Shown here: positions 1-34,712 of the stretch, piece after piece | Layout of the letters: each line of letters opens with the position of its first letter | Position numbering within the stretch: the first letter of the stretch is position 1 | From: Actinomycetota bacterium | GTDB lineage: Bacteria > Actinomycetota > Geothermincolia > Geothermincolales > RBG-13-55-18 | Direction: 5' to 3' | Assembly (NCBI GenBank): GCA_030019255.1 | Contig: JASEFK010000014.1 | Location: forward strand, 365 to 35,076 | DNA: 34,712 bases | Made by a program: the position numbers and the translations under genes | Notes under the pieces: model-generated | Seen by the model: only the letters and a program-made list of their open reading frames with translations | Told to the model about the DNA's origin: nothing | Database searches by the model: none

Positions 1-273
1 CGAGGCGTCCAGCTGGGGAAGGAGGGCGTTTATGAAGGCCACCGTGGCCGGGTCGTTGGCGATGCCGGCGATGGCCGCGGTATCCAGGTTGGGGAGCAGG
101 GTCCCCGTGATCCAGGGCTTAAGGTCTGCGATCAGGGTGTTCACCGTATCCGGGGTGATCCCGGAGAGGAGGTCGGCCACCCAGGCCCCGTTGCCGTTGA
201 CGATCCCCGCCAGGGCCGAGGCGTCCAGCTGGGGAAGGAGGGCGTTTATGAAGGCCACCGTGGCCGGGTCGTT
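1..273. repeat. 57-bp perfect direct repeat inside the solenoid gene
   Basis: Bases 1-57 and 217-273 are identical. The offset of 216 bp equals 72 codons, so the copies are in frame and span three repeat units. Other units of the gene have diverged far more at DNA level, so this pair looks like a recent duplication or gene-conversion event. Confidence 0.9.
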
Positions 274-1506
274 CATGATCCCGGCGATGACCCCCGTGTC
301 AAGTTCGGAGATGAGGCTTACCGCCCAGGCACCATTTCCGTTTATCACGTCAGCTATGGTGGAGGGCGACAGGGCTCCCACAAAATCGGTCATGAAGGCG
401 GCGTTGTTGTCGAGGATATGTCCCAGCTGGGCACCGTCCAGTTGTCCGATCAGCGCATCCAGCCAGGCGTAATTGTCGGAAACCGCACTGGCCACCATAC
501 CCGGGTCCAGGTACCCCAGAAGAGCGCTCACGAAGCCGCCGTTGGCGTTGATGGAGCCGGCGATGGAAGCGGGGTTAAGGTAACCGATCAAGCGGGTGAC
601 GAAGGATTGGTTGTTGATGATGGAAGCAATGAAGTCGGGCTCCAGGAGCGCCACGACGTCGTTCATCAGCTGCTCGTTGTTGTTCAGGGCATCGGCTATG
701 ACCTCGGGATCCAGGTATCCCAGGAGCTGCACCAGGAAGGGGCCATTGGCGTTGACCGCACCGGCCAGCACCCTGGGGTTCAGCAAAGACATCACCGAGG
801 TCAGGAACCTGCCGTTGGCATTCACCACCATGGCCGCTACCCGGGGGTCTAGCAGGCCCACCAGCTCGATGGCCAGGTTAGGATTCTCGTTGATTGCTCT
901 CGCCAAAACCTCCGCATCCAGTAGCCCCGCCACCTGGGTTATGAAGGTGGCGTTGCTGTTGATGACCTGGGCGATTACCCGGGGGTCAAGGGCACCCACC
1001 ACCCGGATGGCGAACTCCTGGTTGTTGTTGATCACATAGGCAACGGAAAAGGGATTCAGGTATTGAGCCACTTCAACCAGGAAAGAGTAGTTGTTGTTCA
1101 CCACATCGGCGATCACCTGGGGGTCGAGGTAGGGGATAACCTGGCTCACGAACTCGCTGTTCTGGTTCACGATCTCCGCCGCCACCTGGGGATCGAGGGA
1201 GGCGACCAAGCTGTTTATGAACTCGGGGTTTTCGTTGACCGCGGCGGCCAGTATATCCGCCTGCAGGAGGGGGAGAAGTTCGGCGACCAGGTCGGGGTTC
1301 TCATTGATGGCCCTTGCGACTTCCTTGGGGTCAAGGGTGTTGAACATGCCCACCAAGTTATTCCTGGAATTGAATATCTTGCCCATCAGCGGGCCGAAGG
1401 GACTTCGTGAGGGTAAAGCCATCAACCCCCCCATTGCCAGCAGGGCGACCAACGCAACGATGACCGCCAAATTGATCACTTTCTGAAGCGTCCTGTTGAT
1501 GAGCAT
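1..1506 (-). CDS. Exported 23-residue-repeat solenoid protein (C-terminus beyond left edge)
   Basis: The reading frame is open on the minus strand from ATG 1506-1504 to base 1, giving 502 residues with no stop, so the protein is partial. A purine-rich stretch (GGGGGTTGG) lies just upstream of the ATG; an in-frame GTG at 1524 is an alternative start. Residues about 11-30 form one hydrophobic segment (signal peptide or N-terminal anchor). From residue 58 the rest is 19 complete tandem units plus the start of a twentieth. Sixteen units are alike: fifteen of 23 residues and one of 22. The last ones vary from 23 to 25. Each unit has the pattern L-D-P-x-V-x-A, then N-x-N, then an aromatic or Leu and a second hydrophobic run. 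This suggests a short helix, an Asn-containing turn and a second helix, which is an alpha-solenoid. I do not recognise the family. The spacing is loosely reminiscent of the helical repeats of the MgtE N-domain, but that is only a resemblance. A surface or cell-envelope role is inferred from the N-terminus. Confidence 0.85.
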   Translation of the reverse strand, partial: MLINRTLQKVINLAVIVALVALLAMGGLMALPSRSPFGPLMGKIFNSRNNLVGMFNTLDPKEVARAINENPDLVAELLPLLQADILAAAVNENPEFINSLVASLDPQVAAEIVNQNSEFVSQVIPYLDPQVIADVVNNNYSFLVEVAQYLNPFSVAYVINNNQEFAIRVVGALDPRVIAQVINSNATFITQVAGLLDAEVLARAINENPNLAIELVGLLDPRVAAMVVNANGRFLTSVMSLLNPRVLAGAVNANGPFLVQLLGYLDPEVIADALNNNEQLMNDVVALLEPDFIASIINNQSFVTRLIGYLNPASIAGSINANGGFVSALLGYLDPGMVASAVSDNYAWLDALIGQLDGAQLGHILDNNAAFMTDFVGALSPSTIADVINGNGAWAVSLISELDTGVIAGIMNDPATVAFINALLPQLDASALAGIVNGNGAWVADLLSGITPDTVNTLIADLKPWITGTLLPNLDTAAIAGIANDPATVAFINALLPQLDAS

Positions 1507-2150
1507 GTCCCCAACCCCCTTCACTTCACCGTTTCTGGCTCCGCGTCCTCAGGTTTAAGTCATCCCGAACCTCCGGGCACACGACAAAAGGCGAGAAAAG
1601 CCCGGTTTCATAAGCGAGAACGCGTGAAAGAACGCATAAATGAGGTGGTATTCAGATCGCAGAAGGAAAGTGTAGGCAGGATGACAACGGCGACTAGCAC
1701 TTGAAGTGCGCGAAGAACATAAAAGGTTTTCTCCAGGCCCCCCGCCCGGACACACAAAGGAAAAATCGATCAACCCACGCACCCCTTACCTAGCCTCCAG
1801 GTCTTTGCCTCCCCGGGGCGTTCAGCCGGAGCCCCAGTTCCCTTACCTCGATCATCCCCCCCTTGTATATGAAAAGCGAATTTGTCACATGTTACCCATT
1901 GATAAATATCGGTGCTCTATCTTTCAACATTTAGCAGCCGTATACCTTTCCCAAAAAATATTTACAGAAACGTAACACTCCCGTAACGCTTGCTTGACAA
2001 CCCCGAGCCCATCCCAAAACATCGGCTCCCCTTAAACGACCCCGCGCCCGTAAACAGATCGAGGCCCGGTTGCCCGGTCAGCCTGCACCTCATCAGCCTG
2101 CGGCTCCTCGGAAGTGAAGAGGCCTGCCGCGCGTCCACCAACGGATGCCG
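1507..2150. other. Long intergenic stretch, no supported gene
   Basis: About 640 bases separate the repeat-protein gene from the lipoprotein terminator. A 75-codon minus-strand ORF at 1555-1782 has Cys/Ser/Arg-rich composition and no convincing ribosome site, so I do not call it. Bases 1860-1990 are clearly AT-richer than their surroundings and would be a sensible place for the promoter of the minus-strand repeat-protein gene, but I see no convincing -35/-10 pair. Confidence 0.5.
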
Positions 2151-2153
2151 TCA

Positions 2154-2187
2154 CATAAAAGAACCCGGGCGCGTTGTGCGCCCGGGT
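2154..2187 (-). terminator. Rho-independent terminator of the lipoprotein gene
   Basis: A perfect 10-bp stem (2163-2172 with 2178-2187, ACCCGGGCGC and its complement) encloses a 5-base loop. On the minus strand it is followed by TTCTTTTATG. It lies 16 bases past the lipoprotein stop codon, so it ends the minus-strand transcript. Confidence 0.85.
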
Positions 2188-2202
2188 CAATCCTTCACGG
2201 GG

Positions 2203-2937
2203 TCAGGAAGGCGGGCTGATGCTTATGGGCTGGTTTATCTCCGTTATGTTGGTCACGATGCGCACGTCGCCGTACCCGATCTTCTCCTCGATGAGGACAT
2301 TGCGGATGACCGCTTCGTACTTGATGCGGTAATATGTGTCCTTCTCCACCCATACGTCGACATCCGCGCCGCTGGCCGCGGAGAGCTGCGAGACCGGGAC
2401 CTTGGAGAAGAGGTTGGGTATCTCCCCGGGAGCCAGCCCGAAATAGAGGTGATAGGCTTCCTTGCCTCCCACCTTCTCCAGCCCCTTGTTCTCCTTGGTG
2501 GAGGCGACGGAGGGGAGGTTGGCAAGCCCCCGCACCTGCTCCGTGGCGGACTGCGCCGTGAGGCTCACCGGCTGTTCCTGCCATTCCTTCTGCCCCATGG
2601 CCCTGCTGTACTGTTTACCGCCCACCACGATCACCTCGCTGAAGGTATGGCCGAAGATGGAATTCTGGAGGTGAACGTTGTTCCCGCTCACATCGACGGT
2701 ATAGGTCTGGATCTGCCCGCTGCCGAACTTGGTGTTCTGGTAAAATATGGCTATCTCCATGTGTAGTGATGCGACGTTCTCCTGGGCCTCCGCCGACTTC
2801 TCCCAGATCTCCTCCAGGGTCGGCTCACCCTTGCCGCAACCTGGAAAGGCGGCCAGGAAGAAACACAAGGTCGCGGATACCATGGCCACCACCAGCCAGC
2901 GACCTCCCCCGCAAGATAGGATGCGCTTCAATCTCAT
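2203..2937 (-). CDS. Secreted lipoprotein of unknown function (LolA/LppX-like fold possible)
   Basis: A 244-residue protein starting at ATG 2937-2935, preceded by AGAAAGGGTG. A longer frame reaches 2994 but has no comparable ribosome site. The N-terminus has basic residues (MRLKR), a hydrophobic core at about 14-31 and a lipobox-like FPGC with Cys34 as the probable lipidated residue. The -3 position is Phe, which is not ideal. The mature part begins with a helical, Glu-rich segment and continues as alternating beta-type segments with many Val, Ile and Tyr residues, ending in I-S-I-S-P-P-S. This layout recalls lipoproteins with half-barrel folds such as LppX/LprG or LolA, and related unnamed families; the assignment is a guess. 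A terminator follows directly. An AT-rich patch at 2985-3010 upstream contains TTGACG and TATATT on the minus strand, but only 13 bases apart. Confidence 0.8.
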   Translation of the reverse strand: MRLKRILSCGGGRWLVVAMVSATLCFFLAAFPGCGKGEPTLEEIWEKSAEAQENVASLHMEIAIFYQNTKFGSGQIQTYTVDVSGNNVHLQNSIFGHTFSEVIVVGGKQYSRAMGQKEWQEQPVSLTAQSATEQVRGLANLPSVASTKENKGLEKVGGKEAYHLYFGLAPGEIPNLFSKVPVSQLSAASGADVDVWVEKDTYYRIKYEAVIRNVLIEEKIGYGDVRIVTNITEINQPISISPPS

Positions 2938-3119
2938 CACCCTTTCTCGTTCTCGTTTTCCGCCCAATTCAAGTTTGCCCTCATGAATATACATACTATA
3001 TCGACGTCAAACGCCCTCCCTGTGCTCCCTACGAAACCCGCGTCCCGTCGCCCGCGTTCCCCGGTCGAATACGGAAACACGGCGAAACCGCGGGTTCCCT
3101 CGTCATGCGTATCGTTCTT

Positions 3120-4286
3120 CTAATCACCTAGGCAAAAAACCTTGCGCCTCGTGGTTCCTACCAGCAGGCGATCCTCGGTCACGGTAAGCGTCCAGGGAAT
3201 CACGCCCTCCACGTCAGCCCTCAGGGTAGGCACCCCGGTTTCCCACTCCAGGGCCAGCACCCGGTCGGGTCCGGCCAGGTAGACATCCCGGTTGGTGACC
3301 AGGATGTTCGTCCGGCCGGCCTCCATCCCGGAAGCCGCACGCCAGAGCTGGTCGCCCGTCCTCGCGTCCAGGGAGAGCACGACGGAACCCTCCCCCTGCT
3401 CTCCCTGCAGGACGACCACCTGGTTGCCCCGCACGGCCGGGTTGGAGAGAACCGTGGGGCCGAGCGCGTAAGACCATAGTCTCTTGCCACTCTGGACATC
3501 CGCGCAGTGCAGCTCGACGTCGGTGACCTGGAGGACACGTCCCTCGTCGGCCACCGGGAAGGATACCGGGACACCCTGCAGGCGGGAGGACCAGAGCAGC
3601 CGGCCGTCACCGGCATCCAGGGCGAAAAGGGTCCCCTCGTAGGAGGCGCACAGTACCTGGCCTTCGTACAGGCAGGGGGACACCTCGAGGGGGGCGTCGG
3701 CTTGGAAACGCCACCTCTCCGAGCCGTCTCCAGCATCCACGCAGTATAAGAAGCCGTCGCGGGAAGCGAAATAGACGTTCTTTCCCGAGTGCAAAGGCGA
3801 GGAGGGCACCGACCCTCCGGCCTCCACCTCCCAGCGAAGCCTCCCCTCCCCGTTCACGCAGACCACGCGGCCGTCCGCGGTGGAGACCATCACGCCGCCC
3901 TCGAAGAGCGTGGGCATGGAGGTTATCTCGCCTCCGGCGTCGAAGCGCCACAGAGGGCGACCGCTATCCAGGTCCAGGCAGTATAGAAACCCGTTGCGGC
4001 AGGCCGCGAAAACCCGGCCCCCCGCCACCGCGCAGGGACCGGAGATCTCCGCCTCCAGCCGGGTGCCCCACAGCTCTCGCGGGTTTCCGCGGGGGGCGCT
4101 GGGCAGGTAAGAAGTGTGAGCGGGGCCCGCCCCGGGCATGGCTATGTCCACATCTCCAATGGAGATCACCCCTCCCGAACGCCGGACGTAGAAGGCAGAG
4201 GAGACGATCGCCGCGGCCGCCAAAAACAGCAATATCCCAGGCAGCCACCTTCGCCGCAGGACTTCTACCCTCCGACCGAACATCAT
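3120..4286 (-). CDS. Membrane-anchored PQQ-like beta-propeller repeat protein
   Basis: A 388-residue protein starting at ATG 4286-4284, preceded by GGGTGAGGCG. The frame extends upstream to a TTG at 4370 without a convincing ribosome site. A basic N-terminus is followed by one transmembrane segment at about 14-34 and then the propeller. The propeller blades show the PQQ/quinoprotein-type pattern: a blade ends in a D-x-x-S/D-G-x-x-L/R-W motif (for example DLDSGRPLWRF, DAGDGSERWRF, DAGDGRLLWSS, DARTGDQLWRA), and each is followed by a strand with G-x-V/L. About seven blades can be counted. BamB and many binding or scaffold proteins share this fold. Nothing shows a PQQ cofactor or an enzyme activity. 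The domain should lie outside the cytoplasmic membrane. It is separated from the lipoprotein gene by about 180 bases, so the two may be independent units. Confidence 0.85.
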   Translation of the reverse strand: MMFGRRVEVLRRRWLPGILLFLAAAAIVSSAFYVRRSGGVISIGDVDIAMPGAGPAHTSYLPSAPRGNPRELWGTRLEAEISGPCAVAGGRVFAACRNGFLYCLDLDSGRPLWRFDAGGEITSMPTLFEGGVMVSTADGRVVCVNGEGRLRWEVEAGGSVPSSPLHSGKNVYFASRDGFLYCVDAGDGSERWRFQADAPLEVSPCLYEGQVLCASYEGTLFALDAGDGRLLWSSRLQGVPVSFPVADEGRVLQVTDVELHCADVQSGKRLWSYALGPTVLSNPAVRGNQVVVLQGEQGEGSVVLSLDARTGDQLWRAASGMEAGRTNILVTNRDVYLAGPDRVLALEWETGVPTLRADVEGVIPWTLTVTEDRLLVGTTRRKVFCLGD

Positions 4287-4434
4287 CGCCTCACCCGCAT
4301 CGTGCCGCCCACCGTCCCTTTCCCGGTTATCCGTCTCAACCGCTTTATCCTGAGTCAGGGTAATTCGCAAAGGCGGACCCGTTCAGACCCCTTTTTATAT
4401 CGCGCGCCCAACCCCCGATTTCCTCCGCTTCAGC

Positions 4435-4659
4435 TCAAGCGACGGTCGTGCGCCCGGCGGACCCGCCCACGCCCTTTTTAGCACAAGCCCGGTGCCGCTT
4501 CAAACGCAGCCGTCCCGCATGTTCCCCAACGTGGTTCCGTCGCATCCCGGAGTTCATCATCACATCGCCGTCCATCTTCATACGCTCCTCTTCGGTGAGG
4601 AGTCTCCTGCCGGAGACAATGTCGCCGGAGTTCACCATCACATCGCTATCCATCTCCAT
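4435..4659 (-). CDS. Possible small protein with two in-frame 26-residue repeats
   Basis: A 74-codon frame. The first ATG (4659) follows GGCGGAGGAG with only one spacer base; the ATG two codons on (4653) is seven bases from the AGGAG and fits better. The core M-D-x-D-V-M-x-N-S-G occurs twice, 26 residues (78 bp) apart. The second copy carries its own GAGGAG before ATGAAGATG, so it could also be translated separately. The C-terminal half is Arg/His/Lys-rich and ends at a TGA. No family is recognised. It might be a small protein, two short leader peptides or a duplicated untranslated region. Confidence 0.3.
   Translation of the reverse strand: MEMDSDVMVNSGDIVSGRRLLTEEERMKMDGDVMMNSGMRRNHVGEHAGRLRLKRHRACAKKGVGGSAGRTTVA
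4547..4659 (-). repeat. Two-copy direct repeat, 78 bp apart, each with a ribosome site and start
   Basis: Bases 4547-4579 and 4625-4657 are near-identical on either strand, with a few substitutions. Each copy contains GAGGAG, a pair of ATG codons and the NSG-encoding end. Between them, on the minus strand, CTCCTC and GAGGAG can pair around a 6-base loop and would hide the second ribosome site. GTCTCC and GGAGAC can pair instead. Confidence 0.7.
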
Positions 4660-4693
4660 ACTCCTCCGCCGGTGTCCGTCCCCGCGTCACGTA

Positions 4694-4723
4694 TTGACAT
4701 TATCATTAAACTTATAATATTTA
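4694..4723 (+). promoter_or_regulatory. Promoter island of the tad operon
   Basis: A perfect TTGACA at 4694-4699 stands at the edge of a 50-base AT-rich island. With an 18-base spacer the -10 would be TATTTA (4718-4723). A perfect TATAAT at 4713-4718 is only 13 bases away. The island leads to a strong AGGAGGT at 4741-4747 and ATG 4751. Confidence 0.6.
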
Positions 4724-4750
4724 TATAACATATATATTTTAGGAGGTAAG

Positions 4751-5998
4751 ATGGAAATCATTTCGGTGGCCCTGGCTCTTCCCAGCGGGGACGTGACCGG
4801 ACTGGCGGAGATGGTGGATGGACACCCCCTGCTGGAAGCGTGCGGTGTGGCGCGCACCCCCGAAGACCTGGGGAGGTTGCTCCGCCGTTTCCGCCCGGAC
4901 ATACTTCTCATCTCCACCCAGATGCTGCTGGAGCTGGACGAGGAGGGCGCCGGCCTAAGCTACTCGGACCGGTCGGGCTTTATCCCCACCCTCCTGGTCC
5001 AGGGGGGAGAACCACCGGGGGGAAACGCGGGGCTTCCCCAACTTTTCCGCGGTCCTTTCGCCTTCTGCGGGATCGTGGATCCGGCGAGAACGGACGTGGA
5101 AGGCCTCTACCTGCAAATCAGGGAAAGGGCGGAGCTAATCCGCGGAATGGCGCCGCGGGGGATCACCGGGGAAACAGGGAAACGCCTTCCGGCTCCGGGG
5201 CTCGTCATACTGGCCGGCGGTAAAGGTGGGGTGGGAAACACCCTTCTATCCACAACTCTGGCCGCCTGCTACGCGGAACGGGAAAAGCGGGTGCTCCTGG
5301 TGGACCTGGACCGTGAACGCTCGCAGCTCTCCATGTTCAAGCCGGACGGAACGGGAAAGAATCTCGTGGACCTCCTGCCCATGGCGGAGGACATCTCCTG
5401 GGAGATGGCCCGCGTATCCATGTACCGCCACCCCGCAGGTTTTCACCTCCTCCCTTTCGGGCACCCACGCCGGAAGGCGGGAGAGCGGACCTTCCGCATC
5501 CCGGCTTCCTTCTTCCGCAACCTCAACTTCCTCTTCGACACGGTGGTGGTGGACCTCCCCGGCCACCTGGCGGAGGAGCTTCTCCCCTCCCTTCTCCCCT
5601 GCCGCGCCCTGGCGGTGGTCACCCTGGCCGACGCCATGTCCGCACGCAGCGCCCGCGTCCTCGCTCGATCCATACGCGGCTTCGGGATGGACCCCCGGGC
5701 CTTGCGCCTCATCCTCAACCGCCATGGAGGCAACTCCGCCCTGCAGCCCCACGAGATAGCGCGAGCCGTCGGTATCGAGAGCACTTTCACGGTCCCCGAC
5801 GATCCCCGCTCCGGGCTGGACTTCGCCGAACTGGGGCGGCTTCCCCGACCCGACTCGCCCCTTGGCAGGGCGGCGGTCCGGCTGACGGCGTTCCTCGACG
5901 GGGATAAAGAACCCCTCCCGCCAAAGAACCCAAGACGCCTCCTCCCCGGCCTGGGGAAAAAGAGGGCGCCGGGCTTCCCCTTCCCCGCCGGGAGGTGA
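4751..5998 (+). CDS. tadZ: TadZ/CpaE-like pilus-localisation ATPase (ParA/MinD family)
   Basis: A 415-residue protein with a near-perfect ribosome site, AGGAGGT three bases before ATG. Residues 1-135 form a receiver-like or degenerate N-terminal domain typical of TadZ/CpaE. A ParA/MinD-type ATPase domain follows from about 150: a deviant Walker A GGKGGVGNT (157-164), DLDRE at about 188-192, and VVVDLPG in the middle. The signature lysine Lys158 is present, but the P-loop lysine is replaced by Asn163; TadZ/CpaE proteins are known to carry atypical Walker A motifs. TadZ proteins mark the polar site for Tad pilus assembly. The C-terminus is Pro/Arg/Lys-rich. It opens the tad operon, and tadA follows after 4 bases, so the two are probably translated together. 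Confidence 0.88.
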   Translation: MEIISVALALPSGDVTGLAEMVDGHPLLEACGVARTPEDLGRLLRRFRPDILLISTQMLLELDEEGAGLSYSDRSGFIPTLLVQGGEPPGGNAGLPQLFRGPFAFCGIVDPARTDVEGLYLQIRERAELIRGMAPRGITGETGKRLPAPGLVILAGGKGGVGNTLLSTTLAACYAEREKRVLLVDLDRERSQLSMFKPDGTGKNLVDLLPMAEDISWEMARVSMYRHPAGFHLLPFGHPRRKAGERTFRIPASFFRNLNFLFDTVVVDLPGHLAEELLPSLLPCRALAVVTLADAMSARSARVLARSIRGFGMDPRALRLILNRHGGNSALQPHEIARAVGIESTFTVPDDPRSGLDFAELGRLPRPDSPLGRAAVRLTAFLDGDKEPLPPKNPRRLLPGLGKKRAPGFPFPAGR

Positions 5999-6002
5999 AC
6001 CG

Positions 6003-7262
6003 ATGGACCAAGGCGACATCTATCCCCTGATCAGGGAAAGGGTCCGGGACCGACTCTCTGGATCGGATAAGGTCCTCGATCCCCGGGCCGATGCGGCCCG
6101 GAAACGGAGGGACTTGCTCCGCCTGGCCCGGGAGGTCATCTGGGAGGAGGGGTTCGTCCTGGGCTCGGCGGAGATGCAGGAAATCCTGCAAAAGCTGCTC
6201 GACGACATACTGGGCCTCGGGCCCCTGGAGAGCCTGATGCGCGACGAGGAGATAACGGAGATCATGGTCAACGGCCCCCACCGCATCTACGTGGAGAGGA
6301 ACGGGGTCCTCCTGCCCAGCCAGGTGGTCCTGCAGGGGGACGAGGAAGTATACCGCATCATAGACCGCATAATCGGCCCTCTCGGCCTCCACGTAGACGA
6401 GGCCTCTCCCTACGTGGACGCACGACTTCCCGACGGCTCGCGGGTCAACGTCATCCTGCCTCCCCTTTCCCTGCTGGGCCCGGTGATCACCATACGCAAG
6501 TTCCGCTCCCTGCCCTTCACCCTCCAGGAGCTGGTGGAGGGGGGGACCATCGGGGAGTGGGAAGCCGCCTTCCTGGCCGCCGCGGTGATGGACAGGAAAA
6601 ACGTGGTGATATCCGGCGGTGCGGGAAGCGGAAAGACGACCCTCCTCAACACCCTGTCCGCCCACATCCATCCCGGGGAACGCATCATAACCCTGGAGGA
6701 TGCCGCCGAACTGAGGCTGCAACAGCCCCACGTGGTACCCCTGGAAACCCGTCCCCCCAACCTGGAAGGCAAGGGAGAGGTGACCCTCCGCGACCTTCTG
6801 CGCAACGCCCTGCGCATGCGCCCGGACCGCATCATCATCGGTGAGGTGAGGGGGCCGGAGGCGCTGGACCTGCTGCAAGCCCTGAACACCGGCCACCGGG
6901 GTTCCATGACCACCATCCACGCCAATTCGCCCCTGGACGCCCTCTCCCGCCTGGAGACCATGGCCCTCACCGCCGGGGTGGGCCTTCCGGCCGAGGCGGT
7001 GCGCCGGCAGATCGAGCGGGCGGTGGACGTGGTGGTGCACATGGAAAGGAACGCCGAGGGTCTCAGGCGGGTGAGGGAGATAGCGGTCATGGAGAGGGAA
7101 GATGGAGGGGGAGGAAGGCTGCGGAGCCTGGAACCGGAAGGTCCAGCGGGGCTGGAGACCCCGGCCAGGTTGCGGTATCTCGCCGACCCCTGCGCCTCCA
7201 ACCCGGTGCAGCGCAAGCGGGAGGGGGTGAAAGCGGCCGCCACCGGACCGCGTACCTCATGA
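6003..7262 (+). CDS. tadA: Tad pilus assembly ATPase TadA/CpaF (type II/IV secretion ATPase)
   Basis: A 419-residue ATPase that should power Flp pilus extension and retraction at the inner face of the membrane. The helical N-terminal part leads into the CpaF hallmark MVNGPHRIYVERNG. Walker A is GGAGSGKTT at 205-213 (Lys211). The Asp box and Walker B region RPDRIIIGEVRGPE lies near residues 274-287. The NTGHRGSMTTIHANS block follows with its His residues, then the C-terminal arm typical of the VirB11/GspE-like superfamily. Length fits CpaF (about 400-450). Its stop overlaps the tadB start (ATGA at 7259-7262), indicating translational coupling. Confidence 0.95.
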   Translation: MDQGDIYPLIRERVRDRLSGSDKVLDPRADAARKRRDLLRLAREVIWEEGFVLGSAEMQEILQKLLDDILGLGPLESLMRDEEITEIMVNGPHRIYVERNGVLLPSQVVLQGDEEVYRIIDRIIGPLGLHVDEASPYVDARLPDGSRVNVILPPLSLLGPVITIRKFRSLPFTLQELVEGGTIGEWEAAFLAAAVMDRKNVVISGGAGSGKTTLLNTLSAHIHPGERIITLEDAAELRLQQPHVVPLETRPPNLEGKGEVTLRDLLRNALRMRPDRIIIGEVRGPEALDLLQALNTGHRGSMTTIHANSPLDALSRLETMALTAGVGLPAEAVRRQIERAVDVVVHMERNAEGLRRVREIAVMEREDGGGGRLRSLEPEGPAGLETPARLRYLADPCASNPVQRKREGVKAAATGPRTS

Positions 7263-8113
7263 TATTAACTTCGGTTTTACTCCTCGCTTGCAGTGCGCTC
7301 CTCTTCCTCACCCACCTGGGCCTGGAGAGGCGGGAGCGCGCATTCTCCTTCCTCGAGGGGGAGGGCCGCGCCCCAACCAAGGAAGTCCCTGTTCGGGAGG
7401 GGTTCTGGCGAGTCATGCGCAGGGCCCTCCTGTCGGGCAGGAGGGAACGCCTTCTCGTCCCCGCCGCCTGCGCGGCGATCCTGGTGCTCACTCGGAACCC
7501 GCTCCTCTGCTTGCTCCCTCCCCTTCTCCTGCCCCCGCTCCGCCGATTCCTCCGGGAATACCGCGGGAGAAGGGAGGAGTCGAAGAAAGAGGAGCAGGTC
7601 CTCGAATTCATCGATTCCCTCAACCAATCGCTCCGCTCCAATCTTTCCCTACAGCAATCCCTGCAGGTTTGCCCGGAGGACGTGGGGCCTGAACTGGGGG
7701 CGGAACTGGAAGAGCTGGTCAGGGAGATACATGCCGGAGGCGGCCTGGAAGAGTCCCTGCTCCGCGCGGCGGAGCGCACCACCTCTCCCTCCCTGCGCCT
7801 CACCTTGACCGTCCTGGGGCTCCTGCACGGTCGGGGCGGCGACCTTCCGCGGGTGCTGGACAGGATGCGGAACAGGGTTTGCGAGGCACTGGAGGCGCGT
7901 CGCGAACTGAGGATGGTGACCTCCCAGAGCAGGGCTTCGGGTTACCTGGTTTCCGCCCTTCCGCTGGCCTTTCTCTCCATCCAGGCGGCCTTGAACCCCT
8001 CCTCCCTCAGGCCCATGCTGGCCACGCCGACGGGCAACCTGATGGCGCTGGTGGCCCTGGCCCTCAACGGAGCGGCCTTCCTGGTGATAAGACGGATGAC
8101 CGAGGGGGCATGA
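7259..8113 (+). CDS. tadB: Tad pilus assembly membrane protein TadB (type II secretion F domain)
   Basis: A 284-residue inner-membrane platform protein. An N-terminal hydrophobic segment at about 3-20 is followed by a second hydrophobic region at about 62-98. A cytoplasmic helical T2SSF domain has FIDSLNQSLRSNLSLQQSL and later HAGGGLEESLLRAAE, the usual two-helix repeats of the GspF fold. Two C-terminal membrane segments run from about 225 to 280. Start ATG 7259 overlaps the tadA stop, so no separate ribosome site is needed. TadB and TadC are thought to form the platform that TadA drives. Confidence 0.9.
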   Translation: MILTSVLLLACSALLFLTHLGLERRERAFSFLEGEGRAPTKEVPVREGFWRVMRRALLSGRRERLLVPAACAAILVLTRNPLLCLLPPLLLPPLRRFLREYRGRREESKKEEQVLEFIDSLNQSLRSNLSLQQSLQVCPEDVGPELGAELEELVREIHAGGGLEESLLRAAERTTSPSLRLTLTVLGLLHGRGGDLPRVLDRMRNRVCEALEARRELRMVTSQSRASGYLVSALPLAFLSIQAALNPSSLRPMLATPTGNLMALVALALNGAAFLVIRRMTEGA

Positions 8114-8116
8114 GCC

Positions 8117-8968
8117 GTGGAGGTGCTCGTTTCTCTGCTGGTTGCTTTTTCTACCTTTTGCGTTCTGCTCTCGCTGGGGGGCGGCCGAAACCGTCGCGAG
8201 GCGGCCCTACGGCTGGTGGGAGCCGAGGACAGCGACCGGCGCTGGACGAGTTATGGTATTTCCTGCCATACCATATTCTGGAACTTGGTCGACCGGCTGG
8301 GAAAACCCCTTCCCCGTCCGGTCGGGAGCGATGAGGAGGTCCTCGTCCGGGAGGCGGGGCTGAACTGGACCGCCCGCCGGTACCTAGGAGTGCGGAGGCT
8401 ATGCGGGCTGGCTCTATGTCTGGCGCTCCTTCCCCTGGGACTACCGGCGGCGCCCGTCCTGCCCCTGGCCTACGTCGCCGGCAACCGGGTGCCGCCCCTC
8501 TGGCTCAAGCGCAGGAGGCGCCGCGCCCTGGAGGCCCTGGGCGCGGACCTCCCGGAGGTGGTCGATCTGGTCGCCGTGCTGTGCTACGCGGGAGAGAGCC
8601 TGCAGCGGTCCCTCCAGCATTCTCTTTCCGCAGCCCATCACCCGTTGACCCGGCGTGAACTGGAGGGAGTGGCGGAGGGCCTGCGGCTGGGCGAGGGGTT
8701 GGTCGAGGCCCTGGGGCGCGTCGCCGACCATCCCTGCCGCGAGTTGCGGCGCTTCGCCCGCACCCTCATGCGGGCCGAGGAGAGCGGGGCTCCGGTCTCG
8801 GAGATCCTCTCCCAGCTGGCCACCGAGATGCGTTCCGCCCGGAGGGAGAGGAACCGGGTCCGCGCGGCACGGGTATCGGTCATGGTCCTCTTTCCCCTGG
8901 TCTTCATGATCCTTCCCAGCTTCCTCCTCCTGACCGTGGGAAGCATGATCATCGGCCGCTCGCTTTGA
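8117..8968 (+). CDS. tadC: Tad pilus assembly membrane protein TadC (type II secretion F domain)
   Basis: A 283-residue paralogue of TadB. It starts with GTG at 8117, three bases after the tadB stop, so coupling is likely. A hydrophobic N-terminal segment (about 3-20) and a membrane pair at about 95-125 precede the T2SSF domain (LPEVVDLVAVLCYAGESLQRSL and the later G-E-G-L-V-E-A-L block). A final membrane segment (VMVLFPLVFMILPSFLLLTV) lies near 255-275. It should pair with TadB. Downstream is a 200-base gap with repeated ribosome-site-like sequences before the pilin. Confidence 0.9.
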   Translation: MEVLVSLLVAFSTFCVLLSLGGGRNRREAALRLVGAEDSDRRWTSYGISCHTIFWNLVDRLGKPLPRPVGSDEEVLVREAGLNWTARRYLGVRRLCGLALCLALLPLGLPAAPVLPLAYVAGNRVPPLWLKRRRRRALEALGADLPEVVDLVAVLCYAGESLQRSLQHSLSAAHHPLTRRELEGVAEGLRLGEGLVEALGRVADHPCRELRRFARTLMRAEESGAPVSEILSQLATEMRSARRERNRVRAARVSVMVLFPLVFMILPSFLLLTVGSMIIGRSL

Positions 8969-8973
8969 AAGGC

Positions 8974-9113
8974 GGAAGGGAGGTGATGCCGGGGCCGGGG
9001 TGCCCTTGAACACGCGCATATGCCGCCGCGGAAGGACGGGCGGGATCGGCGTTCCTTGAAGCGAAGGCGCTTGACCGGGAAGGCCGGCGCTCACGATGGA
9101 AGGAGGTGATGCC
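8974..9113 (+). repeat. Repeated ribosome-site/start module ahead of the pilin gene
   Basis: GGAAGGGAGGTGATGCC (8974-8990) and GGAAGGAGGTGATGCC (9098-9113) are near-identical. Each opens a mini-ORF: 7 codons after the first, 16 codons at 9109-9159 after the second (MPGPSMTA onward). A third GGGAGGTG at 9161 is the pilin's own ribosome site, two bases after the mini-ORF stop. This could be a leader peptide arrangement or a decayed duplication of the pilin start region. Confidence 0.45.
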
Positions 9114-9174
9114 AGGTCCGAGTATGACAGCGATGCCCGAGCAGTTCTTTTCAAGGTGACGGGAGGTGAAGACA

Positions 9175-9354
9175 TTGCGTCATCCACTGGAAATTTTGGT
9201 TGACGAGTCTGCCCAGGCCACCGCGGAATACGCCCTGGTCATCCTTGGTGCTGCGGCCATCGCCGGGGCACTCATTGCCTGGGCCGGCGGAACGGACGTC
9301 ATCAAGAGCTTTTTTAACAAGATCTTCCACCAGCTGATGAGCGGCCTGGGCTGA
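9175..9354 (+). CDS. flp: Flp-type pilin (Tad pilus major subunit)
   Basis: A 59-residue prepilin. I choose TTG at 9175 because GGGAGGTG lies eight bases upstream; the GTG at 9166 overlaps that site. The leader is M-R-H-P-L-E-I-L-V-D-E-S-A, followed by QATAEYALVILGAAAIAGAL and a short C-terminal tail (VIKSFFNKIFHQLMSGLG). Glu18 would be the +5 Glu of the mature pilin if cleavage falls between Ala13 and Gln14. The usual residue at -1 is Gly, here Ala. The E-Y pair is the Flp hallmark. It sits between tadC and the prepilin peptidase and should be secreted and polymerised by the operon's products. Confidence 0.88.
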   Translation: MRHPLEILVDESAQATAEYALVILGAAAIAGALIAWAGGTDVIKSFFNKIFHQLMSGLG

Positions 9355-9418
9355 AGGCGCCGCTTTATGCCACGTTAAACGAATTCGGAAGCAAGATCCA
9401 GGCACGAGGAGTCGGGAA

Positions 9419-9889
9419 ATGGGAACGGGGCCGGTGAAGGCGTTCCTTCTCTGGGTTCTGGCGCTCTCCGCCGCCTATTTCGACTTCCGCTGGAGGAAGG
9501 TGCCCAACCGCCTCATACTGGCGGGTTTGATCTGTGGAGCGGCCGCCGCCGCTTGGGGAGGGCGCTCGGACCTCCTCCGAGGCGGAGCGGGTTTCCTCCT
9601 GGGCACGGCCCTGCTGCTCCCCTTCTTCCTGCTGGGAGGCGTAGGGGGCGGAGACGTCAAATCGCTGGCGATCATCGGGCTTTTCACCGGCCCCTCCCTT
9701 CTCCTCACCTCCTTTTTCTGGGGAGCCTGCGCCGGGGGCGGCATCGCCCTGCTTTCCCTCCTGGCGAGGCGCGCTGCACCCCTCGTGAACCGCGCGCCGC
9801 GAGCCCGGGAGGCGGTCTTCCAAACCCTTCCTTACGCTGGCATCCTCTTCCTCGCCGCCGCCCTTTTCCTTACCCGCGCCGTTATGTGA
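9419..9889 (+). CDS. tadV: Prepilin peptidase TadV/CpaA (A24 family)
   Basis: A 156-residue polytopic membrane aspartyl protease that should remove the pilin leader. Start ATG 9419 follows GAGGAGTCGGG. The two catalytic aspartates of A24 enzymes are visible: Asp22 in YFDFRWRKVPN and Asp79 in GVGGGD (the G-x-G-D motif). About five membrane segments are expected. The length is typical of the short TadV/CpaA branch that lacks the N-methyltransferase domain. It is the last gene of the tad operon. Confidence 0.92.
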   Translation: MGTGPVKAFLLWVLALSAAYFDFRWRKVPNRLILAGLICGAAAAAWGGRSDLLRGGAGFLLGTALLLPFFLLGGVGGGDVKSLAIIGLFTGPSLLLTSFFWGACAGGGIALLSLLARRAAPLVNRAPRAREAVFQTLPYAGILFLAAALFLTRAVM

Positions 9890-10115
9890 AAGGAGCGAGA
9901 TAGCCATGCATGAGGAAGACCTTCCGGAGATTGAAGGCAAGTATGTGAGCCGACGCCGGGCTTGTGGTCCTCGCCGTCATGTGAGGGGTGCGGGATAGGC
10001 ACGCGTCAGGAAGTTCTTTTCCGCGATTCGAGGAACCCGTCCAGTCAATACCCTCCAGTCAATACCCTAGTCTACCCGCGCCGCCATGCGAAGAGGGTGC
10101 TCCGCCGAGATACGC
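9870..10115. repeat. Degenerate direct repeats downstream of the prepilin peptidase
   Basis: A block starting at the peptidase's last codons (CGCCGTTATGTGAAAGGAG, about 9877) recurs in altered form about 98 bases later (CGCCGTCATGTGAGGGGTG, about 9975), and more loosely at about 10081. Between them, a 14-bp unit CCAGTCAATACCCT is repeated exactly in tandem at 10041-10068. A 31-codon ORF at 9906 (with AAGGAG upstream) lies within the first copy but is not conserved in the second. Confidence 0.5.
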
Positions 10116-10160
10116 AGGGGGGGCATCCCGCGGCCGGGCGTGACGGTCATACCCCGGGGC

Positions 10161-10166
10161 TATAAT
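10161..10166 (+). promoter_or_regulatory. -10 box of priA, implying a leaderless transcript
   Basis: A perfect TATAAT ends six bases before ATG 10173, so transcription would begin at or next to the start codon. No good -35 is seen; GTGACG at 10140-10145 is the nearest candidate, 15 bases away. No ribosome site precedes the ATG. Confidence 0.5.
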
Positions 10167-10172
10167 TAACCC

Positions 10173-12686
10173 ATGCCCGGCTGGAAGGAAGACGCGGCGG
10201 ACGAGGAACGGTTCGTGGACGTCATCATCGACGCCCCGGCGCGCCAACTCGACCGTTCCTTCACCTACCGGGTCCCGCCTCAACTCGTCTCCCGGGTGGA
10301 AACGGGAAGCCTGGTCCTGGTGCCCCTGCAGAACCGGCTCCACGTGGGATACGTGGTGGGTTTCTGCGTCCGCCCGGAGCTCCCCTCCATCCGGGACGTG
10401 CAGGCCGTCGTGGACGAGCCGCCGGCCTTCGACGCCACCATGCTCGAGCTCTGCTCCTGGATCTCGGAGCGGTACTTGTGCACCCTATCCCAGGCGCTGC
10501 GCCTGGTGGTTCCCCCTGGCCGGGCACGCAGGGTGGTGGAACTGGTGGAACTCGCAGTGGACCCCCGGGAAGCGCTGAATGCCGTCCCGGAACGCTCCGG
10601 GCGCAAGAGGGAGATCCTCCTGGCCCTTTCCCGGGCCGGAGGCCCGGTGTCCCTTCCCGAGCTCCGCGAGGCGCTGGGCGGCAGGCTCTCCTCCGCTCTT
10701 TTAAGGGAACTCGAGAATGGAGGAATCATCAACCGCAGGTACGCCCTTCCCCGGCCGAAGGCCTCCCGGGTGCGGATAAGGATGGCGGCACTCACCCCTG
10801 AAGGCGCCCGGATCTTGGGAGAGGGAGGGGAAGGTCTACTGACCGCCGCCAGGCGCCGCCTCCTCCAGACCCTGCTCGAACACGGGGGGAGAATGAACGC
10901 CACCCACCTGCAGAGGGTCAGCCGGACCTCCTCTGCGGTGCTGCGCGGCTGCGCGGAAGCGGGCTGGATACGCTTCGATTTCGAGGAGCGCCTGCGCGAC
11001 CCCTTTGCGGAACGCTCCTTTCCCGCCGCCGAGAAGCACGTCCTCGACCCCCACCAGGAGGAGGCGCTGCGACATATAACGGCTGCCCTGGACAGGGGTG
11101 GCGGCGTCTTTCTCCTGGAGGGGGTGACCGGAAGCGGGAAGACCGAGGTTTACCTTCACGCCATAGAGCACGCCCTCCGGAGGGGGAAGACCGCCCTGGT
11201 CCTGGTCCCGGAGATAGCCCTCACCCCGCAGATGGTGCAGCGCTTCAAGGGGCGCCTGGGAGAAGAGGTGGCCGTGCTCCACTCCCGCCTGGGATTGGGG
11301 GAGCGGTACGACCAGTGGAGGGGCATCCGGGAGGGAAAATACCGGGTGGTCATCGGAGCCCGCTCCGCCCTCTTCGCCCCCCTGCGCGACCTGGGCCTCA
11401 TCGTCATCGACGAGGAGCACGAGACCACCTACAAGGAGAGCTCCCCGCCCCGCTACCATGCCCGGGAGGTGGCCAGGAAAAGGGCGGAGCTCAGCGGCGC
11501 CGTGCTGGTGCTGGGAAGCGCCACCCCCAGCCTGGAGAGCCATCACGCCTCCCGGACCGGGGAGTACATCCCGCTCGTCCTGCCCTCCCGCGTGGACGGA
11601 AGGCCCCTCCCCGGGATGGAACTGGTGGACATGCGCGAGCTCAACGCGGGAGGCGAAAGGACCATCCTCTCCCCCAGGCTGCTCAACGCGCTCGCCCAGC
11701 TGCACAGAAGCGGCGAGCAGGCCATTCTCTTTCTCAACCGGCGCGGCTTCGCCAGGTTCCTGCAGTGCCACGGCTGCGGGTACATATTCCGCTGCCGCGA
11801 CTGCTCGGTCAGCCTCTGCTACCACGCCCGGGGTTCCCACCTGCTCTGCCACCACTGCAACTGGGCTCTCCGCCCCCCCTTCGTCTGCCCCCAATGCGGG
11901 AATGAGGTCCATCGCTACGCCGGAGTGGGGACGGAAAGGGTGGAGGAGGAACTGCGGAGGCTGCTTCCCGTCCTGAAGTGCCTGCGCATGGACGCGGACA
12001 CCACCGCCCGCAAGAACTCTCACTGGGAAATTCTGGAATCCTTCCACCGGGGCGAGGCCCAGGTGCTCCTGGGCACCCAGATGATCGCCAAGGGCCTGGA
12101 CATCCCCAGCGTGACCCTGGTGGGGGTCATTAACGCCGACACCTCCCTGGCCTTCCCCGACTTCCGGGCCGGCGAGAGGACCTACCAGCTCCTCATCCAG
12201 GTAAGCGGCAGGGCAGGAAGGGGGAGGCTCCCCGGCAGGGTCATCGTCCAGAGCTACTGCCCGGAACATTACGCCATACAGGCCGCGCTGCGCGGTGACC
12301 CGGAGAGCTTCTATAACCGGGAGCTCGAATTCAGGCGCGAGGCCGTCTATCCGCCCTTCTGCCGGCTGGTGAACCTGGTGGTGAGCGCCCCGGTGGAAGA
12401 GCATGCCCGCGCCGCGGTTGAGGCCCTGGCTGCGGATCTCCGCTCGAGGACGGCGGACGGACCGGGCGTGGTGCTGGGACCCGCTCCCGCTCCCCTCTCC
12501 AGGCTCAAGGGGAGGTACCGCTTTCATCTCACCCTGAAAATCCTCGTACCCGGGGAGCTGGAGGAGAAGCTGCGAGCGAGCGTGCAATCCTTCGACCGCT
12601 GGCGTTCCTCGTTTTGCCGGAGGGAAAGTATTCCCTTGGAAGACCTTTCCCTGGCCGTGGACGTGGATCCGGTCACCCTTCTTTGA
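10173..12686 (+). CDS. priA: Primosomal replication-restart helicase PriA
   Basis: An 837-residue DExH helicase that reloads the replicative helicase at stalled forks. The 3'-DNA-binding domain starts FVDVIIDAPARQLDRSFTY, followed by a winged-helix region to about 285. The helicase core has Walker A GVTGSGKTE (317-325, Lys323), DEEH at 413-416 and LGSATPS. The zinc-binding insert starts at Cys532 (C-H-G-C, C-R-D-C, C-H-H-C, C-P-Q-C). GTQMIAKGLDIP and QVSGRAGRG are helicase motifs V and VI. At 837 residues it is somewhat longer than E. coli PriA. ATG 10173 has no ribosome site but a TATAAT six bases before it; a GTG at 10215 is a possible alternative start. Helicase motifs appear intact, unlike the degenerate PriA of many mycobacteria and relatives. 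Confidence 0.95.
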   Translation: MPGWKEDAADEERFVDVIIDAPARQLDRSFTYRVPPQLVSRVETGSLVLVPLQNRLHVGYVVGFCVRPELPSIRDVQAVVDEPPAFDATMLELCSWISERYLCTLSQALRLVVPPGRARRVVELVELAVDPREALNAVPERSGRKREILLALSRAGGPVSLPELREALGGRLSSALLRELENGGIINRRYALPRPKASRVRIRMAALTPEGARILGEGGEGLLTAARRRLLQTLLEHGGRMNATHLQRVSRTSSAVLRGCAEAGWIRFDFEERLRDPFAERSFPAAEKHVLDPHQEEALRHITAALDRGGGVFLLEGVTGSGKTEVYLHAIEHALRRGKTALVLVPEIALTPQMVQRFKGRLGEEVAVLHSRLGLGERYDQWRGIREGKYRVVIGARSALFAPLRDLGLIVIDEEHETTYKESSPPRYHAREVARKRAELSGAVLVLGSATPSLESHHASRTGEYIPLVLPSRVDGRPLPGMELVDMRELNAGGERTILSPRLLNALAQLHRSGEQAILFLNRRGFARFLQCHGCGYIFRCRDCSVSLCYHARGSHLLCHHCNWALRPPFVCPQCGNEVHRYAGVGTERVEEELRRLLPVLKCLRMDADTTARKNSHWEILESFHRGEAQVLLGTQMIAKGLDIPSVTLVGVINADTSLAFPDFRAGERTYQLLIQVSGRAGRGRLPGRVIVQSYCPEHYAIQAALRGDPESFYNRELEFRREAVYPPFCRLVNLVVSAPVEEHARAAVEALAADLRSRTADGPGVVLGPAPAPLSRLKGRYRFHLTLKILVPGELEEKLRASVQSFDRWRSSFCRRESIPLEDLSLAVDVDPVTLL

Positions 12687-12842
12687 AGGCCGGCGGTCTT
12701 CGGAAAGTCGAGTGCGATCATCAGCCCATGCCGGCCCTGCAAGCGATCGCCTTCCGGCTCATCCCCGCGCGCCGCTCATCCATCCGGAGGCCCAGGTGCA
12801 CCGGAAAGCACGCCACCTCCACCTCTTATGCTTTCCCCAACG

Positions 12843-12872
12843 ATGACCTGCCAACCCAAAAAGTGTTAAGAT
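12843..12872 (+). promoter_or_regulatory. Possible extended -10 promoter for the export-family gene
   Basis: ATGACC at 12843-12848, an 18-base spacer and TAAGAT at 12867-12872 preceded by TGT fit an extended -10 promoter loosely. It lies about 40 bases before the next start codon. Confidence 0.3.
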
Positions 12873-12909
12873 TACCGCGACCCGTGTTCGGGAAGGTCGA
12901 GAGGAAGTC

Positions 12910-13533
12910 ATGTATCCTTTACTGCAACCGCTTTATCGAAGGGTCCTCTGCGCGCCGTCCTACGTGGAATGGCTGGCGGGCATTCCGGTATGGCTGCGCA
13001 CCTTCCTCATCTCCATGGTCCCCTTCATAGAGCTGCGCGGCTCCATCCCCGCGGCCAGCGCCTGGAAGGCCGACCTGTGGAGCACCTTCTTCTGGGCCAT
13101 CCTAGGCAATATGGTGCCCATACCTTTCATCCTCCTCCTGCTGGGGCCGGTCTCCGACTGGCTCCGCCGCCATTCCCGTCCCATGGACCGCTTCTTCACC
13201 TGGCTGTTCTCCCGCACCCGGCGCAAGCACAGCCGCTCCTTCGAGCGCTGGCGCGACCTGGCCCTCTGTTTCTTCGTGGCCATCCCCCTCCCGGGCACCG
13301 GGGCCTGGTCCGGGGCTTTGGCGGCCTTCGTCTTCGGGGTTCCCTTCCGGCGCGCCATGGTAGCCATCACCTGCGGGGTGCTCATCGCCGGGGTGGTGGT
13401 CACCCTGGTCGTCTACTTCGTATCCTCCGTTCCCCTCTGGGTCACCCTCGTCTCCGCCGCGGCCATGGCCGTCCTCTTCGCCTTCCTGTGGCTCGCCATG
13501 CGGCGGGAGAAGGAAGATGCCCCGGCGGAGTAA
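12910..13533 (+). CDS. Small multidrug export-family membrane protein (COG2426 type)
   Basis: A 207-residue integral membrane protein starting at ATG 12910 behind AGAGGAAGTC. The segment P-F-I-E-L-R-G-S-I-P-A near 40-50 and IPLPGTGAWSGALAAFVFG near 126-144 are the conserved features of the COG2426 / small multidrug exporter-like family (PF06695). Hydrophobic segments are expected at about 25-40, 58-78, 118-142, 146-170 and 175-195, with a basic Arg-rich cytoplasmic loop at about 85-110. The family's transport role is not well established. It stands alone between priA and the KGG gene, with 220-base and 90-base gaps. Confidence 0.85.
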   Translation: MYPLLQPLYRRVLCAPSYVEWLAGIPVWLRTFLISMVPFIELRGSIPAASAWKADLWSTFFWAILGNMVPIPFILLLLGPVSDWLRRHSRPMDRFFTWLFSRTRRKHSRSFERWRDLALCFFVAIPLPGTGAWSGALAAFVFGVPFRRAMVAITCGVLIAGVVVTLVVYFVSSVPLWVTLVSAAAMAVLFAFLWLAMRREKEDAPAE

Positions 13534-13622
13534 GGTTAGAAAACCGCCGGAGCTGGGTAAGTAAAGTTATGGGAGCTTGCGTCGCTTTCCCGTATGCAGG
13601 TTTATAGGAGGAGGGATGTGCC

Positions 13623-13811
13623 ATGGCCGAGCGCAAGATGAGCCGAAGCGAGGCGGGCCGGAAAGGGGGACAGACCACGCTGAAGAAGTACGGCAAGGAG
13701 TTCTACCAGCGGATCGGCCAGAAAGGGGGCCGCAAGGGGGGCCAGACCACCAAGGAAAGGTACGGCACCAAATTCTTCCAGGAAATAGGCCGTAAGGGCG
13801 GTTTAAAGTAG
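13623..13811 (+). CDS. Small KGG-repeat protein (stress-protein GsiB-like)
   Basis: A 62-residue, very basic, hydrophilic protein starting at ATG 13623, seven bases after GGAGGG within AGGAGGAGGG. It contains three KGG motifs (E-A-G-R-K-G-G-Q-T-T, Q-K-G-G-R-K-G-G-Q-T-T, G-R-K-G-G-L-K) and two K/R-Y-G-K/T motifs. This pattern is typical of the KGG / GsiB-type stress-induced proteins (PF10685), which are thought to be disordered protectants. No regulator is visible nearby. Confidence 0.85.
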   Translation: MAERKMSRSEAGRKGGQTTLKKYGKEFYQRIGQKGGRKGGQTTKERYGTKFFQEIGRKGGLK

Positions 13812-13862
13812 TCGCCGCCATCCCCCGGCCCGGCCAGGCCGCCATTCCTGATGCGCAGCCCC

Positions 13863-13871
13863 TGATATAAT
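13863..13871 (+). promoter_or_regulatory. Extended -10 element upstream of the YbaK-like gene
   Basis: TGATATAAT combines a TGN extension with a perfect TATAAT (13866-13871). It lies about 70 bases before the TTG start at 13943. No clear -35 is present, which extended -10 promoters can tolerate. Confidence 0.5.
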
Positions 13872-13942
13872 CGAGACGACCCCGCGCCCTCGGCCCCACC
13901 GGCCGAATGGGAAGCGTGTTGTTCGCCCGAGAGGAGGTTGCC

Positions 13943-14407
13943 TTGCTCAGCAGCGTCGATGTACATAATCACCTGCAGAACGCCAACATCCCCCACGAGC
14001 TCAGGCGTATTCCGGAACCCGCCCGCACCGCGCAGAGGGCGGCGGTGGTCCTGGGGCTGCAACCCCACCAGATAATCAAGTCCGTCCTCTTCCACGCCGA
14101 CGGCCGTCCCATCATGGTTATGATCCCCGGGGACCGCACGGTGGACTACGGCAAGCTGAAGAGGGAGCTGAGGGTCTCCCGGCTCCGCATGCTCAGCGCC
14201 GACGAGGTGCGCCAGCTTACCGGGTATCTCATCGGCTGCACGCCTCCGGTGGCTCTGAAGACGGAAATGCCCAGGTACATAGACCTCCAGGCCCTGCGCG
14301 AGGACGTCGTCTACACCGGGGGTGGAGAGCCGGAGATGATCCTCAAGATAAGGTCCTACGACCTGGTTCGCGCCACGGATGCCGAGATCGTCGACGTGGT
14401 GCGCTGA
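13943..14407 (+). CDS. YbaK/ProX-type Cys/Pro aminoacyl-tRNA deacylase
   Basis: A 154-residue protein that should hydrolyse mischarged aminoacyl-tRNA in trans (Cys-tRNA-Pro in YbaK). I place the start at TTG 13943, five bases after a perfect AGGAGG (13932-13937); an ATG at 13907 in the same frame has no ribosome site. The family pattern is recognisable: an N-terminal H-N-H-L-Q segment, then R-T-A-Q-R-A-A-V-V-L-G, then Q-I-I-K-S-V-L-F with the conserved Lys, D-Y-G-K-L-K-R-E-L, and I-G-C-T-P-P-V-A-L. Whether it acts as YbaK, ProX or another paralogue cannot be told from the sequence. Confidence 0.85.
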   Translation: MLSSVDVHNHLQNANIPHELRRIPEPARTAQRAAVVLGLQPHQIIKSVLFHADGRPIMVMIPGDRTVDYGKLKRELRVSRLRMLSADEVRQLTGYLIGCTPPVALKTEMPRYIDLQALREDVVYTGGGEPEMILKIRSYDLVRATDAEIVDVVR

Positions 14408-14425
14408 CCGCCGGAGGGTTTCCCC

Positions 14426-15208
14426 TTGCCCATGCCGGAATTCCTCTTCGCGGTTCTCCTGGGTTTTGCCTCCGGTTTCACCAGCGGGGCCTTCGGCATT
14501 GGGGGTGGAGTGATAACCACCCCAGCCATCCGCCTGCTTCTCATGCGCTCCTCGGACATCGCCCTGGGAACCCCGCTTCCCATCATCCTCCCCTCCGCCG
14601 TGGTGGGAGGGTTCAATTATTGGAGGGCCGGGAAGATAATCCCGCGCGTGGTGCTCTATTGCTCCCTGTTCGGCTGCCTGGGGACGCTCATTGGCTCCTC
14701 CGTCACCTCTCTCCTGGACACCAGGTACATCATGATCATCACCTCCTTGCTCCTCCTCTACCTGGCCTACCGGACCTACGCCTCGGCCGGAGGAGAGAGC
14801 CCCTACGGCGAAAGGACGGAGGGGCGTCCCGGCGGGCATCCGGTATCCCTCCTGGCCCTAATCGGTTTCCTGGCCGGATTCTTCTCCGGTTTCCTGGGAC
14901 TGGGGGGAGGCGTGATCCTGGTGCCCGGCTTCTACTTCCTGCTCCACATGGACCTCAAGGAATGCCTGGGCAACTCCCTGGTGGTCATAGCCTTCCTGGC
15001 CCTTCCCGGAAGCGCGGTCCATTCCCTGCTGGGACACGTGGAGTGGCCGGTGGCCCTGGCCATGATCCTGGGGGTTATGCCCGGGTCCTACGTGGGGTCC
15101 TTCTTCACCCTCCGGGCCCGGAGCCGCCGCGTGCAGGTGCTCTTCGCCTTACTGCTCCTGGCCATCGGTATAATATTTCTGTTCAGGGAGATAAGGGGCC
15201 TGCTTTGA
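14426..15208 (+). CDS. TauE/SafE-family membrane transporter
   Basis: A 260-residue polytopic protein with about eight membrane helices in two related halves. The glycine-rich motif occurs twice: FGIGGGVITTPA (about 23-34) and LGLGGGVILVPG (about 157-168). This matches TauE/SafE proteins (PF01925), which are linked to export or uptake of sulfite, sulfoacetate and other organosulfur anions; the substrate here is unknown. The start is TTG at 14426, seven bases after GGAGGG; ATG 14432 is an alternative. The preceding gene stops 19 bases upstream, so it may share a transcript with the YbaK-like gene. Confidence 0.9.
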   Translation: MPMPEFLFAVLLGFASGFTSGAFGIGGGVITTPAIRLLLMRSSDIALGTPLPIILPSAVVGGFNYWRAGKIIPRVVLYCSLFGCLGTLIGSSVTSLLDTRYIMIITSLLLLYLAYRTYASAGGESPYGERTEGRPGGHPVSLLALIGFLAGFFSGFLGLGGGVILVPGFYFLLHMDLKECLGNSLVVIAFLALPGSAVHSLLGHVEWPVALAMILGVMPGSYVGSFFTLRARSRRVQVLFALLLLAIGIIFLFREIRGLL

Positions 15209-15232
15209 GCGGCCGCCCGGAAGAAGAGGGAC

Positions 15233-16132
15233 ATGGCTATCCTGCAGGAGAAGACGGAGAACCTGGCCGGCGAAGGCGAGGTCTACGCGGCTCCGCCCGC
15301 CGACTTCAAGGCCTTTTGGCCGGAGATACGGAGCGGTTATATTTTCCGCAACCGTCGCGACTTCCTGGCCTTCATGCGGGAAAACCACGGGCGCATCTAC
15401 TGCCTGCCCCGGCGCGACGTTCCCCTCCCTCCCTTCGTCCTGGTGGGTGATTGGAGGAGCCACTCCGATACCCGGGCCCTATGGCAAGTGAAGGCCGAGC
15501 CCCGGGACAGGGAAGCACTTATCCGGGGGGCCTCGAAGGCCTGCCTCGCGGAGGGAGCGGAGCGCCTGGTTACCCGCCCCCTCTCCGACCTGGAGGCCAG
15601 GGAATACGCCTCCTGGGGATTCCAGCCCTACTGCCGGGTGGTGCTGCTGGAAAAGGCCCTACGCGGGGAACCGCTCCCCCGGGAAACCGAGGGCATCAGG
15701 ATCAGCCATTTCCGGGGCAGGGACCTGGAAGAGGTCCTGAAGACGGATGCAGCGGCATTCGAGGACTTCTGGAGGCTGGACCGCCAGACCCTGGTAAGGA
15801 TATCGGGGTCCTGCCTGCGGAACGTCTTCCTGGTGGCCAGGCATGGCAGCCGGATATACGGGTATGTTATCGGGGGAGCCAACGGTAGGCTGGGATACCT
15901 ACAGCGACTGGGAGTGCACCCTGAGTTTCAGGGTCGGGGCTTGGGAGAATCACTGGCCGGCCGCCTGCTGCACGTCCTACAGATCATGGGGGCCGCCCTG
16001 GTATCGGTGAATACCCAGGAGGATAACCTGCCCGCCCTGTCCCTCTACCACAAGCTCGGCTTCCGGGAAACGGGGGAAAAGAGGTTCATCCTCCAGCTCA
16101 CCTCCCGGGAGTTGCCGGGGAGCGGAAGATGA
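15233..16132 (+). CDS. GNAT-family N-acetyltransferase
   Basis: A 299-residue protein with an N-terminal half (about 1-150) of degenerate GNAT type and a clear C-terminal GNAT domain. The acetyl-CoA motif is LGVHPEFQGRGLGESL near residues 225-240 (Q-G-R-G-L-G), followed by NTQEDNLPALSLYHKLGF, the usual motif B. RimI- or mycothiol-synthase-like tandem GNAT proteins have comparable length, but the substrate is not evident. ATG 15233 lacks a strong ribosome site; purines lie at GAAGAAGAGG just before it. Its stop overlaps the next start (ATGA at 16129-16132), so the two are translationally coupled. Confidence 0.85.
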   Translation: MAILQEKTENLAGEGEVYAAPPADFKAFWPEIRSGYIFRNRRDFLAFMRENHGRIYCLPRRDVPLPPFVLVGDWRSHSDTRALWQVKAEPRDREALIRGASKACLAEGAERLVTRPLSDLEAREYASWGFQPYCRVVLLEKALRGEPLPRETEGIRISHFRGRDLEEVLKTDAAAFEDFWRLDRQTLVRISGSCLRNVFLVARHGSRIYGYVIGGANGRLGYLQRLGVHPEFQGRGLGESLAGRLLHVLQIMGAALVSVNTQEDNLPALSLYHKLGFRETGEKRFILQLTSRELPGSGR

Positions 16133-18168
16133 AACGGCGGCCCAGGGCGCTCATCCTCACGGCACTGACGGTCCTTTTATGCGGCTCGTTTCTGAACCCC
16201 TCGCTTCACCCGGCATCGCCGCCAAAGGCCGTGGCCCAGGAGATATCGGCAACGGTGCTGTCCAGCCCGGGCTCTTTCTATTACCTGCCCGGCGAGACGC
16301 TTTTCCTCCAGGTGGACCTCCAGATACCGGCAGACATGCTGCCGGGAGAGTTCACCCTGCAGCTGCTCCTCTACTCACCGGCCATCACCAGGTCCTACCT
16401 GGACTCTTTCCGGAGAGGAGCGGAACTTTATCCCCTTTTCACCCGGAGGCTTACCAGCTTCGCTCCAGGGGAAGGCCGGAACACCATGTCCTTCGCGCTG
16501 GAACCCTCCGCCCTGGGACTGGCGCCCGGCATTTACCCCTACGAGATGAGGTTGGTGCGGGAAGGGGAAGTGGTAGGAAAGGATCGCAACTTCATGGTGA
16601 TCATGAAACCGGAGACCGGTTACCCTCTCAACCTTTCCCTTCTCTGGACCCTGGATTTCCTGCCCACTACCGACGCCAGCGGGAATCCACTGGACGGAGG
16701 ACTGGCGGCGGCCTGTTCCTCCACCGAGCCCGGTTTCTTCTACTCTTTGCTCGAGACCCTCAGTGAAAGGCCGGCCATGGCCAGCAGCTTGGTTCTTCCG
16801 TTGTTCGTCTACCAGGAACTGGTAAACCTTTCCCGTGGACCAGCTGAAGGTGACGCCGGGGTGGGAAAGGGAGCCCAGGAGATACTGGCCAGGCTCTCCA
16901 GGCTGGTCGCGGAAGGCCGGGTGGACCTGCTCAACACCAGTTATTCTTTCTCCAACCTGGAGCTCTTCGAGGCCCCGGGCTGGGAGGAAGAGGTGGATGA
17001 CCAGGTGAGGATGGGTATCCAGGGTATCGGCCTCCCTAACGCCAAGAGCACCGGTTTCGTCAACCCCTCCTTCCGCCTCACCGACTCCTGCATGCAAAGA
17101 ATGGTGGAGGGAGGCATGGACTACACCGTTATCTCGCAGGAGGTCCTCAAGTACAGCGCTGCGGGGAGGAATCTCCTCCGGGGGACCACCATCTCCCAGC
17201 CGGTACGGCTGGTAAATTCCAAGGGTAGCCTCATCAAGGGCTTCGTGCTTGACGAATCCATCTACTCCTACCTGGAGGAGTCGGCGGCGGGAGACCCCCG
17301 CCACCTGGTCCAGAACCTCATCGCGGAACTGGCCGTCCTGCAGAGGGAGAAGCCCTATGCTATAAGGTCATGCGTCCTGGCCTTCCCTCCCGGCTTCCTG
17401 CCCGGCCGGGAATTCCTGGAGGCCTTCTACGACGCCCTGCAGAGCTGCCCCTGGGTTCAGGTACGCCGCCTGGAGGATTTAAACCGCGACCAGTTCCCCC
17501 TGGAAGGGGTGGCCGTCCAGGTGCCTGAATCCGCGGAGGAGGCATCCGATTATCCCTCGAGGCTGGCTCCGCTGCGGGACCAGGCGCTCTCCTTCTCCGC
17601 AGCCGTGGTGCCCGCCGACCATCCCCTTCCCGGAGAGCTCTCCAGGCTGGTTCTTTTGGGGATGAACCACCGCTTCTCGGACGATACCGACCAGAACGCC
17701 ACCCGCAACTTCCTCAACAGCCTGCGGGAATACCTGGCCGGGTGGACTTCCAGGATAAGCATCGGCCGCAAGCGCTCCGTCACCCTCTCCGGGACCACGG
17801 GCAACCTGAGCGTGGACATACTTAGTGAGCTGGATTTCCCCATCCGCGCCACCCTGAGGATGGAGAACCCCAACCTCGCTTTTCCCGAGGGCAACACGCT
17901 GCAGGTCCAGGTGGAACCCAGGGAAAACCGCTTCGTCCTCCCCATCAGCGCCCACCGCCGTGGGTCCTTCCTGGTGGACATAGAACTGGAGACCAACGGG
18001 CTGGTGCTGGACCGCACGACCATCACCGTCAACACCTCCATCATCAATACCCTGGCGGTCGTCCTCCTGGTCTGCCTCCTGGGCATGGTGGGCCTGGGCA
18101 TGCTCCTGCGCCGGATATGGCGCAACATCCGGGGGGGCAAGCACGCGCGCCGGGAAAACAAGAGTTGA
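16129..18168 (+). CDS. DUF6049-like exported protein preceding murJ
   Basis: A 679-residue protein starting at ATG 16129 within the GNAT stop. It has a basic N-terminus, a signal peptide (about 8-25, then Pro/Ala-rich to about 37), a large extracytoplasmic part with beta-rich segments at both ends, and one C-terminal membrane helix (TLAVVLLVCLLGMVGLGMLL) followed by a basic tail. The middle contains a region resembling glycoside hydrolase/deacetylase-like alpha/beta folds (LLNTSYSFSNLELF, FVNPSFRLTDS). In actinobacteria a large membrane-anchored protein of the DUF6049 family lies immediately before the lipid II flippase gene (Rv3909-Rv3910 in M. tuberculosis). The order, topology and size fit, so a role alongside MurJ in envelope synthesis is plausible but inferred. 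Confidence 0.65.
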   Translation: MKRRPRALILTALTVLLCGSFLNPSLHPASPPKAVAQEISATVLSSPGSFYYLPGETLFLQVDLQIPADMLPGEFTLQLLLYSPAITRSYLDSFRRGAELYPLFTRRLTSFAPGEGRNTMSFALEPSALGLAPGIYPYEMRLVREGEVVGKDRNFMVIMKPETGYPLNLSLLWTLDFLPTTDASGNPLDGGLAAACSSTEPGFFYSLLETLSERPAMASSLVLPLFVYQELVNLSRGPAEGDAGVGKGAQEILARLSRLVAEGRVDLLNTSYSFSNLELFEAPGWEEEVDDQVRMGIQGIGLPNAKSTGFVNPSFRLTDSCMQRMVEGGMDYTVISQEVLKYSAAGRNLLRGTTISQPVRLVNSKGSLIKGFVLDESIYSYLEESAAGDPRHLVQNLIAELAVLQREKPYAIRSCVLAFPPGFLPGREFLEAFYDALQSCPWVQVRRLEDLNRDQFPLEGVAVQVPESAEEASDYPSRLAPLRDQALSFSAAVVPADHPLPGELSRLVLLGMNHRFSDDTDQNATRNFLNSLREYLAGWTSRISIGRKRSVTLSGTTGNLSVDILSELDFPIRATLRMENPNLAFPEGNTLQVQVEPRENRFVLPISAHRRGSFLVDIELETNGLVLDRTTITVNTSIINTLAVVLLVCLLGMVGLGMLLRRIWRNIRGGKHARRENKS

Positions 18169-18226
18169 GGCGGCAAGAAGCATGGGGGCGCAGGGGCCGG
18201 GATAATAAACGGGGGTCGAGGGCGGC

Positions 18227-19894
18227 ATGGAAGATGATTCCATATACGTATCGCGGGACGAGCCGCAAGCCTTCGCCCGGAATGCCGGCATAATGGCCCT
18301 GGGAACGGCGCTCAGCCGCGTGACCGGCTTCCTCCGCTATGCCTCCCTGGCCTACGTCCTGGGCCTCACCCTCCAGTACGGCAGGACCAACCTTCCCAGC
18401 ACCTACAACTTGGCTAACTCCCTTCCCAACATGATCTTCGACCTGGTGATGGGGGGGATAATAGCTTCCCTGTTCATCCCCGTGTTCGTGGAATACCTGA
18501 GCACGCGGTCGAAGGAGGAGGCCTGGTACGTGGCCAGCGCGGTCACCAACCTTTCGCTGATCATCCTGGGAGTGGTGACTGTGGCGGGAATCATGGCCAG
18601 CCCGCTCATCATCCGCCTCATGACCGTCTTCGGCTCCTACTCGGCGGGGGACGTCACCACCCAGGTGGTGAGGGACCAGGCGGCCTTCTTCTTGCGCTTC
18701 TTCCTCCCCCAGATCATCTTCTACGGATTGAGCGCCATAATCGGGGGCCTCCTGAACGCTCACCGCCATTTCACGGCGCCAGCCTTCGCCCCCATCGCTA
18801 ACAATCTGGTGGTTATCGGGACGGTGATCCTCTTCAATTTCCTCCCGGGACCCCGGGACAACCAGCTCCACCTGGTGGTGCTGGGGGTGGGCACCACCCT
18901 GGGCGTGGCGGCCCAGGCCCTGGTGCAAGTCCCCATGCTCTTCCGCATCGGGGTCCGCTACACCCCCACCCTTGACGTCAGGCACCCGGCCATCCGCAAG
19001 ATAGGCCGCCTCGCCGTGCCCCTCCTGGGTTACATTCTCCTCTGGCAGGTAGGAACCTGGTTCGTCTTCGCCCTGGCCATCAAGGTGGACGGGGGCGTAC
19101 CCTCCTACCAATACGCCCAGCTCTTCTTCCAGCTTCCCTACGGGGTCTTCGCCGTTTCCATCATCACGGCCATATTCCCGGCCATGAGCGAGCACTACGC
19201 CCTGCGCCGCATGTCCCGGTTCAAGGAGACGGCCAACCTAGGGCTGCGCGCCACGCTGCTGGTGATCGTGCCCTGCGCGGTGGTCTACCTCATGCTCAAC
19301 AAGCCCATAATCCGCTTCCTACTCCAGCATGGTTTCTTCAAGGCAGGGGACACCGAGCTCCTCTCCGGGGTGCTCTTCTTCTTCGCTCTGGGGTTGGTCC
19401 CCTATTCCATCGACATGCTGCTCACCAAGACCTTCTACTCGCTGCAGGACACCCGCACCCCCATGATCATCAACTGCTTCGTGGTGGCCGTGAACATCGG
19501 CGCCAACCTGCTCTTTTTCCGCTGGCTGGGGGTGAAGGGTCTGGCCCTCGGCTTCACCACCGCTTACGTCTTCTCCATGCTCATGGACGGAACCGTGCTG
19601 CGCCTGCGCCTGGGCAGGATGGGAGGGAGGAAGCTCCTTCTTACGCTGTCCAAGGCGCTGGCGGCGGGCGGAGCCATGGCCCTGGTGGTCTTCGCCACCC
19701 AGCATCTCATAGAGGAACTTCATCCCCATGCGGGACTCTTCAGGGACCTTCTGCTCATGGCCCTACCCATGGTGAACGGGCTGGTCGTCTATTTCTTCCT
19801 GGCCCACGCGCTGCGCATGGAGGAACTGGAGGCCGTCAAGCAGATGGTCTCGCGCTTTCTGGAGAGGGCGCGGAGAAGGGCACGGTCAAACTGA
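18227..19894 (+). CDS. murJ: Lipid II flippase MurJ (MviN family)
   Basis: A 555-residue polytopic membrane protein that should move lipid-linked peptidoglycan precursor across the cytoplasmic membrane. The opening NAGIMALGTALSRVTGFLRY is the family's N-terminal helix. NLPNMIFDLVMGGIIASLFIPVF-like signatures follow (NSLPNMIFDLVMGG at 64-77). Many further hydrophobic helices fit the MOP-exporter topology of 13 to 14 helices. Typical MurJ length is 500-550. The ribosome site is weak (GAGGGCGG before ATG 18227). It lies 58 bases after the DUF6049-like gene, likely in one transcript with it. No kinase-like C-terminal domain is attached, unlike mycobacterial MviN. Confidence 0.93.
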   Translation: MEDDSIYVSRDEPQAFARNAGIMALGTALSRVTGFLRYASLAYVLGLTLQYGRTNLPSTYNLANSLPNMIFDLVMGGIIASLFIPVFVEYLSTRSKEEAWYVASAVTNLSLIILGVVTVAGIMASPLIIRLMTVFGSYSAGDVTTQVVRDQAAFFLRFFLPQIIFYGLSAIIGGLLNAHRHFTAPAFAPIANNLVVIGTVILFNFLPGPRDNQLHLVVLGVGTTLGVAAQALVQVPMLFRIGVRYTPTLDVRHPAIRKIGRLAVPLLGYILLWQVGTWFVFALAIKVDGGVPSYQYAQLFFQLPYGVFAVSIITAIFPAMSEHYALRRMSRFKETANLGLRATLLVIVPCAVVYLMLNKPIIRFLLQHGFFKAGDTELLSGVLFFFALGLVPYSIDMLLTKTFYSLQDTRTPMIINCFVVAVNIGANLLFFRWLGVKGLALGFTTAYVFSMLMDGTVLRLRLGRMGGRKLLLTLSKALAAGGAMALVVFATQHLIEELHPHAGLFRDLLLMALPMVNGLVVYFFLAHALRMEELEAVKQMVSRFLERARRRARSN

Positions 19895-20262
19895 GCCGCG
19901 CGGCGGCCGTCCAAAGGCTTGGCGCGTCGCTTTCCGTCCCGGAACCCTGGACATCCCGATACTTCGGCCGGGACGATGAGAAACCCCGAATCCCCCGCTT
20001 CCCTTCCAGGCAGTGCTCGGAGGGGAGCTGCGCGGCGTCGCCCATACGGCGGGAAGCGGTTCGAAAAAGGGATCCACCGGGCGCGAAAACCAGCACGGTT
20101 CTCCCCGGGAACGGCGGGGAGTCGTCCGGCTCCGGGGCCCGCCATCCAACTAAAGGGAAAACGCTGCTCCGGTCGAAAATTTTGATGTATCGGGAGGATT
20201 CCAAAAAGAACTCCCGGGCGAAACGGAGCGGGTTAGAACTCCCGGTGGGAGGAAATCTGGAA
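19895..20262. other. Intergenic region, no supported gene
   Basis: A 368-base gap after murJ. Several overlapping frames are open in all directions, as expected of G+C-rich DNA, but none has a ribosome site or a protein-like composition I would trust. An in-frame extension of the next gene (TTG/ATG at 20182-20187) is possible. Confidence 0.5.
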
Positions 20263-20682
20263 ATGCACGGCACAAGGCTTCGGAAGGAGTTCTCCTCCCA
20301 GGACGGACAGGTGTGGACCTACGTCCTGCGCATATTCCTGGTGGCCTTGGTAATCGGGATCATCATCTCCCAGTGCGGCCCGATAATAGCCAACCATATA
20401 GCCACCCGGGGAACGGCCAAAGATGCCGCCGAGTTGGCCGCCGACACCTATCAAAACAGGCGAGGGAACATGGAGGAAGTCCGGTCCAAGGTGGTCAAGC
20501 TCCTCGACGAGAGAGGAGCGCGCCTGGACGGCGAGATCAGTGTGGAGTACGACCAGACGGGGAGGCCGGCCAGAATAGTCGTCCCGGTCCGGAAGATAGT
20601 CAATACCTTCTTTTTCCAGCACGTAGGTTATCTCTCGCCTTATACCGAGGCCAGGGCGGTGGGAGAGCAAGACCTTCTCTGA
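20263..20682 (+). CDS. Single-pass membrane protein, possibly TadE/TadG-like
   Basis: A 139-residue protein from ATG 20263, which lies ten bases after GGGAGG. The frame also extends to 20182 (166 residues). After a short basic N-terminus with D-G-Q comes one membrane segment (VLRIFLVALVIGIIISQCG). Then follow A-K-D-A-A-E-L-A-A-D-T-Y and a soluble part with paired beta segments. It ends in E-A-R-A-V-G-E-Q. This layout recalls TadE/TadG pseudopilins, with an N-terminal helix followed by an alanine-rich stretch and a beta domain. The resemblance is by eye, and the gene is 10 kb from the tad operon. It is otherwise unassigned. Confidence 0.6.
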   Translation: MHGTRLRKEFSSQDGQVWTYVLRIFLVALVIGIIISQCGPIIANHIATRGTAKDAAELAADTYQNRRGNMEEVRSKVVKLLDERGARLDGEISVEYDQTGRPARIVVPVRKIVNTFFFQHVGYLSPYTEARAVGEQDLL

Positions 20683-20774
20683 CGGAAATTAATGCCGGTC
20701 GCCCTCTTGGGTCCCCCGACAAGCGGGGCATCCACGAGGAGGGCAGGGCATTCTCTGACGGAAATTCATGCCGG
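20675..20774 (+). repeat. 24-bp direct repeat at and after the membrane-protein stop
   Basis: A 24-base sequence at 20675-20698, spanning the stop codon, recurs at 20751-20774 with one substitution (TTCTCTGACGGAAATT start in both). The offset is 76 bases. Confidence 0.75.
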
Positions 20775-21102
20775 GCCGGCTCCAGGATATCCCAACCCAA
20801 AGATCGGCCTGATATGAAGCACCCACCCCGGCGATGCACATCCGCTAAGCGATATGGCAACAATTGCCATACGGGGTTTGGGCGCCGCGGCTCAAGGCCT
20901 TAAGGCCGGATACATTCCCTCCCGCCGATGAGCGTTCCTTCCAGGCTTGAAGAAAAGGTTTCTCGGGCCATGATCATCAAGGCCCTTAGATCACCACGAA
21001 TGAAGCGTAAGCTTAAAACGTGCCCCGCGGGACATGGCCCGGGCTCGACCGTGAACCAAGGTCATCCACGGCCAGCGCATCAAGCCTTGCAGCCCCCGAG
21101 AC
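20683..21102. other. Intergenic region with inverted repeats
   Basis: A 420-base stretch between convergent genes. It holds the second copy of the 24-bp repeat, an 8-bp perfect hairpin (TATGGCAA, 20853-20860, with TTGCCATA, 20864-20871, 3-base loop) and the 12-bp palindrome GGCCTTAAGGCC at 20896-20907. There is no T-run after the hairpin on the plus strand, so it is not a standard terminator. No gene is supported. Confidence 0.55.
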
Positions 21103-21384
21103 TCAGAAGGAGGGACGTAGCTCCTCCCGGTTGCGCTGGGGTATCTCCACGGGTCGGATGAGGACTATGTGGTTGCGGTTGATGTCGATGAAATCGGTAC
21201 GGAAGAGGAGCTCCCCGGTATGCAGGTTATAGACCTCCACGTCCGTGAGGGCGAAGAAGGACTGCGTTTCCCTGGACTGCATGATGTCCGTCAACCTGGC
21301 CCCGGCGAAGATGTGCAAGTCGGCCAAAATGCGGTGGGAGGTGGTGTAGATCTCCACCCGGAGCTTTTCCTTTCTTGCGTGCAT
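21103..21384 (-). CDS. Small conserved protein of unknown function (DUF6812-like)
   Basis: A 93-residue protein starting at ATG 21384, preceded by AGGAGGTCCGAC, a strong ribosome site. The sequence alternates short beta-type segments: VEIYTTSHRILADLHI, G-A-R-L-T-D-I-M, Q-S-F-F-A-L-T-D-V-E-V-Y, then RNHIVLIRPVE near the C-terminus. I recall a small family with this pattern (residues that convert a ligand-free beta-fold, seen in several anaerobes and actinobacteria), but the name is tentative and no function is known to me. It is last on the minus-strand side, 196 bases from the DUF2085 gene, so it may have its own promoter. An AT-rich patch with TATATT lies at 21436-21441. Confidence 0.7.
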   Translation of the reverse strand: MHARKEKLRVEIYTTSHRILADLHIFAGARLTDIMQSRETQSFFALTDVEVYNLHTGELLFRTDFIDINRNHIVLIRPVEIPQRNREELRPSF

Positions 21385-21580
21385 GTCGGACCTCCTGGAC
21401 GTGTATCACCGAGGACGACGCCGCCGGTCTAAACCAATATACAACAAAGGTGAGCCTTTTACCTCTTGGAAAAGGGGGAGGGCTATTTCTCGGGGAGACG
21501 GTGAAAGTGGTGAATTGAGGGAGCCTTTCTGCTGTTAAGGAGGAGAAACCTTCATCCACGGCGTCCTTTCTTTCAAGGCG

Positions 21581-22279
21581 TCAATGGAACACCGCGATCG
21601 CCCAAAAGACAGGGCCCTCCCCGGTCAAGATACGGTGCAGGCCGTAAGAGGCGGCGAGCTCCAGGGCGAGGAAGAGGAAGGCGGTGGCGAAGCGCGCGTT
21701 GAGCGCCCCCTCCCTCCGCCGGGGTTTCAGGAGGGATATCAACAAGAGGTTCAAGGACCAGATGGTGCCCAGGATGGAGGCCAGCAGCCCCAACTGGGCC
21801 ACGCGGAAAAGAGGAGCCGGCCGCAGGAGATAGACGACCAGGGCAATCGGCAGGACGGCCGAAGCGAAGAGGAGATCGCGTGCCCCGCCCATGATCCGCC
21901 GAGAGGCGTCTCCCCCCCATACCTCACGGTTCATAAGGGCGGCCACCGGAACTGCGAAACCCACGCCCCCCGCCGTGCCGCTGAGGAAGCGCAGCAGGTT
22001 GGTGGATTCCCTCCACCCTAGGTTGCTGGTCAGGCCCTCCCAGCCCAGGAAGAGGACCCCGGCGAGACAGAGCAAGTTCACGGAGAGGGGAGGCATTCCG
22101 GCCCTCTTCTCGCCCCGCAGCAGTGATAGAGCCAGGAGGAGCGCGAAGAAGGAAACGAATATGCCCGTGTCCCGGGCGCATACGAAGAGCGGCCTGTCCC
22201 CGAAGAGGAGGAGACGGTCCATCCGTTGATGGCAGATGGCGAAGCCCAGTTCCCACAACCAGCGGTCCCAGAAGCCCAT
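21581..22279 (-). CDS. DUF2085-family membrane protein
   Basis: A 232-residue polytopic protein starting at ATG 22279, preceded by AAGGAGGTCGG. A longer frame to 22318 overlaps the neighbour and is unlikely. Near the N-terminus are C-H-Q-R-M-D-R and, about 20 residues on, C-A-R-D-T-G-I-F. These Cys/His and Cys-x-R-x-x-G motifs mark DUF2085, a family of unknown role. About seven hydrophobic segments follow. It starts ten bases past the stop of the PLP-enzyme gene and is the last of four tightly packed minus-strand genes. Confidence 0.85.
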   Translation of the reverse strand: MGFWDRWLWELGFAICHQRMDRLLLFGDRPLFVCARDTGIFVSFFALLLALSLLRGEKRAGMPPLSVNLLCLAGVLFLGWEGLTSNLGWRESTNLLRFLSGTAGGVGFAVPVAALMNREVWGGDASRRIMGGARDLLFASAVLPIALVVYLLRPAPLFRVAQLGLLASILGTIWSLNLLLISLLKPRRREGALNARFATAFLFLALELAASYGLHRILTGEGPVFWAIAVFH

Positions 22280-22289
22280 CCGACCTCCT

Positions 22290-23438
22290 TCAAGGTGCGC
22301 CGTCCGAGGGGCATCCATCCCGGGGGCCGGCCAAGGAGACCAGCTCCTCCTCCAGTTCGCGCCAGGGAGCGGAGAAGAAGCGATGGAGGGGATATGGCAG
22401 ATTATGGTAATCGATGCCTTCGACGAGGTGGGAGAGGTCCGCCGAATTGCAGGTGTTCACGAAAAGCACGGGTCTTCCCCCGCAACCGCCGCCCAGTCTC
22501 AGCGCGGCGGCCAGCGCCTTTCCGGTATAGGTCCCCTCCAGCCTCAGGCCCTCCAGCTCATACGCCTCCCGCACCGCCTGCACGTCCTCCCGGGTGAGAT
22601 GAGCGTATCCCCTGCCCAGCTGGTCGCCCACGAAGAGGAGGTCGGAGGGCCTGGCCCGCGGAACCCTGATGCTTTCATCCATGCCCTGGAGGAGCTCTGC
22701 CACCCTGTTTACCAGGCGCGCCCACAGGAAGGGGTTGCAATAGGCGGTCTCCACCACCCCTACCCCGACCAGCTGGGAACCCAGGCCGGCCAGCTTCATG
22801 CCCACCCACAGTCCCGCCGCCGTCCCGTGGGTCCCCATGGCCGTCACCACCAGTCCCGGTTCCGGGAGCAATCCCCGTTCCACCTGCTCCGCGATCCCCA
22901 GTCCCGCGTTTACGTATCCCAGGCATCCCAGGACCGAGGAACCCCCGGGGCCCAACCAGTAGAGCTTCTCTCCCTTCCCGAGGTGGTAAAGCCTTTCCCC
23001 CAGGTAGGCCAGGGGGATAAGGGGAATGGATGAAGCCCAGCGGAAACGGACCACGAAACGGGCATCCAGGAGAAGGTTGCGGCGGACGTATTCCGCGCAG
23101 GGCTGGTCGAAGAGGAGGGCCACCGTCCTCAACCCTACCCTACGGCCGTGCACCGCGGTGGCAAGCACGTGGTTGGAGCCTGCCGCCCCCATGGTCATCA
23201 CCACCCGGCAGCCGAGACGCAGGGCGTCGGCCAGGGTGAACTCCAGCTTGCGAACCTTGTTGCCCCCGTAATGAGGGGAGCTCAGGTCGTCCCTCTTGAC
23301 GTAGAAAGGCGGGAGGCCGTGCCGTCGCTCCAGGGAGGACAGCCTCTCCACCGGAGTGGGCCAGACCCCCAGCGGAACCCGGGGCAGGAAGGCGCCCAGC
23401 ATGGGAAAGCGCCGGAAGAGCGGGTATTCTTCCTCCAT
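22290..23438 (-). CDS. D-cysteine desulfhydrase / ACC deaminase-like PLP enzyme
   Basis: A 382-residue enzyme starting at ATG 23438, preceded by GAGAGGGCG; the frame reaches 23504 without a better site. The fold-type II PLP signature is clear: Y-V-K-R-D-D-L (47-52 region), then YGGNKVRKLEF with Lys61 as the probable PLP-binding residue, then G-A-A-G-S-N-H (85-90), which binds the substrate carboxylate. These motifs are shared by D-cysteine desulfhydrases and 1-aminocyclopropane-1-carboxylate deaminases. The sequence does not separate the two, and substrate remains open. It is longer than the usual 325-340 residues, with extra sequence in the middle. It sits between a zinc-ribbon membrane gene and the DUF2085 gene. 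Confidence 0.85.
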   Translation of the reverse strand: MEEEYPLFRRFPMLGAFLPRVPLGVWPTPVERLSSLERRHGLPPFYVKRDDLSSPHYGGNKVRKLEFTLADALRLGCRVVMTMGAAGSNHVLATAVHGRRVGLRTVALLFDQPCAEYVRRNLLLDARFVVRFRWASSIPLIPLAYLGERLYHLGKGEKLYWLGPGGSSVLGCLGYVNAGLGIAEQVERGLLPEPGLVVTAMGTHGTAAGLWVGMKLAGLGSQLVGVGVVETAYCNPFLWARLVNRVAELLQGMDESIRVPRARPSDLLFVGDQLGRGYAHLTREDVQAVREAYELEGLRLEGTYTGKALAAALRLGGGCGGRPVLFVNTCNSADLSHLVEGIDYHNLPYPLHRFFSAPWRELEEELVSLAGPRDGCPSDGAP

Positions 23439-23445
23439 CGCCCTC

Positions 23446-24000
23446 TCACCACCTCGGAAGCGATCGCAGGTCCCGGTCGTAAAGGTACAGCGCCCCCGCC
23501 CCAAGGACCAGGAAGAAGAACCCGCCCCCCAGAAGGGAAGAGGAGTAATCCCATCCCACCCCCGGGGCCAGGTACCAGATGAAACACCACAGGCCGAGCG
23601 GGAAGTAAAGGGCGGAGACGAGGATATACAGGTTGCGGCGCCGGCGGTAGACGCCCAGGGGAAGGGCGACGGTCAGGGACATGGAGAGGAGCAGGAGCGC
23701 GAACCAGGTTCCCCTCCCGGTGCCCGCAAGGTATAAAACGCACAGGGAAACACCGGCCGAGGCGACGGCGGCCAACCCCCCAAGGCAGACGGCGCGGAAC
23801 CACGTCCCGGGAATGACGCCCCTTCCTGCTCCCGGAGACCCCTGGGGATAGTGGCACCGGGCGCACAGAAACCTTCCGCCGGGAAATTGGTGGGGAAGGG
23901 ATATCATCCGCCCGCACCCCGGGCAGGCGGTCGCTACGGCATGACCCGGCGTCACCGGGGGAGCGCCCGGAACGCCCGCCTCGCCGTGCGGGCCGGTCAT
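23446..24000 (-). CDS. Zinc-ribbon multi-pass membrane protein
   Basis: A 184-residue protein. The ATG at 24000 shares its A with the stop of the upstream Fe-S gene (TAATG), so the two are translationally coupled; GGAGGTGAGG lies just upstream. Residues about 26-50 hold a C-P-x-C-G-R and C-A-R-C pair, a zinc ribbon facing the cytoplasm. After a basic linker come four hydrophobic segments at about 68-92, 98-118, 125-145 and 150-175. I do not recognise the family. The next gene in the operon starts about 8 bases past its stop. Confidence 0.8.
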   Translation of the reverse strand: MTGPHGEAGVPGAPPVTPGHAVATACPGCGRMISLPHQFPGGRFLCARCHYPQGSPGAGRGVIPGTWFRAVCLGGLAAVASAGVSLCVLYLAGTGRGTWFALLLLSMSLTVALPLGVYRRRRNLYILVSALYFPLGLWCFIWYLAPGVGWDYSSSLLGGGFFFLVLGAGALYLYDRDLRSLPRW

Positions 24001-24842
24001 TATTCCTCACCTCCTCCCCTCCGACCCTCGACCTCACGCGCGCCGGTCGCCGCTCCCGCCCGGCGCAGGAGCTCCCGGAAGAGCGCGTCCTGGGGATCGA
24101 ACTCCACCTCGATGGCGCGGTTGGGACAAAGGAGGGAGCACCGGCCGCAGCCCTTGCACCTTTCCGGGTCGATGAAGGCCCTTCCCCCGCGCAGTTCCAC
24201 CGCTCCCACGAAACAGGCCTCCACGCAGGTACCGCACCCGGCACAAAGGTCCCCGACCCTCACCCGCACCGAGTCCAGCCGGCGTATGGCGCCCTTGAAC
24301 TCCGGGGCCGCGCCCCGCATGTCCGTGCGCACCAGGCAGCAACAGTCGCAGCAGAAGCAGACCACCAGGAAGCGCCTGAAATTGCGCAGAACCCCGAGGC
24401 TTGCGGCATCGAACCATATACGCCCGACCATGCCCGTGAGCCCGGCCCGCGCCGCTTTGTCCACGTGGTTCAAGCACTCCTCCACCGAGGCCCGGTGGCC
24501 CAGGGAGGGATGGAGGTGGGCGGCGGCCTCCCCCAGGAAGATACACCCTATATCCCGGGGATATCTCCGGCAGCCCTCCCGGTTCCGGCAGATGCATCCG
24601 TCGTGGATGAAACGATATGAGGAGGCCCGGATGAGCTCGGCGAGGGCCTGGCGGGGAAGGACCGTATTTTCCGGAGAAGGTATTTCCTCGGCCACGGGAA
24701 GGAAAGTGACCTGGAGTACTCTCTCGTCCACCAAGGGAGCGAAAAGCCTCCGGAAGGGCAGGTAGGGGCTGAGCTTTTTAACCAAGTGGGTAAAGGGCCA
24801 CAGGGATAGAAATCCCTTCACCACCCGCTTGGGATATCCCAT
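24000..24842 (-). CDS. Cys-rich [4Fe-4S] ferredoxin-domain protein
   Basis: A 280-residue protein starting at ATG 24842, preceded by GGAGGAAAAAC. The C-terminal part holds two 4Fe-4S motifs: C-x2-C-x2-C-x3-C at Cys200/203/206/210, and Cys229/232/235/239 followed by Pro. Upstream are a second Cys group, D-G-C-I-C-R-N-x2-G-C (Cys83, 85, 91) with Cys100 in I-G-C-I-F-L-G, and the unusual run C-F-C-C-D-C-C-C at 162-169. These may hold another cluster or metal site. Proteins of this layout are found in anaerobes, usually without known function. No signal peptide is evident. It opens a tight minus-strand cluster with a zinc-ribbon membrane protein, a PLP enzyme and a DUF2085 protein. Confidence 0.85.
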   Translation of the reverse strand: MGYPKRVVKGFLSLWPFTHLVKKLSPYLPFRRLFAPLVDERVLQVTFLPVAEEIPSPENTVLPRQALAELIRASSYRFIHDGCICRNREGCRRYPRDIGCIFLGEAAAHLHPSLGHRASVEECLNHVDKAARAGLTGMVGRIWFDAASLGVLRNFRRFLVVCFCCDCCCLVRTDMRGAAPEFKGAIRRLDSVRVRVGDLCAGCGTCVEACFVGAVELRGGRAFIDPERCKGCGRCSLLCPNRAIEVEFDPQDALFRELLRRAGAATGAREVEGRRGGGEE

Positions 24843-25547
24843 GTTTTTCCTCCGCTTTCCCGCCGGATTCTTCCGCCGCACGCCTTTTCAACATTATCGG
24901 CCTCCCGCCGCCTGCCGGGCAACCGCGGTGTCGGGCTTACGGCGCTTGGCGAGAAACCATCCGCAGGGAAAGGCAGTGGGCATACGCGTTCTCGAGCCGT
25001 TCCGCCCTTGTTCGTCCTTGTTTGTCTTTGTTCGTCCTTGTTTGTCCTTGCGGGCCCCCACCCCGGTGTCGGGGTTCAGGCGTTTCATGTCCAATCGTTC
25101 GTAAAAACCGGCTGAATCCATATTCCACCAGCCTTCCCTTTCCTCGATCCGCCCGCGGCGGACCCTTGCCGGAGACATCCGCCCGGAAGATGGGGCGTTG
25201 AACGACGACACGGGAGAGGGCCGTGATGCCGGGCAAGCGGAGCGGAGGCTCGACCGGCCAAAGGGTGGGGAGAACGGCCACGCTACCCTCCTTCACCGGG
25301 CGGGCTTTGGATCCGCGGGATGAAGGGAGGCGAAAAACGACCCTGGAAGGTTGTCCGAGACGAGCAAGGGAGGTGGTGACGGAAGGAAGGCGGAGAAAAA
25401 CGCCCTCGAAGGGTTATTCGAGGGAAAGGTCTTCCCCTTGGGGGAACGGGAAGATTCGGCCGCGAGGGGCGAACCCGGTAATCCCTCCGGGAGGACACAA
25501 AAGGGGACGGCGCCAAGAAGGAGGGCGGTGAAAATCGCCTCAAAGGG
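24843..25547. other. Long intergenic stretch with low-complexity and repeated sequences
   Basis: About 700 bases with no supported gene. Frames that look open (for example minus 24894-25211) are rich in Lys/Gln/Arg repeats derived from a 10-bp tandem repeat. The stretch ends in three degenerate repeats and the tRNA-Pro promoter. Confidence 0.6.
25008..25050 (+). repeat. 10-bp tandem repeat, about four units
   Basis: Units of TTGTTCGTCC and TTGTTTGTCT/C alternate, giving about four copies. A 20-bp super-repeat (units 1+2 versus 3+4) is almost exact. Confidence 0.85.
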
Positions 25548-25560
25548 TTATCAAGAGAGG
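25323..25560 (+). repeat. Three degenerate copies of a roughly 40-bp element
   Basis: Copies at about 25323-25361, 25384-25425 and 25517-25560 share G-G-C-G, an A-run, C-G-C-C-C-T, then AAGGGTTAT or similar. In copy 2, GGCG/CGCC can pair, and CCCTCGAA pairs with TTCGAGGG around GGGTTA. The first and third copies keep only parts of these stems. Confidence 0.55.
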
Positions 25561-25577
25561 TATGTTTTCCTTATAAT
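25548..25577 (+). promoter_or_regulatory. Promoter of tRNA-Pro
   Basis: TTATCA (25548-25553), an 18-base spacer and a perfect TATAAT (25572-25577) end ten bases before the mature tRNA 5' end. Confidence 0.55.
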
Positions 25578-25587
25578 AAAGTATTGT

Positions 25588-25665
25588 CGGGGTGTGGCGC
25601 AGTTTGGTCAGCGCGCGGCGTTCGGGACGCCGAGGTCGGAGGTTCAAATCCTCTCACCCCGACCA
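25588..25665 (+). tRNA. tRNA-Pro(CGG)
   Basis: A 78-base tRNA with encoded CCA. The acceptor stem CGGGGTG pairs with CACCCCG, followed by discriminator A. Anticodon stem CGGCG/CGCCG encloses loop TTCGGGA, giving anticodon CGG at 25623-25625. The T arm is G-G-A-G-G/TTCAAAT/C-C-T-C-T. A T-run follows at 25666. Confidence 0.95.
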
Positions 25666-26016
25666 TTTTTATGCCCTTCAGAAACCGACTGCCTTGAGGC
25701 CGGCTACCTCCCAAAGCGCCGCCGGATCGTCCCTCCTCGACCGAGAGGTCCGGGGTCGAAAGTCCTGTTACGGTGGTCTTCCTCCGTACATGGATCACCT
25801 CCTCCCAGCCGTGTCTTCAAGACCATTTCTCCCGGCCGCACAAGCCCCGCATGGAGCGGTGTTTAACTTCCTTAAACGGTGCCGCGGTTTATATAATGGG
25901 TGCGTACTCGGCGGGAAACGGAACTTCGGCGGGAAGGGAGGAGGCCCATCCGCGTCCCTGCACGGACGCTTCCTTCCCGTACCGAACCTCACGCTCACGA
26001 GAGGGAGGAGGTTGGG
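25666..26016. other. Intergenic region before the CoA-transferase
   Basis: A 351-base stretch. It contains a perfect inverted repeat GTTTAA-CTTCC-TTAAAC at 25861-25877, directly upstream of a TATAAT at 25892-25897. Nothing else is evident between 25670 and 25860. A minus-strand frame that reads through the tRNA is spurious. Confidence 0.55.
25861..25897 (+). promoter_or_regulatory. Promoter -10 and possible operator of the CoA-transferase gene
   Basis: A perfect TATAAT at 25892-25897 lies 120 bases before the ATG. The inverted repeat at 25861-25877 (6-bp arms, 5-base centre) covers the expected -35 position and could be bound by a dimeric regulator. No clear -35 hexamer is present. Confidence 0.4.
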
Positions 26017-27168
26017 ATGACCACACCCCTGAACGGTATCCGCATCCTGGATCTTTCACAGCTCTATCCCGGTCCCCTGTGCACCATGATCCTAGCCGAC
26101 CTAGGCGCGGAGGTTATCAAGGTGGAACCACCGGGGACTGGTGACCACGCCCGCGCCTACAGTTTCCTTTTCAACCAGATAAACCGCAACAAGAAGAGCC
26201 TGGCCCTGAACCTCAAGCACCCCAAGGCCCAGGAAGCCTTCCGCCGTCTGGCGGCCGGGGCGGACGTGGTGGTGGAGGGTTTCCGCCCCGGGACCACCGC
26301 CCGCCTGGGGGTGGATTACCAGACCCTGCGGGAGATCAACCCCCGACTCATCTACTGCTCCATAAGCGGTTTCGGACAGGACGGGCCCTACCGCGACCGT
26401 CCCGGACACGATATAAACTACATGGCCATGGGTGGAGTCCTGGGGCTTACCAGGGACCGGGAAGGGAAGCCGGTAGTGCTGGGCTTCGAGGTGGCGGACA
26501 TCGTCTCCGCCCTCAACTCGGCCATCGGAATACTGGCCGCGCTCCAGGCGCGGGGGAGGACCGGCGAGGGGCAAATGGTAGACATATCCATGCTGGACTG
26601 CGTGGTCGCCCTGCTGTCCAACGGCCTGGGCCCTTACCTGGAAACGGGCGAGCTCCCCACCATGAACCCGCTTCATGCCACGCCCCATTACGGCATCTTT
26701 GAGACCTCCGACGGGGAATACCTGGTCATAGGCATAGCCCACGAGGACTGGTTCTGGGACGAACTGTGCGAGGTCCTGGGCATGGAGGACGCCAAGGGAC
26801 TGAACGTCGCCCAGCGCATAGTGAACTGTGAGCAGCTCCTTCCCCGCGTGCGGGAGGCGGTGCGCTCGCGGACCCTTGCGGAATGGATGGAGCTGATGGC
26901 CGAGAAGGACATCCCCTACTGCAACCTACCCAACATCGCCGAAGCCCTGGACGACCCCCAGGTCCGTCACCGCCGCATGGTGGTGGAAGTGGGCGAAGGT
27001 GAAAGGCGAGTGCGCCTACTGGGAAGCCCATACAAGTTATCCTCTACCCCACCCCGCTTCGAACTCCCTCCTCCCAAGCTGGGGGAGCATACCGAGGAGC
27101 TTTTACTGGAGGCCGGGTATTCCCGGGAAGAGATAGCCGAGATGAGGGAGGAGAAGGCCGTTTTCTGA
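26017..27168 (+). CDS. Class III CoA-transferase (CaiB/BaiF family)
   Basis: A 383-residue enzyme starting at ATG 26017, preceded by GGGAGGAGG; upstream in-frame starts lack a site. The family opens with GIRILDLSQLYPGPLCTMIL and carries ADLGAEVIKVEPP. The catalytic region shows FGQDGPYRDRPGHDINYMAMGG with Asp132, matching the active-site Asp of formyl-CoA transferase; alpha-methylacyl-CoA racemase shares GHDINY with its His, so a racemase role cannot be excluded. The C-terminal domain has G-I-A-H-E-D-W-F-W and L-L-G-S-P-Y-K. Substrate is unknown. Length (about 380-400) is normal. It stands alone with its own promoter; the FMN reductase gene follows after 260 bases. Confidence 0.9.
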   Translation: MTTPLNGIRILDLSQLYPGPLCTMILADLGAEVIKVEPPGTGDHARAYSFLFNQINRNKKSLALNLKHPKAQEAFRRLAAGADVVVEGFRPGTTARLGVDYQTLREINPRLIYCSISGFGQDGPYRDRPGHDINYMAMGGVLGLTRDREGKPVVLGFEVADIVSALNSAIGILAALQARGRTGEGQMVDISMLDCVVALLSNGLGPYLETGELPTMNPLHATPHYGIFETSDGEYLVIGIAHEDWFWDELCEVLGMEDAKGLNVAQRIVNCEQLLPRVREAVRSRTLAEWMELMAEKDIPYCNLPNIAEALDDPQVRHRRMVVEVGEGERRVRLLGSPYKLSSTPPRFELPPPKLGEHTEELLLEAGYSREEIAEMREEKAVF

Positions 27169-27430
27169 TCCCCGCCGCGGTGCCCGGAGGGGGTGCCCAT
27201 CATCCGAGAGGGACATGGATGGGAAAAACGTCCCGCACTCACGGGGGCACCGGCATAGGGACCCTATATCCCCGGTCCCCCCGGAGGGATCCCCGTGTTG
27301 AACGGAAACGCCGGGACTTCGAAAAGCGGCCGGAAACGATCCCCAAAAGCGTTTGCGGCGAGGTGGGGTATCGGATAAAATTTGCACCAATCCGGTTAAT
27401 AATTCTGCGAGGGCCGCGAGGGAATTGCCA

Positions 27431-28042
27431 ATGGTCAGGATTTTAGGAATTGCCGGTAGCCCGCGCCAGAACGGGAATACCTCCCTTCTGCTCGAGGAGG
27501 CTCTCAAGGGCGCACGGGCGGCCGGCGCCACGGTGAACAAGATCGTGGTCTGCAACCGGGATATCAACCCTTGCCTGGGTTGCGGGTGGTGCCGGCGCAA
27601 CGGCGTCTGCCAGCAGGAAGACGCCATGGAGAAGATCTACGGCCTCACTTTGTCCAGCCACGGGATAATCCTCGCCTCCCCCGTGTATTTCAACTCCCTC
27701 AACGCCCAGACCAAGGCCCTCATCGACCGTCACCAGTGCGTGTGGGCACGCAAGGAGATTCTGAAGGAGGAGGTCACCGACCCGGCTTCCAGGCACGCCC
27801 GCAGGGGGCTTTTCCTCTCCACCGCCGGGGCCGACGACCCTCACGCTTTCGACGGGGCCCTCAAGGTGGTGGAATCCTTCTTCCGCCTCCTGGACATCGA
27901 GTATTATCACCGCCTCCTCTTCTTCCGCATGGAGGAGAAGGGGGCGGTCAAGAACCATCCCACGGCCCTGCGCGACGCATATTCCGCCGGAGAGCAGCTG
28001 GTGGCGGAGATCAACCGCAACTTCGGCGAGACGCAGCCCTGA
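27431..28042 (+). CDS. NADPH-dependent FMN reductase / iron-sulfur flavoprotein-like
   Basis: A 203-residue flavodoxin-fold protein starting at ATG 27431 behind GAGGG; upstream in-frame codons look noncoding. The FMN phosphate-binding loop is G-I-A-G-S-P-R-Q-N-G-N-T-S at 6-18. A Cys cluster follows: N-P-C-L-G-C-G-W-C-R-R-N-G-V-C (Cys50/53/56/61 by rough count), typical of iron-sulfur flavoproteins that bind one [4Fe-4S] cluster. The family loop S-P-V-Y-F is also present. These enzymes are common in anaerobes and reduce flavins, quinones or other substrates. Only general redox activity can be inferred. It lies 700 bases upstream of selD, and some such proteins in Sec users carry Sec, but here the positions are Cys. 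Confidence 0.88.
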   Translation: MVRILGIAGSPRQNGNTSLLLEEALKGARAAGATVNKIVVCNRDINPCLGCGWCRRNGVCQQEDAMEKIYGLTLSSHGIILASPVYFNSLNAQTKALIDRHQCVWARKEILKEEVTDPASRHARRGLFLSTAGADDPHAFDGALKVVESFFRLLDIEYYHRLLFFRMEEKGAVKNHPTALRDAYSAGEQLVAEINRNFGETQP

Positions 28043-28351
28043 AGCTTCGTGCCGGATCCGCGGAGCAGCTCCCGCCACGCAATCTCTCCCGCACCTTTCC
28101 TCGAACGCGCGGGCTTCCGGCGTTGGAAGAGCAAAGGACGACTTTCTCTTCTTTACCGGAGGGCAGCAGCGATTCGCGCACTGGCGGGGAGGCAACCCCA
28201 TCCCTTCGAGAACGGGAAAGAGCAAGTCAATCGGGAGAGGTAGGGGCCAGAATCCCCAATGGTGGTGTATGAACCACCGCCCGGATGACAAAGGAGCGAC
28301 TACCGTGCCATCCTTTTCCTTGAAAGCAAAACAAGCGGAGAAAGGATAATT

Positions 28352-28483
28352 ATGATTGTCGAAAAGGACACCGTGAACCTTCTGGAGTGGCTGCGCAAGC
28401 AATCGGAGGAAGCGGGCGGAAACGCCCTACTTCCAGAATTTTTATATAATATAGAAAATATTTTTATAATGGGCGCGAGGTAA
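28352..28483 (+). CDS. Possible 43-residue protein upstream of selD
   Basis: ATG 28352 follows GAAAGGA and the frame ends at TAA 28481. The peptide (starting MIVEKDTVNLLEWLRKQ) looks helical and soluble with an aromatic, AT-rich C-terminal end (E-F-L-Y-N-I-E-N-I-F-I-M). The AT-rich end overlaps two TATAAT boxes, so the ORF may be accidental or a remnant of a longer gene. No family is recognised. Confidence 0.3.
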   Translation: MIVEKDTVNLLEWLRKQSEEAGGNALLPEFLYNIENIFIMGAR

Positions 28484-28683
28484 GTGTAGAATAACGCCTT
28501 GACGAAACGGTGGTCCCCGCGGATTTCGTGCTCACGGTGACCGCCCGACTCGGTGAAGATGCCGGTTGCGCGAAGGACAGAAAAGCCGGACTTACCGGTC
28601 ATCCTCTCGTCCGGTAATGCCCGCCCAGCAGGACGGAAATGCTGACGACCTCCTTACGGCAATGCCGGGGGACGGCCGGGAAG

Positions 28684-28728
28684 CCCGATCGGGTAACTAA
28701 CGATGGAACGGTCATCCAACCGATCGGG
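28684..28728 (+). promoter_or_regulatory. Long inverted repeat in the selD 5' leader
   Basis: CCCGATCGG (28684-28692) pairs perfectly with CCGATCGGG (28720-28728) around 27 bases, inside which GATG (28702-28705) can pair with CATC. It ends 12 bases before the selD ribosome site (AAAGGA, 28743-28748). A further patch at 28586-28617 can fold as CCGGAC/GTCCGG or as TTACCGG/CCGGTAA, but not both. A riboregulatory function is only a possibility. Confidence 0.4.
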
Positions 28729-28758
28729 AGGACGAGGACTGGAAAGGATATAGTGAAG

Positions 28759-29802
28759 ATGGGCGAAAGAAAGGTCAGGCTCACGCTGCTCTCCAGCAAA
28801 TCGGGGTGAGCGGCCAAGGTGGGTCCGGAGGACCTCAGGAAGGTGCTGCGACTGCTGCCCCCAGGAGACCTGCGCGAGGAGATCCTGGTGGGGCTGGACA
28901 CGCCCGATGACGCCGCCGTTTACCGCCTGGACCCGGAACGGGCCCTGGTCCATACCCTGGATTTTTTCACCCCCATCGTGGATGATCCCTACTGGTTCGG
29001 CCGTATAGCCGCAGCCAACGCCTTGAGCGATATATACGCCATGGGGGGGACTCCCCTCTCGGCCATGAACATCGTCTGCTTCCCCTGCTCTCTGGGGATG
29101 GAGCTCCTTGCGGAGATCCTGCGCGGCGGCCTGGACGCGGTACGCGAGGCGGGCGCCGTCATCCTGGGCGGGCACACCGTGGACGACGAGGAACCCAAGT
29201 ACGGGCTGGCGGTCACCGGCATGGTCCACCCCGAGCGCATCCTGACCAGCCGGGGAGCCCGCGCCGGGGACGTGCTGGTGCTTACCAAGCCCCTGGGGAC
29301 GGGCATTCTCTCCACGGCCCTCAAGGCGGACTTCATATCCGAAGTGGAGATGGAGGCGGCCGTGAAAGGGATGGCCGCTCTCAACCGCGAGGCCTCCCTT
29401 GCCGCGGTGGCCGCCGGGGCCCGAGCCTGCACCGACGTCACCGGTTTCGGCCTCCTGGGACACCTCGCCGAGATGCTCCCCGAAGAGGGGTTGGGCTGCG
29501 AGATATCCGCCGGCTCCATACCCGTCTACCCCGGCACCCGGGAAATGGCCGCCATGGGGATGATCCCGGCCGGCGCACACCGCAACCGTGATTTCCTGGC
29601 CGGCAGGGTGGAGTTCAACGGCAGGGTGGAAGAGGTGGACCGTGACATCCTTTATGACCCCCAGACTTCCGGGGGGTTGTTGGTGGCCCTCCCCCCGGAG
29701 GGCCTGGAGATCCTGGGAAATGAGCTGCGGGAAGGGCGGGACTGGTACCGGATGGGAGAGTTCGTCGCCGCCTCCCGCGCAGTGATCAGGGTGACGACCT
29801 GA
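28759..29802 (+). CDS. selD: Selenophosphate synthetase SelD, itself a selenoprotein (Sec17 at in-frame TGA)
   Basis: The enzyme makes selenophosphate from selenide and ATP for Sec-tRNA synthesis. Conventional reading starts at GTG 28819 and lacks the active site. Reading through TGA 28807-28809 from ATG 28759 gives 347 residues, the E. coli length, with N-terminus M-G-E-R-K-V-R-L-T-L-L-S-S-K-S-G-U-A-A-K. Arg7, Leu8, Thr9, Ser12, Gly16, Sec17 and Lys20 align without gaps with E. coli SelD, whose catalytic pair is Cys17 and Lys20. The rest is typical: D-D-A-A-V-Y, TLDFFTPIVDDPYWFGRIAA, AMGG, GGHTVDDEEPKYGLAVTG, DVTGFGLLGHL and DPQTSGGLL. AAAGGA (28743-28748) precedes the start; GTG 28753 is an alternative. 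Sec-containing SelD is known in many Sec-using organisms. The gene needs its own pathway to be read. It is followed by yedF, selA, selB and tRNA-Sec. Confidence 0.93.
28807..28836 (+). promoter_or_regulatory. Candidate bacterial SECIS element of selD
   Basis: Starting 12 bases after the TGA, GGTCC (28822-28826) pairs with GGACC (28830-28834) around loop GGA; one G-T pair (28821 with 28835) extends the stem. The loop begins 17 bases after the TGA and has G in its first two positions. Known bacterial SECIS elements have the apical loop about 16-37 bases after the UGA and a G in the first loop positions, so geometry fits. The stem is short. Confidence 0.6.
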
Positions 29803-29938
29803 GGATCCACAACCGGCGCGTCCCCCCGGAAAGGGATGGTGTTTGCCCGTGGAGCAAGGTCCCGGGGCCGGAAACCCGGAAGGGGATTATCCATACCATG
29901 GTCGACACAATTGCAGTGGGGTTTCATCGACGAGACAT

Positions 29939-29986
29939 GGAGTCCGGGGGATGGACTCCGGGCTCGCCGGCCGCAGCCGGTGGCGA
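29939..29986 (+). promoter_or_regulatory. Two hairpins in the selD-yedF gap
   Basis: GGAGTCC (29939-29945) pairs with GGACTCC (29953-29959). Just after, CTCGCC and GGCGAG (about 29962-29986) enclose a further C-C-G-G-C/G-C-C-G-G stem. Neither is followed by a T-run, so they are not evident terminators. They may be attenuator, processing or chance structures in the 223-base gap. Confidence 0.35.
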
Positions 29987-30025
29987 GGTGGGAATCGGCC
30001 GGGATTGAGAGGTGAAGGAGGAGAG

Positions 30026-30631
30026 ATGGGAGAGGTAGTGGATGCCCGGGGCATGGCCTGTCCCGCCCCCGTGGTCAAGACGCGGGAAGCATTACAGCGC
30101 GGATGCCTCCGGTTCGAGGTGCTGGTGGACAATCCCACGGCCCGGGATAACGTCACCCGCTTTGCCGTCTCCCAGGGATGCAGCGTGGAGGTCGGCGAGG
30201 AGGGAGGGGTGTTCCGCCTGGCCATAAGCAGGGAAGGCGGTGCGGAGGAGGCCGCCCTCGGAGCCGTCTGCGCGGAACACTCCCCGTCCCCCGAGGAGAA
30301 AAGGGTGGTGGTCCTCTCCGCGGACGTCATGGGCCGGGGCGAAGAGGAGCTGGGCAGGATACTCATGAAGGCCTTCCTGAACACCCTGGCGGAGAGCGAA
30401 AAGCGGCCCTGGAGGCTGGTGCTCTTCAACCGCGGCGTCCTCCTGGCGGTGGAGGGCGCGGACACCGTCCCCGCCCTCTCCGAAATGGTCTCGCGGGGCA
30501 CGGAGGTCCTGGTCTGCGGGACCTGCCTGGATTATTTCGGGGCCAAGGAGAAGGTGGCCGTGGGGACGGTGAGCAACATGTTCGAGATACTGGAAACCAT
30601 GCTGGTGGCCTCCAATTCGATAACCATCTAA
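30026..30631 (+). CDS. yedF: Selenium-metabolism protein YedF (TusA-like plus DsrE-like)
   Basis: A 201-residue protein starting at ATG 30026, four bases after AAGGAGG. Residues 1-75 are a TusA/SirA-type domain with the signature D-A-R-G-M-A-C-P-A-P-V-V-K (Cys12). The C-terminal half is a DsrE-like domain with VLVCGTCLDYFGAKEK (Cys164, Cys167) and A-V-G-T-V-S-N-M. This two-domain form is the YedF family that occurs next to selD in Sec users; it is assumed to handle selenium or sulfur, perhaps delivering selenium to SelD, but its reaction is not established. It lies between selD and selA on the same strand, with gaps of 223 and 285 bases. Confidence 0.92.
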   Translation: MGEVVDARGMACPAPVVKTREALQRGCLRFEVLVDNPTARDNVTRFAVSQGCSVEVGEEGGVFRLAISREGGAEEAALGAVCAEHSPSPEEKRVVVLSADVMGRGEEELGRILMKAFLNTLAESEKRPWRLVLFNRGVLLAVEGADTVPALSEMVSRGTEVLVCGTCLDYFGAKEKVAVGTVSNMFEILETMLVASNSITI

Positions 30632-30640
30632 AATAGAGGC

Positions 30641-30669
30641 GTTCCCTGTCCGAGCCCGTGGACAGGAAC
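30641..30669 (+). promoter_or_regulatory. Hairpin after yedF
   Basis: GTTCC-C-TGTCC (30641-30651) pairs with GGACAGGAAC (30660-30669), a 10-bp stem with one bulged C and an 8-base loop. It begins nine bases after the yedF stop. No T-run follows on the plus strand, so it may slow decay or separate messages rather than terminate strictly. Confidence 0.4.
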
Positions 30670-30916
30670 AAAGGATCCGCAAGGCGGGTTACGGGGGCGC
30701 GGCGGCGGACCCCCTTAAAGATGGTGGCAAGGCCCTGGCCGGAGAATAAAGGCCTTTTCGAGCTCGTGCGCCCCCCGAAGGCGGCATCCGGGCCGCGACC
30801 GCGGGCGGACCTTGTTTTCCCGGAAGGGATGAAAAAGGGTTCCTGGGGAGGGCATCAGGTGGATTCCGGCATCGCTTCGGAACGGGAACGGTGAGGGCAG
30901 GCAAAGGGTCGGTACC

Positions 30917-32368
30917 ATGGCGGGGAAAGAGGAGGCGAAGAAGGACTACCTGCGGAGGCTGTCCTCGGTCAACGATCTCATCCAGGCCTTTTACCGCAGC
31001 CGCATAGCGGGCGACCGTTCCATCCCCCGGGAGCTGATAACCGAGGCCTCCCGCGCCGTGCTGGAGGGAGTGAGGGAAGCCATCCTTGCCGCCCGCGACG
31101 AGATGTCCCTGAACGAAATCAGCACGGACACCGAGGAGCTGGTGTCCATGGTGGAAAAGGAAGTCGAGGAACGCCTGCGGCCCAGTTTCCGTCGGGTGAT
31201 CAACGCCACCGGGGTGGTGGTGCACACCAACCTGGGCCGCTCCATCCTCCCCGCGCCGGCCATCGAGGCCCTGCAGACAGCGGCCGCCCACTACAGCAAC
31301 CTGGAATTCCGCCTGGAGGACGGATCGCGGGGCTCCCGCCAGATGCACCTGCGCAGGATACTCTGCGAGCTTACGGGGGCCGAATCGGCGCTGGTGGTGA
31401 ACAACAACGCGGCGGCGGTACTCCTGGCCCTCACCACCCACGCCAGGGACCGGGAGGTAATCGTGAGCCGCGGTCAGCTCATCGAGATAGGAGGCTCCTT
31501 CCGGCTTCCCGAGGTTATGGCCCAGAGCGGGGCCAGGCTGGTGGAGGTGGGGACCACCAACAAGACCTACCTGGAGGACTACCGGAGGGCTATCACCAGC
31601 GAAACGGCGGTAATCATGCGCGCCCATCCCAGCAACTACCGCATCCTGGGTTTCACCGCCGAGGTAGACCTCAGGGAGTTGGCTTCCCTGGCCCACGAAT
31701 ACGGGCTCATCATGCTGGACGACCTGGGGAGCGGGGTTTACATGGACCTCTCCCGCTTCGGCCTCTCCCACGAGCCGACCATCCGCGACTCCCTCCGGAA
31801 CGGGGCGGACCTGGTATGCTTCAGCGGTGACAAGCTCCTGGGAGGTCCCCAGGCGGGCATCGTCCTGGGCCGCGAGGACCTGGTGGAGGCCATGGCCAGG
31901 CACCCCCTGGCCCGGGCCCTTCGCGCGGACAAGCTCACCGTGGCCGCTCTGGAGGCTACCCTTCGCCTGTACCTGGACCCGGAGCGGGCCCTGGTGGAGA
32001 TACCCACCCTGGCCATGCTCACCGCCGACCCGAAGTCCCTGCGCAGGAGGGCCCGCCGCCTGGCCAGGCAGCTCTCGTCCGCCTGCCCCGACCTGAGGGT
32101 GGAGGTCGTGGAGGACGTCTCCCGCGCCGGCGGTGGGTCCCTTCCCATGGAGGACCTTCCCACCTGGGTGGTGGCGGTGGATTCCTCCCGCATGAAGGTG
32201 AACCGGCTGGAGGAAAACCTGCGCCGGTGCGACCCCCCGGTCATCGGGCGCATAAAGGAGGACCGGCTCCTCCTGGACGTGAGGACCCTGAGCGACGAGG
32301 AGGTCCCCCTGGTGGTGGAGGCCTTCCGCTCCGCGGCGGGGGACGAGGAAAGCCGCACGGAATCATGA
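30917..32368 (+). CDS. selA: L-seryl-tRNA(Sec) selenium transferase SelA
   Basis: A 483-residue PLP enzyme that converts seryl-tRNA-Sec to selenocysteyl-tRNA-Sec using selenophosphate. Start ATG 30917 follows AAGGG. The N-terminal domain (LSSVNDLIQAF near 15-26) and R-V-I-N-A-T-G-V-V-V-H-T-N-L-G-R-S near 92-108 are typical, as are SNLEFRLEDGSRGSR and N-N-N-A-A-A-V-L-L-A-L. Lys306 in F-S-G-D-K-L-L-G-G-P-Q-A-G is the PLP lysine. LDDLGSGVYMDLSRFG precedes it. Length is close to E. coli SelA (463). No gene for the archaeal-type SepSecS/PSTK pathway is in the window. selB follows after 69 bases. Confidence 0.96.
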   Translation: MAGKEEAKKDYLRRLSSVNDLIQAFYRSRIAGDRSIPRELITEASRAVLEGVREAILAARDEMSLNEISTDTEELVSMVEKEVEERLRPSFRRVINATGVVVHTNLGRSILPAPAIEALQTAAAHYSNLEFRLEDGSRGSRQMHLRRILCELTGAESALVVNNNAAAVLLALTTHARDREVIVSRGQLIEIGGSFRLPEVMAQSGARLVEVGTTNKTYLEDYRRAITSETAVIMRAHPSNYRILGFTAEVDLRELASLAHEYGLIMLDDLGSGVYMDLSRFGLSHEPTIRDSLRNGADLVCFSGDKLLGGPQAGIVLGREDLVEAMARHPLARALRADKLTVAALEATLRLYLDPERALVEIPTLAMLTADPKSLRRRARRLARQLSSACPDLRVEVVEDVSRAGGGSLPMEDLPTWVVAVDSSRMKVNRLEENLRRCDPPVIGRIKEDRLLLDVRTLSDEEVPLVVEAFRSAAGDEESRTES

Positions 32369-32437
32369 AAAACCTGGTAACCATGACCGCCTTTTCTCCG
32401 GCGGCAAGGTTTCCGACCTGGCTACCGGAACGGGGGA

Positions 32438-34384
32438 ATGAAGAACTTCATCATCGGGACCGCCGGGCACATCGATCACGGTAAAACCGAGCTGGTCAAA
32501 GCCCTGACCGGCACGGACACCGACCGGCTCAAGGAAGAGAAGGAGCGGGGCATATCCATTGAGCTGGGCTTTGCGGAACTCAGGCTACCCAACGGCATTG
32601 CCGCCGGGGTGGTTGACGTGCCCGGCCACGAGCACTTCGTGAAGAACATGCTGGCCGGGGCCACCGGTTTCGACCTGGTACTCCTGGTGGTGGCCGCCGA
32701 CGACGGAGTGATGCCCCAGACGGTGGAGCACCTGGCCATCGTGGACCTCCTTGGGGTATCCGACGGGGTAGTGGCCATCACCAAGGCGGACCTGGTAGAG
32801 GAGGACATGCTGGAGCTGGTCAAGGAGGACGTCGGCGGGACGCTGCGGGGCACCTCCCTGGAGGATGCGGAGGTGGTGGTCACCTCCAGCCGCACCGGAC
32901 AGGGCCTGGACGAGCTCCTACAGGCCCTCTCCCGGGCTGCGGAGAGGGTCCGCTCCCGCGACAGCGAGGGACCCTTCCGCCTCCCCGTGGACCGCGTCTT
33001 TACCCTGCGCGGCATAGGCACGGTGGTCACCGGGACCCTCTGGGAAGGGAGCGTGGCCGACGGGGAGGAAGCCGTGGTACAGCCCTCCGGCAAGCGCCTG
33101 AGGATACGCAACGTTCAGGTACACGGGGAGGACGTGGAAAGGGCCTACGCCGGCCAGAGGGTGGCCATGAACCTTCCCGGCATCTCCAAGGAGGAGGTGA
33201 CTCGTGGGGACGTGATAGTATCCCCGGGTTACCTGCGACCCACCCTGATGGCCGACGCCCTGCTCCATCTCCTGGAAAGCGCCCCGCAGTCCCTGAAAAA
33301 CCGCGCCCGCATCCGCTTCCACCACGGCACCAGCGAGATCATGGCCCGGGTGGTCCTTCTCGGGGGCCGCGAGGAGCTCCTACCGGGCGAGAGCCACCCG
33401 GTGCAATTGCGCCTGGAGAAACCGGCCGTGCTGCGCTACGGCGACCGCTTCATCATCCGCAGCTATTCCCCCGTCACCACCATCGGCGGCGGCCGCATCC
33501 TGGACTCCCATCCCCGCAAGCACCGCCATCACCAGGTGGAAGTGCTCGAGGAGCTCAAGGTCCGGGAGCGTGGAGAGCCTCCCGAGCTGGTGCTCCTGGC
33601 CCTGGAGGAGAGAGGCCTCCCCCTATCCGTCGCCGGGCTGGTGGAGAGGCTGGAGTTGAAGGCCCGCGTGGTGGAAGGAGCGGTGAAGGAGCTCCTGGCG
33701 CAGGGGAAGCTGGTGGAAATAGCTGGTGAAAGCGGTACGCTCTACCTGGGCCCTTCCCGGCTGGAACATCTTCTGGACACCATGGTGGGGCTGGTGGAGG
33801 AACTGCACTCCGCCAACCCCCTGAAGGCGGGAGTGGAGAAGGAGGTGCTGCGCCAGCGTCTGGGGGAGCGGCTGGCAAAAGGGAGAAATTTCCAGTTGCC
33901 CGCGGAGGATTTCCTCTCCCTGCTGCGGGCCGCCGACAAGGCGGGTCGCCTGGAGACGGAGGGGGGCAAGGTCAGGGTAGCGGGAAAGGGACGAGCGCTG
34001 GGGGAAAGGGAACGCACCCTCCTGGGAGAGCTGGAATCCCTGATCAAGGAGGGCGGGTTCTCCCCTCCCCTCTTCAAGGAGCTGAGTGAGAGGCTGGGGG
34101 TAGACCGCAACCGGCTCCGGGACCTCCTGAACATCCTCCTCGAGGAGGGAAGGATAGAGCAGGTGAACCCGGAATATTTCCTGGCCGCTGGAAAGCTGGC
34201 CGAGGCGGAGGAGAAGGTGGTAGCCTTCCTCTCCAAGAGCGAGAGGCTCGCCGTGGCCGACCTCCGGGACATGCTGGGCGCCAGCCGGAAGTATGCCATC
34301 CCCCTCCTCGAATACCTGGACCGGAAGAAGGTCACCCGCCGGGAGGGGGATTACCGGGTGCTCTTCCGGCCCGTGCGGGGATAA
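32438..34384 (+). CDS. selB: Selenocysteine-specific elongation factor SelB
   Basis: A 648-residue GTPase that brings Sec-tRNA to the ribosome at UGA codons followed by a SECIS hairpin. The G1 motif is G-H-I-D-H-G-K-T (10-17), G3 is D-V-P-G-H-E (60-65), and G4 is T-K-A-D (115-118), the SelB/EF-Tu-like pattern. Domains II and III follow (YGDRFIIRSYSPVTTIGGG near 330-350). From about 370 to the end are winged-helix repeats that bind the SECIS RNA; one is seen near the C-terminus (E-E-G-R-I-E-Q-V-N-P-E-Y-F). Length is normal for the family (about 610-640). It should recognise the hairpin proposed in selD. tRNA-Sec lies about 190 bases downstream. Confidence 0.96.
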   Translation: MKNFIIGTAGHIDHGKTELVKALTGTDTDRLKEEKERGISIELGFAELRLPNGIAAGVVDVPGHEHFVKNMLAGATGFDLVLLVVAADDGVMPQTVEHLAIVDLLGVSDGVVAITKADLVEEDMLELVKEDVGGTLRGTSLEDAEVVVTSSRTGQGLDELLQALSRAAERVRSRDSEGPFRLPVDRVFTLRGIGTVVTGTLWEGSVADGEEAVVQPSGKRLRIRNVQVHGEDVERAYAGQRVAMNLPGISKEEVTRGDVIVSPGYLRPTLMADALLHLLESAPQSLKNRARIRFHHGTSEIMARVVLLGGREELLPGESHPVQLRLEKPAVLRYGDRFIIRSYSPVTTIGGGRILDSHPRKHRHHQVEVLEELKVRERGEPPELVLLALEERGLPLSVAGLVERLELKARVVEGAVKELLAQGKLVEIAGESGTLYLGPSRLEHLLDTMVGLVEELHSANPLKAGVEKEVLRQRLGERLAKGRNFQLPAEDFLSLLRAADKAGRLETEGGKVRVAGKGRALGERERTLLGELESLIKEGGFSPPLFKELSERLGVDRNRLRDLLNILLEEGRIEQVNPEYFLAAGKLAEAEEKVVAFLSKSERLAVADLRDMLGASRKYAIPLLEYLDRKKVTRREGDYRVLFRPVRG

Positions 34385-34536
34385 GGCAGGCTGCGGCACG
34401 AGGCGTTAACACCGAAACAGCCCTTTATATAAGCGGGGCCGTGGATGCTCGGATACAAGGAATGCATACCGGGACGAGAGGATGAAGGGGGATGGTGGTT
34501 TCGGTGCGGGCGGCGGCGTGGAGCCGGAAACCATCC

Positions 34537-34565
34537 TTTACAAGAAGGTCCATGGATAATAATTT
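34537..34565 (+). promoter_or_regulatory. Possible promoter of tRNA-Sec
   Basis: TTTACA (34537-34542), a 17-base spacer and TAATTT (34560-34565) put transcription start about at the mature 5' end. The AT-rich patch GGATAATAATTTTTATT also contains GATAAT. An imperfect stem (34490-34536) lies upstream. Confidence 0.4.
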
Positions 34566-34571
34566 TTATTC

Positions 34572-34667
34572 GGAGATGCATCCGTCCTGGTGGGCGGCCC
34601 GGTCTTCAAAACCGGTGCGGCGTCGTAACGGGCGCCGGGTAAGTTCGATTCTTACGCATCTCCGCCA
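34572..34667 (+). tRNA. selC: tRNA-Sec (anticodon UCA)
   Basis: A 96-base tRNA with the tRNA-Sec hallmarks. The acceptor stem has 8 pairs (GGAGATGC with GCATCTCC, 34656-34663), then discriminator G and encoded CCA. The D stem has 6 pairs (CCGTCC/GGGCGG) around the 4-base loop TGGT. The anticodon stem CCGGT/ACCGG encloses CTTCAAA, giving anticodon TCA at 34606-34608. A long variable arm (G-C-G-G-C-G to C-G-C-C-G region) and T arm GTAAG/TTCGATT/CTTAC follow. A run of six T's comes after the CCA. Confidence 0.97.
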
Positions 34668-34712
34668 TTTTTTATTCCCGCCGCCATGGGGTCTTCCGCC
34701 ACATCAAGGGAG

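Follow-up and report, generated by a model that had tools for sequence, protein, structure and literature searches.

A predicted selenocysteine-containing selenophosphate synthetase in an uncultured lineage of Candidatus Geothermincolia

Does an in-frame TGA close to the start of a selenide, water dikinase gene (selD) end translation, or is it read as selenocysteine (Sec)? This question is raised by a stretch of 34,712 nucleotides, hereafter the window (assembly GCA_030019255.1, contig JASEFK010000014.1), which belongs to a genome of 2.93 Mb (98.8% complete). The nearest named relative appears to be Candidatus Solincola tengchongensis, which probably belongs to the same genus, its SelD being 83% identical, and which NCBI places in the Actinomycetota, Ca. 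Geothermincolia. A sequence-only reading of the window had proposed that Sec, at residue 17, replaces the catalytic cysteine of SelD.

The selD frame and the identity of its product

From its ATG to the stop TGA at 29800-29802, the selD frame is interrupted by one further TGA alone (Table 1). Frame, length and the assignment of this TGA to residue 17 had been given correctly, in every detail, by the sequence-only reading. A Shine-Dalgarno-like site precedes the ATG, and similar purine-rich sites precede the ATG in three relatives (L003, L007 and L008); an alternative in-frame start, GTG 28753, is more poorly spaced from this site. It had also been anticipated that automatic calls would truncate the gene, which holds for simple ORF finding: the standard call gives a protein of 327 residues starting at GTG 28819. 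The NCBI pipeline copes with many known selenoprotein families. The corrected gene model retains 20 residues, including the active-site residue, which would otherwise be lost. Upstream, selD is separated from a flavodoxin-like gene by a spacer of 716 nt (28043-28758), with a GC content of 56% (64% for the window) and an AT-rich patch near 28440-28470. This spacer had no match in Rfam or among plasmids and is hardly conserved even within the genus, measuring 286 nt in L003 and 726 nt in L007.

Table 1. Coordinates of selD, its signals, the downstream Sec genes and other TGA-containing genes of the same genome (window positions unless a contig is given)
Feature	Position	Strand	Evidence or comment
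Shine-Dalgarno-like site GGAAAGGA	28741..28748	+	10 nt 5' of ATG 28759; read from sequence
selD, selenide water dikinase with predicted Sec17	28759..29802	+	347 aa plus TGA stop; TIGR00476, 3u0o/2yye alignments, read-through translation
TGA predicted to be read as Sec (residue 17)	28807..28809	+	in-frame; homologue column (see text)
SECIS-like apical hairpin GGGUCC-GGA-GGACCU	28821..28835	+	loop starts 17 nt after UGA
yedF, selenium-metabolism sulfurtransferase-like protein	30026..30631	+	TIGR03527 203 bits, cut-off 110
selA, L-seryl-tRNA(Sec) selenium transferase	30917..32368	+	TIGR00474 607 bits
selB, Sec-specific elongation factor, SelB winged-helix domains	32438..34384	+	TIGR00475 383 bits; PF09106, PF09107
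selC, tRNA-Sec, anticodon TCA	34572..34667	+	ARAGORN; RF01852 81.8 bits
Formate-dehydrogenase-like gene L112	G000:C9:100769-102043		TGA at UH(S/G)(P/A)T
Formate-dehydrogenase-like gene L113	G000:C9:33449-34720		TGA at UH(S/G)(P/A)T
Formate-dehydrogenase-like gene L114	G000:C14:45691-47313		TGA at UH(S/G)(P/A)T

The read-through protein scored 388.5 bits with the SelD equivalog model TIGR00476 (cut-off 125) and 337.1 with PRK00943 (cut-off 299), and its AIR synthase-type N- and C-terminal domains (PF00586 and PF02769) were both above their cut-offs. Using phmmer, residues 1-339 were aligned from Met1 to Escherichia coli SelD (PDB 3u0o), the N-terminal part being gapless as had been claimed, with the TGA codon over the catalytic Cys17 and with R7-L8-T9, S12, G16 and K20 identical. 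While both proteins are 347 residues long, the E. coli enzyme has Cys17-Gly-Cys19 where the window protein would have Sec17-Ala-Ala19. Position 17 and K20 are essential in E. coli SelD. The N-terminal loop of the window protein contains the Cys/Sec17-Lys20 pair, with the TGA at 17, and K20 is invariant among SelD homologues (103/103). The top-scoring solved relative is Aquifex aeolicus SelD (PDB 2yye and 2zau), whose loop reads SGCAAKVGPGDL, compared with SGUAAKVGPEDL in the window, and whose deposited chain has Cys in place of Sec17. Natural A. aeolicus SelD has Sec at this position, the Cys having been introduced for the structure.

Conservation of the Sec/Cys column

Of 103 non-redundant homologues from several phyla, 92 have a TGA codon at column 17 of SelD and the remaining 11 have Cys; no third state occurs. 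The query of this search carried Cys at that column and hence no bias toward TGA-bearing matches. Similarly, 35 of the 46 SelD-type matches from 59 related genomes have exactly one in-frame TGA, and TGA occupies the column in all 15 genomes searched from the window's family. The close homologues begin before the TGA and have the motif, and every Cys form compared includes the N-terminus. The sequence-only reading had named two findings which would speak against it, homologues starting after the TGA without the motif and a TGA arising from a sequencing error. As far as testable, the first is contradicted by these N-termini and the second by the recurrence of the same TGA throughout the family.

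If this TGA were a true stop, the protein would start at GTG 28819 and lack the N-terminal loop, which is the form that a plain ORF call yields. However, such a protein would lose both position 17 and K20, the sequence immediately 5' of 28819 lacks a good Shine-Dalgarno site, and none of the Cys forms compared is shortened in this way. In addition, protein-level conservation (R/K-L-T and G16) is seen in the stretch preceding the TGA. Comparison of codons 5-16 within the window's family gave 92 codon differences, 68 of them synonymous and 24 non-synonymous, which argues that this stretch evolves as coding sequence. A genuine stop is thus very improbable. An error of sequencing or assembly, or a pseudogene, could likewise be considered since the evidence consists of an assembled genome without reads. 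Such an error is nevertheless unlikely, as it would have to be repeated in every relative and the same TGA is also present in many other phyla, and the remaining frame is intact and conserved; the probability of an error or a pseudogene is, in our view, negligible.

Cys-type SelDs were observed in the window's class (L108, from genome G027) and phylum (L107, from genome G054). In a quick tree built on sparse sampling, the Cys forms fall into at least three separate groups, with L108 adjoining Sec forms from the window's class. This placement suggests that Sec and Cys may have been exchanged in SelD within the class.

Sec machinery and a SECIS-like hairpin

The genes for Sec synthesis and insertion are found directly downstream of selD, on one strand and in the order selD-yedF-selA-selB-selC. 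The order selD-yedF-selA-selB is retained in L003, L004, L006, L007 and L008, with a tRNA-Sec downstream. The genome has one selB above the cut-off. A second, Cys-type selD which might serve as a starter copy was considered and none was found in the genome, the window gene being the sole selD and the next match being distant (32% identity).

Three molybdopterin oxidoreductases of the same genome each have one in-frame TGA, located at the FdhA motif UHSPT, UHGPT or UHSAT and followed, about 18 nt later, by a hairpin whose loop contains GGUC. These formate-dehydrogenase-like proteins are predicted to be further selenoproteins of this genome. In the matches to NiFe(Se) hydrogenase and to FlpD, an in-frame stop was looked for and none was found, and no match to the selenouridine synthase model TIGR03167 was found in the genome. 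A search of the genome for GrdB gave no match, its control also matching nowhere.

These data bear on whether the UGA might specify an amino acid other than Sec, either because the codon is generally reassigned or through a suppressor tRNA. In favor of such a reading, one could cite a tRNA of the genome which resembles tRNA-Sec and has a Cys anticodon, but this anticodon, GCA, reads UGC/UGU and not UGA, and tRNA-Sec(UCA), SelA and SelB are all present. Moreover, TGA is the terminal stop in 8 of the 10 window genes checked, including selD, and is therefore not generally reassigned. Insertion of a different amino acid is accordingly extremely unlikely.

According to the bacterial SECIS model, a loop of 3-9 nt, with a G in its first two positions, is located 16-37 nt from the UGA (PMC13188914), and the hairpin of selD agrees with this description. 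In the selD genes of 23 class members, 4 of 133 conserved-residue codon sites use a single codon, and three of these four, codons 22 (GGT), 23 (CCG) and 25 (GAC), build the hairpin. The Gly22 codon is GGT in all 23 members, while about 2.4 would be expected from the same genes; the two Cys forms which have Gly22 both use GGC. Such frozen synonymous codons point to selection on the RNA, as would be expected of a SECIS element. Folding energy alone was considered as proof of a SECIS element and dropped, the hairpin being ordinary for GC-rich sequence (z of -1.1 for 44 nt) and z ranging between -1.1 and +0.4 in such sequence. The hairpin pairs are either invariant or broken, without covariation, which is neither for nor against the hairpin, and in some relatives the minimum-energy fold gives another hairpin at selD.

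Proposed mechanism, known relatives and a selC*-like tRNA

Collectively, the column, the Sec machinery, the SECIS-fitting hairpin in frozen codons, the other selenoproteins and the independent assemblies support the proposal that Sec17 replaces the catalytic Cys. The gene is almost certainly functional and would encode a Sec-containing selenophosphate synthetase, the UGA being decoded as Sec by the adjacent SelB and tRNA-Sec and steered by the hairpin which follows shortly within the coding sequence. We infer from these genomic data Sec insertion itself, the binding of SelB to the hairpin and catalysis by SelD. Sec17 most likely stands in for Cys17 as the selenium-handling residue of the mobile N-terminal loop, in agreement with the description of the family in PMC13188914, and would handle selenide during the ATP-dependent formation of selenophosphate.

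Selenophosphate would then be used by SelA to make Sec-tRNA, so that full-length SelD would need the product of its own pathway. The sequence-only reading had concluded that a gene required for Sec synthesis itself requires Sec. This view is favored by the presence of a sole selD in the genome, while the dependence need not be absolute, as Cys forms exist in nature. All Sec-SelD enzymes depend in this way on their own pathway, which should create no paradox in growing cells, because daughter cells inherit the SelD enzyme. A more speculative and rather unlikely idea is that a sole SelD needing its own product acts as a positive-feedback switch on selenium supply, Sec use being kept or lost as a heritable state. 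After a loss of selenium and SelD, such a switch may let the Sec pathway restart only slowly, a delay that leaky decoding of the UGA, or insertion of Cys there, could overcome.

Sec-containing SelD is known from bacteria, archaea and eukaryotes (PMC1794560, PMC4561486, PMC13188914), and Sec-SelD and FdhA are described as the most widespread selenoproteins of bacteria (PMC1794560). In one survey, Sec was found in 19% of prokaryotic SelD genes, always at the same position (PMC4561486), and a 2026 review gives UxxK as the Sec motif of SelD (PMC13188914). With this family (TIGR00476), the window gene shares the single Sec position, UxxK, a UGA with a downstream hairpin, and SelA/SelB/SelC; no mechanistic difference sets it apart, and what distinguishes it is limited to the taxon (Ca. 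Solincola, Ca. Geothermincolia, Actinomycetota) and the local sequence. It is an ordinary Sec-SelD, from a selenoprotein family known for decades and common among the relatives of this bacterium. No paper on selenium in Geothermincolia or Solincola was found in the literature searched, and the gene confirms Sec use in this uncultured actinobacterial lineage.

The tRNA-Sec covariance model also retrieved a selC*-like tRNA-Cys elsewhere in the genome (G000:C4:275810-275898, minus strand, corresponding to L120:1497-1589, minus strand). This tRNA scores 61.1 bits with RF01852 (gathering score 47) and combines the Cys anticodon with discriminator U73 and a tRNA-Sec-like body. An ordinary tRNA-Cys (L150) is also present in the genome, and no second selB above the cut-off was found there to accompany the selC*-like tRNA. 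As read from their sequences, similar tRNAs occur in ten related Actinomycetota genomes (L165-L172, L174 and L175); 7 of the 10 exceed the tRNA-Sec gathering score, and those of L169, L171 and L172 have an extra A in the T-stem. The tRNA of the window genome agrees with the selC* tRNA-Cys reported by Mukai and colleagues and summarized in the review PMC7609411, where the taxa named are Firmicutes, Thermodesulfobacteria, Nitrospirae and Proteobacteria, Actinomycetota not being among them. Its occurrence in this genome and its relatives is possibly more interesting than the Sec-SelD.

At the opposite end of the window, a long repetitive open frame of at least 508 residues (1-1524, minus strand) extends past the window edge and consists of degenerate repeats of the type LLxxLDPxVIAxxxNxNxxFV.
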